Assembly (NCBI GenBank): GCA_021228405.1
Contig: JAJQRF010000002.1
Location: 744,001 to 808,000 of the forward strand
DNA from: Pyrinomonadaceae bacterium
GTDB lineage: Bacteria; Acidobacteriota; Blastocatellia; Pyrinomonadales; Pyrinomonadaceae
DNA: 64,000 nt
Direction: 5' to 3'
The position numbers and the translations under genes are program-made. Numbering within the stretch: the stretch's first letter is position 1; every line of letters begins with the position of its first letter. Below the pieces are notes generated by a model. It was not told where the DNA came from and ran no database searches. It saw only the letters and a list, made by a program, of their open reading frames with translations. Below are positions 1-64,000 of this stretch, one piece after another.

Positions 1-1
1 G

Positions 2-418
2 GTCGAAGTAAATCTCGACGGGAAAATGCTCGAACTGGCAAAACGCGCACTGGCAAAATCCAACGCTCAGAACACGAAAAAGATCAGCGACGCGATCAGC
101 GGGCTGAAAGGCGTTTACGTTCGGGTTTACAATTTCGAGAACGAAAACGAATATAATGTCGCCGATATTGACGGCATTCGGGCGAGTTTGCAATCGCCGG
201 GCTGGGAAAAACTGGTGAATGTCCGCAGTAAGAAAAACAATCAGAAGGTTGACGTTTACACGATGTTTTCGGGCGATTTAATGAGCGGTTTGGGAGTCGT
301 CGTTTCCGAGTCGAAAAGCGTTGCCGTCATTAATGTTATCGGCACGATCGACATTGAATCGCTTGCCGAATTGAGCGGAAAATTCAACATTCCGAAGATC
401 GACATCGAAAAGGAGTAA
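2..418 (+). CDS. DUF4252 domain protein, 5' end outside window
   Basis: The reading frame is open to the left edge of the window, so the gene is truncated; an internal ATG at 26 is available but the residues before it (VEVNLDGK) continue the family pattern. DUF4252 proteins are small exported proteins of unknown function, usually beginning with a signal peptide that would lie to the left here. The visible part holds the usual blocks: a helix with KMLELAKR, a strand GLKGVYVRVYNFE, a GWEKLVNVRSK segment, and a C-terminal VINVIGTIDIESLAELSGKF block. It ends 7 nt before the next gene, so the two are almost certainly one operon. In other bacteria DUF4252 genes often sit in ECF-sigma/anti-sigma operons; that part, if present, is outside the window. 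Confidence 0.8.
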   Translation, partial: VEVNLDGKMLELAKRALAKSNAQNTKKISDAISGLKGVYVRVYNFENENEYNVADIDGIRASLQSPGWEKLVNVRSKKNNQKVDVYTMFSGDLMSGLGVVVSESKSVAVINVIGTIDIESLAELSGKFNIPKIDIEKE

Positions 419-425
419 AGGCTTT

Positions 426-974
426 ATGACAAAGAAAAATAAACTGTTTCTCGCGTTGACGTTATTATTTTTGGTCTTTACTTTCAGCGCACCGCAAATT
501 CAGGCAAAAGGCAACGAATATAAATCGGTCGTCAAACATCTGAAAACGAAATATAAAGCCAAAAAAGTGAAAATTCCCTTTATGTGGCTGGCGCGTTTTG
601 CCGTCAAAGTCGTGCGTCCGGCGGGCGTGAAAAGTTTCAGTATGACGATTTTTGAAGACCTGAATTTTTCACGCGACACGCTCGACGCGGAAATGCAGGC
701 GGTGATGCGAAACTCGTTAAGCGCGGAATGGAGTCCGATCTTTCGCGTGCGTTCGCGCGAAGGACAGCAGGCGTATATGTATATGCGCGAAGCGGGCGAT
801 GATGTGCGGATTATGCTCGTCACGATCGAAAATAACCAAGCCGCCGTCATCCGCGCCAAATTCGATCCCGAAAAACTGATCGAATTTATCGATAATCCGA
901 AAATTCTCGGCGTTTCGCTAGATGACGACAAGAAAATTGAAAAAGCCGAAACGGAAAAGCCTGTAAATCAGTGA
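426..974 (+). CDS. exported protein of unknown function, partner of the DUF4252 gene
   Basis: This 182-residue protein starts with a clear Sec signal peptide (charged MTKKNK, hydrophobic stretch to about residue 23, then APQIQAKG) and so is expected outside the cytoplasm. The mature part is basic and then mixed alpha/beta, with a YMYMREAGDDVRIMLVTIE strand pair that recalls DUF4252 proteins, so it may be a diverged paralogue of its upstream neighbour. It lies 7 nt downstream of that gene and is followed by a strong terminator. I do not recognise a specific function. The antisense frame across it is open for 143 codons but has no gene-like features. Confidence 0.72.
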   Translation: MTKKNKLFLALTLLFLVFTFSAPQIQAKGNEYKSVVKHLKTKYKAKKVKIPFMWLARFAVKVVRPAGVKSFSMTIFEDLNFSRDTLDAEMQAVMRNSLSAEWSPIFRVRSREGQQAYMYMREAGDDVRIMLVTIENNQAAVIRAKFDPEKLIEFIDNPKILGVSLDDDKKIEKAETEKPVNQ

Positions 975-990
975 TAATTTTCAAAAAACA

Positions 991-1018
991 AAAAAGCGGA
1001 ATTATCTTCCGCTTTTTA
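991..1018 (+). terminator. rho-independent terminator after the DUF4252 pair
   Basis: An 11-bp perfect stem (991-1001 with 1007-1017), 5-nt loop TTATC, GC-containing core GCGGAA and a T-rich tail. It closes the plus-strand operon 17 nt after the stop codon; the symmetrical A and T runs could also stop the converging chemoreceptor gene. Confidence 0.85.
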
Positions 1019-1052
1019 TTTTTCGACCGACAATAATTTCTATCAGGAAAGT

Positions 1053-2594
1053 CTAAAAAGTCATTGCCGAAGAATTAATTACGTTTGTCTTCATCGGTGC
1101 GAAATGTGCGCTTGCGGGCGGTTTGTTCAGGCGGTAGGTGGCGATCAGATCGAGCATATCCTGAGATTGCCCGGCAAGCTCTTCCGAGGCTCCGGCGGAT
1201 TCTTCCGAATTGGCAGCGGTTTTTTGGGTGACGAGATTAAGCTGTTCGATGGCGTTGTTGATCTGTCTGACACCCAGATTTTGCTGGTCACTGGCATTGG
1301 CAATTTCACCGACCACAACATTTACCTTGTCGATCACCTGATTTATCTCTTCGAGTTTGGCTAACACTTCCGAATTTACACTCACGCCTTCGTCCGTGTT
1401 TCTGACCGATTCCTCGATCATCGAAGCCGTGCTTCGTGCCGCTTCTGCCGAACGCATCGCGAGATTTCTGACTTCTTCGGCGACGACCGCAAAACCTTTT
1501 CCCGCATCTCCGGCGCGTGCGGCTTCGACGGCGGCGTTCAGTGCGAGCAAGTTCGTCTGAAACGCGATCTCTTCGATGGTTTTGACGATTCGTGCGGTCG
1601 AATCGGACGAACTTTTAATTTTTTCGATAGCTTCTGTCAATCTTTGCATACTCTTCATACCGGCGGCGGCGGATTGTTTGGCACTGCTCGAAAGGGAACG
1701 CGCTTCGTGCGAATTGACCGTATTTTGTTGTGTCATCGCGGAAATTTCCTGCAAATTGGCGTGAACTTCTTCGACGGTTGAGGCTTGTTCGGAAGAAACT
1801 TGCGCCATTTCCTGACTTCCCGCGCTGATCTGTCTGGCGGCGATCGCTACTTGTTCGGTGCTGACGACAAACTTCTGAAAACCCGCTTCGATGCTTTTTG
1901 TGGCTTTATTGAGCGAAGTTTTTATCTTGGAAAATGCCCCGTCATAATCGCCTTTCATCTGCACGGTCAGATCGTGTTCGGCGATTTTTTCCAACACGTC
2001 CGATGCTTCGGAAATCGGTTGTGAAAAGGCGTTCAGGGTATTGTTGATGCCCTGGATCAGTTCCTTGAATCCGCCTTCATATTTACTTTCATCGCCGCGA
2101 ACTTCGATGTTTCCGACCCTTGCTTCTCTGGTCAGATAAGTCGTTTCATAGATCATATCGAGCACGATCGAACGGCTTTTTTCAAAGGATGCGACGGTTT
2201 GCTGGGTGTTGGTAATGATCTTATCGACGCTTCTCGCCAGCTCGCCGATCGGGTCTATTTTATTATCTTCGAGCTTTTTCGTGCCGGTGATGATTTTGTA
2301 TTCCAAATCTCCTTTTGCCAACGCGACGTTTGCGAGTCCCAGATTGTTGATGCACAAACTTTGCAGTTGAGTAACGCGCTGTGAAATGGTTGCGATTCGT
2401 TTATTTTCCAAATAGATTGCCCGAACCAGATAAATTCCGGCGGCAATCGTGACGAGTCCCATCAGCATTTCGATCACGGTTAAGAATTGCGTCCCGATGG
2501 TCAGGGATTCACTAAAGCCCGTTAAGAGTAAGACGGTCAGATATTCAACGAGGAAAATACCAACTACTATGTATGATTTTTTTAATAAATCCAT
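1053..2594 (-). CDS. methyl-accepting chemotaxis protein with two membrane segments and no periplasmic sensor
   Basis: The protein (513 residues) has two hydrophobic segments at about 8-26 and 36-60 separated by only about ten residues, so there is no room for a periplasmic ligand domain. A HAMP-like cytoplasmic region with repeated amphipathic helices runs from about 60 to 250 (GDLEYKI, GNIEVRG and [13 protein letters not shown] look like successive poly-HAMP units). The signalling domain follows, with the highly conserved hairpin tip at 343-385 ([32 protein letters not shown]). It would control a CheA/CheW array, perhaps reading membrane state or a cytoplasmic signal. No other chemotaxis gene is nearby. 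Methylation sites are likely in the glutamine/glutamate-rich helices either side of the tip. Confidence 0.93.
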
Positions 2595-2646
2595 TGTTTT
2601 TTCAATCTTCTAAGTTTTTTTTGCAGTAGAAATCAGCCGTTTTTCA

Positions 2647-2675
2647 ATAAGCTGACATTAACGCATTCAGCTTAT
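2647..2675. promoter_or_regulatory. 9-bp inverted repeat upstream of the chemoreceptor gene
   Basis: ATAAGCTGA (2647-2655) and TCAGCTTAT (2667-2675) are perfect inverted half-sites separated by 11 nt, about 50-80 nt upstream of the chemoreceptor start. The spacing, about two helical turns between centres, fits a dimeric repressor or activator site, but no T-run follows so it is not a good terminator. No specific regulator is proposed. Confidence 0.3.
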
Positions 2676-2740
2676 CGGCATTTAATTTAAAAACTTAAAA
2701 TTATAAAGGCAATTTTTGAAAGAAATGTTTATTTGAAATT

Positions 2741-2778
2741 AAAAAAGTTCGTCAGGTTCAAATCTGACGAACTTTTTT
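2741..2778 (-). terminator. strong terminator after the tyrosine autokinase gene
   Basis: A perfect 15-bp stem (2741-2755 with 2764-2778), 8-nt loop, with A6 on one side and T6 on the other, 24 nt past the stop codon of the minus-strand autokinase gene. The symmetrical tails make it potentially bidirectional. Confidence 0.88.
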
Positions 2779-2801
2779 CTAATGTTTTGGAAAATCGGAA
2801 C

Positions 2802-5327
2802 TTACTTTGTAATGTGGATCGAAGAATCCGGTTCTTTTTCTTCCATTAGCGGGGTCGAATCATCGCCTTCGCTGTGAGTGTAGTAACTGTAGGTATAACC
2901 GTAGCCGTAGTAATCGTAGTCGGTCGAATTCGCCTTGATGCCGTTTAAGACAACGCCGTAAATTCGTGCGCCGATCGTGCCGAGCCGTTGTTTGAAACGG
3001 CGCATCAGGTGAATCGAACTCTTGCCAGCCATTGCGACGAGCACCACGCCGTCGACCAAAGTCGAAAGAATTGCCGCGTCGGTAAACGAGATCGCAGGCG
3101 GCGAATCGATAATGACGTGTTTGTAATTTCCCTTCAAAAACTGCAGGAGATTGCGCATCTCGTTTGAACTCAAAAGTTCTGCCGGATTCGGCGGAATCGG
3201 TCCGCTCGTGATGATTTTCAGGCGCGGCAGGTCGGGGCAGGTTTTCAGCAGATTTGCCGTTTCTTTTTCACCCGACAGATAATTCGTCAAACCGTTCGAG
3301 TTTTCCATTCCGAAATGGCTGTGCAAACGCGGACGGCGCAGATCGCAGTCGATGATAACGACATCGGCATTCGATTGCGCCAGCGTGATCGCCGTGTTGA
3401 TCGCCGTCGTTGTTTTGCCTTCCGAAGGCTGTGAAGAAGTTACGAGGATTGTCTGCGGCGGTTTTCCGGCGGATGAAAAGAGCAAGGAAGTGCGCAAATG
3501 GCGATACGCTTCAGCCATCGGCGAACGGCGGTCTTTAAGTGTGACGAGAGCCATCGAGCCGTTTATGCCGTTTGTCGTTGTCAGTGCCGTTTTCGGTTTT
3601 TCGTATGAATTGTGATGCGGAATCAGCGCAAGTGTCGGGAGTCCGAGATTTCTGCCGACATCGTCCGAGGTTCTGACCGAATCATCGAGATAATCCATCA
3701 AAAACGCCAGACCGATTCCGGCGGCAAGCGAAAGCAGAAAAGCAACCAGAATATTGCGCGTGCGGTTAGGACCAATGGGATAGGTCGGCGTAACTGCCTG
3801 GCTCGTAATTTTAATATTGTCGGGGCGGATACTGGAAAGCGCAAGTTCCTGTTCTTTCTGGCGTTGCGTGTATGTGTCGAGCAGGTTGCGGTTCGTTTCG
3901 ATGCCGCGTTTGAGCGTGGTCAACTGCGTTTCGGTTTGACCTTCGAGATTCGCTTTTGCCTCTTCGGACATATACGAACTATAAAGCTGTGCTTCACGTT
4001 TTTGAGCCGCATCGAGTTGCGAACGAAGTGCAACCAATGCACCGCTGACCGCATCTTTTTCAAGTTTTTTATCGTCGCGGTCAATTATCTGCGTCACTTC
4101 TTTTTCGGTTTTATCTTTGGTTGTTTTGAGTGATGCGATCTTTTCTTCGGCTTGTTTGACCTTAAAATATTCGGGCGTGTATTTCACCAGGAGTTCGGCT
4201 TTCTCGGTTTCGGTCTGCTGAATCTGCTTATCTATTTCACGAATCTGATCCTGCAACTTGGCTTTCCGCTCGATGCTCAAACGTTTTGTATCGCGGTAGA
4301 TTTCGCTCTCGGTCAGGTCGGGAATATTCGCGCCTTCGCCGCGATTATTTGCCGCGACTGCCGTATTGTAACGCGCTTCGATCTTCAAACGTTCGTTGCG
4401 CGCTTCCTGATACTGCCCGTAAACGGTCGTTAAGACATTGTTGCGAAGTTCACTGCCCTTGTCCTGCAAAGGCAGATTGCTCGAACGCAAAAGATTAATG
4501 AGTTGAAGTTCCTGTTCGGCAATCGTTCCCTTCAGTTGATCGATAGACTTTGAAAGTTCGTTAACCGCTTGTTTCGTGCCCTGAAGCTCGCGCTCTTCGT
4601 CCTGTTTGATAAAAGTTTCGGCGACTTTATTGGCAACCCTTGCCGCCAGTTCGGGATTTGTGCTGGTTACACTGAGCGTTACGAGATTGGTTCTTTCGCG
4701 CTGTTCGACACGCAATCCCTGAAGAAATGTTCCGGCATACTGCGCGGCAAGAACTTTTTCTTCGGGAGTCAGGACAATTTGCCCTTCCTGCGTGGTGTTT
4801 TCGGCATTTTCCGATAAAACAGGCAATGACGGAGTTTTTGTTTCATCAGGTTTTTCGCTTGAAAAGATCGAACGGAATGTCGCAAGCATTCCTTTGTTTT
4901 GATTGGCGAAAAGATTCGGCTGACGGTGTAAACCCAGTTCGACCATTACATCGCGCATCAGGTCGGGATTTCTCAAAAGTTGAAGCTGGGTATTGTAATA
5001 ATTAATATCATTGTTGAAATTGATGTTGATTTCCTTCGACTGTGCGCGCGGCTTACGCGGTTCGATAATGATCTCGGTGCTAGCTTCAAAAATCGAAGAT
5101 TGCCGATACATATAAAATGCGGCGGCGGCGGTCGTGAGAATCGTGAGAGCCAGAATTATCGGCAAACGCTTGTAAACGATGTGAAAATATTGGCGAATCG
5201 AACGTTTTTCATCAAAAGTTTCGTCATCGTAAAACGGCGCGTAGGCTGCCGGATAATCTTGATTGGTCGTTTGTAAATCGGCGGCGACCGTAGTCGGTAA
5301 AGGCGTTAGCCTTTGATCTTTTTCCAT
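2802..5327 (-). CDS. Wzc-type polysaccharide co-polymerase with bacterial tyrosine autokinase domain
   Basis: At 841 residues this has the full Wzc/ExoP architecture. The N-terminal Wzz chain-length domain has membrane segments at about 55-74 and 523-545 with a long periplasmic coiled-coil between. The cytoplasmic BY-kinase domain carries Walker A (SSQPSEGKTTTA, near 634), Walker A' (VVIIDCDLRRPR, near 657) and Walker B (HVIIDSPPA, near 737). The C-terminus holds a tyrosine cluster (DYDYYGYGYTYSYY, about 797-815), the autophosphorylation tail whose cycling controls export. It should work with a Wza outer-membrane exporter; a Wza-like gene lies at 21.9 kb with PglF- and GalE-like genes, though not in the same operon. 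A strong terminator follows it. Confidence 0.95.
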   Translation of the reverse strand: MEKDQRLTPLPTTVAADLQTTNQDYPAAYAPFYDDETFDEKRSIRQYFHIVYKRLPIILALTILTTAAAAFYMYRQSSIFEASTEIIIEPRKPRAQSKEININFNNDINYYNTQLQLLRNPDLMRDVMVELGLHRQPNLFANQNKGMLATFRSIFSSEKPDETKTPSLPVLSENAENTTQEGQIVLTPEEKVLAAQYAGTFLQGLRVEQRERTNLVTLSVTSTNPELAARVANKVAETFIKQDEERELQGTKQAVNELSKSIDQLKGTIAEQELQLINLLRSSNLPLQDKGSELRNNVLTTVYGQYQEARNERLKIEARYNTAVAANNRGEGANIPDLTESEIYRDTKRLSIERKAKLQDQIREIDKQIQQTETEKAELLVKYTPEYFKVKQAEEKIASLKTTKDKTEKEVTQIIDRDDKKLEKDAVSGALVALRSQLDAAQKREAQLYSSYMSEEAKANLEGQTETQLTTLKRGIETNRNLLDTYTQRQKEQELALSSIRPDNIKITSQAVTPTYPIGPNRTRNILVAFLLSLAAGIGLAFLMDYLDDSVRTSDDVGRNLGLPTLALIPHHNSYEKPKTALTTTNGINGSMALVTLKDRRSPMAEAYRHLRTSLLFSSAGKPPQTILVTSSQPSEGKTTTAINTAITLAQSNADVVIIDCDLRRPRLHSHFGMENSNGLTNYLSGEKETANLLKTCPDLPRLKIITSGPIPPNPAELLSSNEMRNLLQFLKGNYKHVIIDSPPAISFTDAAILSTLVDGVVLVAMAGKSSIHLMRRFKQRLGTIGARIYGVVLNGIKANSTDYDYYGYGYTYSYYTHSEGDDSTPLMEEKEPDSSIHITK

Positions 5328-5562
5328 ACTGCTTCTAAAAATCTTTTCTTATAAACTTCAATTAAAATCTACGCAGGGCGAATCTGCTTTTATATCACAT
5401 TCGACACGTTTTTTCACTTATTTTAATGAAAAACATACTATTTTTTCGCCTCTTTAGCAAAAAAATCACATCTAATCATTAACACTTTTGGTTCAGCGTA
5501 AAAGCAAATGTTATATTTCTCTATTACGCTATTTTTTATAATTTACCTTTTAATAAACATAT

Positions 5563-8500
5563 ATGACTGGAATTTCCGAAAAAGAGCAATTTATTGCAAA
5601 TTACGATTTTGACCTCGGTGTCGTCGGGTTTAAATATTCCGACTTGTTTGATGCCGTAAAACTCAAAGAATTGGCGGAGAAGTTTTACGATGAAGTAAAA
5701 CAGGAAAATCCGCTCGTCGGCGATGCGCTCGTCAAATATATCGAAGCACGCGGCGAAGGTTTTGAAAAACGCGTCGAATCAAATATTTTGACCGATTCCG
5801 CGCCGTATCTTTCGCGTTTTGTCGCCAAAATGTTCGGCATCAACAAAGAACGCGAACAACTTGAAAAAGAGATTCAGGAACAAAATCCGATCTGGAAATA
5901 CAAATTTTTCGTCCAACGCCGAGCCGCTAAAAAATATGCGGCAGACAAACTCGCCGATCTGAACGAAACCGAACTGACGCAGGCGATCAGGGAATTAAGC
6001 TTTGCGTCTTTCGACGAAACATTGATCTATGATGAAGAACTGGCGATTTCCTATGTTGTTGACAAGCTCGTTCAAGCCGAAGAAGTTTTAACGAAAAGTC
6101 AGGAAATAACGGCTGAAATTCAGGAAACACTGAATAAAATCTCATCGGCTTACGACAAATTGAAGGACAAAACCTTCGGCAAAGTCTTTGAAAAATTCGT
6201 GGTCGAAACCGAAGGGGTCGGCGAGATCGTGGCGGTCAAAGCCGCGCTTTCGATCTTTGAGGCGTGGTCGGCGATCCAGTTTCACGATCGCAAAAAGAAA
6301 TGGTATTCGTTCAGAGTTCCCCATCCGCTCGATTACCAAAATCTCGTGCATTTGATTCATCCCGAACCGAAACTGCACAACATTATGCGCGGAAAAGATG
6401 AAGCAATGCGCCGCCGCGACGGGTTTAAATTGACCGACGACCGCGGCACTTTGCGCGATTCGCTTTTTGAAACCGATTATTGTCTGATCTGCCACGAACG
6501 CGACAAGGATTCGTGTTCGACGGGTTTGCGCGAAAAAGACGGGAGCGCGAAACGCAATCCTTTAGGCATCAAAACGGAAGGCTGTCCGCTCGATGAAAAA
6601 ATCTCGGAAATGCACCTGATGAAACGTCAGGGCGATTCGATCGCGTCTTTGGCGTTGGTTACGATCGACAATCCGATGTGCGCCGGAACGGGTCATCGCA
6701 TCTGCAACGACTGTATGAAAGGCTGTATTTTCCAAAAGCAAGAGCCTGTCAACATTCCGCTTGCCGAAACCGCGACGCTGACCGACGTTCTGAAAATGCC
6801 TTACGGTTTCGAGATTTACAATTTACTGACGCGCTGGAATCCGCTTAACGCCAAACGCCCGTATCAGTTGCCGTATAACGGCAAAAATGTTCTCGTCGTC
6901 GGTTTGGGTCCCGCCGGCTACACGCTTTCGCATTATCTTTTGAACGAAGGTTTCGGTGTGATCGGCGTTGACGGTCTGAAGATCGAACCGCTTCCGAACG
7001 AATGGACGGGCGATCTCGGAAAAACTTATCCGAAGCCGGTCAAAGACATCTCGGAAATTACCGACGAGCTGGACGAAAGAATTTTGTCGGGCTTTGGCGG
7101 CGTTTCCGAATACGGAATCACGGTTCGCTGGGATAAAAATTTCTTGACGATGATGCAGTTGATGTTATTCCGCAGAAAGCGTTTCCGCGCTTACGGCGGC
7201 GTTCGTTTCGGCGGAACGTTTACGATCGAAGATGCTTGGGAATACGGTTTCGACCACATCGCAATCGCCACCGGCGCAGGTCGCCCGACGATCGTGCCGA
7301 TGAAAAATAATCTGATTCGCGGAATCAGACAAGCGAGTGATTTCCTGATGGCTTTGCAACTTACGGGTGCGTTTAAGAAAGACACGCTTTCAAATTTGCA
7401 GGTTCGGCTTCCGGCAATCGTCATCGGCGGCGGTTTGACGGGAATCGACACGGCGACCGAGATTTTCGCTTATTACCCGGTTCAGGTCGAAAAAATGCTC
7501 GAAACTTTTGAAGCGATTTGTGAAGATCGCGGCGAAGAAGCGGCTTGGACGGCGTTTGATGAAGAAGAGAAAAAAGTTTTCGGCGAATTTCTCGTTCACG
7601 GCAAAGCGATTCGCGAAGAAAGAAAACGTGCATCGGAAGCAGGCGAACAGCCGAATTTCGTTCCGCTCATCCAATCCTGGGGCGGCGTTTCGCTCGTTTA
7701 CCGCAAACGTTTGCAGGATTCGCCCGCATATCGTCTGAATCACGAAGAAATTCAAAAAGCTCTGGAAGAAGGGATTAATTTTATCGAATTGATGTCGCCG
7801 ACCGAAGCTGTTCCCGACGAATACGGTGCGATCAAAGCGTTGGTTTTTGAAAAGCAGAATTACGATGCCGAAACCGGAAAATTTTCGCGGGAGAACGAAT
7901 TTGAAACTCTGCCCGCAAGAACAGTTTGCGTCGCGGCGGGAACTTCGCCGAACGTGATCTACGAAAAGGAAAAACCCGGCACATTCAAGCTCGACGAATG
8001 GCGGCAATTCTTTGAACCGTTTGAAGTCGTCAAAAACGGCGACGGTAAACTTCACGCCGTCGAATCGAAATCGGGCTTTTTCACGTCTTACGAAAAGGAC
8101 GGAAAATTCATTTCATATTACGGCGACAATCACCCGAAATATGCTGGAAACGTCGTCAAGGCAATGGCTTCGGCAAAACACGGCTACGAAAAGGTCGTCG
8201 AAATTTTCGCCGATGAATTAGCCAAAAGAGGCGCGTTGCCGCAAGCCGAAAAGGATGCGATTTTTGATAGGCTCGAAGCCGTTTTGGACGAACAGATTCG
8301 CGCTTATGTCGTCAAAGTCGAACGCTTAACGCCGACGATCGTTGACGTGATCGTAAAAGCTCCGCTCCAAGCGCGAAAATTCGAGCCGGGACAATTTTAC
8401 CGTTTGCAGAATTTTGAAACGAATGCCCCGATTGTCGCCGGCAAACGTCTGATGATGGAAGGTTTGGCATTAACGGGCGCGTGGGTTGACCGCGAAAAAG

Positions 8501-9270
8501 GCTTGCTTTCGATGATCGTTTTGGAAATGGGAACTTCCTCGCGGCTCTGTTCGCTTTTGAAAGAAGGCGAAGAAATTCTCGTCATGGGACCGACCGGAAC
8601 ACCGACCGAAATTCCCGAAAACGAAACCGTTCTGCTCGCGGGCGGCGGTTTAGGAAACGCGGTTTTATTTTCCATCGCCAAGGCTTTGCGCGAAAATCAC
8701 AACAACGTGATCTATTTTGCGGGCTACAAAAACGGCGCGGATTTGTTCAAGCGCGAAGAGATCGAAAATGCGACCGACAAAGTGGTTTGGGCTTCGGATT
8801 TCGGCGACGAAATTCAGCCGAATCGAACGCAGGATGCGCATTTCAGAGGCAATATCGTGCAGGCGATGATCGCTTATGCCGAAGGTAGTTTAGGCGAGCA
8901 AACGGTTGATCTGAAAGACGTTGACCGCATCATCGCAATCGGTTCGGACAGAATGATGAACGGTGTCAAAGAAGCGCGTTATACTGCGCTGAAACCTTAT
9001 CTCAAGGAAAAGCACACCGCGATCGGTTCGATCAACTCGCCGATGCAATGTATGATGAAGGAAGTTTGCGCGCAATGTCTGCAACGCCACGTCAACCCGC
9101 ACACGGGCGAGGAATTTTTTGTTTTCTCGTGCTTTAATCAGGACCAAAATCTCGATTTCGTCGATTTCAAAAACCTTAACGACCGCTTGAGAGCAAATTC
9201 GATTCAGGAGAAGCTCTCGAATATGTGGCTCGATAAAGTTTTTAAGAACGACGATTTGAAGAATTTTTGA
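5563..9270 (+). CDS. single-chain Nfn-like flavin/iron-sulfur oxidoreductase (GltD-like plus PyrK/FNR-like)
   Basis: This 1235-residue protein joins modules usually found on separate subunits. Residues 1 to about 300 are helical and not recognised. Residues 307-388 carry eight cysteines (C307, C310, C318, C341, C373, C381, C384, C388) in the arrangement of the [4Fe-4S] N-terminal region of GltD / NfnL. Two dinucleotide-binding folds follow, VVGLGPAGYTLS near 447 and VIGGGLTGIDTA near 620. From about 910 a ferredoxin-reductase fold of the PyrK/NfnS type begins (FEPGQFYRLQNFE; LLAGGGLGNA), ending in a [2Fe-2S] motif C1163-x5-C1169-x2-C1172-x17-C1190. NfnAB catalyses reversible electron bifurcation between NADH, NADPH and ferredoxin, but whether this chain does so is inference. 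It heads an operon whose next gene starts 15 nt later. No Shine-Dalgarno precedes the ATG; a TATAAT at 5537-5542 suggests a very short leader. Confidence 0.85.
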   Translation: MTGISEKEQFIANYDFDLGVVGFKYSDLFDAVKLKELAEKFYDEVKQENPLVGDALVKYIEARGEGFEKRVESNILTDSAPYLSRFVAKMFGINKEREQLEKEIQEQNPIWKYKFFVQRRAAKKYAADKLADLNETELTQAIRELSFASFDETLIYDEELAISYVVDKLVQAEEVLTKSQEITAEIQETLNKISSAYDKLKDKTFGKVFEKFVVETEGVGEIVAVKAALSIFEAWSAIQFHDRKKKWYSFRVPHPLDYQNLVHLIHPEPKLHNIMRGKDEAMRRRDGFKLTDDRGTLRDSLFETDYCLICHERDKDSCSTGLREKDGSAKRNPLGIKTEGCPLDEKISEMHLMKRQGDSIASLALVTIDNPMCAGTGHRICNDCMKGCIFQKQEPVNIPLAETATLTDVLKMPYGFEIYNLLTRWNPLNAKRPYQLPYNGKNVLVVGLGPAGYTLSHYLLNEGFGVIGVDGLKIEPLPNEWTGDLGKTYPKPVKDISEITDELDERILSGFGGVSEYGITVRWDKNFLTMMQLMLFRRKRFRAYGGVRFGGTFTIEDAWEYGFDHIAIATGAGRPTIVPMKNNLIRGIRQASDFLMALQLTGAFKKDTLSNLQVRLPAIVIGGGLTGIDTATEIFAYYPVQVEKMLETFEAICEDRGEEAAWTAFDEEEKKVFGEFLVHGKAIREERKRASEAGEQPNFVPLIQSWGGVSLVYRKRLQDSPAYRLNHEEIQKALEEGINFIELMSPTEAVPDEYGAIKALVFEKQNYDAETGKFSRENEFETLPARTVCVAAGTSPNVIYEKEKPGTFKLDEWRQFFEPFEVVKNGDGKLHAVESKSGFFTSYEKDGKFISYYGDNHPKYAGNVVKAMASAKHGYEKVVEIFADELAKRGALPQAEKDAIFDRLEAVLDEQIRAYVVKVERLTPTIVDVIVKAPLQARKFEPGQFYRLQNFETNAPIVAGKRLMMEGLALTGAWVDREKGLLSMIVLEMGTSSRLCSLLKEGEEILVMGPTGTPTEIPENETVLLAGGGLGNAVLFSIAKALRENHNNVIYFAGYKNGADLFKREEIENATDKVVWASDFGDEIQPNRTQDAHFRGNIVQAMIAYAEGSLGEQTVDLKDVDRIIAIGSDRMMNGVKEARYTALKPYLKEKHTAIGSINSPMQCMMKEVCAQCLQRHVNPHTGEEFFVFSCFNQDQNLDFVDFKNLNDRLRANSIQEKLSNMWLDKVFKNDDLKNF

Positions 9271-9285
9271 TCTGTTGAATTTAAT

Positions 9286-10245
9286 ATGAAGAACAATCCG
9301 ATTCAATTTGCCGTTGTCCGTGAAGACCCGCAGATTGAAATGGATATTGTCGGTAAATATAAACTGAAACGTGCAACGCTCATCGGTTCGGGCGGTTGCA
9401 CGTTTTTTTGTTTGAAAGCGATGAATCCTGAAATTGAAATCACTCTGATCGAACCGAATCCGTCGCAGATCAAACTCGTCGAAGAAAAAAATAACGCATT
9501 GCAAACTCTCGAAAAAAAAGATTTATACCGAAAATTCGGCGTTGGTTGTGCGGATGACGAAAGTTTGATCGAAGGCGGAAATTTTGAATCTTTGTTTCGC
9601 CAGTTCAGACTTTTCATACGGGAATTTATTGTTTCCGGAAACGAAATTGAAAACGCGTTCAGGAAAAATTCACCGCAGATTTGGCAGGAAGTTTTCAAAC
9701 ATCCTTACTGGCAAGCGGCATTCGATCTTTTTTTTTCCGATTCGATTCTGGTCACGATGTTCGGCGAAGCGGCAATTCAGCACGCGCCGAAAAATTCTTA
9801 TCCGTCTTATTTTCGCGCGGTGATGGAAAAAGGTCTGCAAAGAGAAAATGCCGATAAAAATTACTTTTTACATCATATTTTTCTCGGACATTATTTGGCG
9901 GACGAGAACGCTTTGCCTTATTATCTGGTTAATTTACCGACCGATTTGAAGGTTGAGATTTTTCACGGTTTCGCGCAGGATTTCAAGAAATTTACGGGCA
10001 AACAATTAGTTCATTTTTCAAACATTTTCGATTGGTGCGATGAAAAAATCGTCAAAGAAATAATCGCATCGGCGGCGGAAAATCTAGAAAAAGGAAGCGT
10101 TGTGGTTTTTCGTCAGTTGAATAACTGTAAAAATTACCGCGAATTTTTCGGGCAAAAATTCAAATGGGCGGAAACAAGCGAAATCGTCGAAAAAGACCGC
10201 AGTTTGTTTTATGAGAAAATAGAGATCGGGGAAAAAATCTTATGA
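9286..10245 (+). CDS. DUF3419 / BtaA-like SAM-dependent (aminocarboxypropyl?) transferase
   Basis: The 319-residue protein opens with FAVVREDPQIE, then a Rossmann SAM site (ATLIGSGGCTF at about 30-40) followed by the acidic strand end LIEPNPSQ (54-61), and it has the late HFSNIFDW block (243-250) and a VVVFRQLNN strand. These are the landmarks of DUF3419, the family of BtaA, which moves a 3-amino-3-carboxypropyl group from SAM to diacylglycerol for betaine lipids. Many DUF3419 members are not BtaA, and no BtaB-like N-methyltransferase is present, so a different acceptor is likely. It starts 15 nt after the Nfn-like gene and overlaps the next gene by 4 nt (ATGA), implying translational coupling. 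Confidence 0.72.
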   Translation: MKNNPIQFAVVREDPQIEMDIVGKYKLKRATLIGSGGCTFFCLKAMNPEIEITLIEPNPSQIKLVEEKNNALQTLEKKDLYRKFGVGCADDESLIEGGNFESLFRQFRLFIREFIVSGNEIENAFRKNSPQIWQEVFKHPYWQAAFDLFFSDSILVTMFGEAAIQHAPKNSYPSYFRAVMEKGLQRENADKNYFLHHIFLGHYLADENALPYYLVNLPTDLKVEIFHGFAQDFKKFTGKQLVHFSNIFDWCDEKIVKEIIASAAENLEKGSVVVFRQLNNCKNYREFFGQKFKWAETSEIVEKDRSLFYEKIEIGEKIL

Positions 10246-10973
10246 CTTTGAAAGAATTGATCGAACAGGTTTTGAAAGATACGAAATATTCCGAAAATCC
10301 TTATTTTGTAAATTTACGCGAAAAAACCTTTGAAAAAGATGACTTTTGCGAAACACAAATCCAGTTTTTTTACGCTGTGATCTTCTTTAGTCGTCCGATG
10401 GCGGCACTTGCCGCAAAAATTCCGACACCCGAACTCCGGCTCGAAGTTTTGCGAAACGTTTGGGAAGAACACGGCGAAGGCTCGCTTTCGCACGGTCACG
10501 GCACGACTTTTCTGGAGTTTCTGAAACGACTCGGAAATATCAGCGAAAACGAGGTTCACCGGCGCGGATTATGGGCAGACGTGCGGATTTTTAACACGAC
10601 CTTATCGGGTGTTTCGGTTTTGGACGACTTTATTATAGCGGTCGGTGTTTTGGGAATGATCGAGCGAATGTTTTCCGAAATTTCCGCCTGGATTGGAAAG
10701 GGCGTGATCGAAAACGGATGGTTGACCGAAGATCGGATGATTCATTACAAACTGCACGAAAAACTGGACATTAAGCACTCTGACGATTTTTTCAAAATTC
10801 TTGAACTACCGTTTCAAAAATCCGCTGAAAATCGTTATCTGATCGAACAGGGCTTGCGGCTCGGCGCAACTCTTTTCAATAATTTATACGCAGGTTTGTG
10901 GAGTTCGCGGAAAACCCGCTGGATTCTCGACGCGCCTTTCGTGACCTCAAACGCCGCCGATTATATTCCATGA
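10242..10973 (+). CDS. haem-oxygenase-like diiron oxidase/oxygenase (HDO, 'iron-containing redox enzyme')
   Basis: At 243 residues this all-helical protein matches the TenA/UndA-like HDO fold. Likely metal ligands are visible: E76 and H84 in a WEEHGEGSLSHGH segment, an acidic pair near E141/E146 (IERMFSEIS), and the signature H172-x3-D176-x2-H179. Characterised relatives (UndA, BesC, the SznF central domain, CADD) use a labile diiron centre and O2 to oxidise or cleave amino acids or fatty acids; substrate cannot be read from sequence. Both ends overlap neighbouring genes by ATGA junctions, so it is made in fixed proportion with the DUF3419 and GNAT-like proteins. A thiaminase (TenA) role is less likely because the TenA active-site cysteine context is absent and no thiamin genes are near. 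Confidence 0.78.
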   Translation: MTLKELIEQVLKDTKYSENPYFVNLREKTFEKDDFCETQIQFFYAVIFFSRPMAALAAKIPTPELRLEVLRNVWEEHGEGSLSHGHGTTFLEFLKRLGNISENEVHRRGLWADVRIFNTTLSGVSVLDDFIIAVGVLGMIERMFSEISAWIGKGVIENGWLTEDRMIHYKLHEKLDIKHSDDFFKILELPFQKSAENRYLIEQGLRLGATLFNNLYAGLWSSRKTRWILDAPFVTSNAADYIP

Positions 10974-11764
10974 TCGAGATCAAAGTTTTACAAAGAAAAA
11001 ACTTTCAGGAATACAGCGCACGGCTTCAGGAATTTGAAAATGTCGCCGAATATCCATACGGTGACGACTTTTTCAAGCTCGATCATGGCGAAAACTATTT
11101 TGCTTTTTTCGAGCGTCTGGGCGAACCGCTTTTTCACGTTGCGCTGGACGAAAACCGCGTTATTGCTTGCGCGGCAGGCGTTTTGCGGAATCTGAAAATT
11201 GGAGAAAAGGAAACTAAAGCGTGGTATTTATGCGATCTCAAGGTGGATAAAAATTACGCTCTGCATAAAATTCCGGCGAAACTTTTCAGAAAAAATCTTT
11301 TTTCCAATTATTTGAAATGCTCACGCGGTTATGCCGTTTCGATGAATCCTGCGAAAGGAAAAAACCGCGTCGTCAAGCTCATCGAACGATTCAGATGGAT
11401 TCCGATTCGTTACGCGGGAAAACTGAATTTTTACAGTTTTGACGAATCGGAAGCACAAAATTTTCATAACGAACTGGAAGCCGCGCTCGGCAAAATTTCC
11501 TATCTTTCGCTCAGAGGCAAAAAAGATTTGATTATGAAAAGCACCAATTCGCGTTTGCCGCTTTTTCACATTCAACACGGCGAAATGGCAACTTCGGCAA
11601 TGCCTGAACCTGCTGAAAACGGAACTTATATGATTTGCAGTTCCGAAAACTCCGCGCTCGATGATTTGCTTAAAAATAGATTTCAAATTTCCGCAACCGC
11701 CAGCATTTTGGCGCATCGGATGAACCCGAAGGACTGGAATTTCATTCTGACGAGCGATATTTAA
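10970..11764 (+). CDS. GNAT-like acyltransferase, last gene of the operon
   Basis: I place the start at ATG 10970, which overlaps the preceding stop as ATGA, rather than at a more upstream ATG that would overlap the diiron gene by 76 nt. The 264-residue protein has an N-terminal half resembling a GNAT fold: a strand HVALDENRVIACAAGVLRNL, then WYLCDLKVDKNY and a helix that would bind acyl-CoA pyrophosphate. The C-terminal half (from about residue 165) is not recognised and may be a second, degenerate GNAT domain. The canonical R/Q-x-x-G-x-G/A loop is not clear, so catalysis is uncertain. Its stop overlaps the stop of the converging asparaginase gene. Confidence 0.6.
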   Translation: MIEIKVLQRKNFQEYSARLQEFENVAEYPYGDDFFKLDHGENYFAFFERLGEPLFHVALDENRVIACAAGVLRNLKIGEKETKAWYLCDLKVDKNYALHKIPAKLFRKNLFSNYLKCSRGYAVSMNPAKGKNRVVKLIERFRWIPIRYAGKLNFYSFDESEAQNFHNELEAALGKISYLSLRGKKDLIMKSTNSRLPLFHIQHGEMATSAMPEPAENGTYMICSSENSALDDLLKNRFQISATASILAHRMNPKDWNFILTSDI

Positions 11765-12783
11765 TTTCCAAAACTCTCGAAATTTGCTTCGACTTTTCCG
11801 ACCTGTTCGCCGCGCCGATTTAAGATCGGCAAAGGTGAAATGTTCGCTAAAGTTTCAGATTCAAAAATTCCGAGCCGGCGTAAAACTTCGACGGAAACGA
11901 CGGCGCGGGCGCGTTTGTCGTCGCCGTCTTCGATCTTCATTGCGATTCCCAAACCGTGCGGATATTTCTCCGATGGCAAAACTCCGCAAATCCAAACGCC
12001 TTCTGCGCCGATCTTCGAGATGAATTTCCCTTTTTCCGCTTCCATCAGCATCGTGTCCAGTCTTTCGCTTCCGCCGACGAGTTCGGGAAAATTCAGCATT
12101 GCCGAAATGATTCGCTGACAAGCATTTTTTAATTTATCATCGAAACTTTCGGGCGGAACGATCAGATTCAGAAAACCTTTCGCCATCGCCCGAACGCTCA
12201 GTGCAAAATTCGGCGCACAGCAACCGTCAATCGCGGTCGGAATTTCGTTTTTCGGCGTTTCGGTAAATCTCGCAACAATTTCGAGAATCGTTTGCTGGAT
12301 CGGATTTTCGAGCAGATCGTAAGTTTTTATGTTTGCGCCGGTGTGTTTCGCAAAAGCGAGCATCGCGGCGTGTTTGCCCGAACAATTATTGTGAAGCTGT
12401 GAAGGCGTTTCGCCGTTGCGGAGCATTTCGGCGGCGCGTTTTTCGCTAAACGGCAAATGCGCTCCGCAACGTAAGTCCTTTTCGCTCAAACCTGTCTTTT
12501 CAAGCATTTGCGCGGCAAGCGCGGTGTGCATCCGTTCGCCCGAATGTGACGCGCAGGCGAGTGCGATTTCATCGTCCGTAAACCCGAATGTTTCCGCCGC
12601 GCCGCTCGTCAGAAACGGGATTGCCTGAAACGGTTTCGCCGACGAACGGATAAACGCAATTGTTTCCGCCGCGCCGATTTTGACGAGCTCGCGTCCCGCG
12701 CCGTCGATAATATAAAGATGTCCGCGATGAACCGATTCGACCGTTTCGCCGCGAATGACTTTAGCTAAAATTTCGGATTTCAT
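11761..12783 (-). CDS. L-asparaginase of the thermolabile/Rhizobium type (Asparaginase_II family)
   Basis: I start the gene at the ATG giving MKSEILAKVIRGE (12783) because the residues before it do not look conserved. The 340-residue product has the family landmarks: AFIRSSAKPFQAIP with the Ser-x-x-Lys pair thought to be catalytic in the Rhizobium enzyme, ACASHSGE, NNCSGKHAAML with a metal-site cysteine, and AIDGCCAPNFALS with two cysteines. It hydrolyses asparagine to aspartate and ammonia in the cytoplasm. The family is unrelated to E. coli AnsA/AnsB. It sits downstream of recN on the same strand, separated by a 113-nt spacer with a 20-bp inverted repeat, and converges on the GNAT-like gene with a 4-nt stop overlap. 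Confidence 0.9.
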   Translation of the reverse strand: MKSEILAKVIRGETVESVHRGHLYIIDGAGRELVKIGAAETIAFIRSSAKPFQAIPFLTSGAAETFGFTDDEIALACASHSGERMHTALAAQMLEKTGLSEKDLRCGAHLPFSEKRAAEMLRNGETPSQLHNNCSGKHAAMLAFAKHTGANIKTYDLLENPIQQTILEIVARFTETPKNEIPTAIDGCCAPNFALSVRAMAKGFLNLIVPPESFDDKLKNACQRIISAMLNFPELVGGSERLDTMLMEAEKGKFISKIGAEGVWICGVLPSEKYPHGLGIAMKIEDGDDKRARAVVSVEVLRRLGIFESETLANISPLPILNRRGEQVGKVEANFESFGN

Positions 12784-12795
12784 AATTTTTGGAAC

Positions 12796-12895
12796 AGCCG
12801 CAAAAAGGCACAAAAATCTCAAAAAAACTACTGAAACAAAATACCGAAAAATCGTAAAAGCTCTTTCTTTTCTTATTTTGTGTCTTTTTGCGGCT
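12796..12895. repeat. 20-bp inverted repeat filling the recN-asparaginase spacer
   Basis: AGCCGCAAAAAGGCACAAAA (12796-12815) is matched at 19 of 20 positions by its reverse complement at 12876-12895. The 60-nt interior is AT-rich. The right arm ends just before the recN stop codon and the left arm just upstream of the asparaginase start. It could be a processing or retroregulatory structure in a recN-asparaginase transcript, or one of the genome's word-like dispersed repeats. Confidence 0.6.
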
Positions 12896-12896
12896 A

Positions 12897-14600
12897 TTAA
12901 TTTCCCGCCAGCATTTCGCGGGCGTGTTGACGTGCCGATTCGGTAATTTTTTCGCCTGCCAGCATTCGCGCGATTTCTTCGATCTGTTCGTCTTTGCTCA
13001 ACTCTTTGACGCGGACTTCGGTGCGGTTTTTGACGGCTTCCTTTTGCACTTTGTAATGAAAATCGGCAAGCGACGCGACTTGCGGTTGGTGCGTGACGCA
13101 GAGAACCTGCGCGTGTTTCGACAATTCTTTTAATTTCAACCCGACCGCTTCCGCCACACGTCCGCCGATTCCCGTATCGATTTCGTCGAAAACCATCGTT
13201 TTTGAATCAGCCGAAACTTTGGTCGTCGTGTTCAAAATAAGCATCAAACGCGACAATTCCCCGCCCGACGCAACTTTTGCGATCGGTTTAACGGATTCGC
13301 CCAGGTTTGCCGAAAAATAAAATTCTACCTTGTCTAGACCTTTTGCGGTAAAAGACCTGTCCGAAGATTCATCCTGCAAATCTTCCGCGTTCGGCGATTC
13401 GATGCGGACTTCAAAACGCGCTTTTTCCAGTGATACGGCTTTCAAGTTGGCTTCGATTTCTTTTTCAAATTTCCGCCCCGATTTTTCGCGCTTGTCGTGA
13501 AGTTCGCGGGCGTTTTTCAGATATTCTTCGCGGGCTTGACGGAATTCTTTGCGGAGTTCGGCTTCGCGCAGATCGGCGGTTTCGATGTTTTTCAAACGCT
13601 CGGAACTTTCCGTAAAATGCGCCAAAACCGTTTCAATCGTGCCGCCGTATTTGCGCTTCAGGCGCGAAATTTCCGCCAGCCGATTTTCGATCTCTTCGAG
13701 CCGTTCGGGTGAAAATTCGAGCGAATTGCGAAAATCTCTGACCGCAAAAGCCAAATCTTCCAAAACCGCCTGCGCGTTTTCCAAACTTTCCGCATATTCC
13801 GCAAACTGCGATTCGTATTCGCTCAAATCCTTCACGCGCCGCGAAACCTTTTCGAGCGTCGTGAGCGTCGCTTCTTCGTTTTCATAAAGCAAAAGATACG
13901 ATTCTTCGCTCAAAGACGAAAGTTTTTCGACGTTGTTCAATCGCCGTTTTTCTTCTTCGAGCGCGTCGTCTTCGCCGATTTGCAGTTTGGCTTTGCCGAT
14001 CTCGTCAACCTGAAACTGCAAAATATCGAGAAGTTGCAGTTTTTGCGCCTCGTCTTCGCGCAAACTTTCGATCTCGCGTTTTACTGCCGCCATTTTTTTG
14101 TATTTTTCGGCGACCGTTTCGCGCAAAGATTCGACCTTTGCAAATTCGTCGAGAATTTCCAGATGCGTCGAAGCATTAAAAAGCGTCGCTTGCTCGCCTT
14201 GCCCGTGAATATCGACGAGAAATGCGCCGATCTTTCGCAGAAAAGTTTGCGTCACAAGCTGATTATTGATAAAAATCCGGTTGCGTCCCGAAGCCGAAAG
14301 CTCGCGCCGCACGATCACGTCGATCTCGTCCGAATCTTCCAGTTCAAAACCGCTTTCGTAAAAAAATTCGTGCAGATTTGCATTTGCCTTGAGCGTAAAA
14401 AGCCCTTCGATCTGCGCCGAATCCTGTCCTTCCTTGATCAATTCCGAAGAAATCCGTTCACCTGTGAGCGCGCCCAAACTATCGACGATGATCGATTTTC
14501 CCGAACCTGTTTCGCCCGTCAAGAGATTTAATCCGCGCCCGAATTCGAGCGCGAGTTCATCGATCAAAGCAATATTTTTGATTTTAAGAAGTGAAAGCAT
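12897..14600 (-). CDS. recN: DNA repair ATPase RecN
   Basis: The 567-residue protein has the SMC-like layout of RecN. It begins MLSLLKIKNIALIDELALEF, has Walker A LTGETGSGKS at about 29-38, two coiled-coil arms through the middle, then the ABC signature ASGGELSRLMLIL near 445 and Walker B MVFDEIDTGIGG near 467, followed by the H-loop VLCVTHQPQVAS. RecN is a cytoplasmic double-strand-break repair protein. Length is typical. It is the first of two minus-strand genes with asparaginase downstream. No LexA-type box is obvious in the short AT-rich upstream region, which instead holds a GATTTTG tandem repeat. Confidence 0.96.
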   Translation of the reverse strand: MLSLLKIKNIALIDELALEFGRGLNLLTGETGSGKSIIVDSLGALTGERISSELIKEGQDSAQIEGLFTLKANANLHEFFYESGFELEDSDEIDVIVRRELSASGRNRIFINNQLVTQTFLRKIGAFLVDIHGQGEQATLFNASTHLEILDEFAKVESLRETVAEKYKKMAAVKREIESLREDEAQKLQLLDILQFQVDEIGKAKLQIGEDDALEEEKRRLNNVEKLSSLSEESYLLLYENEEATLTTLEKVSRRVKDLSEYESQFAEYAESLENAQAVLEDLAFAVRDFRNSLEFSPERLEEIENRLAEISRLKRKYGGTIETVLAHFTESSERLKNIETADLREAELRKEFRQAREEYLKNARELHDKREKSGRKFEKEIEANLKAVSLEKARFEVRIESPNAEDLQDESSDRSFTAKGLDKVEFYFSANLGESVKPIAKVASGGELSRLMLILNTTTKVSADSKTMVFDEIDTGIGGRVAEAVGLKLKELSKHAQVLCVTHQPQVASLADFHYKVQKEAVKNRTEVRVKELSKDEQIEEIARMLAGEKITESARQHAREMLAGN

Positions 14601-14612
14601 AGTCCAATTTTA

Positions 14613-14637
14613 GATTTTGGATTTTGGATTTTGGATT
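14613..14637. repeat. short tandem repeat, 3.6 copies of GATTTTG
   Basis: Four head-to-tail units at 613-619, 620-626, 627-633 and a partial at 634-637 (offsets from 14000) lie 12 nt upstream of recN in the gap to the M14 peptidase gene. The tract is short enough to vary by slippage, and its position immediately before recN could affect promoter spacing or leader length. Confidence 0.6.
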
Positions 14638-14682
14638 GTAAAGCCGATAAATAGTTTACAAAAATTTATTTCAAAAAACCGT

Positions 14683-15984
14683 CTATTTCGACAAAGATTT
14701 TATCCATTTTCCGTTTGCAAAAATCGCGTCGGGTTCGTTCATTCTCTCAAAATCTTTCGCTTTCCAATCGATTTTTCGCGTTTTTTTATAAAAAATAAAT
14801 TCGCCTGACGCGCCCGTTTTTAAGTTTCCCTTTTTGTGAACGAGAAAATAGTCACTCACGTCGAATTCTTCCAAACCTTTCACCGCCGAAAGATCGCCGA
14901 TGTCCTGAACAAATGTCGGTGCGGAAATTTCAGCGCGGCGGCGTTCGACATTGACGGCGACATCGCCTGAGTAAGGTTTTTCGTTTTCAGCAAAATTGAC
15001 GATATTTGCTTTGCGAAAAATGAAATTATAAATATTTCCCGAATCATTAAACGGCGTGTTTTCATAGATTTTTGCGTCGGCTCTGGCTTCGCTTCCGTCA
15101 ACCAGACTTTGCAGAGCGGTCAGGTTTGCAATGAAATTAAGTTTTATCAAAAACATCTCGTCCTTGCCGTGAAGCGCACCCGTTTCGATCAGAATCACGG
15201 GTGTTCCCCACTCGGAAATGCGGTCACCGAAAGCCGTCGGCATATAATCGTCTTCGTAGCGTCCGATGTGTTCGGGAATGAATTTATTGAGAGCCTGAAT
15301 CATCAAAGAGCAGATTCTTTTATTTCTCTCAAATGCGGGATAACTTTCGCCTTTCGGATTTCCCGAAACGGCAAGCAGTGAAATTGTCGCCTGTTTCGGC
15401 GTGTTCCCGACGGTTGTGAGCGGGTTTTGATTATGCAGATTAAAGCCGATTTCGGGTTGCCATTCGTCGCGCAGTTTTTTCAAAAGTCTGCCTTCGGGCG
15501 TGGCAAGATTTCTTGCGTCGCGGTTGATGTCGATGCCTTGCAGGTTACGGCGTTGATAAAGTTCCGCGCCGTCAGGATTGAGCATCGGAACAGCGCGAAT
15601 CGTCAAGGTTTCTTCGAGTTTTTTCACCCACGCGAGTTTGTCGCGGTTCGTTTGCAGAAACGTGAACATATCGATCAAGCCGCTCGTCGCCGTCGGTTCG
15701 TCGCCGTGCATCTGCGACCACATAAAAACTTTCGTTTTGCCTTTTCCCCATTCGATTTGGTAAATTTCGCGGTTCGCAAAACTGCGCCCGACCTCGTCGA
15801 CTTTAATACCGAGTTTTTTCAGATTTTCCAGATATTTTTGTAAATCCCGATGGCGGACGTTTGACGGTAAAATGTTGGAAACGTGCTGTTTGTCCCAACT
15901 TTCGGCAAACTCTTCGGCGGTTTGTGCGTGTGTTATCATCGGCAGAATTAAGAGTGAAAATAAAATAAAAAAAGCGGTTTTCAT
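14683..15984 (-). CDS. secreted M14-family zinc carboxypeptidase
   Basis: A Sec signal peptide (MKTAFFILFSLLILPMITHA) leads into a peptidase M14 domain. The zinc ligands appear as H93 and E96 in WSQMHGDEPTAT and H184 in FNLHNQNP; the NRD motif (about 154-156) supplies the substrate-carboxylate contact, and E267 in VILIETGA is the likely general base. After about residue 290 the chain continues in a beta-rich extension that is not recognised. The protein would trim peptides outside the cytoplasm. A perfect hairpin with a T-rich tail surrounds its start codon, and no Shine-Dalgarno is visible, so initiation or read-through may be regulated. The next in-frame ATG would cut the signal peptide, so I keep this start. 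Confidence 0.88.
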   Translation of the reverse strand: MKTAFFILFSLLILPMITHAQTAEEFAESWDKQHVSNILPSNVRHRDLQKYLENLKKLGIKVDEVGRSFANREIYQIEWGKGKTKVFMWSQMHGDEPTATSGLIDMFTFLQTNRDKLAWVKKLEETLTIRAVPMLNPDGAELYQRRNLQGIDINRDARNLATPEGRLLKKLRDEWQPEIGFNLHNQNPLTTVGNTPKQATISLLAVSGNPKGESYPAFERNKRICSLMIQALNKFIPEHIGRYEDDYMPTAFGDRISEWGTPVILIETGALHGKDEMFLIKLNFIANLTALQSLVDGSEARADAKIYENTPFNDSGNIYNFIFRKANIVNFAENEKPYSGDVAVNVERRRAEISAPTFVQDIGDLSAVKGLEEFDVSDYFLVHKKGNLKTGASGEFIFYKKTRKIDWKAKDFERMNEPDAIFANGKWIKSLSK

Positions 15985-16006
15985 TTACTAAAGATAAACC
16001 GCTTTT
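15970..16006 (-). terminator. terminator-like hairpin enclosing the M14 start codon
   Basis: On the minus strand an 11-bp perfect stem (16006-15996 with 15980-15970) has the ATG of the peptidase gene (15984-15982) in its 15-nt loop, and the 3' arm encodes codons 2-5, followed by a T-rich run. It has all the elements of an intrinsic terminator for the upstream lipoprotein gene, yet it overlaps the next coding region. Confidence 0.6.
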
Positions 16007-16030
16007 CGTTTGAATTTCAATTAAATCGTA

Positions 16031-16084
16031 AAACAAACTTCAGTTTGTTTCTCATTTCTTCGATGACAAACTAAAGTTTGTCAT
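16031..16084. repeat. two adjacent short palindromes sharing the core ACAAACT / AGTTTGT
   Basis: AAACAAACT-tc-AGTTTGTTT (16031-16050) and ATGACAAACT-aa-AGTTTGTCAT (16063-16084) are perfect palindromes with 2-nt centres, lying between the lipoprotein stop codon and the M14 start. They share the same core, so they look like two copies of one repeat or operator rather than independent terminators. Confidence 0.6.
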
Positions 16085-16089
16085 ACTTG

Positions 16090-16914
16090 CTACTTGTTCG
16101 CGGGAGCCGCGCTTGCAGTGCCGCCGCTGATGCTGAATTTTATCTGATCGCCTGTATCGGAAAGTTTTACGTCGTCGGCATTAAATGCTTCGAGTTTCAA
16201 GGTATATTCGCCGGCAGTCATTGGTTTTTCGATCTTAAGGCTGGTTCCTTCGACTTTTTCGTTGATATAAGGCGAAATTACGCTTGCTTCTTTGGCAAAA
16301 AAGCTGACTTTGTAATAAGCCGCATCGGGATAAGCGTCCCATTTCAACTCGAAATTCGACGCATCGATCTTGGCATTCGCCTTCAAATTCTGCACTTTCA
16401 GATCGTCTTTGAAAAGATTCGAGTCAGGCGCGAAAAAGGTTTTGTCGGCATCGATCTTGTATTTTGCCGCCGAGATACCGAAACCTTTGGTCGCAAAGAT
16501 GAAGTTTTTCGTGTTGAAAACTCGGACGAGAATGCTTTCGTAAATTTTCGGGTTAACGTTTGCAATTAAATATTCGCCGTTTGCGTCGGTTTTGCTCGTG
16601 AAGGTTTCGCCCGAACAGCCGCCGACATATTGCGAGAATTTTTCGCAGATTTTAACTTCGATTCCTTCGACGGGTTTGCCGTTAAACATAACCTTTCCCT
16701 GCACGTTGGCTTTGCCGCTTTCTGGTTTCGCTTTTTCCGTTCCCGATTCCGAAGGAACGAAACCGTCGTCAGTTTTGACGGTCGCGGGCGTTGTCGCGGT
16801 TGTTTTTGCGTTGCTTGCGGTTGCATTCGTTGTGCTCGTATTCGTTTCGTTTTTCGTGCACGAAACGGCAAAAATTGACGATAATGCTAATGAAATCAGA
16901 ATTGTTTTTTTCAT
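16090..16914 (-). CDS. lipoprotein with carboxypeptidase-regulatory-like domain
   Basis: The 274-residue product begins with a lipoprotein signal (MKKTILISLALSSIFAVSC), the cysteine at residue 19 being the lipidation site. A low-complexity Thr/Ala/Asn linker runs to about 50, then a carboxypeptidase-regulatory-like beta sandwich (NVQGKVMFNGKPVEGIEVKI ... TDANGEYLIANV) from about 70 to 135, then a second beta-rich, fibronectin-like part (FELKWDAYPDAAYYKVSFF) to the C-terminus. It is likely a cell-envelope binding or scaffold protein; no catalytic residues are seen. It precedes the M14 peptidase gene on the same strand, 105 nt apart with two palindromes between. Confidence 0.75.
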   Translation of the reverse strand: MKKTILISLALSSIFAVSCTKNETNTSTTNATASNAKTTATTPATVKTDDGFVPSESGTEKAKPESGKANVQGKVMFNGKPVEGIEVKICEKFSQYVGGCSGETFTSKTDANGEYLIANVNPKIYESILVRVFNTKNFIFATKGFGISAAKYKIDADKTFFAPDSNLFKDDLKVQNLKANAKIDASNFELKWDAYPDAAYYKVSFFAKEASVISPYINEKVEGTSLKIEKPMTAGEYTLKLEAFNADDVKLSDTGDQIKFSISGGTASAAPANK

Positions 16915-17066
16915 ATCTTCTCTTTATAGATTTTTCAAAATTTTAATGGTAAAACTTGTCTGAGAACGATTTTCCAAATAAAACCTGCAAAAATCGCCAA
17001 AATTTTTTCCGGTTGCTGCTGAATGTATCTTATCCGGTCAGGAAAAATTCTTTATTTTCAAACAAT

Positions 17067-19043
17067 TTAGGATTTTACGCGAACTCGTAAAACTTCTGCA
17101 ACGCTCCACGCCTGAGCAAAACAGCCGCGCGGTCTGTGCGGCGCGTCGGCATCGAAAATTTCCGAGATTTGCCCGATTCCCGCTTCCGCCAAATGAGCTT
17201 CAAAACCCTTCAAAATTTCTTCGATCTTCGCTTCGTTTTCGGGAAACGCTTTGCGGTAAGCGTCGATAAATCCGCCGATCAGCCAACCCCAAACCGTGCC
17301 CTGGTGATAACAGGAATCGCGCTGAAACGGCGAGCCGATATAGATAGGACAATAACTTGTATTTTCCGCCGAAAGTGAACGCATTCCGACGGGCGTTAAG
17401 AGTTTATTTTCAACGGTTTCAACCAACTTTTTTATTTTTTCCCGATCAGTTAAGATCGCATTTTTCAAACTGACCGCGAAAATCTGATTCGGACGGATTG
17501 AAGCATCTTTTTCGCCGTTTGAAACGACATCGTAAAGGCAATCTTCCGCACTGTTCCAGAAAAGCGCGTCGAAGCTGTGTTTTACCATCGCGGCGGTCGC
17601 TTTGTAATTTTTTTCGTTTTCCGCGTCTTCAAATCTTTCGGCAAAATCCTGCATAATTTTCAGCGCGTTATACCAAAGTGCCTGAATTTCAACGGGTTTT
17701 CCCATTCGCGGCGTAAATGAAACGTCGCCGATTTTGGCATCCATCCACGTTAATTGCCAGGGTTTTTCGCCCGCGTAAAGCAGCCCGTCCGTGTCGACGT
17801 GAATATTGAAACGCGTCCCGCTCAGATGCCATTCGACGATATTGACGAGCTTTTCGTAAAGCGATTGATGAACAAAATCGTAATCTCCAGTTTTTTCGAC
17901 ATAAGCGCGAATCGCTTCAAAATACCAGAGGGTCGCGTCAACCGTATTGTATTCGGGAATTTCGCCCGCATCGGGAAAACGATTCGGAATCATTCCCTGC
18001 GAGATATGTTGTGAAAATTCGAGCAAAATCTGCCTGGCGATCTCCGCCCGATTAGTTGCCAGAGTCAGTCCCGGAAGCGCGATCATCGTGTCGCGTCCCC
18101 AATCGGAAAACCAGGGATAACCTGCAATGATCGTTTTTCCCGCGCCGCGTGAAACGATGAATTGATCGGCGGCGAGAACGAGTTGTTTGGTGAAATCGTC
18201 TTTTGCGCCGGCAATTTTCAAGAGATTTTCCCGGCGTTCGATTTCGGATTTTTCAAAATTTTCGGCTTCGGAAAAATCGTGTTTCAATGTGGAAAGAATG
18301 ACGGTTGCCGATTGCGATAAATCGAACTTTAACAAAAACGGCTGTAATAAATCTTCCCGAAAATCGAAACCCCGTTCCTTTTCGATCGCGTATTCAAAAT
18401 TGTGATACCAAAATCCCGTTTTTTCAATTTCCAGCGCGTTGTGATTGAAATAAATCGCGGGCATCGAAGCATAAGGTTTCACGGAAATCACGTTTTCCGA
18501 AGCCTCATAATTCAGATCGAAACTTGCGTCCTCGTGTTGCAGATGATGATAATCGCAAAATGATAAAAGCGGTTTTATTTCCAAAACAATCGGTCTTTGG
18601 TCTTTGGTTTCTGGTCTTTGGTTTTCTTTCGACGACTGCCCACCGACCACCGACCACTGACAAACGGTTGAATTTTCGCCGTAGATCATAAAGATTTTCT
18701 TTTCGATTTCGATCTCTTCGATCTTGTAAGTCCAGATCGGAAAAGGATCGAGGCGAAAATTCTTCAGATATTTGAAGCCTTCCGGATAAACTTTGTCCGG
18801 ATATTGATTGGCGGAAAGTTCGTAAGTTTTGCCGTCGATTTTGACGGTTTCTTCAAATTTTGAAACAGTCGTGATTCTGCCCAGAGGCGGATTGGTCGCG
18901 GGCGTTAAAAGCGCGTTATAACGGCGAATGTTGGCACCTGAAATCGTTGAACAGGCAAAACCGCCGATGCCGTTCGTTTCCAACCATTCACGCGAGCTTG
19001 CCTGAGCAAAATCGTTACAAATTTCCGAATTAAAAATAATCAT
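17067..19043 (-). CDS. glycogen-debranching enzyme (amylo-alpha-1,6-glucosidase, GH133)
   Basis: At 658 residues this has the size of bacterial and archaeal debranching enzymes. The N-terminal domain contains SSREWLETNGIGGFACST and RRYNALLTPATNPPLGR; the C-terminal GH133 (alpha/alpha)6 domain contains GYPWFSDWGRDTMIALPGL, with the catalytic-region WGRD, plus YNTVDATLWY and DSCYHQGTVWGWLIGGF. It removes alpha-1,6 branches from glycogen or maltodextrin in the cytoplasm. Residues about 130-151 (SVVGG through DQRP) are an in-frame insertion encoded by two tandem word repeats, placed in a hairpin between TVCQW and IVLEIKPLL, where the protein can probably tolerate it. No other glycogen gene is in the window. 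Confidence 0.93.
   Translation of the reverse strand: MIIFNSEICNDFAQASSREWLETNGIGGFACSTISGANIRRYNALLTPATNPPLGRITTVSKFEETVKIDGKTYELSANQYPDKVYPEGFKYLKNFRLDPFPIWTYKIEEIEIEKKIFMIYGENSTVCQWSVVGGQSSKENQRPETKDQRPIVLEIKPLLSFCDYHHLQHEDASFDLNYEASENVISVKPYASMPAIYFNHNALEIEKTGFWYHNFEYAIEKERGFDFREDLLQPFLLKFDLSQSATVILSTLKHDFSEAENFEKSEIERRENLLKIAGAKDDFTKQLVLAADQFIVSRGAGKTIIAGYPWFSDWGRDTMIALPGLTLATNRAEIARQILLEFSQHISQGMIPNRFPDAGEIPEYNTVDATLWYFEAIRAYVEKTGDYDFVHQSLYEKLVNIVEWHLSGTRFNIHVDTDGLLYAGEKPWQLTWMDAKIGDVSFTPRMGKPVEIQALWYNALKIMQDFAERFEDAENEKNYKATAAMVKHSFDALFWNSAEDCLYDVVSNGEKDASIRPNQIFAVSLKNAILTDREKIKKLVETVENKLLTPVGMRSLSAENTSYCPIYIGSPFQRDSCYHQGTVWGWLIGGFIDAYRKAFPENEAKIEEILKGFEAHLAEAGIGQISEIFDADAPHRPRGCFAQAWSVAEVLRVRVKS
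18592..18659 (-). repeat. degenerate tandem repeat translated inside the debranching enzyme gene
   Basis: Read on the coding strand, about 25 nt of a GTGGTCG-type repeat are followed by about 35 nt of an ACCAAAGACC-type repeat. The same GTGGTC / GACCACTG word occurs between genes at 35.55-35.67 kb, where it is clearly non-coding. The length preserves the reading frame. Confidence 0.7.
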
Positions 19044-19383
19044 TTCCGTTTCCGACCCCTTGTGTGAACAAAAGTTACTTCAAAACTCTAACGCAGTAAT
19101 TTTATCGCCGCAATTTAGCGGCTTATGAAATTTGGGAAGAGCCGTAAATAAAACAAGATGCTTCTACACCGATTATCCTGCTCCGCGTTCAAAAAAGACC
19201 GGTTTCTACTTTTTCGGATGATTTTATAAACGGTTCCTTACAAATAAATTACACAAAAACTTAAAATTTAGTTGATTTCATTTTCATTTTTGGTATAGCC
19301 TTATAGAAAACTGAATGAAGATTCATTCACACATCGAACAAACGATCCTTTAGAATGAATGTTAAAAAATTAAGAAGCAAAAT
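19044..19383. other. divergent intergenic region, 340 nt
   Basis: The region separates the minus-strand debranching gene from the plus-strand fadR-like gene. It contains a small hairpin (GCCGC 19107-19111 with GCGGC 19118-19122), a word shared with 48510-48532 (19184-19207), a weak promoter candidate (TTGATT 19272-19277, 16 nt, TATAGC 19294-19299), and the FadR operator at 19312-19329 just downstream of that promoter. No ORF or RNA gene was recognised. Confidence 0.6.
19312..19329. promoter_or_regulatory. FadR-type operator upstream of the TetR regulator
   Basis: TGAATGAA-GA-TTCATTCA is a perfect 8+2+8 palindrome. It matches the Bacillus-type FadR consensus TGAATGAMTANTCATTCA (recalled from memory) at 17 of 18 positions. 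It lies 54 nt upstream of a TetR-family gene that is followed by an acyl-CoA synthetase gene, and just after a possible -10 element, so repressor binding would block transcription of both. Confidence 0.8.
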
Positions 19384-20001
19384 ATGTCTCGATCTTCAGA
19401 ACACGATAAACAGCCGCGCAATGGGATAACGGACAAGCGCGAGGCGATCTTGCGCGCCGCCACAAAGGTTTTTGCCGATAAAGGTTACTTTAATTCAAAA
19501 GTTGCCGACATCGCCAAAGAAGCCGGAATCGCCGACGGCACGGTTTATCTCTATTTCAAAAGCAAAGAGGAAATTTTGCATTCGATCTTTAACCGCGCAA
19601 TGGAAGAATTTATCTCGGAAAGCCGCGAAGAGATCGAAAAGATCGAAAAGGTCGAAGACCGTTTGCGAAAAATTGCCGAGCTTCATCTCGAAAAGCTCGG
19701 TGCAGACCGCGAAAAAGCCGTCGTTTTTCAGGTCGAATTGCGCGGTTCGACCAAATTTATGGAAGAATTTTCCGCCACAGGTTTTGCATCGTATCTCGAC
19801 ATTATTCGCAAAACGATTGAAGAAGGACAAAATCAGGGAGTTTTCCGCAAGGATATGCACCCGATCACTTGCGCGAAAATTCTCTTTGGCGCGTTGGACG
19901 AAATGGTGACAAATTGGATTTTGTCGAAAAATTCCTACCCGCTTGCGCCGATGGCAAATGAAGTTTTGAAGATATTTTTCGGCGGAATATACGAAAAATA
20001 A
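19384..20001 (+). CDS. fadR: TetR-family fatty-acid-degradation regulator, FadR (YsiA) type
   Basis: The 205-residue protein has a TetR DNA-binding domain in residues 18-64 (REAILRAATKVFADKGYFN, then VADIAKEAGIADGTVYLYF) and a ligand domain with the TetR_C pattern of Bacillus/Thermus FadR (LHLEKLGADREKAVVFQVEL; LFGALDEMVTNWIL). Such proteins bind TGAATGA-TCATTCA sites and are released by long-chain acyl-CoA. Three independent points support the assignment: the sequence type, the operator 54 nt upstream, and the acyl-CoA synthetase gene 35 nt downstream. It is expected to repress its own operon. It is not the GntR-type FadR of E. coli. Confidence 0.85.
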   Translation: MSRSSEHDKQPRNGITDKREAILRAATKVFADKGYFNSKVADIAKEAGIADGTVYLYFKSKEEILHSIFNRAMEEFISESREEIEKIEKVEDRLRKIAELHLEKLGADREKAVVFQVELRGSTKFMEEFSATGFASYLDIIRKTIEEGQNQGVFRKDMHPITCAKILFGALDEMVTNWILSKNSYPLAPMANEVLKIFFGGIYEK

Positions 20002-20036
20002 TTTACCTAAAAGTCTAAATTTCAGTAATAAAAAAG

Positions 20037-21896
20037 ATGCAGATCAAGCCCGAAAATTCGACTCGCCGTGCTGTCCAAAGAATTCCTTTGCTCGAAGACG
20101 AACCGCGCACATTGCCCGAACTTTTCATAAAATCGGCGAAAAAGCACAACCGCAAAGACGCTTTGAGTTTTAAGAAAAACGGCAAATGGCAAAAGATTTC
20201 GTCCGCCGAAATGATCGAACGCATCGAAAACATTGCGCTCGGGCTTTATTCGATCGGGCTTCGCAAAGACGACCGCGCCGCGATTCTGGCGGCAAATTCG
20301 CCGGAATGGACTTTTTCCGACGCGGGCTGTCAGTTTGCCGGAATCATCGACGTTCCGATCTACACGACGCTTGCGCCCAATTCGATCTGCTACGTTATCA
20401 AAGATTCAGGCGCAAAGATTTTCTTTCTCGAAAACAAGGAATTTTACGAATATATCAAAGATATTTTGCCCGAATGCAATTCGCTCGAAAAGCTGATTTT
20501 CTTTGACGATACGGGCGTTGAAGCGGAAAATGCGGTTTCGCTGAAGGATTTGGAAGAAGCGGGCGCGAAATTGAAAGAAGAAAATCCGCATCTGCTCGAA
20601 AATCTGGTCGCGGCAGTTCAGCCGGACGACGTGGCAACGCTGATATATACTTCGGGAACGACGGGCGAACCGAAGGGCGTGATGCTTTCGCATACTAACA
20701 TCGTTTCAAACACGATCGACGCGGGCGAAAAATACGAGTTTTCCAAAGACGACAAATCGCTTTCCGTTCTGCCGCTTTCGCACGTTTTCGAGCGTTCGGC
20801 GATGTATCTTTATATTTTGAACGGGATGGCGGTTCATTATGCCGAATCGATTGATAAAGTTCCCGATAATTTGCAGGAAGTGCGCCCGACGATCTTTGTC
20901 GGCGTGCCGCGAATTTTTGAAAAAGTTTACGCGAAAGCGAAATTGAAAGCCTCGCAATCGAGTGAATTAAAGGAAAAAGTCTTCGATTGGGCAATCGAAA
21001 CAGGAAAGGAAGTCGCGCTCAGAAAGGAAAAACGTCAGAATATCTCCTTTTTTCTGAGCGTCAAACATTCGATTGCGGACAGGCTTGTTTTTTCAAAATT
21101 GCGCGATTTTTTCGGCGGAAATCTGCGTTCGTGCATTACGGGCGGCGCGGCTTTGTCGAACGAAATCTGGCTGATCTTTACGGGCGCAGGAATTTCGATT
21201 ATGCAGGGCTACGGTCTGACCGAAACTTCGCCCGTAATTTCGTCGAACAATCCGATCGACGCAAAGCTCGGAACGGTCGGAAAACCGATTCGCGGCATCA
21301 AAGTCCGCATTGCCGAAGACGGCGAAATCGAAGTTTTGAGTCCGGGAATGCTGCTCGGCTACTACAATAAACCCGAAGCGACGCACGACGCGTTTACGGC
21401 GGACGGCTGGTTCAAAACGGGCGACATCGGCAAGATCGACGACGAAGGATTTCTGGAAATAACCGACCGCAAAAAAGAACTTTTCAAAACCTCGGGCGGA
21501 AAATACATCGCGCCCGCGCACATCGAACAGATACTCAAAGGTTCGCGTTTCGTCAATCAGGTCGTTTTGGTCGGAAACGACCGAAAATTCCCTGCCGCGT
21601 TGATCGTGCCTAATTTTGAACAACTTGAATCCTACGCGCGTCACAAACATTTTCCGATCGAAACACACGCCGAATTTTGCAAAGACCCGCGCATCATCGA
21701 TCTTTTTGAGCGACAGATCGAAAAATTGACGAAAGACCTTTCGCAGTATGAGAAAGTGAAAAAATTTGCGCTTCTCGAAGATGAATTAACCGTCGAAGGC
21801 GGCGAATTAACGCCGACCTTAAAAGTAAAGCGGCGCGTCGTTGATGAAAAATACCAGAACGTGATCGAAAGAATTTACGCCGACGCAGAAAAATAA
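20037..21896 (+). CDS. long-chain fatty acid:CoA ligase (AMP-forming)
   Basis: The 619-residue adenylate-forming enzyme carries the AMP-binding P-loop LIYTSGTTGEPKGVMLSHTN (about 202-221), the A5 motif GYGLTETSPVISSN, the A8 motif GWFKTGDIGKID and, at the C-terminal domain, DRKKELFKTSGGKYIAP. The long internal insertion and KNGKWQKISS start are typical of the FACL / FadD15 group. It activates long-chain fatty acids to acyl-CoA at the inner membrane face for beta-oxidation or lipid synthesis. It is co-transcribed with the FadR-type regulator, whose inducer would be its product. A strong terminator follows directly. Confidence 0.94.
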   Translation: MQIKPENSTRRAVQRIPLLEDEPRTLPELFIKSAKKHNRKDALSFKKNGKWQKISSAEMIERIENIALGLYSIGLRKDDRAAILAANSPEWTFSDAGCQFAGIIDVPIYTTLAPNSICYVIKDSGAKIFFLENKEFYEYIKDILPECNSLEKLIFFDDTGVEAENAVSLKDLEEAGAKLKEENPHLLENLVAAVQPDDVATLIYTSGTTGEPKGVMLSHTNIVSNTIDAGEKYEFSKDDKSLSVLPLSHVFERSAMYLYILNGMAVHYAESIDKVPDNLQEVRPTIFVGVPRIFEKVYAKAKLKASQSSELKEKVFDWAIETGKEVALRKEKRQNISFFLSVKHSIADRLVFSKLRDFFGGNLRSCITGGAALSNEIWLIFTGAGISIMQGYGLTETSPVISSNNPIDAKLGTVGKPIRGIKVRIAEDGEIEVLSPGMLLGYYNKPEATHDAFTADGWFKTGDIGKIDDEGFLEITDRKKELFKTSGGKYIAPAHIEQILKGSRFVNQVVLVGNDRKFPAALIVPNFEQLESYARHKHFPIETHAEFCKDPRIIDLFERQIEKLTKDLSQYEKVKKFALLEDELTVEGGELTPTLKVKRRVVDEKYQNVIERIYADAEK

Positions 21897-21898
21897 AA

Positions 21899-21931
21899 AA
21901 AGGCTGTAAGTTGAAAAAACTTACAGCCTTT
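21899..21931. terminator. bidirectional terminator between the acyl-CoA synthetase and Wza-like genes
   Basis: A perfect 14-bp stem (21899-21912 with 21918-21931) with loop GAAAA starts 2 nt after the synthetase stop codon. The converging Wza-like gene ends 20 nt further on, so one structure can serve both. Confidence 0.88.
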
Positions 21932-21950
21932 CAAGTTTTCCGAAAACTTT

Positions 21951-22949
21951 TTAATAAAGAACCCTTTGCGGTAATGCCGAGCCGAATCCCATCGGAACAT
22001 TTTTACCGATGCCGATCGCAATTTCCGCGATGTTCTGCAAAACGCTCTTCTTCGATTTATCGACTTCGACAATATCGTAAGGTTCAAGCATTATATCCTT
22101 CTGCGATCCTTTTTTGATGAGATCGTAATTTACCGAAATAATTTCGCGGTCTTTTGAATTTGCCTTTAAACGATAGATTTTGATGTCCTTTGTTTTCGCT
22201 TCGCGCCGCACACCGCCGATCTTGGCAATCGCTTCGGTCAATGATAAGCCGCTTTCCTTGAGGTAAATTCCCTGCGGCGCGACCACTTCGCCCGTGATAT
22301 AAACCGGCGAGGCTTTCTGCACGACCACGACATCGCCCGGGTAGATGACCGGATTCGCTTCTTCTCTGCCTTGTTTCAGACTGCTCAGACTATACATCCG
22401 CGACGGCACATCGAGTCCGCCGTTGTTTTCCGCCGTCCAATCGCTGTCTTCCGAAACATCCGCACACATCGGTGCCTGGGTGCGGAAAACTTGGATCATT
22501 CCGCCGGCTTCCTCCGTTACACCGCCTGAAAATGAAAGCAGTTCGAGCAGAGTTGCCTTGCGCGTCAGAACGACTTGCTGAGGTGTGCGGACTTCGCCGT
22601 AAATGGTTGCAGGCGGACGGCTTTTGCGTTCCGTTACACGCAAACTGAGTTGCGGATTCCGCAAATATTTCGCCAAAACCTTCGTTACGTCCGCGCGCAA
22701 TTCCTTTTCGGTGCGGCATTTTGCCAGAACGGGCGTGTCGGAAAAAGGAACCTCGATCTTTCCGTCTTCATCGACCGTGGCGGCTTCGATGTCGAAATCT
22801 TTTTCGCCCAAAACCTTGACCGAAATAACGTCGCCCGGTCCGATCAGATAGCCGCGCTGTGCTTCGGGTGTGACGAGCACTTCTTGTCCGAACATCAATC
22901 CGCTCAAACACGAGATTGATGCGAGAAGAAATAAAACCTTTAATTTCAT
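21951..22949 (-). CDS. polysaccharide export protein, Wza/SLBB type
   Basis: I choose the ATG at 22949 (MKLKVLFLLASIS) because a GAGG lies 8 nt before it; a start 24 nt upstream is possible. The 332-residue product has a signal peptide, a Poly_export domain (GYLIGPGDVISVKVLGEKDFD, then ATVDEDGKIEVPFSDTPVLA), and SLBB-type domains (PPATIYGEVRTPQQVVL and SPVYITGEVVAPQGIYL). It should form or help form the outer-membrane or periplasmic exit for exopolysaccharide. A cysteine lies in the signal region (SISC) but the lipobox is poor. The matching Wzc-type autokinase is at 2.8 kb and sugar-modifying genes lie divergently beside it. Confidence 0.9.
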   Translation of the reverse strand: MKLKVLFLLASISCLSGLMFGQEVLVTPEAQRGYLIGPGDVISVKVLGEKDFDIEAATVDEDGKIEVPFSDTPVLAKCRTEKELRADVTKVLAKYLRNPQLSLRVTERKSRPPATIYGEVRTPQQVVLTRKATLLELLSFSGGVTEEAGGMIQVFRTQAPMCADVSEDSDWTAENNGGLDVPSRMYSLSSLKQGREEANPVIYPGDVVVVQKASPVYITGEVVAPQGIYLKESGLSLTEAIAKIGGVRREAKTKDIKIYRLKANSKDREIISVNYDLIKKGSQKDIMLEPYDIVEVDKSKKSVLQNIAEIAIGIGKNVPMGFGSALPQRVLY

Positions 22950-23164
22950 TGATAAAACCTCAAAAATTTTCACTGGAAAAGGATAGCTTACAAACGGCTT
23001 TGATTCAACCTTTTATCAAATCGGTTGTATGCAAGCTGTCAGCCGTATCAAATAAAACTTCGATTTTTAGTGCGGAAAATGATTTTTTGTTTGACAGTTT
23101 ACTGTTTGCCAAGTAATTTCAGATAATACTTAAGATTTTATACCGACATATCAAACATTCAGTA

Positions 23165-25132
23165 GTGCAAGAAAGGGTTCAAGAAAGAGAAGGCATTTGG
23201 TTTTTACGTCGTCCGCTGCAATTTTTAGCTGACATTGTGATTTTGTGCGGCGCGTTTATTCTGGCATATCTTCCTTCATTGAATATTCAGCTCGGCGATT
23301 TCTACTCTGATACCGTGCTGACACAGCTTCCGTTTGTCGTCCTGATTCAATTTTCCGCGCTTTTTCTGGTCGGTGCCTACTCGATCATCTGGCGTTATGT
23401 GAGCATCGAAGACCTCAAGGTTTTTTTCAAAGCGGCACTCATCGCAACCGTCGTTTTGCTTTTGGGAAGATTGTTTTTTTCTTCGAGCGCGTTCGGACGC
23501 TGGCAGGTTCCCGTTTCGGTAATTTTGATCGATACCGCGCTGGCTTTCGGCGGGCTTCTGGGATTGCGCATTTTCCGCCGTTTTATTTACGAATTCAGCG
23601 ACAAACGTAATTTTGCAGGTTCTAAAAAGCGTGTGAAACGCAAAGCGACCTTGCTGGTCGGTGCGGGCAGAATCGGCGCAACGCTTGCCAAGGAAATGGT
23701 CGGACGTGCCGACGCGGAGCTTGCCGTCAAAGGATTCGTTGACGACAACGTTTATAAAAAAGGCGGAAGCGTCAGCGGCGTAAAGGTTTTGGGAACGACG
23801 GCTGATCTGGCGCGGCTGGTCGATGAATTAAACATCGAACAGGTCGTGATCGCCATCGATCAGGCGCAGGGAATCGAGATCAGGCGCATTTTGGACGTTT
23901 GCCGCGCGATTCCCGTCAAAGCGCGTATCGTGCCGAGTTTGAACGAGATCGCGCACGGACACGTCAAAGTCAGCCGTATTCGCGACGTTCAGATCGAAGA
24001 TTTGCTCGGACGCGACCCGGTTCAGCTGGACGACCAAAATCTGCACGAATTTCTGACCGATAAAGTCGTTCTGGTGACGGGCGCAGGCGGTTCGATCGGT
24101 TCGGAATTGATTCGCCAGGTCACGAATTATCAGCCGAAGTTGATTCTGCTCGTCGAACGCGCCGAATATCTGCTTTTTCAGATCGAACGTGAATTGGTTA
24201 AAGATTTTCCCGAAACGAATTTCCTGCCTCTGATCGCCGATGCGGGCGACGAACCGCGTATGCGCGAGATTTTCGAGCGTTATAAACCCGAAGTCATTTT
24301 TCACGCCGCCGCGCATAAACACGTTCCGTTGATGGAAGCGAACGTGGCGGAAGCGATCAAAAACAACGTCTTTGCGACCAAACTTTTGGGCGAACTGGCG
24401 GGCGAATACGGAACGCGGGATTTCGTTTTGATCTCGACCGATAAAGCCGTTAACCCGACTTCGATCATGGGCGCATCGAAACGCATTGCGGAAATCGTTC
24501 TGCAAGGGCTGAATCGCGTTTACAAAACGAATTATATGGCGGTTCGTTTCGGAAACGTGCTCGGTTCGGCGGGTTCGGTCGTGCCGATTTTCCGTGAACA
24601 AATCTTAAAAGGCGAACCGATCACCGTTACCGATCCGAAAATGACGCGTTATTTTATGACGATTCCCGAAGCGTCACAGCTTGTTTTACAGGCTGGTGCG
24701 CTTGGCGAAGGCGGCGAGATTTTCATTCTCGATATGGGCGAACCGATCAAAATTCTCGACCTTGCCGAGGATATGATCCGTCTTTCGGGATTGCGTCCAT
24801 ACGAAGACATCGACATCGCGTTTACGGGAATGCGAAAAGGCGAAAAACTTTTTGAAGAACTCGAAATTACGGGTGAAAATCTCTTAAAAACGAAACATCC
24901 GAAGATTTTTATCGGTAAGATCGCAATGTATCAGCCGCAGGAAGTTGCCGAGATTATCGAATATTTCAAAGAGGCTGTCGCCGAAAGCAACGAAGCAAAA
25001 ATTCGTTCGCTCATCAATCATTTTCTCCCCGAAGCGACCATCACGGAAATAAAACTGCCGGAAAACACGGACACGGAAAACAAAACCGAAAAATTTTTCA
25101 CCCAAACCAATCTCGGTTTAGCCGAAAAGTAA
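23165..25132 (+). CDS. membrane-bound UDP-sugar 4,6-dehydratase (PglF/WbpM/CapD-like)
   Basis: This 655-residue protein has four N-terminal membrane helices (about 18-115), a first Rossmann region (LLVGAGRIGATLA near 163) and a C-terminal extended-SDR domain (VTGAGGSIGSELIRQ near 303). The long-type signature STDKAVNPTSIMGASKR is present, with Met in place of the usual catalytic Tyr, as in the WbpM/PglF group. Enzymes of this type convert UDP-GlcNAc to the 4-keto-6-deoxy sugar for surface polysaccharide or glycan. The start is a GTG with no strong ribosome-binding site; the first hydrophobic segment begins soon after, so little room exists for a later start. It is followed 79 nt later by galE. 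Confidence 0.92.
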   Translation: MQERVQEREGIWFLRRPLQFLADIVILCGAFILAYLPSLNIQLGDFYSDTVLTQLPFVVLIQFSALFLVGAYSIIWRYVSIEDLKVFFKAALIATVVLLLGRLFFSSSAFGRWQVPVSVILIDTALAFGGLLGLRIFRRFIYEFSDKRNFAGSKKRVKRKATLLVGAGRIGATLAKEMVGRADAELAVKGFVDDNVYKKGGSVSGVKVLGTTADLARLVDELNIEQVVIAIDQAQGIEIRRILDVCRAIPVKARIVPSLNEIAHGHVKVSRIRDVQIEDLLGRDPVQLDDQNLHEFLTDKVVLVTGAGGSIGSELIRQVTNYQPKLILLVERAEYLLFQIERELVKDFPETNFLPLIADAGDEPRMREIFERYKPEVIFHAAAHKHVPLMEANVAEAIKNNVFATKLLGELAGEYGTRDFVLISTDKAVNPTSIMGASKRIAEIVLQGLNRVYKTNYMAVRFGNVLGSAGSVVPIFREQILKGEPITVTDPKMTRYFMTIPEASQLVLQAGALGEGGEIFILDMGEPIKILDLAEDMIRLSGLRPYEDIDIAFTGMRKGEKLFEELEITGENLLKTKHPKIFIGKIAMYQPQEVAEIIEYFKEAVAESNEAKIRSLINHFLPEATITEIKLPENTDTENKTEKFFTQTNLGLAEK

Positions 25133-25211
25133 AAAACTTTCGTAAAAATCATTTCCAAATGTTTTCAACCATACTTTCATAATCGAAGCAAATTTATTAG
25201 GCTCTTAGTTT

Positions 25212-26192
25212 ATGGCAATTTTAGTGACAGGCGGCGCGGGTTATATCGGCAGTGCCGCCGTTGAAGATTTAGAGAAAAAAGGTGAAAAGGTTGTCGTTTT
25301 GGACAATCTCGTTTACGGGCACAGAGAATCGATCAGCAAAAATGTCGTCTTTTACGAAGGCGACATCGGCGATAAAACGCTTGTCGGGCAAATATTGAAC
25401 GAATATGAGATCGAAGCCTGTATGCACTTTTCGGCTTACGCCTACGTCGGCGAATCGGTCGAACAGCCGCAGAAATATTACGAAAACAACTTCGTGCAAA
25501 CCTTAAAACTGCTCGAAGTTCTGATCTCGAAAAACGTCAAAAAATTCATTTTTTCTTCGACCTGCGCAACCTTCGGCGAACCGCAATATATGCCGCTCGA
25601 CGAAAAACATCCGCAATTTCCGGTTAATCCTTACGGGTGGTCGAAATTTATGGTCGAGCGTGCTCTGGCTGATTACGACAAAGCCTACGGCTTGAAATTC
25701 GTTGCGCTTCGCTATTTCAACGCGTGCGGCGCAACCGAAAGATGCGGCGAGCATCACGACCCCGAAACGCATCTGATCCCGTTGATTCTTTATGCCGCGC
25801 AGGGAAAACGCGAATCGATCTCCGTTTTCGGCAACGATTACCCGACCCCGGACGGAACGGCAATTCGTGACTACATCCATATTTCCGATCTCAGCCAGGC
25901 GCATCTGCTTGCGCTCGAGTATTTGCGCAAAGGCGGCGTGTCCGAATTTATCAATCTCGGAAACGGGATGGGTTTTTCCGTCACGGAAGTGATCGAAGCC
26001 GCCCGCAAAGTGACGGGAAAAGAGATCAAAGCGGTGATTGCGCCGCGCCGTGCAGGTGATCCGTCGCGTTTGATCGCAAATTCGACCAAAGCACACGAAG
26101 TTTTGGGTTGGAACCCGCAATTTCCCGAAATCGAAAAGATCATCGAGGACGCGTGGAAATGGCACGAAGCCAATCCGAACGGCTATAAATAA
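25212..26192 (+). CDS. galE: UDP-glucose 4-epimerase
   Basis: A 326-residue extended SDR with the NAD site [14 protein letters not shown] at the N-terminus, the catalytic region [11 protein letters not shown] and [11 protein letters not shown] (Tyr-x3-Lys), RYFNACGA, and the sugar-binding [14 protein letters not shown]. This is the normal size and motif set of GalE. It interconverts UDP-glucose and UDP-galactose (or the GlcNAc/GalNAc pair) in the cytoplasm to supply exopolysaccharide assembly, in keeping with the neighbouring PglF-like and Wza-like genes. A long hairpin terminator ends the transcript. Confidence 0.95.
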
Positions 26193-26220
26193 AAACTTCT
26201 AATTCATCTGATTAAGACAT

Positions 26221-26268
26221 ACACGCAAGGCTTCGATTTGCAAATCAAAGCCTTGCGTGTAATATTTT
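26221..26268 (+). terminator. long hairpin terminator after galE
   Basis: A 20-bp stem with one mismatch (26221-26240 with 26241-26260, so the tip must open) is followed by AATATTTT. It starts 28 nt after the galE stop codon. Confidence 0.82.
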
Positions 26269-26284
26269 AACTAATTTTACGAGC

Positions 26285-26875
26285 GTGAAACTTAAAACGA
26301 ATAAACAAAAAACGAATTTCGCAACCGTTTTGATATTGCTTTCGGCAATTTTCAGCAGTGCATTTTCGCTCGCGTTCTATTCGCCGAATAAAGCGGAAAA
26401 TCCTGAAATGGTTTACTGTCCGCTGACGAAAAAACTTCAACCCGTTCACGCCGAACAAATAATTCAGCCCGAAAATCCGCTTGACGAATACTGTTTCAGC
26501 GACAAGCAAAAAAACGATTTTTCGGCGGCAGTTTTAGAAAAAATCAGTTTCGGTTTTTCGATCGCAAAAGAAAAATCCTTTGAAGATTTGGTTTTCGGCT
26601 ATTTTCGTGACGGAAAATCCGGCATTGATACGCGCTCGAATTTGCCGAATCTGCCCGAAAAAACTTTTGCTAAAAACTCTTTTTCATCGGTCGGTTTCGG
26701 AAACAATTTCAGCGTTCAAATCGTCTGGAAATCTGAAGAAAAGTTTTCTTTCCAAATCAAAGCGCGTCCGCCGACACGGTCCGGTTCAACTCGCTTCGCA
26801 CCCGGTTTAACTAAAGATTTAGAAGAGATTTCCCGTAACATTAATCCTCGTTCACCTCCTGTCATTTCTGCCTAA
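26285..26875 (+). CDS. exported or membrane-anchored protein of unknown function
   Basis: The 196-residue protein starts at a GTG directly after the galE terminator. It has one hydrophobic segment at about 13-31 (FATVLILLSAIFSSAFSLAF) acting as signal or anchor, then a polar region with a pair of cysteines about 25 apart (VYCPLTKKLQPV and DEYCFSDK). It has no recognised family. It precedes the TonB-receptor operon by about 160 nt to the small upstream ORF and may be expressed with it, perhaps as an envelope metal-related protein, but that is only position-based. Confidence 0.55.
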   Translation: MKLKTNKQKTNFATVLILLSAIFSSAFSLAFYSPNKAENPEMVYCPLTKKLQPVHAEQIIQPENPLDEYCFSDKQKNDFSAAVLEKISFGFSIAKEKSFEDLVFGYFRDGKSGIDTRSNLPNLPEKTFAKNSFSSVGFGNNFSVQIVWKSEEKFSFQIKARPPTRSGSTRFAPGLTKDLEEISRNINPRSPPVISA

Positions 26876-27201
26876 TTAATCCAATAAAAGCACAAGTTTA
26901 ACGCGTCTGCGTTCAGGATTCGTTTAACCCGGATTTTGAATTTTCCGTTTGCGAAACATTTCATCTGAAGCAATCCCTTGAGATGTCGCAACGGTAGATG
27001 AATATTTTGTCGAACAGAATCTGAGAGGAGTTTTTGATGAAATTTTACAATCTAACAATCAGATCAACAATATTTTCAACCAATGGAATTTCTGTTTCGG
27101 CGACGCAAATTACGGAATTTTAGAAGTTTAGCGCAGGGCTGACACACTATCGAGCCCGCCATTATGAGAAAAAAACTAAGGAAATAGTTAATACAGGTTT
27201 T
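26876..27201. other. leader region of the TonB-receptor operon
   Basis: These 326 nt hold a weak hairpin (TTCATCT with AGATGAA, about 26968-27000), a 28-codon ORF with a very strong Shine-Dalgarno (27037-27123), and a short GGGCT / AGCCC hairpin (27136-27157). I did not recognise a known riboswitch or a Fur-like box. Long leader, small ORF and hairpin in that order are compatible with attenuation. Confidence 0.4.
27037..27123 (+). CDS. possible 28-residue leader peptide upstream of the TonB receptor
   Basis: ATG at 27037 is preceded by GAGAGGAG with 6 nt spacing, better than most Shine-Dalgarno sequences in this window. The peptide begins MKFYNLTIRSTIF and ends in TAG at 27121-27123, 78 nt before the receptor start. 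It is rich in Thr, Ser and Ile and has no signal peptide. It could be a translated leader that controls the receptor, or chance. Confidence 0.35.
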   Translation: MKFYNLTIRSTIFSTNGISVSATQITEF

Positions 27202-29601
27202 ATGAAAGTAAGTTATTTATTGAAAGCATTATTATTTTGCTTATTTGCAATGCCGATTTTTGCACAAAATTCGGCAATTTCAGGAAAAATCACCGATCAA
27301 AACGGCTCGGTAGTTTCTGGCGCAACCGTCAAAGTAAAAAATTCTTCCGGCAGTGTGAAAACAACTGTCAGTAATTCAAGCGGTGAGTTTGAGTTTTCAA
27401 ATCCGGCAAGCGGAGATTATCAACTAACTGTTGAAAAAGCAGGATTTGAAGATTTTTCGCAAACCGTTTCGAGTGGTCAGCAGGATTTGGTTTTGACGCT
27501 TAAAGTCGGTTCGGTCGGCGCAGTTGTTCAAGTCGAAAATGAAACTTATACGGCTGAAGAAGCAAATACAGCAACTAAGCTAAATGTTCCGTTAAAAGAC
27601 ATTCCGCAATCGATTCAAGTTGTTAATCAAAATATTTTGCGCGACCGCGCGGCGTTTAGTTTCTCCGAAGCCGTGACGCAGAATATTTCGGGAATCACGC
27701 GCCATACGACCGATTTGACAGGTTCGGGCGCGGGCGATTTTCTGCGTTTTCGCGGCTTTGCGGGAAGCTATAACAATTCCTATTTGCGCGATGGTTTGAA
27801 ACAGGTCAATTACGGCGCGAACGAAACGGCGGATGTCGAAAGAATCGAAGTTTTGAAAGGCGCGGCAAGCGTTCTTTACGGGCGAAGCGAACCGGGCGGC
27901 GTGGTCAATCTCGTTTCAAAACAGCCCGTTTCGGATAATTTTATTTCGTTTGACTTTACGGGCGGACAATTTAATTTTTATCGTCCGCAGGTGGACGCGG
28001 GCGGAAAAGTTTTTTCCGATAAATTGCTTTATCGCCTTAATTTTGCGTATCAATACGACGGTAATTTTCGGGAAGACGCGGACGGCAAAAGAGTTTTCGT
28101 CGCGCCTGTCTTGCTCTGGAAACCGACGGAAAAACTGCAAATTTCTTTTGATGCGGAATATTTGCGGGAACGGCGCGGAATGGATGTCGGGCAGCTTCTC
28201 GTAAACGGTCGCGTGCCGGATGTTCCGGTCGAACGCAGTTACGGCGAACCTTTTAACCGTTCTTTTCAGCAAAATAAAAATGGCGGGATTCGCGGCAGAC
28301 ACGATTTTAATTCAAATTGGTCAATTCAAAGTGCATACCGAACGCAGTTTTTCGATTACGCTTTGTTCGGCGTATTTCCGGCATTGTATTTCGCGCCGGC
28401 GGTTGAAGCTGACGGCAGAACTGTCAACCGCGATCTCGCCTCAATTGATTTTACCGAACGCTGGCATTATTCCGATTCAAACATAACCGGAAGATTTTCG
28501 ACCGGACGCATTAAGCATAATATCCTGAGCGGTTTTGAATACGGCTACACGAACGGCATTTACAATCACGAATTTTATCTCGCCGGTTTTGTCTTTCCGG
28601 CTTTCCCGACGACCGATATTTTCACGCGAGGCGCACCGCTCAGTTACGAATTTGCCCAAAATTATATCCGCTCGACGCTGGAAATATCGAGATTTCCGTA
28701 TCGTTTCGGCAACCGGCTCAAAACAAACGGCGTTTACGTGCAGGATTTGATCGAATTCACGCCGAAATTCAAAGTTTTGATCGGCGGCAGATACGATATT
28801 TTCAAGCAGAGATTTTACGAAGAACCGAATCCGATTCAGCTTGGAAACGACAAAAAATTCAGTCCGCGTGTCGGTTTTGTTTATCAGCCGCTCGAATATC
28901 TTTCGTTTTACGCTTCTTACGGAAACTCGTTCTCGCCGCAATTTCCAAATCAGCGCACGCTTGACAACCGTCTGTTCAAACCGTCCGTCGGCGAACAGTT
29001 CGAGAGCGGCGTAAAGCTCAACGGCTTTCGCGGAAAACTGTCGGGATCGCTCGCGTTTTACAATCTGACATTTACAAATCTGGTCGTCAGCGATCCGAAC
29101 AATCCGGGAACTTCGATTCAAACGGGCGAACAGCGCAGTCGCGGAATCGAACTCGACATTTCGGCAAATCCCGTTCGCGGTCTGAATCTGATCGGAAGTT
29201 ATTCGGCGATTCAGGCAACCGTTACGAAAGACACGAACGCGCTTCTTGTCGGCAGATTTTTGCCGAACACGGCGCGTCATAACGGTAATTTTTGGGCGAC
29301 TTACCGCTTCATCGAATCTAATAATTTTTGGCGGAATTTCGGCATCGGCGCAGGCTTACAAGCAGTTGGAAAACGCTTTACGAATCTGGCAAATTTCGGC
29401 GTGGTGCCGGGTTTTTCGAGAGTTGACGCAACCGCATTCTACGATTTTTCGGCAAACGAAAAAACTCAGATGCGTTTTGCCGTCAATCTGCAAAATCTGG
29501 CGAATAAACGCTATTACGAATCGGCTTTCGGTTTTAACGACACGGTTTATCCCGGTTCGCCGTTTCGCGCTTTGTTTTCGCTCAAAATAACGAGGAGATA
29601 A
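27202..29601 (+). CDS. TonB-dependent siderophore-type receptor with N-terminal carboxypeptidase-regulatory domain
   Basis: The 799-residue protein has a signal peptide (MKVSYLLKALLFCLFAMPIFAQ), a carboxypeptidase-regulatory-like domain (SAISGKITDQNGSVVSGATV, about 23-100), a plug domain of the siderophore class (LKDIPQSIQVVNQNILRDR; FLRFRGFAG; IEVLKGAASVLYGRSEPGG) and a 22-strand barrel. The receptor should import a metal chelate across the outer membrane. It ends SLKITRR without the usual final aromatic residue, which may slow Bam-dependent insertion. It begins an operon with a PfpI-like protein, a CusF-cytochrome fusion and a PepSY protein, suggesting processing of a copper or iron complex. 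Confidence 0.93.
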   Translation: MKVSYLLKALLFCLFAMPIFAQNSAISGKITDQNGSVVSGATVKVKNSSGSVKTTVSNSSGEFEFSNPASGDYQLTVEKAGFEDFSQTVSSGQQDLVLTLKVGSVGAVVQVENETYTAEEANTATKLNVPLKDIPQSIQVVNQNILRDRAAFSFSEAVTQNISGITRHTTDLTGSGAGDFLRFRGFAGSYNNSYLRDGLKQVNYGANETADVERIEVLKGAASVLYGRSEPGGVVNLVSKQPVSDNFISFDFTGGQFNFYRPQVDAGGKVFSDKLLYRLNFAYQYDGNFREDADGKRVFVAPVLLWKPTEKLQISFDAEYLRERRGMDVGQLLVNGRVPDVPVERSYGEPFNRSFQQNKNGGIRGRHDFNSNWSIQSAYRTQFFDYALFGVFPALYFAPAVEADGRTVNRDLASIDFTERWHYSDSNITGRFSTGRIKHNILSGFEYGYTNGIYNHEFYLAGFVFPAFPTTDIFTRGAPLSYEFAQNYIRSTLEISRFPYRFGNRLKTNGVYVQDLIEFTPKFKVLIGGRYDIFKQRFYEEPNPIQLGNDKKFSPRVGFVYQPLEYLSFYASYGNSFSPQFPNQRTLDNRLFKPSVGEQFESGVKLNGFRGKLSGSLAFYNLTFTNLVVSDPNNPGTSIQTGEQRSRGIELDISANPVRGLNLIGSYSAIQATVTKDTNALLVGRFLPNTARHNGNFWATYRFIESNNFWRNFGIGAGLQAVGKRFTNLANFGVVPGFSRVDATAFYDFSANEKTQMRFAVNLQNLANKRYYESAFGFNDTVYPGSPFRALFSLKITRR

Positions 29602-29723
29602 ATTTAACGGCTTGCTCTGCTTCGGGTTGATTACCGACCCCGCCTATTTAAGACCTATTGAATAAACCTTATTCATCAATTCGGGGCAAAGCAATTTTAA
29701 TTGTTTTCAGGAGATAAAAAATT

Positions 29724-30554
29724 ATGAATCGCAGAGAATTTGGAAAATTATCTGTTGCGGCGGCGATCGCGTCGCTCATCGGTTTTGAAAAAACGAAAGG
29801 TCAAACGACCGATAAAGAAACGGAAAAACTTCATCAGGAATATATGGCGAAATACGCCGATCTGATGGGCGGCGACAAATTAATGATCGGAATGATCGCT
29901 TATCCGGGAATGTTTTTGCCGGATTTTGTCGGTCCTTTGACGGTTTTTGAAGCCTTGATGAACCGCGATATTCACATTATCTGGAAAGAAAAAAAGGAAG
30001 TTTCGACGGGAAGTTTGATAAAAATAACGCCGAATACGACTTTCGCGGAAACACCGAAAAATCTGGACGTTTTGTTTCTTCCGGGCGGCGTTCCGGGAAC
30101 TTTGGATTTGATGAAAGACAAAGAAACGCTCGATTTTCTAGTTGAAAAAGCCAAAACAGCGAAATACATCACGAGCGTTTGCACAGGCTCGCTGATTTTG
30201 GGCGCGGCAGGACTTTTAAAAGGCTACAAAGCCGCTTCGCACTGGGTAACGCTCGACGTTTTGAAGGAATTCGGCGCGATTCCGTCGGACGCAAGAATCG
30301 TCGAAGACCGCAACCGAATCACGGGCGGCGGTGTCACGGCAGGAATTGATTTCGGTTTATCGCTCGCCGCCAAATTACGAAATCAAACTTACGCCGAAGC
30401 GATCCAACTTTACATCGAATACAATCCGCAGCCTCCGTTTAACGCCGGTTCGCCAAAAAACGCGAGCAAAGAAGTAAACGCATTCATCGGCGGAATGCTC
30501 AACCCGATCGCCGAACAAGCGCGGAAAATCGCCAAAGAGATCAACAAATCCTAA
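29724..30554 (+). CDS. Tat-exported DJ-1/PfpI-family protein (isonitrile-hydratase-like)
   Basis: The 276-residue product begins MNRREFGKLSVAAAIASLIGF, a twin-arginine-type signal, so it is likely exported folded. A DJ-1/PfpI domain follows: IAYPGMFLPDFVGPLTVFE, VLFLPGGVPGTLDLM, and the nucleophile elbow C153 in SVCTGSLILGAAGLLKG, then AASHW and RITGGGVTAGIDF. This arrangement resembles Pseudomonas isonitrile hydratase, but the name is widely over-applied in this superfamily. GEMN-style gene context matters more: it lies 122 nt after a siderophore-type receptor and before a copper-binding cytochrome, so it may act on the imported ligand in the periplasm. A clear SD (AGGAGA) precedes the ATG. 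Confidence 0.78.
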   Translation: MNRREFGKLSVAAAIASLIGFEKTKGQTTDKETEKLHQEYMAKYADLMGGDKLMIGMIAYPGMFLPDFVGPLTVFEALMNRDIHIIWKEKKEVSTGSLIKITPNTTFAETPKNLDVLFLPGGVPGTLDLMKDKETLDFLVEKAKTAKYITSVCTGSLILGAAGLLKGYKAASHWVTLDVLKEFGAIPSDARIVEDRNRITGGGVTAGIDFGLSLAAKLRNQTYAEAIQLYIEYNPQPPFNAGSPKNASKEVNAFIGGMLNPIAEQARKIAKEINKS

Positions 30555-30591
30555 GAATCGAACAGTTAATAAAAAAATTGAAGGAAATCTT

Positions 30592-31209
30592 ATGAAAAAA
30601 TACTTTAAATTGTCTGCAATTATCATTTTTTCGCTCGTAGTTTTTTCGTTTGCCTGCACAAATCAGGAAGCGTTAAAGCCTATTTCGCCGAACACCGAAG
30701 TTCAAACTTACAAATCAAAAGGTATCGTCAAAAAAATTGATGTTAAAAACGGAAAATTGACCGTTGACCACGAAGACATTCCCGGCTATATGTCGGCGAT
30801 GGAAATGACTGAGCCGGTGAAAGATAAAGTGATGCTCGACAATATTAAAGTCGGCGACAAAGTTGATTTTGAGATCGAAAGAACGGGGTCAAAAATCGTC
30901 TTTACAAAGATTGCGAAAACAGGCGAAGTTGCCGTTTTGAACGGCGCGGAAATTTACAAAACCAACTGCGCCGAATGTCACGGAGCAAACGGCGAAGGCG
31001 CGAAAAAAGGTATTCCGCTCACGTCGGGACACGCGCTTCATCATTCGGAAACTGAACACATCAAACAAGTTACGGACGGCGAAGGTGCGAAAATGCCCGC
31101 CTTCAAAGACAAATTAAAAGCCGAAGAAATCAAAGCGGTCGTTGATTTTGTCCGCAACGAACTCCAAAAAGGCGCGAAACGCGAAGACAGCCCTAAACAT
31201 TCGCATTAA
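30592..31209 (+). CDS. lipoprotein fusing a CusF-like copper-binding domain to a cytochrome c
   Basis: A lipoprotein signal (lipobox FSFAC) anchors the 205-residue protein to a membrane. Residues about 40-105 form a CusF-type small beta barrel (KSKGIVKKIDVKNGKLTVDHEDIPGYMSAMEM), where the Met residues would bind Cu(I). Residues 120-200 form a c-type cytochrome with CAECH as haem site and a distal Met in GAKMPAF. CusF is a periplasmic copper chaperone, so the fusion suggests electron transfer coupled to copper handling, such as reduction of a copper complex delivered by the upstream receptor. It is 37 nt after the PfpI-like gene and 3 nt before the PepSY gene. Confidence 0.87.
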   Translation: MKKYFKLSAIIIFSLVVFSFACTNQEALKPISPNTEVQTYKSKGIVKKIDVKNGKLTVDHEDIPGYMSAMEMTEPVKDKVMLDNIKVGDKVDFEIERTGSKIVFTKIAKTGEVAVLNGAEIYKTNCAECHGANGEGAKKGIPLTSGHALHHSETEHIKQVTDGEGAKMPAFKDKLKAEEIKAVVDFVRNELQKGAKREDSPKHSH

Positions 31210-31212
31210 ACG

Positions 31213-31965
31213 ATGAAAAGACGAAATTACAAATATTTTATTCGCAAATCGCATCGCTATTTGGGCATTTTTATCGGCATTCAGTTTTTGTTTTGGACGC
31301 TCGGCGGTTTGTATTTCAGTTGGACGAACATCAAGGAAATTCGCGGCGAACACTTGCGGAAAACCGTCGAAACGATCAATGTCGAAGGCGAACTTATTGC
31401 GCCGAACGTTGCAGTCGGCGAATTGAAAAAAAGCGAAAGCAAGGCGGAAATCAGATCGCTTCGACTAATTGAAATTTTCGGCGAAACGTTTTACGAGATC
31501 AAATATGAAACGCCCGAAACGGAAAAAACGATCGTCGTGAATGCTCTCAACGGAAAGCCTCGCGGACAGATTTCCGAAACGGAAGCGAAAAAGATCGCGG
31601 TCGAATCCTTAAAAGAACCTCTGACGGTTAAAACGGTCGAATTTTTGACCAAAGAGAACGTCGGCGGACATCACGAATACCGGGAAAAACCGCTTCCGGC
31701 GTGGGCTGTTACGTTTGAAGATTCCGATGATCTGACGGTTTATCTTTCGGCGGAAACAGGGCAGATCGGCGCGTTTCGCACAAATAAATGGCGTGTTTTC
31801 GATTTTCTCTGGATGCTTCACACGCTCGATTTCAAGGAACGCGACAACATCAATAATTATCTTTTACGAGGATTTTCTCTGCTCGGAATCATCACGATTC
31901 TTTCAGGATTTGTTTTGTTTTTCGTAAGTTCAAAGCTTATTCGGCGGATTTTTTATCGAAAATGA
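31213..31965 (+). CDS. PepSY-domain membrane protein
   Basis: The 250-residue protein has N-terminal and C-terminal membrane segments (GIFIGIQFLFWTLGGLYFSW at about 19-38 and LLGIITILSGFVLFFVSS near 225-243) with a periplasmic PepSY-like part between. The pattern RKSHRYLGIFIG and LWMLHTLDF matches the PepSY-associated membrane proteins that act as small iron or copper reductases next to TonB receptors. Histidines in the helices could carry haem. It is translationally close (3 nt) to the CusF-cytochrome gene, completing an operon for taking up and reducing a metal complex. Confidence 0.8.
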   Translation: MKRRNYKYFIRKSHRYLGIFIGIQFLFWTLGGLYFSWTNIKEIRGEHLRKTVETINVEGELIAPNVAVGELKKSESKAEIRSLRLIEIFGETFYEIKYETPETEKTIVVNALNGKPRGQISETEAKKIAVESLKEPLTVKTVEFLTKENVGGHHEYREKPLPAWAVTFEDSDDLTVYLSAETGQIGAFRTNKWRVFDFLWMLHTLDFKERDNINNYLLRGFSLLGIITILSGFVLFFVSSKLIRRIFYRK

Positions 31966-32002
31966 GCTGAGGATTTTCGGTCAAAAGAAATGAGAGAGCA
32001 AA

Positions 32003-32092
32003 ATGAAAATAGCGATGCTATTTTTATATTTTTTGATCGGTTTTTCGTTTGCTTCGCTCAATAACTTGTCTTTCAATGTCAATTTAGCGTAA
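32003..32092 (+). CDS. doubtful 29-residue hydrophobic peptide
   Basis: ATG 32003 follows GAGAGAG and opens a 29-codon frame beginning MKIAMLFLYFLIGFSF, which looks like an isolated signal peptide. The same DNA forms a hairpin with a T-rich tail (AAAATAGC 32006-32013 with GCTATTTT 32017-32024, then TATATTTTTT), which is a good terminator for the PepSY operon. The terminator reading is the simpler one. Confidence 0.2.
   Translation: MKIAMLFLYFLIGFSFASLNNLSFNVNLA
32006..32034 (+). terminator. terminator of the metal-uptake operon
   Basis: An 8-bp stem with loop GAT, followed by TATATTTTTT, lies 41 nt after the PepSY stop codon and before the CstA gene. Confidence 0.65.
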
Positions 32093-32146
32093 ATTTAATC
32101 CACTTCCTGGCTATTTCGGTCTGATTATCATTTGGAGAAAAATTTT

Positions 32147-33823
32147 ATGCTTGCGGGATTGGCTATTGTCTTTTTAGTTTGGCTTGTCTTCGGATATTTT
32201 GCTTACGGGCGTTGGATCGCCAAACAGTTCAAGCTCGACGATTCGCGCGAAACTCCCGCAAATGCGGTCAATGACGGCGAAGATTTTGTACCGACGCGCC
32301 CGTTTTATCTGTTCGGACAACATTTTTCCGCCATCGCCGCCGCCGGACCGATTGCCGGACCGATCATTGCTTGTCAGGCTTTCGGCTGGCTTCCGTGTCT
32401 GCTCTGGATCGCTTTCGGCGTGGTTTTGATCGGTGCGGTTCACGATTTTTCTTCGCTTGCTTCCTCGGTGCGGCACGGCGCAACTTCGATCGCCGAAATC
32501 ACTCGCGAAAAACTCGGAAACGGCGCAGGTCGCGCAATGATGGCATTTATCTGGATCGCGCTTATTTATGTAATTGTCGCATTTACGGACATTACGGCGG
32601 GAACTTTCGTGTCAGGAACGGAAGAATTGGAAGGAGTAAGTTTTAACGCGGGCGGCGCGGTCGCGTTTGCAAGCGTGACGTATCTCGGGCTTTCGATCAT
32701 TTTGGGTTTGGTCGAAAGATACCTAAAACCACCACTCTGGCTTTCGACGATAATTTTCGTTCCGGCAACATTTGCGCTTTCATATCTCGGCACACAATTT
32801 TCGACGCTGTTCATCTTTGACCATTTAACATGGGGCATTTTGATTCTGATTTACTGCATTATCGGTTCGCTTTTGCCGGTTTGGGCACTGCTTCAACCGC
32901 GCGGATATTTGGGCGGATTTGTGCTTTACACAGCAATTGCAGTCGGAATTATCGGCATATTTTTCGGCGGTTACGAGATACAACAGCCGCAATTTAAATC
33001 GTGGGACATCGGCGGGATGACGGGAACTTTGTTTCCGTTTTTGTTTGTTACGATCGCGTGCGGCGCGTGTTCGGGGTTTCACGGGCTGGTTTGTTCGGGC
33101 ACGACATCGAAGCAGATCGATAAGGAATCGCACACGCATTCGGTCGGTTACGGGGCGATGCTGGCGGAAGGTTTTGTCGCATTTATCGCGCTCGTGACGA
33201 TTATGATTATCGCTTCCGACACGGCAAAAGGCGTTTCGCCGGGCAAAATTTACGGCAACGGCATCGGCGAATTTCTGACAATCGTGATCGGTAAGGAGAA
33301 TCTGAAATTTGCCGTCACGTTCGGCGCGATGGCGTTTTCGACGTTTGTTTTCGATACGCTCGACGTTTCGCTTCGATTGGGAAGATATATCGTGCAGGAA
33401 TTGATCGGGATTCGCGGAAAGATCGGCGCGGCGATTGGAACTTTGACGACGATCGCCGTTCCTTTCATCTGTGTTTTAATCGCACCGAAGGGAAGCTGGA
33501 ACGATTTTTGGACGCTTTTCGGCGCATCTAATCAACTGCTTGCGGCTCTAACATTGCTTTCGATCACGGCTTGGCTTTATCAGGCGCGACAGCGTATTGC
33601 TTTTACGCTTTTACCGATGCTTTTCGTGCTGACGATAACGCTTTGGGCTTTAGGCGCGTTAGTTTACGGAAATTTCAGCGCGGCAAACGGTTTCGACGTA
33701 AAATTCGTCAACGGCATCGCGTCTTTAATTCTGATTTTGTTGGCGGTTTATTTAGTAATTACGGCGATTTTGAAAGTCAGAGGCGAAAAATCGAACAATG
33801 AATTGATCGCGGTCGAAGGCTGA
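32147..33823 (+). CDS. cstA: CstA-family carbon-starvation transporter, short form
   Basis: I choose ATG 32147 because GGAG lies 9 nt before it; a TTG five codons upstream overlaps that ribosome-binding site. The 558-residue protein is a multi-span membrane protein with CstA landmarks: YGRWIAKQFKLDD, FGQHFSAIAAAGPIAGPIIA, VHDFSSLASSVRHG, ACGACSGFHGLVCSGTTSKQ, and FDTLDVSLRLGRYIVQEL. E. coli CstA is about 700 residues, so this is the shorter class. CstA proteins are linked to peptide and pyruvate uptake during carbon limitation. It is flanked by a terminator upstream and a hairpin-rich region downstream, so it is probably a single-gene unit. Confidence 0.94.
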   Translation: MLAGLAIVFLVWLVFGYFAYGRWIAKQFKLDDSRETPANAVNDGEDFVPTRPFYLFGQHFSAIAAAGPIAGPIIACQAFGWLPCLLWIAFGVVLIGAVHDFSSLASSVRHGATSIAEITREKLGNGAGRAMMAFIWIALIYVIVAFTDITAGTFVSGTEELEGVSFNAGGAVAFASVTYLGLSIILGLVERYLKPPLWLSTIIFVPATFALSYLGTQFSTLFIFDHLTWGILILIYCIIGSLLPVWALLQPRGYLGGFVLYTAIAVGIIGIFFGGYEIQQPQFKSWDIGGMTGTLFPFLFVTIACGACSGFHGLVCSGTTSKQIDKESHTHSVGYGAMLAEGFVAFIALVTIMIIASDTAKGVSPGKIYGNGIGEFLTIVIGKENLKFAVTFGAMAFSTFVFDTLDVSLRLGRYIVQELIGIRGKIGAAIGTLTTIAVPFICVLIAPKGSWNDFWTLFGASNQLLAALTLLSITAWLYQARQRIAFTLLPMLFVLTITLWALGALVYGNFSAANGFDVKFVNGIASLILILLAVYLVITAILKVRGEKSNNELIAVEG

Positions 33824-33829
33824 AAAAAG

Positions 33830-34040
33830 GTCGCTGAAAGCGACAAATATAATAGCCCAGAGTTGCGCGAGTTAAACGAGCGCAACTCTGGGAAAGATTG
33901 GGAAAATAAATCCGACGCTGAAAGTGTCGAACAATTTGGCGGTCGATCTTGCTCACTTTCAGTGAGCGAAATAATTTTGCAATCTGCCTGGGGTTTCATT
34001 CGCTTTGCTCATTTCGCCCTGGGCTTTAATGTTTGCCATC
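33830..34040. repeat. multi-hairpin intergenic element after cstA
   Basis: Three stems follow one another: GTCGCT-gaa-AGCGAC (33830-33844), CCCAGAGTTGCGC with its perfect complement (33856-33868 and 33880-33892), and GCTCAC-tttca-GTGAGC (33949-33965), the last overlapping a longer pairing CTGAAAGTG (33919-33927) with CACTTTCAG. None has a proper T-tract. A CTGGGG / CCTGGG pair and AT-rich words continue to about 34040. It looks like a dispersed structured repeat rather than a simple terminator. Confidence 0.5.
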
Positions 34041-34081
34041 TTCGATGATGCAAGAAAAATTTCACTTATCCCGAAAATTTT

Positions 34082-35554
34082 ATGAAAACATTCAAATTTC
34101 TATTTCTTTTATTGCTGGTTTGTGCGGTTAATCTCGCCGCGCAGGAAAAGATAAACGATGTAAAAATAAATGTTTTTCCTGCGTCTGCAAAGGTTCGACC
34201 GCTTGAAACGGCAATTATTCAAGTGCTGTTTTTTGGTGGAAAAAAGAGCGACATTTTCGATAAAGTATTGAAGGACGAAAGCCAAAAAGGACGTTTGCAG
34301 ATCGATGATTGGAAGGCAGTTCCCGAAAACGGCGGTTGGCTTTCAAAGCCTTTTCTTTTGCAGGCGAAGGATGAAAAAGGCAACGATTCGCGGCTCGGAA
34401 CGGGATTAGATAATTTTTTGAAACAGGGAATGTTTTCGGTCGCGTCGAAGGATTCGGTTCTTTTTACCGCACCTGAAAAAACGGGAAAATATAAGTTGAA
34501 AATCACTCGCGGCGAAATCACGAAGGAAGTCGTTATCGAAGTTTCAAATTCCGCGTCCGGCTCGAAAAAGGAAGAATTCACAAAATTTCCACCTGTGGAA
34601 AATTCTGCGGATAAATATTTTCCTTTGATCGAACATTACGCGCCGTTTATCGCCCAGGAAACTTGGTTTGAACCGAAAGCCGATTACCTGGCGCGGTTCG
34701 ACTATGACGGAAACTGGAAAGGCACGGATAATTGGGAAAATCTCGATCGGGGGTCGTCGAAAGCCTTTGTTTATTACGCCGCGATGGAAACCGAAACGCA
34801 CTGGTTTCTGATCTATAACTTCTTTCATCCGCGTGATTATTCGGATTTTTGCGTCGCCGGAACGTGCCACGAAAATGACAACGAAGGATTGATCCTGACC
34901 GTTCGCAAAACGGGCGAAAAATTCGGCAAGCTCGAAGTTTTGGAAACGCTGGCGCACAATAATGTCTATTCGTTTACGAACGATTCTGCGATCAAAAAAG
35001 GCGCGCACGACGTTGACGGACGAATCGAATTTCACAAGGAAACGCACCCGATAATTTTCATCGAAGCCGGCGGACACGGCGTTTTTTCGAGCAGTTACAA
35101 ATCTTCGTTTTTCTCGGCGGAAAAGATGGATTTCAAACAAAACACGGGCGTGACTTATGTTTACAACGGAAAAGCCGAAAGCCCGAAATCGCCGAATGAT
35201 CGAAATGTCGGCTACGCCCTTTTACCGATCTATGACGAATGGTGGAAAAAGGGAAATCAGGAAGACGGCAAAGCGAACGAAACCTTTGAAAAGTTTTACG
35301 TTTACGAACCTTTCGGAAACCGCCCGCGTGCGACTGCGCCGTATATTGCGGGCGCGTTTCACGGTCAAACGGCGAGCGAAAATATGGCGAAACCCTTCTG
35401 GGCTTGGTATGACGGCAGAACACGTAAGAAAAAGCTGGTCAGCACAGGTCAATGGGCACTCGATCCGGCATATTCGGTTTCGATAAACTTGAATTTTCCG
35501 AAAGACGAGCCGTTTTCGCTCGATTATATCTTTAATCCGTACCTGGAACAGTGA
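34082..35554 (+). CDS. secreted protein of unknown function, Vps62-like region possible
   Basis: The 490-residue product has a signal peptide (MKTFKFLFLLLLVCAVNLAAQ), an N-terminal beta-rich domain to about 150, and a second domain from about 180 that starts LIEHYAPFIAQETWFEP and includes HWFLIYNFFHPRDYSDF, CHENDNEGLILTVRK, and FIEAGGHGVFSS. The HYAP-x-E-x-W-F and Y-H-x-D-D-E-G-type pattern recalls the plant/fungal Vps62 (DUF946) fold, which is a weak resemblance only. Conserved His, Glu and Asp residues could bind a metal or act as a hydrolase. Its stop codon lies inside a GTGGTCGG-type repeat. Confidence 0.6.
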   Translation: MKTFKFLFLLLLVCAVNLAAQEKINDVKINVFPASAKVRPLETAIIQVLFFGGKKSDIFDKVLKDESQKGRLQIDDWKAVPENGGWLSKPFLLQAKDEKGNDSRLGTGLDNFLKQGMFSVASKDSVLFTAPEKTGKYKLKITRGEITKEVVIEVSNSASGSKKEEFTKFPPVENSADKYFPLIEHYAPFIAQETWFEPKADYLARFDYDGNWKGTDNWENLDRGSSKAFVYYAAMETETHWFLIYNFFHPRDYSDFCVAGTCHENDNEGLILTVRKTGEKFGKLEVLETLAHNNVYSFTNDSAIKKGAHDVDGRIEFHKETHPIIFIEAGGHGVFSSSYKSSFFSAEKMDFKQNTGVTYVYNGKAESPKSPNDRNVGYALLPIYDEWWKKGNQEDGKANETFEKFYVYEPFGNRPRATAPYIAGAFHGQTASENMAKPFWAWYDGRTRKKKLVSTGQWALDPAYSVSINLNFPKDEPFSLDYIFNPYLEQ

Positions 35555-35672
35555 ACAGTGGTCGGCGGTTAGTAGGCAGTAAAGACTTTTTCTATGAAAT
35601 ATTCAGACTATACCGAATTTTCGTTACTGCAACTTTTTCAACTGACCGCTGGCAACTGACTACTGACCACTG
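35549..35672. repeat. inverted pair of GTGGTC / GACCACTG word repeats between two genes
   Basis: The left tract (35549-35580) and the right tract (35639-35672) are related in opposite orientation, for example CAGTGGTC at 35556-35563 against GACCACTG at 35665-35672, around a 58-nt AT-rich core. The left tract holds the stop codon of the secreted protein and the right tract ends 5 nt before the DASS transporter start. Confidence 0.6.
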
Positions 35673-35677
35673 AAATT

Positions 35678-37204
35678 ATGCCGTCAACCGAAGAAAATCT
35701 CGAAGTCGAAGAAGTTATCACACCGCAGGAAGCGAAGTTTGAAAAATGGCGCAACCGGGCGGGATTCATTCTTGCACCGCTCACGTTTTTCATTATCTTT
35801 TTTGCTCCCGTAAACCTGAAGCCGGAAGCGCACAATCTTGCCGCCGTCATTTCCGTCATTATTATTCTGTGGATTTGCGAATCTTTGCCGATGCCCGTCA
35901 CAGCTCTGATCGGCGCGGCATTGTGCATTTTGCTGAAAGTTGCCGATGCCAAGACGGTTTTCGCACCGTTTGCCGATCCGCTGATGTTTCTTTTTATCGG
36001 CTCTTTCATCATTGCGCGGGCAATTTTTCTGCACGATCTCGACAAGCGGTTTGCTTACGGCGTTTTGTCCTTAAAGGCGATTGGTGCAAGACCTTCGCGG
36101 ATTTTGTTCGCGTTCGGCGCGGTTACGGCGTTTATTTCGGCGTGGATTTCAAACACGGCAACGACCGCGATGATGTTTGCCATCGGAATGTCGATCATCG
36201 CGTTTTTGAGGAAACAGGAAGCGGAAACGGGAATTAAAATAAACGAAAATTACGCGACGGCAATGATGCTGATAACTTCGTTTTCGGCTTCGATCGGCGG
36301 ACTTGCAACACCGATCGGAACGCCGCCGAACGTCATCGGGCTCGGGTTTATTCGCCAGATATTAAAGGCGGAAATCTCGTTTTTTGAATGGATGATGATC
36401 GGCGTTCCCCTCGTCGTCGTTTTATATCTCTTTTTGTTTTTATACCTGAATTATCTCGCCCCTGCCGGGGTTAAGGAAATTCAGGGAAGCGCGGAAATGA
36501 TCGAACGCGAAAAGCAAAATCTGGGAAACTGGACACGCGGGCAAAAATCGACCGTGATCGCGTTTTCGGTGGCGGTCGTTTTATGGATTTTTTCGGGTTT
36601 GGTCGCATTGTTTGCGGGCGACACGAGCGAAATCTACAAATTCGTCAATGCGCGTTTGCCCGAAGCGGTCGGCGCGGTCGTCGGCGCGGTTTTGCTGTTT
36701 CTTTTGCCCGGAAATTTGAAGGGTGAAAAAGTGATAAAATGGGAAGAAGCGGTAAAGATCGACTGGGGCGTGGTTCTGCTTTACGGCGGCGGTTTCGCGC
36801 TCGGTGTTTTGTCGTTTCAGACGGGATTGGCGGAGGCGTTGGGCAAAAATCTGACCGCGCTTTTACCGCTCAACGGCGAATTCGGTTTGCTGGTCGCTTC
36901 GGTCTTGGTGGCGGTCACTCTTTCCGAAACGACATCGAACACGGCTTCGGCAAATATGGTTGTTCCGGTCGTGATCGCCATCGCACAATCAAACGGCGTA
37001 AATCCTTTGATTCCGGCTTTAGGAGCGACTTTCGGGTCATCTTTGGGCTTTATGCTTCCGGTTTCAACGCCGTGCAACGCGATAGTTTACGGTTCGGGTT
37101 ACATTCCGCTGATGAAAATGGTGCGTTACGGAATTCTTCTGGACATTTTCGGTGCGATTGTGATTATTGCAATGCTTTCTCTGATTGCGCCGTTTTTGAG
37201 ATAA
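35678..37204 (+). CDS. DASS-family anion/sodium symporter (SLC13-like)
   Basis: The 508-residue membrane protein has about 12 hydrophobic segments and DASS landmarks: WICESLPMPVTALIGAAL, the first SNT-type site AWISNTATTAMM, ITSFSASIGGLATPIGTPPN, and the second site SETTSNTASANMVVPVV. These loops bind Na+ and dicarboxylate, citrate or sulfate in known members. No ribosome-binding site is visible since a word repeat stops 5 nt before the ATG, so translation could be weak. The first 20 residues are acidic and cytoplasmic. A terminator follows directly. Confidence 0.92.
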   Translation: MPSTEENLEVEEVITPQEAKFEKWRNRAGFILAPLTFFIIFFAPVNLKPEAHNLAAVISVIIILWICESLPMPVTALIGAALCILLKVADAKTVFAPFADPLMFLFIGSFIIARAIFLHDLDKRFAYGVLSLKAIGARPSRILFAFGAVTAFISAWISNTATTAMMFAIGMSIIAFLRKQEAETGIKINENYATAMMLITSFSASIGGLATPIGTPPNVIGLGFIRQILKAEISFFEWMMIGVPLVVVLYLFLFLYLNYLAPAGVKEIQGSAEMIEREKQNLGNWTRGQKSTVIAFSVAVVLWIFSGLVALFAGDTSEIYKFVNARLPEAVGAVVGAVLLFLLPGNLKGEKVIKWEEAVKIDWGVVLLYGGGFALGVLSFQTGLAEALGKNLTALLPLNGEFGLLVASVLVAVTLSETTSNTASANMVVPVVIAIAQSNGVNPLIPALGATFGSSLGFMLPVSTPCNAIVYGSGYIPLMKMVRYGILLDIFGAIVIIAMLSLIAPFLR

Positions 37205-37244
37205 AAAACACGGGTAAATCAATTGCCGATTTTTCCGTGTTTTT
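37204..37244. terminator. bidirectional terminator between DASS gene and zinc-ribbon gene
   Basis: AAAAACACGG (37204-37213) pairs with CCGTGTTTTT (37235-37244) across a 21-nt loop, directly after the DASS stop codon and 20 nt before the end of the converging gene. Confidence 0.72.
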
Positions 37245-37263
37245 CGCGTATTTTGCCGGTTCT

Positions 37264-37725
37264 TTAGTTTTCCTTGATCGGAATTTTATCGAAAATTCGC
37301 GTCGTGTGATCCGTAACGCTGGCGGGCGGTTGCGCCGGTTCGGTCAATTGCGCCGTGGTGCGTGAATAAAGTTGTTGGGGCGGTTGGACAAACTCGGGCG
37401 TGACGTTCTTCTCTTTTTTAACGGTGGCGGAAATGACTTTCGAGATTTGGCTTCCCAGAACAAATTCGATTGCCGTTAAGGATGCGAGATAGAAAACGAT
37501 TGTCATCGTGATCGTTTTTTCGGTCGCGTTACGGTCGAGAAGAAGCGCGATAAGTGCCATCAAAATACCGAAACCGACCACGGTGACTACGCCGAAAGTG
37601 ATCGCCAGCGTCGTCAGAATCCGGTTTGAATTTTCCGATTTTTCTTCGCTGAAAAGCCGCATTCCGCAACTTTTACAAAAATTTAGTCCTGCGCTTATTT
37701 CGCTTCCGCATCCGGCACAATACAT
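37264..37725 (-). CDS. zinc-ribbon membrane protein of unknown function
   Basis: I start at the ATG giving MYCAGCGSEISAGLNFCKSCG (37725), preceded by AGGAGA; a longer reading has no conserved content. The 153-residue product has an N-terminal zinc ribbon with CxxC...CxxC, then two hydrophobic segments (LTTLAITFGVVTVVGFGILMAL and TMTIVFYLASLTAIEFVL) and a proline-rich cytoplasmic tail. Such one-ribbon membrane proteins are common and mostly uncharacterised. It lies 20 nt after the stop of the neighbouring DUF4870-like gene, so the two form an operon. Confidence 0.75.
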   Translation of the reverse strand: MYCAGCGSEISAGLNFCKSCGMRLFSEEKSENSNRILTTLAITFGVVTVVGFGILMALIALLLDRNATEKTITMTIVFYLASLTAIEFVLGSQISKVISATVKKEKNVTPEFVQPPQQLYSRTTAQLTEPAQPPASVTDHTTRIFDKIPIKEN

Positions 37726-37745
37726 TGTTTTTATCTCCTGAAAAA

Positions 37746-38366
37746 TTACTGTTTCGGCTGAATTTTTTCTTCGAGCCATTCGGTCAGATCATCGACCGAT
37801 TCGATGTGAACGGGTTTTCCCTGCCACGCTTTGACGGCGAAGATTATTAACATCACCATCGTGACGACGTGAAAAATGCCGCTGCCGATACTGGCAAAAT
37901 CGACAATGTTTCCCAAACCGCTCAAAATTGCCCCGACGATCAAAATTCCGATATGTGCCGCCAATCCCTGCGCCGCGTGAAAACGCACTTTGGCTTCGGA
38001 TTTCGGCACAATGAACAAAATTATCAAACCCGCGATCAGCCCGACAAACCAGGGAATATAGGGCAATGCCGTCAGAACGTTTTCGGGTAAGCCGATCTTA
38101 TCGACCTTGCGCGAAGAAGAACGATTCATATTGTCGTAAAGCGGCGCGGTTTGATAATTTACAGGAACGTTCTGCCCGTTGAAAGGCGATTGATACGAAT
38201 TGAAATCCTGATTATTAAATTTACGCGTTTCTTCTTCGGTCACACTCTCACGCGGAAATTCAGCCGTTCGGAAATCGTTTTTCGGCAAGGCATTGGTTTG
38301 TGCTTCACGAACTTTTTCGGGAAACTCGGGGTCGAGCGGATTTGTATCGAATTTTGATTTAGCCAT
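37746..38366 (-). CDS. DUF4870/Tic20-like small membrane protein
   Basis: The 206-residue protein has a long polar N-terminus (about 85 residues, Asn/Gln/Pro-rich) followed by three hydrophobic segments. The motif VLTALPYIPWFVGLIAGLI followed by VRFHAAQGLAAHIG is the characteristic DUF4870 pattern (a helix pair ending in FHA-x-Q). The function is unknown; the family is related in shape to Tic20. It is probably co-transcribed with the zinc-ribbon gene 20 nt downstream. Confidence 0.72.
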   Translation of the reverse strand: MAKSKFDTNPLDPEFPEKVREAQTNALPKNDFRTAEFPRESVTEEETRKFNNQDFNSYQSPFNGQNVPVNYQTAPLYDNMNRSSSRKVDKIGLPENVLTALPYIPWFVGLIAGLIILFIVPKSEAKVRFHAAQGLAAHIGILIVGAILSGLGNIVDFASIGSGIFHVVTMVMLIIFAVKAWQGKPVHIESVDDLTEWLEEKIQPKQ

Positions 38367-38530
38367 TGCTTCTGAATTTTACGTCAAATTAACGCTTTAA
38401 GTTCGCAGTTATTTTCGTCGGAAAACTAAACGCAAGAATAACGCCTGCCTTAAAATTATTCAACCTTAATCTTTAATAACTCGGTTTCGGAAAAGCGGCA
38501 CTCGCTAGCCGGAAAATAAATTTTTTCGAT

Positions 38531-38574
38531 AAGAAATTACCGGTTTTTCTCAGAAGCAGAAACGGTAATTTCTT
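38531..38574. repeat. 12-bp inverted repeat in a divergent promoter region
   Basis: AAGAAATTACCG and CGGTAATTTCTT are perfect complements with a 20-nt spacer. Neither strand has a clean T-run after the stem and no gene runs into it, so it is more likely an operator or structured leader than a terminator. Confidence 0.5.
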
Positions 38575-38675
38575 CCTTATTGCCACATCAAACAATCATA
38601 TTAATTGTGTTAACTGCTTCAAAATAGAAAACATAAAAGCAATTAAACAAATTTACGAATAAAATAAACAAAAAT

Positions 38676-38704
38676 TTGGAGATTATAAATCAATTACATA
38701 TAAT
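38676..38704 (+). promoter_or_regulatory. sigma70-type promoter of the GT39 gene
   Basis: TTGGAG (38676-38681), 17-nt spacer, and a perfect TATAAT (38699-38704), 60 nt before the proposed start codon. It is the best sigma70-like match seen in the window. Confidence 0.5.
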
Positions 38705-38763
38705 GTTAGCATTTGTTGATATTAACTTAAGACTTTGAACCGATTCGGGAAGGCGGTTTTCCG

Positions 38764-40899
38764 TTGGAAGATCAAGACCATACGGGATTCGGGGCGAAAT
38801 CTCAGAATACCGAGGTCGTGAAATTTATGAAAACGGGTGGAATCGAGGAAATATCCGCGTCTTTTTCGATAAAGCGGTTTTTGATTTTCCTTTTAATCTT
38901 GACAGTAATAATTTGCGGCGCGATTTTGCGTTCAAATATTGCAACCGGGCTTGATAGCTTTACCTTTGACGAGGCATATCATATCGGGTCGGGTGCGTCC
39001 TATCTGCAAACCGGAGATTTTCGGCTTAATCCCGAACACCCACCCTTAGTAAAATTGTGGGTTGGTGCAATTGTTTCAGAACAGGGTTTTCAGCTTATGC
39101 CCTTCCGTGCTTTTCAGGATAAAAAAGACGAGCGGGAATTTGTTGAAACAGACGTATATTTCGACAATGATCCCGATCTGATTCAGTATCGTGCACGAAC
39201 GGCAATGTTCATTTTAAACGGGTTGCTGTTGTTTTTGTTTGCACTTGCGGCAAAACGATTATTCGGCGACGTGATCGCTCTGACAGCCGTTCTTTTTCTG
39301 GCGATCGACCCGACGATTGCCGCGCATTTGCCCGTCGTAATGACTGATTTGCCGGTCGCATTGTTGTCATCCACGGCGGTTTTATGCGCCGTCACAGCCT
39401 TTCGTTCGTGGCGTTTGACCGATTTTATCTACACCTCTTTTACGCTCGGGTTGGCTTTGAGTACAAAGCATTCCGCCGTTATTACAACGGCGACGGTTCT
39501 GATTATCGGGTTTGCGGCGGTAGTTTTTCTTTCAAACGGCGTAAAGATTTCAGTTCGCTTGCGCCGTTTTGCGGCAGTCATTGCGGTTTTATGCGGGGCA
39601 GTCATTATTTTGTGGAGTTTTTACTTCTTCCGGTTTAATGAAAGTCCGACAACTTCGGACGAACAATTCAATCGTCCGTTGGCATCAAAAATCAGCGACG
39701 TTAAATCGCCTTTGTATCGGCAAGGCTTAAAAATAATGGCAGACGGTCGGCTTTTTCCGCGTGCTTATATTTGGGGAATGGCAGACACGATTCGCGCCGG
39801 AGCGGAAGGGCGGGCAATTTCGGTTTTAGCATTCGGACATCTTTATTATGGCAAAGCTCCGTTTTATTATTTTCCGGGTGTGATTGCCGTAAAAATGCCG
39901 CTCGGACTACTTTTGCTGACGGTAATAGGCGCGGGTTTGCTGTTTTTTCGGAAAATTCCTCCCGAATTTACGGCACCGCTTGTCGGATTGGGTGTTTTGG
40001 CAATTTTATTTCTGATTGCACTCATCAACGGTTCGTCTTATGCGGGAATCCGTCACGCGATGCCGATAATTCCGTTGCTTGCCTTGTTAGGTGCGCTGTC
40101 CATTTACCGGGCAATCGAATCCAAAATAATTTTTTTACGCGCGACGGTCGGGCTTGCATTGATCTTGGCTGTCCTTTCGGCAATTCCGGTGATGCGCCCG
40201 TGGGAATATTTCAACGAAATTATCGGTATGTCAAACGCCTACCTTTATTTTAACGATGAAGGCATCGATCTGGGGCTTCGCACGAAAGAATTGGTTAAAT
40301 ATTACAACTCGAATCTGAAACCGCAGAACGAACTCCCTTTTGTTTCCTACCCTTCTTCACAAAAAGAATGGCAACGCCGCGAACTTGACTGGGTCGGGAA
40401 GGACGACGAGCGCGACAAGGAAAAATTTTCGGGCGACACCTTAAACGGCACGTTCATCGTCGGAGCCAACGACCTTTCTCCCGTTTTGTTCTGGGACACG
40501 GGAAAGGAGTTTCGGGAAACAACACCGATTGCAAGATCGGGAAATATGTTCGTTTTTAGAGGAAGTTTTCCGATCTCGACCGCAACGCAGGCACAAAGTT
40601 TGTATTATCGCGCGGTTTACGGGAAAATTTACGTCGCCGAACCCGATGCGGAAGGAGCAATAGATATGCTCTCGCGTTCGGTGAGGCTGGACCCGAAGGC
40701 TTTTTTCGTTGCTTTAGAACTCGGAAATCAATATCTTAAAGCCGGAAATCGTGAAGAATCATTAAAAGCTTACCGCATCGCGGGTGAAAATGCGCCGAAA
40801 TCCGACAACATTCGCGAAATGATTTTCCGCCAGATCGAACGTGTCGAAACGGAAAGTCTGACGGAAATCGAACCGCTCAGAAATCCGGAATTTGAATAG
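38764..40899 (+). CDS. GT39-family (PMT/ArnT-like) membrane glycosyltransferase with C-terminal TPR
   Basis: The 711-residue GT-C protein has an N-terminal membrane helix followed by the luminal acidic loop FTFDEAYHIGSG and NPEHPPLVKLW, which are the GT39 catalytic-loop signatures, then about ten more membrane helices to residue 480. The C-terminal 230 residues are periplasmic and end in a TPR-like region (YGKIYVAEPDAEGAIDMLSRSV; EESLKAYRIAG). It would transfer a sugar from a polyprenyl-phosphate donor onto protein or lipid A. I take the TTG at 38764 with GGGAAGG 10 nt upstream; ATG 38827 is the alternative. Confidence 0.85.
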   Translation: MEDQDHTGFGAKSQNTEVVKFMKTGGIEEISASFSIKRFLIFLLILTVIICGAILRSNIATGLDSFTFDEAYHIGSGASYLQTGDFRLNPEHPPLVKLWVGAIVSEQGFQLMPFRAFQDKKDEREFVETDVYFDNDPDLIQYRARTAMFILNGLLLFLFALAAKRLFGDVIALTAVLFLAIDPTIAAHLPVVMTDLPVALLSSTAVLCAVTAFRSWRLTDFIYTSFTLGLALSTKHSAVITTATVLIIGFAAVVFLSNGVKISVRLRRFAAVIAVLCGAVIILWSFYFFRFNESPTTSDEQFNRPLASKISDVKSPLYRQGLKIMADGRLFPRAYIWGMADTIRAGAEGRAISVLAFGHLYYGKAPFYYFPGVIAVKMPLGLLLLTVIGAGLLFFRKIPPEFTAPLVGLGVLAILFLIALINGSSYAGIRHAMPIIPLLALLGALSIYRAIESKIIFLRATVGLALILAVLSAIPVMRPWEYFNEIIGMSNAYLYFNDEGIDLGLRTKELVKYYNSNLKPQNELPFVSYPSSQKEWQRRELDWVGKDDERDKEKFSGDTLNGTFIVGANDLSPVLFWDTGKEFRETTPIARSGNMFVFRGSFPISTATQAQSLYYRAVYGKIYVAEPDAEGAIDMLSRSVRLDPKAFFVALELGNQYLKAGNREESLKAYRIAGENAPKSDNIREMIFRQIERVETESLTEIEPLRNPEFE

Positions 40900-40982
40900 A
40901 TCGTCTGAAAGACACTGGCTGTCAATGAATAAGACTTGAAAATATTAATCTTCAATCTTTCAAAATATAAATTAACAGAACA

Positions 40983-41024
40983 AAAAAACAGGATTAATGA
41001 GTTGATTCATTAATCCTGTTTTTT
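40983..41024. terminator. bidirectional terminator after the GT39 and VioB-like genes
   Basis: A perfect 18-bp stem (40983-41000 with 41007-41024), 6-nt loop, with A6 and T6 tails, lies between the converging GT39 and VioB-N-like genes. Confidence 0.9.
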
Positions 41025-41044
41025 GTTTGGTTGCGACAACTTTT

Positions 41045-42865
41045 CTACTTTGCCCGCCGCATTCTTCGGCTTAGTTTCGCCTGACTCAAAGATTTTTTCG
41101 ATTTCACGGTCGTCATTTTATCGAGCGATTTAAGATTACCGCCTGAACCGACACCGTCCAGAAAATCATACAGTAATTTGCGTTCTACCTGCGTCATATC
41201 ACGCGTGACGGGCATAAATCGGAAGGATTCAAAATTAGCCGGGTCGGTTAGCTGTTTGATCATCTGACCGTAGGCTTTAACCTGTGCTTCGTTTTGAAGA
41301 TCGAGCCAATTATCCATACACGGAGCCATTGCGTTCCAATTAGATAAGCAGTATTTATAGACATTTTCCCAGGTCGGCTCAAGCTCGGCGATGGTATCGT
41401 TTCCGGGATAGGTGCGGATATACATATAAGTCGTCGTCTGGGTATTAATAGTTGTCGGGGAACTGCTGTCAGGATTGGGAATCAATAAATATCCTTCCAC
41501 CTGACCTTTTACGCCCCGAATGTTAAATGTCGCAATCCCGTCAGGATTGGTCACGGCAGTTGCGGGCGAAGTCGTGCTCGACCCGTCCAAGACCATCGCC
41601 ACCTTGATTCCGCTCTTTGCCGGAACGCCTTTGTTCAAAACCAGCACATCAGTCGTTCGGCTCTCGCCGAAATCGATGTAAAGGTTGGGATTGTTCGGAA
41701 GGGCACGAAATATTTGTTCGGACAAATAAGGCGTACCGTCTGCTCCGTTCATTTGCAGGTTTCCGTCCTTTGCCGCCTTTGCCTGATCGGAATTTAATTG
41801 GAGCGTCACGATGCCTGCCGATTTTTGATAAGCATCGCGGTCGTATTGGGAATAATCGATGCCGCCGAGCGGGGTTTCCTTACCGCTGACCGGGTCTTTT
41901 GCTGAAAACAAAAGATTTCCGAGATTTTGTTTCGTTTCCTGCAGGTCGGTTTCGGAAATGCTGTTTGCCATATCGACGGTGAGCGTGTTGTTGTCGAGCC
42001 GGGCGTGTGCCGTTGCGACAAATTTGCCCGGACATTTATTGTTGATGACCTTTTGCACCGAGATCATTGCGCGGTCGCCCGGTTCGTGAGCCGGTTCACC
42101 TTTGCGCCATAATCCGACAACGCCGACTATTTTACTGCGCGCCGGGTTCGGCTGAAATCCGCCGCCCGCCAGATTATCTACCAATGTCTGTTCAAGCGCG
42201 GCAATTTGGTCGGATGATCCCGCGCCGTAATAATGTGTCGAGTAAGCATTAAAACGAACGGTCAAGCCGAGCACGTCGTCGTTGTTCATTGCTTCGGCTA
42301 AAAGTCTTAAGACCGTCGAATCGTATGCGTCGATCTGAAGCCCGTCCGCTTTTGCAAACGATGATTGCCAAACTACCGACGCGACGCTTGCCGCAAAATT
42401 ATAGACGGGGCGCGGCAATCTGCAAAAATTTATATAACGTGCGGTAAAGCGAGCCGTGCGCGGCGCAAAAATCCGGCATCCGCCCGCGATTCCGAACGAA
42501 ATCTGGTCAAAGAAAAGTTGCGACGTGTAGGCACCGTAAGGCTCGCAGTCAACCAGCATTCCCATAAAATTGACCGGACTTCCGACAAAACTATCCGCCT
42601 TATCAACGCCTTTGCCGATGTCCATTCCGCTGATCTCAGTGTCGTAAAAACCGGATCGGTGAGTTCCGTGCGGATTCCAGTTTCCGTCGCCTATAATGGA
42701 ATCACTTGAAATCGCTACTTCTCTGAACTGTTCGACGGTTTGATTAGGTTCAAAAACCGTCCAACTGGTCGATTCATCATAAAAATTTGGGTAATTATTG
42801 GTTACGATCGGATCCCAACTGATACTTCCGCCGAAGATGACACGCGGGGTTTCAAGGATACTCAT
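41045..42865 (-). CDS. protein like the N-terminal part of VioB/RebD (chromopyrrolate-type synthase), separate gene
   Basis: The 606-residue protein lines up, by memory, with the first two-thirds of VioB: start MSILETPRVIFGG, then NDDVLGLTVRFNAYST, KIVGVVGLWRKGEP, LGNLLFSAKDP, and the final region VYKYCLSNWN ... MPVTRDMTQVERKLLYDFLDG. VioB and RebD are haem proteins that couple two indole-pyruvate imines; the ferritin-like half is missing here but is encoded 35 nt upstream. No signal peptide is present. It has a strong ribosome-binding site (AGGAGGAG). Substrate is unknown, since no amino-acid oxidase such as VioA/RebO is near. It ends in a basic tail (SKKSLSQAKLSRRMRRAK). Confidence 0.78.
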   Translation of the reverse strand: MSILETPRVIFGGSISWDPIVTNNYPNFYDESTSWTVFEPNQTVEQFREVAISSDSIIGDGNWNPHGTHRSGFYDTEISGMDIGKGVDKADSFVGSPVNFMGMLVDCEPYGAYTSQLFFDQISFGIAGGCRIFAPRTARFTARYINFCRLPRPVYNFAASVASVVWQSSFAKADGLQIDAYDSTVLRLLAEAMNNDDVLGLTVRFNAYSTHYYGAGSSDQIAALEQTLVDNLAGGGFQPNPARSKIVGVVGLWRKGEPAHEPGDRAMISVQKVINNKCPGKFVATAHARLDNNTLTVDMANSISETDLQETKQNLGNLLFSAKDPVSGKETPLGGIDYSQYDRDAYQKSAGIVTLQLNSDQAKAAKDGNLQMNGADGTPYLSEQIFRALPNNPNLYIDFGESRTTDVLVLNKGVPAKSGIKVAMVLDGSSTTSPATAVTNPDGIATFNIRGVKGQVEGYLLIPNPDSSSPTTINTQTTTYMYIRTYPGNDTIAELEPTWENVYKYCLSNWNAMAPCMDNWLDLQNEAQVKAYGQMIKQLTDPANFESFRFMPVTRDMTQVERKLLYDFLDGVGSGGNLKSLDKMTTVKSKKSLSQAKLSRRMRRAK

Positions 42866-42900
42866 AATATTGCTCCTCCTCTAAAAAAATTAGTTTGATT

Positions 42901-43908
42901 TTAGGAATTAAGATAAAGAAAACTGGGTCCGGCAACCGAAACCCCGTCAGCCAAAGGCGTATTTAAAGCCCGAATTGCCGCCATCCGCAGATCGAACATT
43001 GCTCTGACCGCATTGCCGAGCCTTCCCGGATTTCCGTTGAATGCCAGTTGAAGTTCGTTGACCATCGACGTAAAAGCATTATTGCAAGCGGCTTGTGCGG
43101 CTTGCGCGGCGGGCGAATCTTTTGAGAAATCGTGAGTTTCGGGATCGGTAATGGCAGGATAGACAGCTTTCCAATCAACTCCGAGCGGTGCGCCCCAGGC
43201 ATAACCGACGCTGTTATTGGCTTTGACCAGCGTTTGATTGCGGTAAACTTCCTGAAAACGGTAGAAATGCGCCAGCTCATTCTGGAAATCCAAGGGACTT
43301 CCCGCCGTCGGCGAACCTTCGCCTTCCGAAACGATGTTATTGATGGCGCGATTTGCGCCTATGTAATCATTGACCGGGAAAAGCTGACCCTGAAAAAATT
43401 GCGCGTCGCTTATCTGGTTGCGTCCGGGTGTCCATTCGTTTGCCGGAAGCTGTTTCAGTTCGGCATCGAGTCGGGCGTAATATTCGCCGATGGTCACAGG
43501 TTCGCTTACTTCAGCCAGAAAAGATGCTTTTAACTGCGGCGGATCGACCGGATCGACCGGAGTTTCAATATCCATTCCCTGCTTCATAGCGGCTTCGGAA
43601 AACGGGTAGAGATGTATTTCCAAATCTCCGGCAACGTCGCCCGGCAGATGTCCGGGATAAGAAGGCGGAACAATATTCGGTGAACCGCCGATAGAATTCA
43701 ATATGTTGCACGCCAAACACATATGAATCATTTCCTCGCGGACGATTGAATCGATGCGGCTCACTGCCGCCGGATTTGAATTTTCAGGAATTGAAAATTT
43801 AGCGTAGAGGTATGGCGGTAACGTGGCAAACTCGATCTCAATTGCCGTTTGCACAAGACTTCTTACGTCCTCTATAGTTTTGGGGCTTTCCCATAGTAAA
43901 CGAATCAT
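42901..43908 (-). CDS. ferritin-like half of a VioB/RebD-type enzyme
   Basis: I choose ATG 43908 (MIRLLWESPKTIEDV), preceded by GGAG; the open frame upstream to 44118 reads as non-coding. The 335-residue product matches the C-terminal Ferritin_like part of VioB/RebD by memory: EIEFATLPPYLYAKFSIPE, REEMIHMCLACNILNSIGG, LEIHLYPFSEAAMKQ and NELAHFYRFQEV, where E, E-x-x-H and H residues would form the metal or haem site. It is translated first, with the VioB-N-like protein second, so the gene order is opposite to the domain order in VioB. The pair probably forms a complex. It is transcribed divergently from a lipoprotein gene. Confidence 0.82.
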   Translation of the reverse strand: MIRLLWESPKTIEDVRSLVQTAIEIEFATLPPYLYAKFSIPENSNPAAVSRIDSIVREEMIHMCLACNILNSIGGSPNIVPPSYPGHLPGDVAGDLEIHLYPFSEAAMKQGMDIETPVDPVDPPQLKASFLAEVSEPVTIGEYYARLDAELKQLPANEWTPGRNQISDAQFFQGQLFPVNDYIGANRAINNIVSEGEGSPTAGSPLDFQNELAHFYRFQEVYRNQTLVKANNSVGYAWGAPLGVDWKAVYPAITDPETHDFSKDSPAAQAAQAACNNAFTSMVNELQLAFNGNPGRLGNAVRAMFDLRMAAIRALNTPLADGVSVAGPSFLYLNS

Positions 43909-43990
43909 AACTTGTTTCTCCAAATGCAAAATATGAAAAGCAATATATAGTAGTGCGCTTAATTTTACAAATGCTAAACATAAAATATAC

Positions 43991-44018
43991 TTGTTTGTTT
44001 GCCGAAAAATGTTACAAT
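43991..44018 (+). promoter_or_regulatory. promoter of the lipoprotein / TonB-receptor unit
   Basis: TTGTTT (43991-43996), 16-nt spacer, TACAAT (44013-44018), 43 nt before the ATG at 44062, which itself follows AGGAGG. It sits in the 153-nt divergent gap between the ferritin-like and lipoprotein genes. Confidence 0.4.
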
Positions 44019-44061
44019 GACTCAAAAATTTTGATTTCAGCTTACGTTTGAGGAGGATTTT

Positions 44062-45186
44062 ATGAATATTTTGCGAAAAACAGGAATTGATTCTATCAAC
44101 AGCGGAAAGGCTTTGCACATCTCCGATAAGTTCGGCAAAGCCTTTTATATTTTTTATTTTCTTTGCGCCGTATCGATAATTGTCTTGACAGGCTGCAATC
44201 CGTCAGCGGGAAATCAGCAACAAGTCAAAAACGATACTCCTCAAACGAACAGTAACAGCAACAGCAACGGCAGTAATGCCAACGCGGGCGCGGTCTATGA
44301 AACTTATGGCGTTCATAACGATCCGGGCATCAGTCCGTGCGCCAGCCGCGATTGCATTTACACACGCGGACCGGGCGAACCGGAAAATCCGATTTATCCC
44401 GAATATTGGGTTTCAGACTGGAATATGTATCGGGTTTACAACAATTATTCCGCCTATCCGCCGCCGTATGTCAATGCACCGCCTCCGCAATTAAAAGAGG
44501 GCGTGGATTATGAAAAGTCAACCGGAACGACATATTACGACTCGACGTGGAGCGGACCGGGCGGAAACGGCGCAATGATGGAATATTACGAAGCGCGTTG
44601 TTTGCCGATCTTTCCGATTCCCAACAATTTCACCTGCTCTTTTATTTCGCTGGGCAAAACCGCTTACTTCGTCACTTACGAAAAAGATCGTCCGCAGGGA
44701 ATGCCGCCGGTTTGCCTGTTTTCCAGCTTCAACCATCCGCCGGCACGTGATTTTATCAAGCATTTGCCGTATAGCAAGGAAGACAGCACACAGATCGGGA
44801 CGGGCGGACAAGGCTATTCGTTCTGGGTTTCGGCAAATGACGGGAAACCGATTCAGACAGGCGTAAAACCAGACCGCACTTCCGATCAGGCGATTATGTT
44901 CGGCTACGGTTTTGCGCCGAAGGAAGGGCAGGTTATGCCGCAGAGTTTCTACTTTTCGGGTTATCCGCTTCCGCCTGCCAATGCTCCTTTTGTGAGCCAG
45001 AACTACACGGATTTCAAAGCTGTGAAACCCGATCCGGCAAAAACGTGGGATCAGGTTAAAAATCTCGATCCGGCAACGCTCCCGCAGTGTCAGCTTTTCA
45101 ATCCGCCGCAAAATTCAAACGGTTTGACGGCAGAACGAAAACAAGCACCGACCTGGGGCGACATCGGACGTTGGAACAAAAAGTAA
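44062..45186 (+). CDS. lipoprotein of unknown function next to the VioB-like pair
   Basis: The 374-residue protein has an unusually long lipoprotein signal: a 27-residue polar lead, then FYIFYFLCAVSIIVLTGC with C45 as lipidation site. An Asn/Ser-rich linker (about 58-76) follows. The mature region is aromatic- and proline-rich (YWVSDWNMYRVYNNYSAYPPPYV) with six or more cysteines that could form disulfides, and a FGYGFAPKEGQVMPQSFYFSGYPLPPANAPF segment split across two turns. I recognise no family. A perfect AGGAGG precedes the start. It probably is co-expressed with the downstream receptor 57 nt away and may help present a substrate or product of the VioB-like enzyme. Confidence 0.65.
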   Translation: MNILRKTGIDSINSGKALHISDKFGKAFYIFYFLCAVSIIVLTGCNPSAGNQQQVKNDTPQTNSNSNSNGSNANAGAVYETYGVHNDPGISPCASRDCIYTRGPGEPENPIYPEYWVSDWNMYRVYNNYSAYPPPYVNAPPPQLKEGVDYEKSTGTTYYDSTWSGPGGNGAMMEYYEARCLPIFPIPNNFTCSFISLGKTAYFVTYEKDRPQGMPPVCLFSSFNHPPARDFIKHLPYSKEDSTQIGTGGQGYSFWVSANDGKPIQTGVKPDRTSDQAIMFGYGFAPKEGQVMPQSFYFSGYPLPPANAPFVSQNYTDFKAVKPDPAKTWDQVKNLDPATLPQCQLFNPPQNSNGLTAERKQAPTWGDIGRWNKK

Positions 45187-45243
45187 CTGTCTGGAAAAAC
45201 CGAATTTAATTCTAATATTTTGCCGGAACGAAACTAACCCCGT

Positions 45244-48200
45244 ATGTCGAGACGTGTGAAACTTTTGAGATTGATACCGATCATTCTCCCTTTTTTGTTA
45301 TCTGTTCAATTTCTAAATGCTCAAACGACTTCGACGCTGACGGGAATTATTTCCGATGCGCAGGGAGCGAAAATCGCCAATGCGCAACTGAAAATTTCGG
45401 GCGTTTCATTGACGGTCGAACGCAAAACGGCGACTAACGAGGAAGGAAAATACGTTTTTCCGGCACTTCCGCCCGGCAAATATACCCTGACCGTTTCAAA
45501 TACGGGCTTTTTGACGGGAACTTATGAAATCGAATTACCGCTTAACCAGACCGTCGAATTTGATACTTTTCTCGAAACGCAACAAATTTGGGAAGCGGTT
45601 TTTATTAATAAAGATAGTTTATCTTCGGATTTGACGAGTTCGGTTTCAGCCGACCTGATTAGCCCGCAGGAAATTACCGAGATGCCTCTCAATAGGCGTA
45701 ATTACCAGGATTTACTGCAATTGGTCGGCGGCGTTGCCGTCAATCGGCAAGCGGATTCGGGTTCCGATACGAGCTTCTCGGTTTTGGGCGAACGCGGCGG
45801 CAACACGTTATTTTTGATCGACGGGCTTTCAAATCAGGACACCTTTAACGGCGGCGCGTCTTCACAGTTCGGTCAGGAATCGATTGCCGAATTTCAAGTG
45901 ATTATAGGCGGATATAAAGCCGAATTCGGGCGCGCTTCGGGCGGGGCGGTCAATGTCATCACCAAGAGCGGAACCAACAACCTGAACGGAAGCCTTGCAT
46001 TTTTTTACCGCAACAATATTTTCGATTCATCAAACATTTCCGGAAGAGAAGCCCCGATTTTACGACGGGCTGATCTTGCGCTTTCCGTCGGCGGTGCGCT
46101 GGTTAAAGATAATTTATTCTTTTTCGGTTCCGCTCAACGCTTTTCCGAAAAACGTCGTCTGAATTTTGTTTTTCCCGTAAACACTCCGCAAAGTTTGATC
46201 GAAACTGAAAGCCGCTTCGATAATTTGTCGCAGGATAAAGGTACACGCTTGTTTGCGCGGTTCGACGAACAACTGAGGAATCATCGTTTGAGCCAAATCT
46301 TGAGTTTTACCGGGCAAAAACTCGCGGATTATTTGCCTTTATCGCAAGCAACAAATCTGCCTTCGACACGGCAGAATTTCAGTTCGCGCCGATTATTGGT
46401 CGGAATCACGGACACGATTTTGCTAAACAACGAAAAGAATCCGTTCGTTTTGACCTTACGCGGACAGTTTCGCCGCGAACCTTCATCCGTCAGCCCTTCG
46501 CATCCCGAAGCCGGACCTTCGACCCAACTGGAACTTTTCAGCAGTCCTGAAACGGGCGGTTTTTTCGGAGATTTGGGGCAGATTACCTTCGGAACACCGA
46601 TCACGCGCTCGGAAATAAATCAAAAATATATTTCGTTCGGAGCGGATGCCGCAAAATATTTCAATCGACACGTTTTGAAATTCGGCGGCGATTTTACGCG
46701 GGCGCGGGTCAGTGGCATCGAAGGAAATCTTTTATTTAACCTTTTGTTTGCAACGGCTTCGGATTTTGAACAATTCGGTTCGGTCTATTCGGGTTTGTTT
46801 ACGGCGCGCACGCGCGGCGGGACGAGTTCGGACGATAACCGCATCGCGTTAAATAATAACTATGCCGGATTGTTCGTGCAGGACGATTGGAAGGTAAACG
46901 ACCGCCTGACGCTTAATCTTGGAATGCGTTGGGATTACGATTCGGCATTCGATTCGGCAAAAAACCTTTCGCCGCGCCTCGGATTAGTTTGGAAGATCAC
47001 TCCGCAAACCGTTGTGCGGGCAAGCTGGGGAGTTTTTTACGATCAGATCAGATCAGGACAGCTTCGGGACATTCCCGCTTTCGGCGGCGCAAATATTACG
47101 AACGTTCAGCCCGTTTCTTATCCGCGTCTTTTTTACGGGGTTCCGACCATTGCGCCGATCGTTTTCGGATTGTGTCTTTCGCCGACTCTGACCGACGCGC
47201 AGATTGCGACATCGGGCGCGACCTGTCCGCTCGGACCGTTGCCGCTGATCGGGGTTGATCGCCTCAGTCGCGTCGTCGCGCCGGGAAATTTGCCGATTCC
47301 GCCCAACTCTGTCTTAACGATCAGCAATGTTCAGTCTTTAACGGGTTTGTCGCCGCAAAAATTTGTCGATCAGGCAAGCCTTGCGATCAATCGTCCGCCG
47401 GGTTTCTTTTTCTGGGGACCGTTCGGAACACTTTCGCACATCGGTTCCACGACGACCGCTTTTCCCGTTACTTTAGACCCGAACTTTAAAACGCCTTACT
47501 CGCTCGGCTTCAGCGTCGGAGTCGAACGTGAAATCTTCGGAAGCGGTTCGGTCAAAGTTGAATATTTTCACCGCGACATCAGAAATATTGCAGGAGTCAG
47601 ATTAACGAATATCGCGTTTGATGCCCGTTTGCCGGGAAATGACCGCCATTTTGAAGAGCCGAGCCCGTTACAGGAAATCAGAGGTTTCGGTCCGTGGTTT
47701 GACGGAACTTACGACGCTTTGAACGTCACCTTCAAACTGCGCCGGGCACGACGATTCAACTTGTCGGGAAGTTATACTTTTGCATATGCCGTCGATAATC
47801 TTCGATGTCCTAATTTGATTACGGGGTTGAGTCTTTGTGTGCCGTCAGACAGTTTTGTGGGAATTCCTTCGGAAGTGTTCGACCAAACGACCGGGCAAAG
47901 CAACGCGCAAAGCTCTTTTGTCGCGTCGAACGGAAATCCCGTTCCGCAAGCAGGTGTTTTTTATAATGGAATCGACTACGACCGCGGACGTTCGGACCTG
48001 GTTCCCGAGCATACCTTTAACCTTTTCGGGACTGCCCGGCTTCCATGGCAATTTTCGGTCAGCAGTATTTTTCGGGCGCAGAGCGGATTCCGCTTTAGCC
48101 GTCAAGCGGAAATTCCAGTCGATGTGGACGGCGATCTGAATTTTAATGCGATCGATCATTCGGTCGGGCGCAATGCTTTTACCGCACCGCCTTTCGTCAA

Positions 48201-48399
48201 TCTCGACATCCGCATTACGCGTCAATGGCAGATCAAAGAAAATCTGCGGTTAACGGGATTGTTCGAGATTTTTAATTTGTTCAATGCCGGAAACGCCGCG
48301 GCGGTCGAAACGGGTGAAGGCAGACCGACCGCCTTCGGCAAACCTTTGCAAGTTCTGCCCGGACGCGAAGGACAGATCGGACTGCGCATCGAGTTTTAG
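45244..48399 (+). CDS. Oar-like TonB-dependent receptor, carboxypeptidase-regulatory N-terminus
   Basis: The 1051-residue protein has a signal peptide, a carboxypeptidase-regulatory-like domain (TSTLTGIISDAQGAKIANAQL, about 28-110), a plug with LNRRNYQDLLQLVGGV, FLIDGLSNQD and GRASGGAVNVITKSGTN, and a large barrel that ends in IGLRIEF with the terminal Phe needed for outer-membrane insertion. This Oar/Cna-B type of receptor is greatly expanded in acidobacteria, where substrates are mostly unknown (peptides, glycans, large metabolites). It lies 57 nt after the unknown lipoprotein gene, so the two may form an outer-membrane uptake or export pair serving the VioB-like locus. Confidence 0.93.
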   Translation: MSRRVKLLRLIPIILPFLLSVQFLNAQTTSTLTGIISDAQGAKIANAQLKISGVSLTVERKTATNEEGKYVFPALPPGKYTLTVSNTGFLTGTYEIELPLNQTVEFDTFLETQQIWEAVFINKDSLSSDLTSSVSADLISPQEITEMPLNRRNYQDLLQLVGGVAVNRQADSGSDTSFSVLGERGGNTLFLIDGLSNQDTFNGGASSQFGQESIAEFQVIIGGYKAEFGRASGGAVNVITKSGTNNLNGSLAFFYRNNIFDSSNISGREAPILRRADLALSVGGALVKDNLFFFGSAQRFSEKRRLNFVFPVNTPQSLIETESRFDNLSQDKGTRLFARFDEQLRNHRLSQILSFTGQKLADYLPLSQATNLPSTRQNFSSRRLLVGITDTILLNNEKNPFVLTLRGQFRREPSSVSPSHPEAGPSTQLELFSSPETGGFFGDLGQITFGTPITRSEINQKYISFGADAAKYFNRHVLKFGGDFTRARVSGIEGNLLFNLLFATASDFEQFGSVYSGLFTARTRGGTSSDDNRIALNNNYAGLFVQDDWKVNDRLTLNLGMRWDYDSAFDSAKNLSPRLGLVWKITPQTVVRASWGVFYDQIRSGQLRDIPAFGGANITNVQPVSYPRLFYGVPTIAPIVFGLCLSPTLTDAQIATSGATCPLGPLPLIGVDRLSRVVAPGNLPIPPNSVLTISNVQSLTGLSPQKFVDQASLAINRPPGFFFWGPFGTLSHIGSTTTAFPVTLDPNFKTPYSLGFSVGVEREIFGSGSVKVEYFHRDIRNIAGVRLTNIAFDARLPGNDRHFEEPSPLQEIRGFGPWFDGTYDALNVTFKLRRARRFNLSGSYTFAYAVDNLRCPNLITGLSLCVPSDSFVGIPSEVFDQTTGQSNAQSSFVASNGNPVPQAGVFYNGIDYDRGRSDLVPEHTFNLFGTARLPWQFSVSSIFRAQSGFRFSRQAEIPVDVDGDLNFNAIDHSVGRNAFTAPPFVNLDIRITRQWQIKENLRLTGLFEIFNLFNAGNAAAVETGEGRPTAFGKPLQVLPGREGQIGLRIEF

Positions 48400-48599
48400 A
48401 AAATTTTTGAAGTTAGCAGAATTTTGAACGTGAATCAGGGAGATTAAGCAGATTTTTGCGAATACGTTTTATAAAAAATCCGTGTAAATTTGCCTGAGTT
48501 AGTCAAAATCGCGTTCAAAAAAGCCGGTTTCTGCGGTTAAATACGGATTTTTAGAAAAAACGATCAAAACTTTTCCGCCGTCGGCAAAATCAATTATGA

Positions 48600-49271
48600 T
48601 TGACAGGTTGGTTTGAATTTACAGATTTAGAATTAATTATCTTGAGAAAAATCCTTATTCCATTAGCCGTCACTTGTTTTCTGATTATCCTGCTTTTTTT
48701 GCTGTTCGGAAATGTCGAATCTTTTTTTGAAGATTTATTGAACCGCTCCCAAAATAATCCTTCCAAATACGCGATTTTAAGCTTCATAATTCTTGTTTCG
48801 GACATTGCTTTGCCTGTTCCGTCGAGCATCGTGATGTATCTGAACGGAACGATTCTCGGCTTTGCGGGCGGATTCGTGCTTTCCTTCGTTTCGGTCATTT
48901 TATCTTCGGTTGCCGGATATTTCATCGGGCGCGGTTCTTCTGCGGTGTTAAAGAGCGAAGCCGACATTTCCGCCAATAAAATAATGGAAAAATACGGCTA
49001 TCCGGCGATTTTAATGACGCGCGGAATCCCGATCATTTCGGAAAGCATCTGCATCGTTTGCGGCTTTAACAGATTTAATTTTTCAACTTATCTGATTATG
49101 AATATCGTCGGATACGTCCCGATCTGTCTGGTTTATGCTTATTTTGGAAGCGTTGCGCTGAACAAAAATTTATTTCTCATTTCCTTTGGCGGATCGTTGC
49201 TTATTACGTTTGTTTTATGGTTTTTCGGCAGGCGAATATTTAAAGATCTACAAAATCCCGATTCCGGATAA
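48600..49271 (+). CDS. VTT/DedA-like membrane protein
   Basis: The 223-residue protein has five to six hydrophobic segments with the SNARE-associated/VTT pattern: PVPSSIVMYLNGTILGFAGG and GYFIGRGSS, then MEKYGYPAILMTRGIPIISESICIVCG. Related proteins act as lipid scramblases or undecaprenyl-phosphate / phosphatidylethanolamine translocases. The start is uncertain: TTG 48600 gives 223 residues, TTG 48642 (LRKILIPLAV) is also reasonable. It is preceded by about 200 nt of degenerate repeat-like DNA and is likely a single-gene unit. Confidence 0.82.
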   Translation: MTGWFEFTDLELIILRKILIPLAVTCFLIILLFLLFGNVESFFEDLLNRSQNNPSKYAILSFIILVSDIALPVPSSIVMYLNGTILGFAGGFVLSFVSVILSSVAGYFIGRGSSAVLKSEADISANKIMEKYGYPAILMTRGIPIISESICIVCGFNRFNFSTYLIMNIVGYVPICLVYAYFGSVALNKNLFLISFGGSLLITFVLWFFGRRIFKDLQNPDSG

Positions 49272-49421
49272 ATAATTGTTGATTTCAGATTTATGCGATA
49301 CAACTTTCGGAACGAGTGAAAAGTGAAAAGTTAGAAGTGGTAGATTTACTTTTAACTTCTCACATATTTCAAACAATTTTTCGATTCATCTAATTGCAAA
49401 TTTCTCAAATAATATCGGATT

Positions 49422-50822
49422 TTAACGCGTTTCTATATTCAAACTCACCCAATCCCACGCGCCGAATTGCGGACTGACCATTGACGCTTTGGCACTGCCG
49501 GGCACGAACAAAATGCTTGCTTCGCCATTTGCTTCGGTCGGCGATAATCCGAAGTTCGGATCGTTCTTTTTGGTGTCCTTAATTTTGAGCGGTTTTCCGT
49601 TCGCCTTGATACTGATCTTGTAGCGTCCGAGCGGGATGTTGTGAATTCTGAACGAGCCCGAGATGCCTGCCGTTTTACGGATAACGATCGGTTGCCCTGC
49701 CGAACCGTCAAACATTCTGCCTTCGGGCGTGAGAGTGATTTCGAGTTTTGCATCGTCTTTCACGGCAAAAGGCGGAGCGTTGTTGTCGTCGGCTTCGGCT
49801 GAATACCAACTCAAAAAGATTGCGCCGCCGTAAAATGTCGAAGGCAGATGCGCGTTTTCCTGTAAATTCTCGCGACTCGTAATTCCGTATGGAAGCAAAA
49901 CGAAATTTTCCACCGCGCCGTCCGTCGTGACAAAACTATCGAGCTTTCCGTCCGCCGGATGAAGCGAAACCGCCGCGATGCCTTCGCCCCATTCGATCTG
50001 ATAACCCGCGTTGTAAAAATTCGCCATTCCTTTCGGCGGAGTAAGCTCGTAATAACCGTTCTTGTCAGTCACGCCCTGTCCGCCCGAATAGTAACCTGCC
50101 AAGTAAGACGAACGAATCCCGATATTTGCGCCCGCCAGCGGTTTTCCCGTCCAATCTTTCACGTAACCGCGAACTCTTCCTGCTTTCGGCGGCAAAGCGG
50201 GAAAGTCAGGCATCGGCGGCATTTCATTGCCCATCACGTTTATCCATTGCATATCTTTATCGACCGTAACGCTCTTTGCCGGCGAATTGTTTGAACTTGA
50301 CGGAGTTTGAGAATTTTTCGGCGGAGTTATCGGCTTTTGCGGATTCGATTTGTCATTTCCTAAAAAAACTTCCATCAAACCGCAAACAATAACCTTATCG
50401 TCTGAAACGAAAAAACCGAGCACGACGCGGCGCGGTGAATCCCGGTTCAAAGTGAAAAGCTCCAGTTCGCCGTTTTTGCCCTGCGATTCAAATATCCAAC
50501 CGCCGTTGCGGAAATTCGTTTCGATCTGCGAACGCGATCTGGCGGCGGTCGAAACGTTTTTGTAATTTCCCGTCCAAACCAAAAATTCGCGCTCGCCGCC
50601 TTGGAGTTTTCCTTTTCCCTCGTCTAATAAATTGTCAAAAGCCTGATTAAATTCCGCCGGAACGCTTTCAGGCAAAAGTCTTTCCGCGCCTTTCGGCACT
50701 TGCGATGCGGTGATTTCCGAACTCTGTGCCGAAACTGAACCGTCTTGCGCCGCAACGCCGAATGAAAAAGCAAACAAAAAGATAAATATAATAAATAGAA
50801 TCGAAATATTGGTTTTGAACAT
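49422..50822 (-). CDS. secreted protein with carboxypeptidase-regulatory-like domains
   Basis: I choose ATG 50822 (MFKTNISILFIIFIFLFAF), preceded by GGGAGG; the longer reading adds a basic stretch with no support. The 466-residue product has a signal peptide, a polar N-terminal domain (to about 165), a low-complexity Pro/Ser/Asn linker near 170-190 and two carboxypeptidase-regulatory-like domains (GRVRGYVKDWTGKPLAGANI near 215 and a later one with GSFRIHNIPLGRYKISIKANG). It is likely a periplasmic or surface protein of unknown role. It is divergent to the SLC13 permease gene. Confidence 0.75.
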   Translation of the reverse strand: MFKTNISILFIIFIFLFAFSFGVAAQDGSVSAQSSEITASQVPKGAERLLPESVPAEFNQAFDNLLDEGKGKLQGGEREFLVWTGNYKNVSTAARSRSQIETNFRNGGWIFESQGKNGELELFTLNRDSPRRVVLGFFVSDDKVIVCGLMEVFLGNDKSNPQKPITPPKNSQTPSSSNNSPAKSVTVDKDMQWINVMGNEMPPMPDFPALPPKAGRVRGYVKDWTGKPLAGANIGIRSSYLAGYYSGGQGVTDKNGYYELTPPKGMANFYNAGYQIEWGEGIAAVSLHPADGKLDSFVTTDGAVENFVLLPYGITSRENLQENAHLPSTFYGGAIFLSWYSAEADDNNAPPFAVKDDAKLEITLTPEGRMFDGSAGQPIVIRKTAGISGSFRIHNIPLGRYKISIKANGKPLKIKDTKKNDPNFGLSPTEANGEASILFVPGSAKASMVSPQFGAWDWVSLNIETR

Positions 50823-51001
50823 CTTTTTTCCTCCCGGTTTTTCTTTCAACCGCCTGAAAAAATAAATCGGCAATTGTTTATCCTACAGACGTTAACGCGG
50901 AGAATTCGGAAAAAAAATATCAAACAAAAAGTAAATTATTACGTCTGAGGAAATTAAAAAATCCTTTTCAAATCCTGAAAATTCAGCTATTCTTACGAAC
51001 A

Positions 51002-52786
51002 ATGTCGCCAATTGCTATTACCATAATTTTACTCATAGTTGCGCTTATTCTGTTCGGCTCGGAAAAATTGCCCGTCGATATTGTCGGGATTTTGCTTGTC
51101 ATCGGGTTGGTGATGAGCGGTGTTTTAAATATTCAGGAAGGCGTTGCCGGATTTGGAAACGACATCATTATCACGATTGGCGGACTTTTTATTTTGGTCG
51201 GCGGATTGATAAAAACGGGCTTGGTCGATCTGATCGGGCGCAGACTTTACCAGATCGCGGGAGATAACGAATTTATTCTAACTGCGCTGATTATGGGGGT
51301 TGCGGCAGTTTCCGCGTCGGTTTTGAAAAACACGACGACGACCGCGATGTTTCTGCCGATCGTGATCGGTTTGGCAAATAAAGCAAAAATCGCCCCGTCG
51401 AAACTGCTGATGCCGATGGCTTTCGGCGCGATTCTCGGCGGAAGTTGCACACTCATCGGAACTTCGACGAATTTGGCGGTCAGCGGCGCGATCAAGCGTT
51501 ACGGGATGGAACCGTATTCGATGTTCGAGCTTACGGCGGTCGGCGCGATCATCGCGTTGATCGGCATCGTTTATATGCTTCTCATCGGCATCAGGATGTT
51601 GCCGCGGCGCGGCGGCGAAGAATCTTTAACGGAACAATACGCGATTCGCGAATACGTTTCCGAACTGCTTGTTTTGCCCGAATCGAATCTGGTCGGCAAA
51701 ACTCTGGGCGAAGCAAACCTGAATTCGGAACTCGATCTGAACGTTTTGGGAATCATCCGCGACAAGGAAAAAATTCCGCTGACGGCGAAAGAGCGCATTA
51801 GGTCGCGCGATCTGCTGATCGTCGAAGGAACGATCACGGATATTTTGGCGGTCAAAGAAACGGTCGGTTTGGAGATCAAGCCCGAATTTTTCCTGAGCGA
51901 TAATATTTTGGAAACCGACGAGGTCGAGCTTTTTGAAGTAATGGTAATGCGCGAATCTCCGCTTGTCGGGCAAACGCTGAAAGCGACGAATTTCCGGCAA
52001 AATTACAATCTGACCGTGCTTGCCATCAATCGTCACGGCGAAACTTTTATCAATAAACTGAGCCACGTCACGCTTCGTTTCGGCGACGTTTTGCTCGTGC
52101 AGGGAAACCGCAAAACGATCGAGCCGTATGTCGTCGAAGGCGAACTTTTACTCCTCGAAGAAGTTTCGGCAAGCAGTATGCGAACGGAAAAGCGTAAATG
52201 GGCTTTGGCGGCTTTCGGACTTTTCCTGACGCTTTCTCTGTCAAAGATCGTGACGGGGTTTGAAGTTCCTTTGGCGGTCTGCGTTCTGCTCGGAGTTTTA
52301 CTGCTTTTGGCGACGAAAACGATTCGTTATTCCGAACTTTATTCGCTGATAGATTTCCGTCTGTTGGTTTTGATCGCCTGTATGATAAGTTTCGGAACGG
52401 CAATGGAAAAAACGGGTGCGGACATATATCTTGCCGGATTGATCCGCGACAATTTCGAGCACTTCGGACCGACTGCCGTGCTTGCGGGATTCTTTGCCTT
52501 AACGGTTTTTCTGACGCAGCCGATGTCGAACCAAGCCGCCGCGCTCGTCGTCGTCCCCGTCGCCGTGCAAACTGCCGCGCTTTTAGGTTTGAACCCGCGC
52601 ACTTTCGCCGTGGCGGTCACTTACGCGGCATCGTTTTCATTCATCACGCCGCTCGAACCTGCTTGTATTTTGGTTTACACGCCCGGACGTTACAGGTTTA
52701 TGGATTTCGTCAAAGTCGGGACGATTTTAACCATTATCGTTTTTATCGTTTCGATAATTTTAGTGCCGATCTTTTGGAGATTTTAA
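51002..52786 (+). CDS. SLC13-family permease with two internal TrkA-C (RCK_C) domains
   Basis: The 594-residue protein has two sets of membrane helices (1 to about 200 and about 400-594) separated by a cytoplasmic part with two RCK_C domains (about 215-290, NLVGKTLGEANLNSELDLNVLGI, and 305-380, SPLVGQTLKATNFRQNYNLTVLAI). The permease parts carry SVLKNTTTTAMFLPI and LIGTSTNLAVSGA, and the second half has TQPMSNQAAALVVVP. This layout matches the SLC13/YbhI-type transporters of sulfate or dicarboxylates; the RCK_C pair probably senses a small molecule or ion. It is the second SLC13-related transporter in the window and is not close to the DASS protein. Confidence 0.92.
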   Translation: MSPIAITIILLIVALILFGSEKLPVDIVGILLVIGLVMSGVLNIQEGVAGFGNDIIITIGGLFILVGGLIKTGLVDLIGRRLYQIAGDNEFILTALIMGVAAVSASVLKNTTTTAMFLPIVIGLANKAKIAPSKLLMPMAFGAILGGSCTLIGTSTNLAVSGAIKRYGMEPYSMFELTAVGAIIALIGIVYMLLIGIRMLPRRGGEESLTEQYAIREYVSELLVLPESNLVGKTLGEANLNSELDLNVLGIIRDKEKIPLTAKERIRSRDLLIVEGTITDILAVKETVGLEIKPEFFLSDNILETDEVELFEVMVMRESPLVGQTLKATNFRQNYNLTVLAINRHGETFINKLSHVTLRFGDVLLVQGNRKTIEPYVVEGELLLLEEVSASSMRTEKRKWALAAFGLFLTLSLSKIVTGFEVPLAVCVLLGVLLLLATKTIRYSELYSLIDFRLLVLIACMISFGTAMEKTGADIYLAGLIRDNFEHFGPTAVLAGFFALTVFLTQPMSNQAAALVVVPVAVQTAALLGLNPRTFAVAVTYAASFSFITPLEPACILVYTPGRYRFMDFVKVGTILTIIVFIVSIILVPIFWRF

Positions 52787-52797
52787 GTCGTTCTTTT

Positions 52798-52888
52798 GAA
52801 CGCGGATCGGACGGATTCGGCGGATTTTACGGATAAACTTATAAAAATAAATCCCTTACAATTCGCTTGATCCGTCCGCTTCGCGTTC
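52798..52888. repeat. bipartite inverted repeat with GCGGAT words
   Basis: GAACGCG (52798-52804) pairs with CGCGTTC (52882-52888) and CGGACGGAT (52808-52816) with ATCCGTCCG (52870-52878). The left arm continues in degenerate CGGATT units. It occupies the whole gap between the converging SLC13 and flippase-like genes. Confidence 0.6.
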
Positions 52889-52894
52889 CGCTTT

Positions 52895-53998
52895 TTAGTT
52901 TTGATTTTCTGTTTTTTTGTTATTCAAATCGCTGATTTCGCTGAAGGAAAGTCCGCGTTTGATGATGAAAACAAGCCCGACCGCCGTCCAGAAAAGAACT
53001 CTTCCTTTGCGGATAATGGCGAGCGTGACACCGATAGTTGCGCCGATGGCGAGCGTTTCCGTGACGAATTGCGCGCCGGCTTCGTCAACCCCGATGACGA
53101 AAGGAATCAGTTTGAAAACGATGGTAATCAGACGGCTGACTGATTCGAGCAGAAACGCCGTGAAAAGATTCGGCAACGCATCGCCGAGCTTTGTCAGGAT
53201 AAACCAAACCTCGACAATGCCGAGCAGATGGAAAAGCGTTTCGCAAACGATGATCGGCGCAAAGCGTTTCGGGTAACGGCGGTAAAAACCGTAAATTAAG
53301 TTTTCAAAAAGCCGCACGTGAAGTCTGCCGTCTTCGAGAATATTTCTCAACAAACCTTTATCGTAAAGTTTATCGCAGATCGCACTGGCGAAATGCCATT
53401 GGCGGATGACCATCAAAACGCCGAGCAGGATGAGAAAAATTATCGCGACGATGAGAATGTCGATGGTGATGCGCCAGCCGTCGTCGAGTTCAAAAGTTCG
53501 CAGAAAAGAGAACGCGCCTAAAACGATAAAGACAGAAGTTACCAGACTGTAAAAAAGATTTTCCGTCGCGATCGAAGAAAATCCGACGACGAGCGGAACC
53601 TTTTTTCTGACGGCAACCGCTTTTGATGTGCCGCTTATGAGGATGCCGAGCGGAATCAGCGAACTCATCGCTTCGCCGATAATGACCGCCGGAACCGTAT
53701 CGCGGAATCCGAGCTTGTAAGGCTCGTAAACCGACAGATTCCAAGCCGTCGAACGCACGACGATGCGCGCAAAATAAAGGCAGATAATGATCGCGAACCC
53801 GTTGAAACCGATCTTGGCGATACCTTCCAGAATCTCGTTCAGCCCGACCGAATAAACGAAATAGGAAAACAGCGCAACACCGAAAAGCGTCAGTAAAACG
53901 CCCGCGATTTTCAAACGATTGATGTGTTTTTGTCTGTTTTCGGATGGTTTGAGATTTGCGTCTGCAATTTCTGTTTCGGGGTTCACTCGGCTTGCCAT
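52895..53998 (-). CDS. flippase-like membrane protein (LPG-synthase TM / AglD family)
   Basis: The 367-residue protein has about eight membrane helices with the LPG_synthase_TM pattern: INRLKIAGVLLTLFGVALFSYFVY, ARIVVRSTAWNLSV, the GEAMSSLIPLGILISG block, and FKLIPFVIGVDEAGAQFV. The family includes the flippase part of MprF and the AglD/Dpm accessory proteins; without an attached aminoacyltransferase domain, a lipid-flipping or polyprenol-sugar role is likely but unproven. Its promoter region is shared with the acyl-CoA dehydrogenase gene. Confidence 0.85.
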   Translation of the reverse strand: MASRVNPETEIADANLKPSENRQKHINRLKIAGVLLTLFGVALFSYFVYSVGLNEILEGIAKIGFNGFAIIICLYFARIVVRSTAWNLSVYEPYKLGFRDTVPAVIIGEAMSSLIPLGILISGTSKAVAVRKKVPLVVGFSSIATENLFYSLVTSVFIVLGAFSFLRTFELDDGWRITIDILIVAIIFLILLGVLMVIRQWHFASAICDKLYDKGLLRNILEDGRLHVRLFENLIYGFYRRYPKRFAPIIVCETLFHLLGIVEVWFILTKLGDALPNLFTAFLLESVSRLITIVFKLIPFVIGVDEAGAQFVTETLAIGATIGVTLAIIRKGRVLFWTAVGLVFIIKRGLSFSEISDLNNKKTENQN

Positions 53999-54159
53999 TA
54001 AAGTTAATTCGTTAAAACTAAATGCTAACGTGTCGGGCGAAAATCGGCAAACGTGCGAAAACTTATGCCGTGAGTTTTAATGCCTGTTTGCAAAGCGCAT
54101 CGCCTTAAACTTAAAATATTCTTTTCACGACAATTTATATAAACATAAGGAAATAAAAT

Positions 54160-55341
54160 ATGAATGCAACAGCTTTAGAAAAAGAATATTTACCGCAGGC
54201 TTTGACCGATCTGACCGAAGAGGAAGAACTTTTTCGGGCTTCGGTGCGCGAGTTTGCCGAAGGCGAAGTTCGTCCGCGTGTCGAGAAAATGGAGCACGAC
54301 GCGAAGTTAGACAGCGAATTAATCAAGCAATGCTTTGACTTAGGCTTAATGGCGATCGAATCGCCCGAAGAATACGGCGGCGCGGGTTCGACGATCTTTA
54401 ATGCAATCCTCGCCATCGAAGAGTTGGCGCGGGTCGATGCTTCGATCTCGGTTTTTGTCGATGTTCACAACACGCTCGTCACGAATGCCTTTATGAAATG
54501 GGGCAACGATGAGATCAAGAAAAAATATCTGCCGCAAATGGCGACGGGCAAAGTCGGTGCGTATGCTTTGAGCGAAGCGGCGAGCGGTTCGGACGCGTTC
54601 GCTTTGAAAACAAAAGCGGTAGATAAAGGCGATCACTGGGAATTGAACGGTCAAAAACTCTGGATCACGAACGGAAACGAAGCCGAAATCTTTATTCTTT
54701 TTGCGACCATCGACGCAAATGCGGGCTACAAAGGCATCACGGCGTTCATCATCGAAAAGGGTTTTGAAGGTTTCTCGGTCGGTAAAAAAGAAGATAAGCT
54801 CGGAATCCGCGCAAGTTCGACCACCGAACTGATCCTGGAAAACTGTAAAGTTCCGAAAGAGAACGTGCTCGGCGAAGTCGGCAAAGGTTACAAAGTTTCG
54901 ATCGAAACATTGAACGAAGGACGCATCGGGATCGGCGCGCAAATGGTCGGCATCGCGCAAGGTGCCTACGAAGCCGCGCTCAAATACACCGCCGAACGCG
55001 AACAATTCGGACAATCGATCAACAATTTCCAGGCGGTTCAGTTTCAGCTCGCGGAAATGGCTTTAGACATCGAAGCCGCGCGTCTTTTGGTTTACAACGC
55101 GGCGCGTCTGAAAGATGCAGGCAAGCCTTTCCTCAAAGAAGCGGCGATGGCGAAAATCTATTCGTCGCGCACGGCTGAGAAAGTTTCTTCCAAAGCCATC
55201 GAACTTTTCGGCGGTTACGGCTATGTAAAAGATTATCCGGTCGAAAAATTCTGGCGCGATTCCAAGATCGGCGCGATCTACGAAGGCACGAGCAATATGC
55301 AGCTTCAAACAATCGCCAAGCTGATTATGAGCGGAAAGTAA
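54160..55341 (+). CDS. acyl-CoA dehydrogenase
   Basis: The 393-residue flavoenzyme has the ACAD signatures: ELFRASVREFAEGEVRPRV, YALSEAASGSDAFAL (FAD contact), a KEDKLGIRASSTTELILENCKVP substrate/FAD loop spread over two strands, REQFGQSINNFQAVQFQLA, and the catalytic glutamate in AIYEGTSNMQLQTIAK. The type is the short/medium-chain group. It catalyses the first oxidation of beta-oxidation and passes electrons to ETF. A good AAGGA precedes the ATG. No FadR operator of the kind at 19312 was found in its 161-nt upstream region, so it may be regulated separately from the FadR-controlled synthetase. Confidence 0.95.
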   Translation: MNATALEKEYLPQALTDLTEEEELFRASVREFAEGEVRPRVEKMEHDAKLDSELIKQCFDLGLMAIESPEEYGGAGSTIFNAILAIEELARVDASISVFVDVHNTLVTNAFMKWGNDEIKKKYLPQMATGKVGAYALSEAASGSDAFALKTKAVDKGDHWELNGQKLWITNGNEAEIFILFATIDANAGYKGITAFIIEKGFEGFSVGKKEDKLGIRASSTTELILENCKVPKENVLGEVGKGYKVSIETLNEGRIGIGAQMVGIAQGAYEAALKYTAEREQFGQSINNFQAVQFQLAEMALDIEAARLLVYNAARLKDAGKPFLKEAAMAKIYSSRTAEKVSSKAIELFGGYGYVKDYPVEKFWRDSKIGAIYEGTSNMQLQTIAKLIMSGK

Positions 55342-55347
55342 TAAAAT

Positions 55348-55380
55348 GAAAGCCGAAATTTAGTGAAAATTTCGGCTTTC
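55348..55380 (+). terminator. terminator after the acyl-CoA dehydrogenase gene
   Basis: A 14-bp stem (55348-55361 with 55367-55380) and 5-nt loop, starting 7 nt after the stop codon and ending 17 nt before the antitoxin gene. Confidence 0.82.
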
Positions 55381-55397
55381 TAAGTTAAAATTCAGCT

Positions 55398-55598
55398 ATG
55401 GAAACCATAACCGTTACAATTTTAGAGCCGAAAGCAAAGCAATTACTCGATGATTTGGCAAATCTTAATTTGATAAAAGTACAAAAAATCGAGAAACCGA
55501 AAAGAAAGAAACGCAAGTTCGGCAGTATGAAAGGTTTGGTTAAGCATATTGCTGAAGATTTCGACGCGCCTTTGGAAGATTTTAAGGATTATATGTAA
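55398..55598 (+). CDS. VapB-like antitoxin (DUF2281 type)
   Basis: The 66-residue protein starts METITVTILEPKAKQLLDDL and ends in FGSMKGLVKHIAEDFDAPLEDFKDYM (two pieces). The C-terminal FGSxKG-x-DDFD-x-PLEDF-x-x-YM pattern is that of DUF2281-type antitoxins next to PIN toxins. The N-terminal part probably forms a small DNA-binding or dimer fold, and the acidic tail should block the toxin active site. Its TAA overlaps the toxin ATG by one nucleotide, a typical toxin-antitoxin junction. No clear operator was found. Confidence 0.82.
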   Translation: METITVTILEPKAKQLLDDLANLNLIKVQKIEKPKRKKRKFGSMKGLVKHIAEDFDAPLEDFKDYM

Positions 55599-56065
55599 TG
55601 AGAATTTTGATTGACACGCATATCCTTATTTGGTTTCTCGAAGGCAATAGTTCACTTTCAAAATCGCGCCGTCAAATCATTGCCGCTTCAACAAATGATG
55701 TTTTTGTCAGTATTGCTTCGCTTTGGGAAATGGCGGTAAAAATCAGTATCGGAAAATTGACTCTGGCTCAACCGCTTGCCGATGTCATCAAACAAATCGA
55801 TCTTGAAAACATTGAAGTTTCAGCAATTTTACCTGAACACATCTTGCAAGTTTCAACCCTACCGTTTCACCACCGCGACCCGTTTGACCGAATAATCATC
55901 GCCCAAGCACAAATCGAAAAGCTGCAAGTAATGAGCGATGACAAAGAATTTTCGACTACAATATTAATTTACTTTAAATTCAAAGTTCCTCAGTTCGCCC
56001 GTTCAACAACGAAACTCAAAAAGTCCTCAAAACTTTCATCCACCATCAATCAAGAGTTTTTTTAA
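55598..56065 (+). CDS. VapC-like PIN toxin, probably extended by a frameshift
   Basis: PIN landmarks are present: MRILIDTHILIWFLEG with the first Asp, SIASLWEMAVKISIGKL with the Glu, and HRDPFDRIIIAQAQ with the two Asp; so the RNase active site is complete. A normal member ends shortly after the SDDKEF strand. Here the frame instead reads on for about 40 unrelated residues (STTILIYFKFKVPQ...). In another frame the DNA right after GAA TTT reads F-D-Y-N-I-N-L-L then TAA at 55975-55977, which is the family's usual end (F-x-x-Y-x-I/V-x-x-L). A one-base loss in the T run at 55949-55952 explains it. Toxin activity of the extended form is uncertain. Confidence 0.8.
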   Translation: MRILIDTHILIWFLEGNSSLSKSRRQIIAASTNDVFVSIASLWEMAVKISIGKLTLAQPLADVIKQIDLENIEVSAILPEHILQVSTLPFHHRDPFDRIIIAQAQIEKLQVMSDDKEFSTTILIYFKFKVPQFARSTTKLKKSSKLSSTINQEFF

Positions 56066-56080
56066 TAAAAAGAAAATTAA

Positions 56081-56145
56081 AGTTCGGAGTCGCGCCTTCA
56101 GGCGGCTAACCGCTAAACGGGAAGCCTTCTAAAGAAGGGACTCAA
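56081..56145. repeat. copy A of a three-stem repeat, at the 3' end of the sigma54 regulator
   Basis: The unit has outer arms GAGTC...GACTC enclosing two small hairpins, CGCCT-tc-AGGCG and CCTTCT-aa-AGAAGG. It includes the stop codon (56142-56144, minus strand) of the regulator gene. Copy B is at 58037-58110 in the same orientation. Confidence 0.75.
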
Positions 56146-58004
56146 AGCCTTTCCAATTCGTCTTTTATTTCCAGATTTCTGATTAGACGATGCAGATAAT
56201 TCGGGTGAACGTCGAGCAGTTTGGCGGTTTCGACATAACTTCCTTTGGCTTCCTGAAAGGCTTTTTTGATTAATTCGATCTTTTTTTCGCGGACGGCTTC
56301 GTGATAGTTTGAAACGTTTTCCCGTTCGGTTTCGCTTCGTATGTCGAGAAAGTCTTCGGGCAAATCTTCGGGCAGAATCCATTCCGACGCTCCCAAAACG
56401 ACGGCGCGTTCGATCGTATTTTCAAGCTCGCGGACGTTGCCGGGAAAATCGTATTTTTGCAGAATCTTTTTGGCGTTTACTGAGATTCCGCGCAGTTTCC
56501 GGTTTAATCTCAAGCCGAATTTCCCGACAAAACTTTCCGCGATCGGCAAAATATCTTCGCGGCGGTCGCGCAGGGCGGGCATTTTGAATTGAACGACGTT
56601 GAGGCGATAGTATAAATCCTGCCGAAAGTTTCCTTGCTTTACTTCCGTCTGAAGCTCGCGGTTGGTGGCGGCGATCAGGCGAATGTCGGCTTTGAGCGGA
56701 CGCGTTCCGCCGACGCGTTCAAACTCTCTTTCCTGTAATACGCGCAGGATTTTCGCTTGCAGATTCAGAGCCATTTCGCCGATCTCATCGAGAAAAAGCG
56801 TTCCGCCCGCCGCCATTTCGATCTTGCCGCGCTTTTGCTGAACCGCACCCGTAAACGCGCCTTTTTCGTGTCCGAAAAGCTCGCTTTCGAGCAGGGTTTC
56901 CGTCAAAGCGGCGCAGTTTATGGCGACAAACGGCTTGTCACGGCGTTTGCTGTTGAGGTGTATGGCTTGCGCGGCAAGTTCTTTCCCCGTTCCCGACTCG
57001 CCCGTGATAAGAACCGTCGAATCGGTCAGCGCAACCTTTTTGATGATGTCGAAAATCTTCCGCATCGAACCGCTTTCCCCGATCATATTGCGTTCAAAAC
57101 GTTCGCTCCGAAGCCTTTCGTTCTCGTTTTCGAGAAGCGCGAAATTTTGTGCGTTCTCGATCGCCACTGCCGCGATTCCGGCAATCGCGGTTAGAAAACG
57201 TAAATGCGATTCGTCGAAATTTGCCCGCGCACTCGTCAGATAGATCACGCCCGAAGTCTTTTCAAAAACGACGAGCGGAACGCATAAAAGCGAAGATAAT
57301 CTCGATAAAACCAGACTTTCGGCTTTTTCCAGTTCGTTTGAAGAAGCAAAATCGCTGACGAGAATCACTTTTTTTTCCCTTAAAACCTTGCGCGCAACGG
57401 TTTGGCTGACATTGACCGAAGCGTTTTCGTCAAAACGGTTTAAGCCGAGGAATTCGACAAATTCCTGCTCCGCATCGGCAAGCAGGATCGCGCCTTCGTC
57501 CGCCGGAACGACTTCAAAAATCTGCCGCAAAAGTTCGCGCCGTAAAATTTCCGTGTCGCGCAGTGAATTTATCTTCGCACTGATCTGTAAGATCGCCGTC
57601 AGATCGCGTGCCATCGCGCCGAAAACTTCGTCCATCTTTATCTGCACCGAATTTTTCGGCAGAACGAGCTCGGTTTTATCGAGCAAAACCTCGCCCGATG
57701 TTTCGGAAACATCGTTGATGAGAAATCGAAACTCGAAATCGCCGATCAAAATCCTGTCGCCGTCGGCAAGCACGGCGTTTTCGGCATTTTTCCCGTTGAG
57801 CAGAGTTTCGTTCAGGCTTTGCAGATCGGTCAGATAAAAGAGATTTTCCCTTTTTTCGATCAGGCAGTGACGGCGCGAAACGGAAGCATCGTTCAAAACG
57901 ATGTCGTTCGACGCTTCGCGCCCGATCGAGATCGTTTCGCGTTCGAGCGGAAACGTTTGATTTTTGCTTTTTTCGGAGATCGTCAACAGTTTTGCGGTCA
58001 TCAT
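56142..58004 (-). CDS. sigma54-dependent activator with FHA and GAF input domains
   Basis: The 620-residue protein has an N-terminal FHA domain ([25 protein letters not shown], in two halves, residues 1-95) that would bind a phosphothreonine protein, a GAF domain (about 150-290), a sigma54 AAA+ domain with Walker [12 protein letters not shown] (near 334), GAFTGA loop (near 387), Walker B FLDEIGEM and [17 protein letters not shown], and a Fis-type helix-turn-helix (about 585-620). The FHA domain suggests control by a Ser/Thr kinase; one is encoded at 58.8-61.5 kb. The gene is flanked on both sides by direct copies of a structured repeat. Target promoters are not visible here. Confidence 0.95.
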
Positions 58005-58036
58005 TTTTAGTTTAAAACGAAAATTTAATTTAAGCG

Positions 58037-58110
58037 AAGTTGAGAGTCCCGCCTTCAGGCGGCTTTACGTTTAGCAAAAGCCTTCTAAAGAAGGAACTCT
58101 GAACTTTTTT
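58037..58110. repeat. copy B of the three-stem repeat, upstream of the sigma54 regulator
   Basis: Arms AGAGT...ACTCT enclose CGCCT-tc-AGGCG and CCTTCT-aa-AGAAGG, the same two hairpins as copy A; the segment between the hairpins differs (TTTACGTTTAGCAAAA against AACCGCTAAACGGG). A T-run follows at 58105-58110. Confidence 0.75.
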
Positions 58111-58136
58111 ACTTTAAAAGCTATCTCTTCGGTTTG

Positions 58137-58162
58137 AAAAACTATCTTTTCGGATAGTTTTT
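58137..58162. terminator. terminator-like hairpin in a divergent region
   Basis: AAAAACTATC (58137-58146) pairs with GATAGTTTTT (58153-58162) around TTTTCG, with T-runs on either strand. No annotated gene runs into it from either side, so it may end a small RNA or act as an attenuator before the gene at 58318. Confidence 0.55.
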
Positions 58163-58317
58163 TGCGTTTGCCGGTTTTGGGAAGCAATTTGCCGAAGAAT
58201 TTAAGCTGTTTTATTTAGCGGGTTTACGCCTTTTGTGCAGGTTTGGCATCACGTTCGCCAATAGAGAAGGCAAGCCGAAAGGTTGAATTTATAAAAATTA
58301 AGGACAGGAAAAATATT

Positions 58318-58776
58318 ATGAAAAAGCAATCATTAAAATTATTTGCAGTGGCGTTGGTTCTGGGAATTTTTACGGTTTTAGCTTCGGCAAGCCAGGCAAA
58401 GGCACAACAGGTGATGAAATTCAGCGTGCCCTTCGATTTCAATTTCGGCAAAAAAGAATTGAAGGCGGGCGAGTATGAATTGAGAGCCTTGAGCACTACG
58501 AATTTCGTTCTCACAAATAAGGCATCCGAAGAAAATATCCTGATCGTTTCCAGCTTCGATACAAAGCAGGTCGCGCCGAAAGACAGCGAAATGGTCGCCT
58601 TCAACCGTTACGGCAATACCTATTTTTTAAGCGGAATATTTGTCAACCGCAATCAAACCGGGCGGGGCATTTATGAATCGAAACTCGAACGTTCGATCCG
58701 CAAGGGCGAAAACGAAACCCGCCTCGCAAAGAATCAAATCAAAGCGGAAAAAGTTTCGGTTAGCTTGTCCAAATAG
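58318..58776 (+). CDS. small secreted protein of unknown function
   Basis: I choose ATG 58318, which gives a clear signal peptide (MKKQSLKLFAVALVLGIFTVLASASQAKAQ); a longer frame upstream would bury it. The mature part is about 120 residues, beta-rich: VMKFSVPFDFNFGKKELKAG, YELRALSTTNFVLTN, and FNRYGNTYFLSGIFV. This is a common acidobacterial secreted family of one beta-sandwich domain (FxVPFDFxxGxxxLPAGxYxI pattern) with no known function. A terminator follows, shared with the converging kinase gene. Confidence 0.72.
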   Translation: MKKQSLKLFAVALVLGIFTVLASASQAKAQQVMKFSVPFDFNFGKKELKAGEYELRALSTTNFVLTNKASEENILIVSSFDTKQVAPKDSEMVAFNRYGNTYFLSGIFVNRNQTGRGIYESKLERSIRKGENETRLAKNQIKAEKVSVSLSK

Positions 58777-58805
58777 GAAACTGCCGAGCCTCCGAATAAG
58801 CCGAA

Positions 58806-58840
58806 AACAGCGCAGACCTGAAAAATCTGCGTTGTTTTTT
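58806..58840. terminator. terminator between the secreted protein and the Ser/Thr kinase
   Basis: AACAGCGCAGA (58806-58816) pairs with TCTGCGTTGTT (58826-58836) with one G-U pair and is followed by T's on the plus strand; it ends at the stop of the converging kinase gene. Confidence 0.72.
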
Positions 58841-61509
58841 TATTTCTCCTTGAGGAAAATTACCGCGTCGTTCGTGCTTGTCACGCGTGTCGCACCGAGC
58901 GATTTCCCGTCTTTTGCCCATTCAAAAGTGTAAATGTAGTTGTCGTTAAAGTTGGTCAGGCGTTTCGGTTTTTCGCCGTTCAAGGGTAAAAGCCAAACGT
59001 TCGAGAAACCGTTCTCGTCATTAACATATGAAAGATTTTTATTATCGGGCGTGAAGCGGATCGTAAACTGCGAATCGCTGTATTTTTGAACTGCCGTGAC
59101 CGGAATCTCGAAAGGCTTGATCTTTCCCGTTTCAACCTCGATGACCTCAGCCCCGTAACTCCGCGTTGTGTCGTTCCAGTAAATGTAAGCGGCAAATTTC
59201 CCATTCGGCGAAACCGCATAACTGCGAATCGGTTTATCAGTAACCTGTTTCTGCGCGTTTCTTTCTACCGAATCGGAAAAAAGAGCCGGATTTTTGCCGT
59301 CCACGCTCGAAAGATAAAAAATCTTCGAGCCTTCGGAAGCACAGAAAATGTTCCAGATACCGTCGAGTATCTTCAAATTCTTACCGTCAAAATCCATCTG
59401 CGCAACGCCGCCCGCCTCGCTCCCGACAGCATTGAAAAAGATAAGTTTTTCGGGATTGACGGCACAGGGAGTTACCTTAAAAATGGCATCGGAGGTAAGC
59501 TGTTTTTTATCCGAACCGTCCAGATTCATCGACCAGATTTCAAAACCGCCGCTGATGTTGGAACTGTAGATCAAACGGTTTTCCGATGTGAAAGCGATGC
59601 CGATGCCTTCAAATTTTCCTTCGGTCAGGCGTTTTGCCTGCGTGGAGCCTTCGATCGGAACGTTCCAGACGCTTGCCAGAAAATCGCGCTGAACGGCAAG
59701 CATATTTTTGCCGTCCGCGCTCACGCTCAATGAATTATAACCGTTGAAATCTTTGGTGATCTGCTTCATTTGCCCGTCCGAATAATTGATCTCCCAAACC
59801 TGCGACTGAAATTCCTTGATAAGCTGAAGCGACGCGACGATGCCTTTTTTTTCGGGAAGCCACGCAAAGCTGTTGAGTTGATATTTATTTTCCGTGTCCG
59901 TCCAAACCTTTTTAATTTCCTTTCCGTTCAGATCGACTTCGACGATCTCAAGAAAGCGTTTTTCAATATCGGAGTAAGATTTTATATATGCAACGGATTT
60001 TCCGTCCGGCGACCAGATGGCACCGTAGATGCCGATCACATCGTTGGTCGGGAGTTCCTTTTCGTTTCCGCCGAGGGCGTTCGCGGTTATTAACTGGAGC
60101 TTTTTCGTCCGGTCGTTCGAGCGCGTAAAAATGATCTGATCTCCATCGGGCGAAATGGAAATTCCGGGCATACAGTCGAAAACGACCTTTTGCGGATTGC
60201 CCCCCAGAATCGGAACGCGAAAGATTTGTCCGACCGATTTTTTATCCCAAAAATTGTAATAAACCCAACTGCTGTCAGGCGAGATCGCCAGACCTTGATA
60301 GATGATTTCGGCGGGCGCGGCGATCTGTGCGATGCTTCCCGTTGTAACCTGTTTTATCCAGAGCGTTTGCTTTGCCCCGTCGTCGGTCACGTAAGCGGCA
60401 TATTTCCCGTCGGGCGAAATTACCGCATCGTAGATTTTTCCGAGATTGGTCAGGCGCGAAGATTTTGCTTCGGCAAATGAAACCGACGTTTTCGACCCTT
60501 CCGATACACGGTAAACGGCGTAAATTATTCCCGCCAGAACCAATAAAACGACGAAGGAAATTAATGCTTTTTTTATAAAAACATTCTTCGGTTTTGCGGC
60601 TTCTAACGTTTTGAATGAGCTGCTCAATTCGCTCGTCGAAGTTTTGAAAAACTCGCCCGAATCCGAAGTTTCGCCCAAACTCCGGCGCAATCTCTTGAGA
60701 TCGGCGCGCAGATCGGAAGCCGTTTGATAACGCAGATCGCGATCTTTTTCGAGCAGTTTTAAGATTATCTGTTCGAGTTCGGCGGGAATTTCCGCCTTTA
60801 TTTCACGCGGTGCAATCGGCGGTTTGTTTAATATCTCATCGAAAACTCCGGCTTGCGTGGCGGCTTTGAAGGGAAGCGTTCCGCAAACCATTTCGTAAAG
60901 CAAAACGCCGAAACTCCAGAGATCGGTGCGCGCGTCGAGTTTTTTGCCCAGAGCGTGTTCGGGCGACATATATTGAACCGTGCCGATGAGCATTCCTTCT
61001 TCGGTTTTTGCACGCGTGATGTCCTGCTCGAAAACTTCCTCGGCGACGGTTTTTGCCAAGCCGAAATCGAGAAGCTTTGCCTGTCCGCGTTGATTTATCA
61101 GCACGTTTGAAGATTTTATATCGCGGTGAATGATCTTATTCTGATGCGCTTCATCGAGCGCGTCGGCGATTTGCGCGCTTATTTTAAGGATTTCGCTCAG
61201 ATTCAGCGAATTGTTTTTTATCTTTTCGGTAAGCGTTTCGCCTTCGATCAATTCCATCGCGAGAAAAGGCGTTTCGCCCGTTTCGCCGACTTCGTAGATC
61301 GTGCAGATGTTCGGATGATTCAGATTTGCGACGAGCCGCGCTTCCTGCATAAAACGGTTCAGTTTTTTGCGGTCGTTCGTCACATCGGCAAGCAGGAGCT
61401 TGAGCGCGATCTTGCGGTGCAGGCGTTCGTCTTCGGCAAGATACACTTCGCCCATTCCGCCTGCGCCGATCTTTTTAATAATTTTGTAAAATCCGATCTT
61501 TTCCTGCAC
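58840..61509 (-). CDS. Ser/Thr protein kinase with C-terminal TolB-like (PD40) propeller
   Basis: The 889-residue protein has a PknB-type kinase domain in residues 1-270: glycine-rich GAGGMGEVYLAEDE, catalytic lysine in IALKLLL, HRDIKSSNVLI, DFGLAKT, and a complete activation segment with SPE (MSPEHALGKKLDARTDLWSFGV). A single membrane segment follows at about 312-335 (ISFVVLLVLAGIIYAVY). The outer part is a beta-propeller of WD40-like/TolB repeats (SPDGKYAAYVTDDG; SPDGKSVAYI; SADGKNMLAV). This architecture is very common in acidobacteria. The propeller probably senses an envelope ligand. The FHA-bearing activator at 56-58 kb is a plausible target. Confidence 0.95.
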   Translation of the reverse strand: MQEKIGFYKIIKKIGAGGMGEVYLAEDERLHRKIALKLLLADVTNDRKKLNRFMQEARLVANLNHPNICTIYEVGETGETPFLAMELIEGETLTEKIKNNSLNLSEILKISAQIADALDEAHQNKIIHRDIKSSNVLINQRGQAKLLDFGLAKTVAEEVFEQDITRAKTEEGMLIGTVQYMSPEHALGKKLDARTDLWSFGVLLYEMVCGTLPFKAATQAGVFDEILNKPPIAPREIKAEIPAELEQIILKLLEKDRDLRYQTASDLRADLKRLRRSLGETSDSGEFFKTSTSELSSSFKTLEAAKPKNVFIKKALISFVVLLVLAGIIYAVYRVSEGSKTSVSFAEAKSSRLTNLGKIYDAVISPDGKYAAYVTDDGAKQTLWIKQVTTGSIAQIAAPAEIIYQGLAISPDSSWVYYNFWDKKSVGQIFRVPILGGNPQKVVFDCMPGISISPDGDQIIFTRSNDRTKKLQLITANALGGNEKELPTNDVIGIYGAIWSPDGKSVAYIKSYSDIEKRFLEIVEVDLNGKEIKKVWTDTENKYQLNSFAWLPEKKGIVASLQLIKEFQSQVWEINYSDGQMKQITKDFNGYNSLSVSADGKNMLAVQRDFLASVWNVPIEGSTQAKRLTEGKFEGIGIAFTSENRLIYSSNISGGFEIWSMNLDGSDKKQLTSDAIFKVTPCAVNPEKLIFFNAVGSEAGGVAQMDFDGKNLKILDGIWNIFCASEGSKIFYLSSVDGKNPALFSDSVERNAQKQVTDKPIRSYAVSPNGKFAAYIYWNDTTRSYGAEVIEVETGKIKPFEIPVTAVQKYSDSQFTIRFTPDNKNLSYVNDENGFSNVWLLPLNGEKPKRLTNFNDNYIYTFEWAKDGKSLGATRVTSTNDAVIFLKEK

Positions 61510-61577
61510 GAAAATTTTAACGAGAGTTTTTCCGAATTGTTCGATGAATTATAAATATTTTGCCCACGAAACACACG

Positions 61578-61675
61578 AAAGAAACGAAAACGATAATAGT
61601 TAATTGTAAATGGTAAATAGAAGTAAAAACAATTTACTGTGAACAATTAACTATTAATCAGCCTTTCGTTTCTTT
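61578..61675. repeat. large two-part inverted repeat between two minus-strand genes
   Basis: AAAGAAACGAAA (61578-61589) pairs with TTTCGTTTCTTT (61664-61675), and inside it TAATAGTTAATTGT (61594-61607) pairs with ACAATTAACTATTA (61643-61656). The sequence is built of short words (CACGAAA, TTAATTGTAAATGG) of the kind seen in other gaps of this window. It lies between the HAF-repeat gene and the kinase gene. Confidence 0.65.
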
Positions 61676-61712
61676 TATGTATTCCGCAGGCAAATTTCCC
61701 GAAAATTTTAAT

Positions 61713-63092
61713 TTATTGAGCCGTCGCGACAAAATTGAAATTGCTGAGAGAACTTTGCAAAATGATAGTTTGAGTCGGCTGTATCATCGAATAACGCTTG
61801 CTCGAAACCGTCACGGTAAAGTTTCCGCTTTGCTGTAAACCCGAAAAATTGTAGGTGCCGAACGCACCCGTTTGCACCGAAACGGGCGCGGGCAGATTGC
61901 CGCCCGAAATCGTCACAACCGCGTTGCGGATTCCCGCGCCGTCAGCCGTCAAAACGCGTCCGCCGAGCGAAAGATTGGCAACGGGAATCATCGCGTAAGC
62001 GTGTGTTTGCCCGTTGAAAACGCCCGTTCCGACGATAATGTTCGTGTCGCTGATGCCGAGCGCGGACGAGGATGTGTTGGTTGACAAATCCCAACCCGTT
62101 CCTGCCGGAATCAGATCGGCTAAACGGTAAGTCGCAATGCCGTTATAAAGAAAAGGAATCGCAAATGCCGACGAAGCCGTTCCGACCGCCCAACCCGACG
62201 AATTTACGGCGCGCGCCGAACCTTGCGTCGTATCGACGGGAAGCGGAATTGCCGTCATTCCGCCGCTTTGCGTCCAGATGAACGGAAGTCCCGAACCCTG
62301 ATTCTGCATAGATGAGCCGACGACGTGACCCGCGTTGCTGATGCTGAAAGCAAGTGCGCCGTTGGCGTTCGGCAGTGCGCCGACTTCCGTCGCGGAATTA
62401 CTGCCGATGTCGTAAACCATCCCGACATTTCGCGCCGCGTTTGACGGGTCGATTCCTGTTCCGATGACGCGTCCCGAATTATTGATGCCGAAAGCCGTCG
62501 TGAAAAAACTGCCGCCCGAAGTCGTTTGCGTAATGACGGTTGCCGTGTTGCCGGTGTATACAACGGCGCGTTGCAAACTTCCCGAATTGACCGAACCGAC
62601 CGCCACGCCCGACGAATTTACGTCGTTCGCGTCGCCGAGCGTTTCACCTGCGGGAAGCGGAAGCTGTGAAACCGCACCGCTTCGCCAGACGACAGGCAGA
62701 CGGCTCGTCCCGAAAAGCGTGTTCGCACACGTTCCGACAACGACTCCCGCATCGTTTGCACTGTTTGAAACGCAGAAAGTGCGTCCCGAAATGTTCGGCA
62801 AACCGACGATTCCGCCGCCCGAAGTCCAGGAAAACGCCTGCGCTCCACCCGTTCTGATCGAACGTCCGACGGCTATACCGTTTGTTGAAATGCCGAAACC
62901 TTGCGATGCGGTGTCGCCTGTCTGCACCACGCCGATGTCGAAAATCTGGTATGACGGCGGTATCGTGCCCAGGTTTTCAGAAGATTTTTGCGCAAAAGCG
63001 AAACCGGAAAAAGTTAGAACGAACGAAGAAACGATGCAGTAAACAATTGCGAAACGGAAATTCCGGTTTAAGCCGGATTTAATTTGCTTCAT
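61713..63092 (-). CDS. secreted HAF-repeat protein with C-terminal carboxypeptidase-regulatory domain
   Basis: I prefer ATG 63092 (MKQIKSGLNRNFRFAIVYC), with a GGAG 11 nt upstream; 13 more residues are possible. The 459-residue product has a signal peptide ending near FSGFAFAQK, then about six HAF-type units of 45-50 residues with the pattern G-x-S-N-x-G-x-V-V-G-x-...-A-F-x-W (FSISNAGHVVGSSMQ, GINNSGRVIGTG, VNSSGWAVGTA). These probably form a propeller. The last 85 residues are a carboxypeptidase-regulatory-like domain (LGGRVLTADGAGIRNAVVTIS). The function is unknown; surface or matrix location is likely. It is the second gene after the DEAD-box helicase on the same strand but separated from it by a terminator. 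Confidence 0.8.
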   Translation of the reverse strand: MKQIKSGLNRNFRFAIVYCIVSSFVLTFSGFAFAQKSSENLGTIPPSYQIFDIGVVQTGDTASQGFGISTNGIAVGRSIRTGGAQAFSWTSGGGIVGLPNISGRTFCVSNSANDAGVVVGTCANTLFGTSRLPVVWRSGAVSQLPLPAGETLGDANDVNSSGVAVGSVNSGSLQRAVVYTGNTATVITQTTSGGSFFTTAFGINNSGRVIGTGIDPSNAARNVGMVYDIGSNSATEVGALPNANGALAFSISNAGHVVGSSMQNQGSGLPFIWTQSGGMTAIPLPVDTTQGSARAVNSSGWAVGTASSAFAIPFLYNGIATYRLADLIPAGTGWDLSTNTSSSALGISDTNIIVGTGVFNGQTHAYAMIPVANLSLGGRVLTADGAGIRNAVVTISGGNLPAPVSVQTGAFGTYNFSGLQQSGNFTVTVSSKRYSMIQPTQTIILQSSLSNFNFVATAQ

Positions 63093-63212
63093 TGATTTCA
63101 AGACTCCAGGAAAGTTGATTTTGTGAATCAACTTTAGAATGCTTGAATAGTAAAGTCAAAAAAAATCGGAATAATAATCGGAGTTACCGAAAAAAGACGC
63201 AAACAAAGGAAA

Positions 63213-63248
63213 AAGGAGAATTTTTGAAATCGTCCAAAAATTCTCCTT
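63213..63248 (-). terminator. terminator after the DEAD-box helicase gene
   Basis: A perfect 13-bp stem (63213-63225 with 63236-63248), 10-nt loop. On the minus strand the stem is followed by TTTCC-TTTG, 39 nt past the helicase stop codon. Confidence 0.8.
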
Positions 63249-63286
63249 AATTTGACCAAAAGCTTCCAAAAGCATCAATCCTGATA

Positions 63287-64000
63287 CTATTTGCCTTTTT
63301 TGCGTTTCGGGAAAGGTTTTTTGCTGTCTTTGCGCTTGGCTTTTCTGCCTTTGAATTCTTTGCGCGGTTTGAAATCGCGCCCGCGTCCCGGCTCTTTGTC
63401 ACGGCTGAAACCTCTTTCGCTTGCAAAATCGCGTTCGCGCGGTTTTTCGCGCGGCGTTGAAACGTCCTCGGTCGAAGCCAGACGAACATTCATATTTTGT
63501 TTACGAATGCGGCTGCGCTTCATTCGTTTCAAAACCTGTTCGACAAATTCCGACGGAATATCGACCAACGTGAAACGGTCGTATACGTCAATTGCGCCGA
63601 TGGCTTTGCCCGGAATGTCGGCTTCGTTGGCGATCGAACCGACAATGTCGCCCGGGCTGATGTGATGCCGGCGACCGACATCGATAAAGAGCCGCACCAT
63701 TCCTTCTTCGGAAAACGAAAACTGTTGCGGTTCGGGTTCGACGGCAACTTCCAAAGGCTTATCGCCGACCGACAAAAAGACCGCCGCCGCCGCGATTTCG
63801 GCGATGTCGCAAGTCGTTTCTTCTGCCAAATCCTCGACCAGTGAAAGGTAAAGTTCCAAATCCTGTTCGGTCAGAGTATTGATGATCTTGTCTTTCAACA
63901 ACGCCACACGCCGCGCCGCAACGTCGGCTTGCGAAGGGAGTTTGATCGGGGAAATTTTCTGTTTCGTATAGTTTTCGATGTCGCGGAGCATTCGCTGTTG
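63287..64000 (-). CDS. DEAD-box RNA helicase, C-terminal part (CsdA/DbpA-type), 5' end outside window
   Basis: The frame is open through the right edge of the window; the visible 237 residues begin QQRMLRDIENYTKQKI, which is what follows motif VI and the end of the RecA-2 domain in DEAD-box helicases. After a helical linker (DLELYLSLVEDLAEETTCDIAEIAAAAVFLS) comes the DbpA/CsdA RNA-binding RRM (VRLFIDVGRRHHISPGDIVGSIANEADI in two pieces; IGAIDVYDRFTLVDIPSEF), then a basic Arg/Lys/Asp/Gly tail. The enzyme would act in ribosome assembly or cold-shock RNA unwinding. The core ATPase motifs lie outside the window. Confidence 0.9.
   Translation of the reverse strand, partial: QQRMLRDIENYTKQKISPIKLPSQADVAARRVALLKDKIINTLTEQDLELYLSLVEDLAEETTCDIAEIAAAAVFLSVGDKPLEVAVEPEPQQFSFSEEGMVRLFIDVGRRHHISPGDIVGSIANEADIPGKAIGAIDVYDRFTLVDIPSEFVEQVLKRMKRSRIRKQNMNVRLASTEDVSTPREKPRERDFASERGFSRDKEPGRGRDFKPRKEFKGRKAKRKDSKKPFPKRKKGK

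Follow-up and report, generated by a model that had tools for sequence, protein, structure and literature searches.

A horizontally transferred three-gene cassette in a Pyrinomonadaceae bacterium and the candidate biosynthetic pathway that it encodes

Do a relative of the first enzyme of betaine-lipid synthesis, a haem-oxygenase-like diiron protein and a GNAT-like acyltransferase work together, and if so, what might they make? The question is raised by a 64,000 nt stretch of a Pyrinomonadaceae genome (contig JAJQRF010000002.1, positions 744,001 to 808,000), hereafter the window, in which the genes for a DUF3419 protein, a haem-oxygenase-like diiron protein (HDO) and a GNAT protein are joined by two 4-base ATGA overlaps, at 10242-10245 (DUF3419/HDO) and 10970-10973 (HDO/GNAT). 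The original prediction, made from the sequence of the window, had placed these three ORFs and their joins, and our analysis confirmed the coordinates. The features of the trio are as follows.

9286..10245, + strand: DUF3419 protein of 319 aa, predicted to transfer aminocarboxypropyl from SAM; BtaA-like, but placed in a clade of its own (Pfam PF11899, E=1.2e-18; clade split from BtaA with support 100/98; model pLDDT 95.7)
9388..9399, + strand: SGGC motif (S35-C38) of the DUF3419 protein, common to the trio proteins and BtaA (among trio sequences S35 and G37 in 29/29, G36 and C38 in 28/29; among BtaA-type sequences 21-22 of 22)
10030..10035, + strand: D249-W250 motif of the DUF3419 protein, also found in BtaA (29/29 trio sequences; among BtaA-type sequences D in 19/22 and W in 22/22)
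10242..10973, + strand: HDO with ligands E76, H86, E141, H172, D176 and H179 (Pfam PF14518, E=3.4e-16; ligands invariant in 32 homologues; profile matches to CADD, HrmI and BesC)
10970..11764, + strand: predicted double-GNAT, N-myristoyltransferase-like acyltransferase of 264 aa (model pLDDT 93.2; top PDB matches N-myristoyltransferases, E about 1e-7)
11759..11761, + strand: C-terminal Ile264 of the GNAT protein, a candidate catalytic carboxylate (same end column in 28/28 complete homologues: 27 Ile, 1 Leu)

Conserved co-occurrence in other genomes had been proposed as a check of the predicted unit, and was found: profile searches of the ORFs in each locus identified the complete trio at 28 of 34 loci, a proportion that describes close HDOs and not all HDOs, as the loci were collected via this protein. 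Thirty-three of the loci came from a genome-collection scan with an alignment of three HDO sequences (those of the window, of genome G023 and of Mycobacterium riyadhense), to which the mycobacterial locus was added. The hosts of the trio belong to the Acidobacteriota, Proteobacteria, Planctomycetota, Elusimicrobia and Patescibacteria, with Hahella, Endozoicomonas and Rickettsiaceae among the carriers, and one copy lies on a Mycobacterium plasmid. As all three genes are present at so many loci over many phyla, their linkage is not due to chance. G023, which holds the sole close DUF3419 orthologue among 116 relatives (67% identity), has the trio in the same order as the window, but with gaps where the window has overlaps, and on the M. 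riyadhense plasmid the DUF3419, HDO and GNAT genes and an RND/MmpL transporter gene are annotated consecutively. A genome scan with DUF3419 alone as the query returned nothing. In a sample of 321 genomes from the class of another trio host (L037), all three trio-type DUF3419 genes, one of them newly seen, had both partners, and the 17 lower-scoring DUF3419 loci that were checked had no HDO or GNAT gene within 1.5 kb.

Six of the 34 loci lack the full trio. Three of them are cut by contig ends (L048, L055 and L058) and three are real exceptions, two with the HDO alone (L059 and L060) and one in Legionella worsleiensis (L045:8816-10716) with a DUF3419 gene, an HDO with an open frame but missing start, and no GNAT gene. 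The Legionella DUF3419 protein is of the Rickettsiaceae/Mycobacterium type and stands beside an HDO of the other clade; this locus is a mosaic or decaying copy of the trio. The three exceptions would suit the view that the genes are neighbours without a common pathway. That view is scarcely credible in the face of the 28 complete loci, the several gene orders in which they occur, the complete association in the 321-genome sample and the correlated divergence of the three proteins, whose pairwise distances gave r values of 0.84, 0.69 and 0.63 (0/2000 permutations), a correlation that owes part to the shared ancestry of the hosts. The three enzymes almost certainly serve one pathway, and the original prediction that they belong together, probably in an undescribed pathway, draws support from this linkage, from the SAM-enzyme motifs and from the HDO ligands. 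A shared pathway had been judged doubtful should the genes not be neighbours elsewhere, or should the SAM site or the diiron ligands be missing; at the level of sequence, the neighbours, the SAM-site motif and the ligands are all present. The order of steps that had been read from the gene order did not hold up: some lineages have the order DUF-HDO-GNAT and others DUF-GNAT-HDO, and at one locus (L043) the GNAT gene is divergent on the opposite strand, so the order of reactions is not readable from the order of genes.

The extent of the unit also required revision. An Nfn-like oxidoreductase gene, which ends 15 bases upstream of the trio, had been named as the gene behind which it stands; we reject its membership of the unit, as the gene belongs to the core genes of the family (55 of 97 relatives carry it), has no link to the trio elsewhere and in G023 lies on another contig than the trio. 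The gene (window 5563-9270) encodes a 1235-aa Nfn/GltA-like fusion, a core gene in many relatives; the nearest NCBIfam model, PRK06567, scored below cut-off, and Pfam and NCBIfam scans gave no clear family match for the N-terminal part. The trio of the window is inserted between core genes. In a relative, genome G019 (L092), a capsule-type gene, the Nfn-like gene, an asparaginase gene and recN are ordered as in the window with the trio absent, representing an empty site. This empty site, the GC content of the trio (42.4% vs 46.7% for the window) and the presence of its hosts in scattered, distant phyla point plainly to horizontal acquisition. Carriage by phages was rejected, as a search of the phage collection with an HDO of this family found no match, and a role in anti-phage defence was rejected as no PADLOC match was obtained. 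A promoter scan found sites no more commonly than in shuffled sequence.

The DUF3419 protein matched PF11899 with 67.9 bits against a curated cut-off of 28.2. Comparison of 29 trio sequences with 22 BtaA-type sequences showed that both groups keep EDP, SGGC, an acidic residue at position 56, N58, K68, N192, P211, D249-W250, R276, D304 and Y309. In contrast, the trio sequences differ from the BtaA type at R12, T39, Q61, E101, A163, G201, S245-N246, Q277-L278-N279 and S306, many of which are positions invariant in BtaA, and are approximately 90 residues shorter, missing a segment found in 22/22 BtaA-type sequences. In a tree with long branches, in which placements inside the groups are unsure, the trio sequences fell on one side of a branch with support of 100/98 and the BtaA type on the other. 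The structural model had weak fold matches to SAM enzymes, mostly methyltransferases, and among these were MtNAS and CntL (E about 0.02-0.03); a PDB sequence search gave no match to NAS or CntL, and BtaA has been reported to be non-homologous to the NAS, CntL and MccD/MccE transferases (PMC10491745). We infer that the trio protein probably keeps the donor chemistry with a changed acceptor, and the retained motifs make transfer of the 3-amino-3-carboxypropyl (ACP) group its probable activity. A further, intermediate DUF3419 group occurs in proteobacterial genomes (L113-L117), with scores of about 95-107 bits against the trio profile and no HDO or GNAT gene within 1.5 kb.

Ordinary synthesis of the betaine lipid DGTS, in which BtaA is the first enzyme, had already been discounted as an explanation, and our data agree, as the trio DUF3419 lies outside the BtaA clade, with differing residues, and is linked to an HDO and a GNAT instead of having BtaB alongside. 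The accompanying statement that no betaine-lipid methyltransferase is present stands for the operon, and no BtaB N-methyltransferase recurs beside the trio elsewhere, but it does not hold for the genome. A second, canonical BtaA-type gene is located on contig C4 of the same genome, followed approximately 470 bases downstream by a class I methyltransferase gene, a possible BtaB (L010:9410-11803), and this pair suggests that betaine lipids are synthesized there. A variant membrane-lipid pathway would be a closer relative of the known system: the DUF3419 protein would form diacylglyceryl-homoserine as BtaA does, and the head group would be N-acylated by the GNAT and oxidized by the HDO instead of being N-methylated by BtaB, to yield a new phosphorus-free membrane lipid. 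The retained BtaA motifs, the N-myristoyltransferase-like fold of the GNAT, a membrane protein in the trio operon at four loci and the lack of a further DUF3419 gene in five of the six trio genomes tested besides that of the window would all fit such a lipid. Set against these are the shortened and altered DUF3419 protein, the canonical BtaA-type gene already in the genome of the window, and the rarity and mobility of the trio, which suit a specialized product better than a structural lipid. We regard the variant lipid as rather unlikely.

The second protein of the trio scored above the cut-off for PF14518 (Haem_oxygenas_2), and its six ligands align with the ligand positions of CADD and HrmI. 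They fit the set of three histidines and three carboxylates seen in most of the HDO superfamily (PMC13108848), and include, as H172, D176 and H179, the H-x3-D-x2-H motif that had been noted earlier. The trio HDO thus shares a fold family and ligand set with CADD, HrmI, BesC and UndA, but is only 20-25% identical to solved HDOs in profile alignments, and none of the characterized HDOs has been seen with its partner genes. Judged by the conserved ligands, activation of O2 is very probable. The substrates of known HDOs are mostly amino acids or fatty acids (PMC13108848), and the ACP group or an acyl chain would suit equally well. Synthesis of pABA was ruled out: CADD, a self-sacrificing pABA synthase, sacrifices Tyr27 and uses Lys152 as amine donor (PMC11965152), and the corresponding positions are hydrophobic in the trio HDOs (F22 and I151 in the window).

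The third protein had been described as a GNAT-like acyltransferase, and this assignment was both upheld and refined. Pfam GNAT models matched the protein of the window only below cut-off (E about 0.05), and the G023 orthologue matched Acetyltransf_9 with E=4.4e-5. The confident structural model (pTM 0.88) has a two-GNAT fold, for which the best Foldseek matches were N-myristoyltransferases (TM <=0.59), followed by Eis-like double GNATs, with most of the chain covered. Because the rmsd to N-myristoyltransferases is high (8-14 Å), we read the modelled resemblance as one of common architecture and not of close similarity. By sequence, neither Pfam nor NCBIfam scans indicated membership of the N-myristoyltransferase family, no N-myristoyltransferase chain appeared in the PDB profile search, and the trio protein, at 264 aa, is shorter than the matched chains of about 370-390 aa. 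Besides the two GNAT halves, which it shares with N-myristoyltransferases, the protein has an exact C-terminus of the kind that would be expected for a carboxylate base. Such a base is described for human NMT1, in which the carboxylate of the last residue, Gln496, serves in catalysis (PMC7048800). All 28 complete homologues stop at one alignment column, a 29th, cut by its contig, having been excluded from the count. As this exact, tail-less end is kept in such diverse sequences, the best explanation is that the carboxylate has a role in catalysis or in structure. The fold and the invariant end together indicate that the protein is likely to acylate an amine; use of a long-chain acyl group is a more tentative suggestion. 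The GNAT of the window lacks the RG that many homologues retain in the loop after strand 4, in the region of the CoA loop, and this loss may change how it binds CoA.

A Pfam scan of 50 neighbouring genes found no family that recurs beside the trio, and because no extra neighbour recurs, the three genes suffice without a further partner. A recurrent fourth gene was accordingly rejected, the nearest candidate being a multi-spanning membrane protein encoded in the trio operon at four loci (L031:8268-9029, L032:7302-7826, L033:1413-2213 and L042:11413-12006), which had no match in the genome of the window and none in Pfam, against which three of the four proteins were scanned. Exporters adjoin two loci only, an MmpL gene after the trio in L025, on the M. 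riyadhense plasmid, and HlyD and MFS genes after the trio in L056. Other neighbours were seen at single loci: a PLP decarboxylase gene upstream (L045), an amine oxidase gene overlapping DUF3419 (L052) and an asparagine-synthetase-like gene (L055). These neighbourhoods fit a core that is sufficient by itself, to which individual lineages add tailoring and export.

The neighbourhoods also bear on two further explanations. The product could be a soluble metallophore or antibiotic, for which ACP would be transferred onto an acceptor with an amine or thiol, a group that binds metal or is reactive would be formed by the HDO, and the GNAT would add a short acyl chain. Transfer of SAM-derived ACP or aminopropyl groups towards specialized products is recurrent in metallophores and related pathways, such as those of NAS, CntL (staphylopine) and MccD/MccE (microcin C) (PMC10491745), HDOs make chalkophores and other specialized metabolites (PMC13108848), and exporters lie 3′ of the trio at L025 and L056. 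Unlike those pathways, the trio has no recurrent peptide, peptide-synthetase, opine-dehydrogenase, TonB or metal-uptake gene beside it, and we consider such a product unlikely. Alternatively, the DUF3419 protein could act on SAM alone, cyclizing or hydrolysing it to form a lactone, an azetidine or homoserine, with the GNAT acylating the free amine to give an N-acyl-amino-acid signal and the HDO modifying the chain or the amino acid. No acceptor-supplying gene recurs beside the trio, and methyltransferase-fold enzymes are known to cyclize SAM (PMC10491745); nevertheless, no regulator recurs either, intermolecular transfer is the known activity of BtaA relatives, and signs of a cyclase are absent from the sequence, making this route very improbable.

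Our data are most consistent with a model in which the trio is a biosynthetic cassette, complete in itself and spread by horizontal transfer, whose three enzymes make one product. The model builds on the observed family memberships, the conserved motifs and ligands, the folds of the first and third proteins, the conserved linkage and the horizontal origin. The DUF3419 protein would move ACP from SAM onto a nucleophilic acceptor, with release of methylthioadenosine. The double GNAT would acylate an amine, most likely the ACP alpha-amine, from an acyl-CoA or acyl-carrier donor, perhaps with the carboxylate at its own C-terminus serving as base, as in N-myristoyltransferases, and the HDO would use its dimetal site and O2 for an oxidation, either of the amino-acid part or of the acyl chain. 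The result would be a tailored, N-acylated amino-acid-type compound, a small molecule or a lipid, and probably exported. We infer the identity of the transferred group, the N-acylation, the long acyl chain, the order of steps and the export, and assign a probability of roughly 50% to the explanation as a whole. It is conceivable, with somewhat less confidence, that this widespread, undescribed three-enzyme pathway leads to exported ACP compounds of a new class, N-acylated and tailored by oxidation, with a family of bacterial small-molecule acyltransferases that work like N-myristoyltransferases through their own C-terminal carboxylate.

Searches of the open-access literature on DUF3419, on PF11899/PF14518, and on HDOs with BtaA or aminocarboxypropyl brought up no account of the trio. 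All three enzymes come from known superfamilies; their combination, the DUF3419 clade and the N-myristoyltransferase-like partner are undescribed in the open-access papers searched. If the model is true, DUF3419 chemistry would extend beyond betaine lipids, an unassigned HDO subfamily would gain a function and a bacterial N-myristoyltransferase-like family of acyltransferases would be defined. A mobile cassette of three genes is small enough to be expressed whole, so that its product can be found directly.

Lastly, HDOs 36% identical to that of the window occur without DUF3419 on Streptomyces linear plasmids, each time 130 bases 3′ of a gene for an EF-hand protein (L026:8262-9648, L027:8262-9660 and L028:8262-9660), and represent a separate conserved HDO pair.
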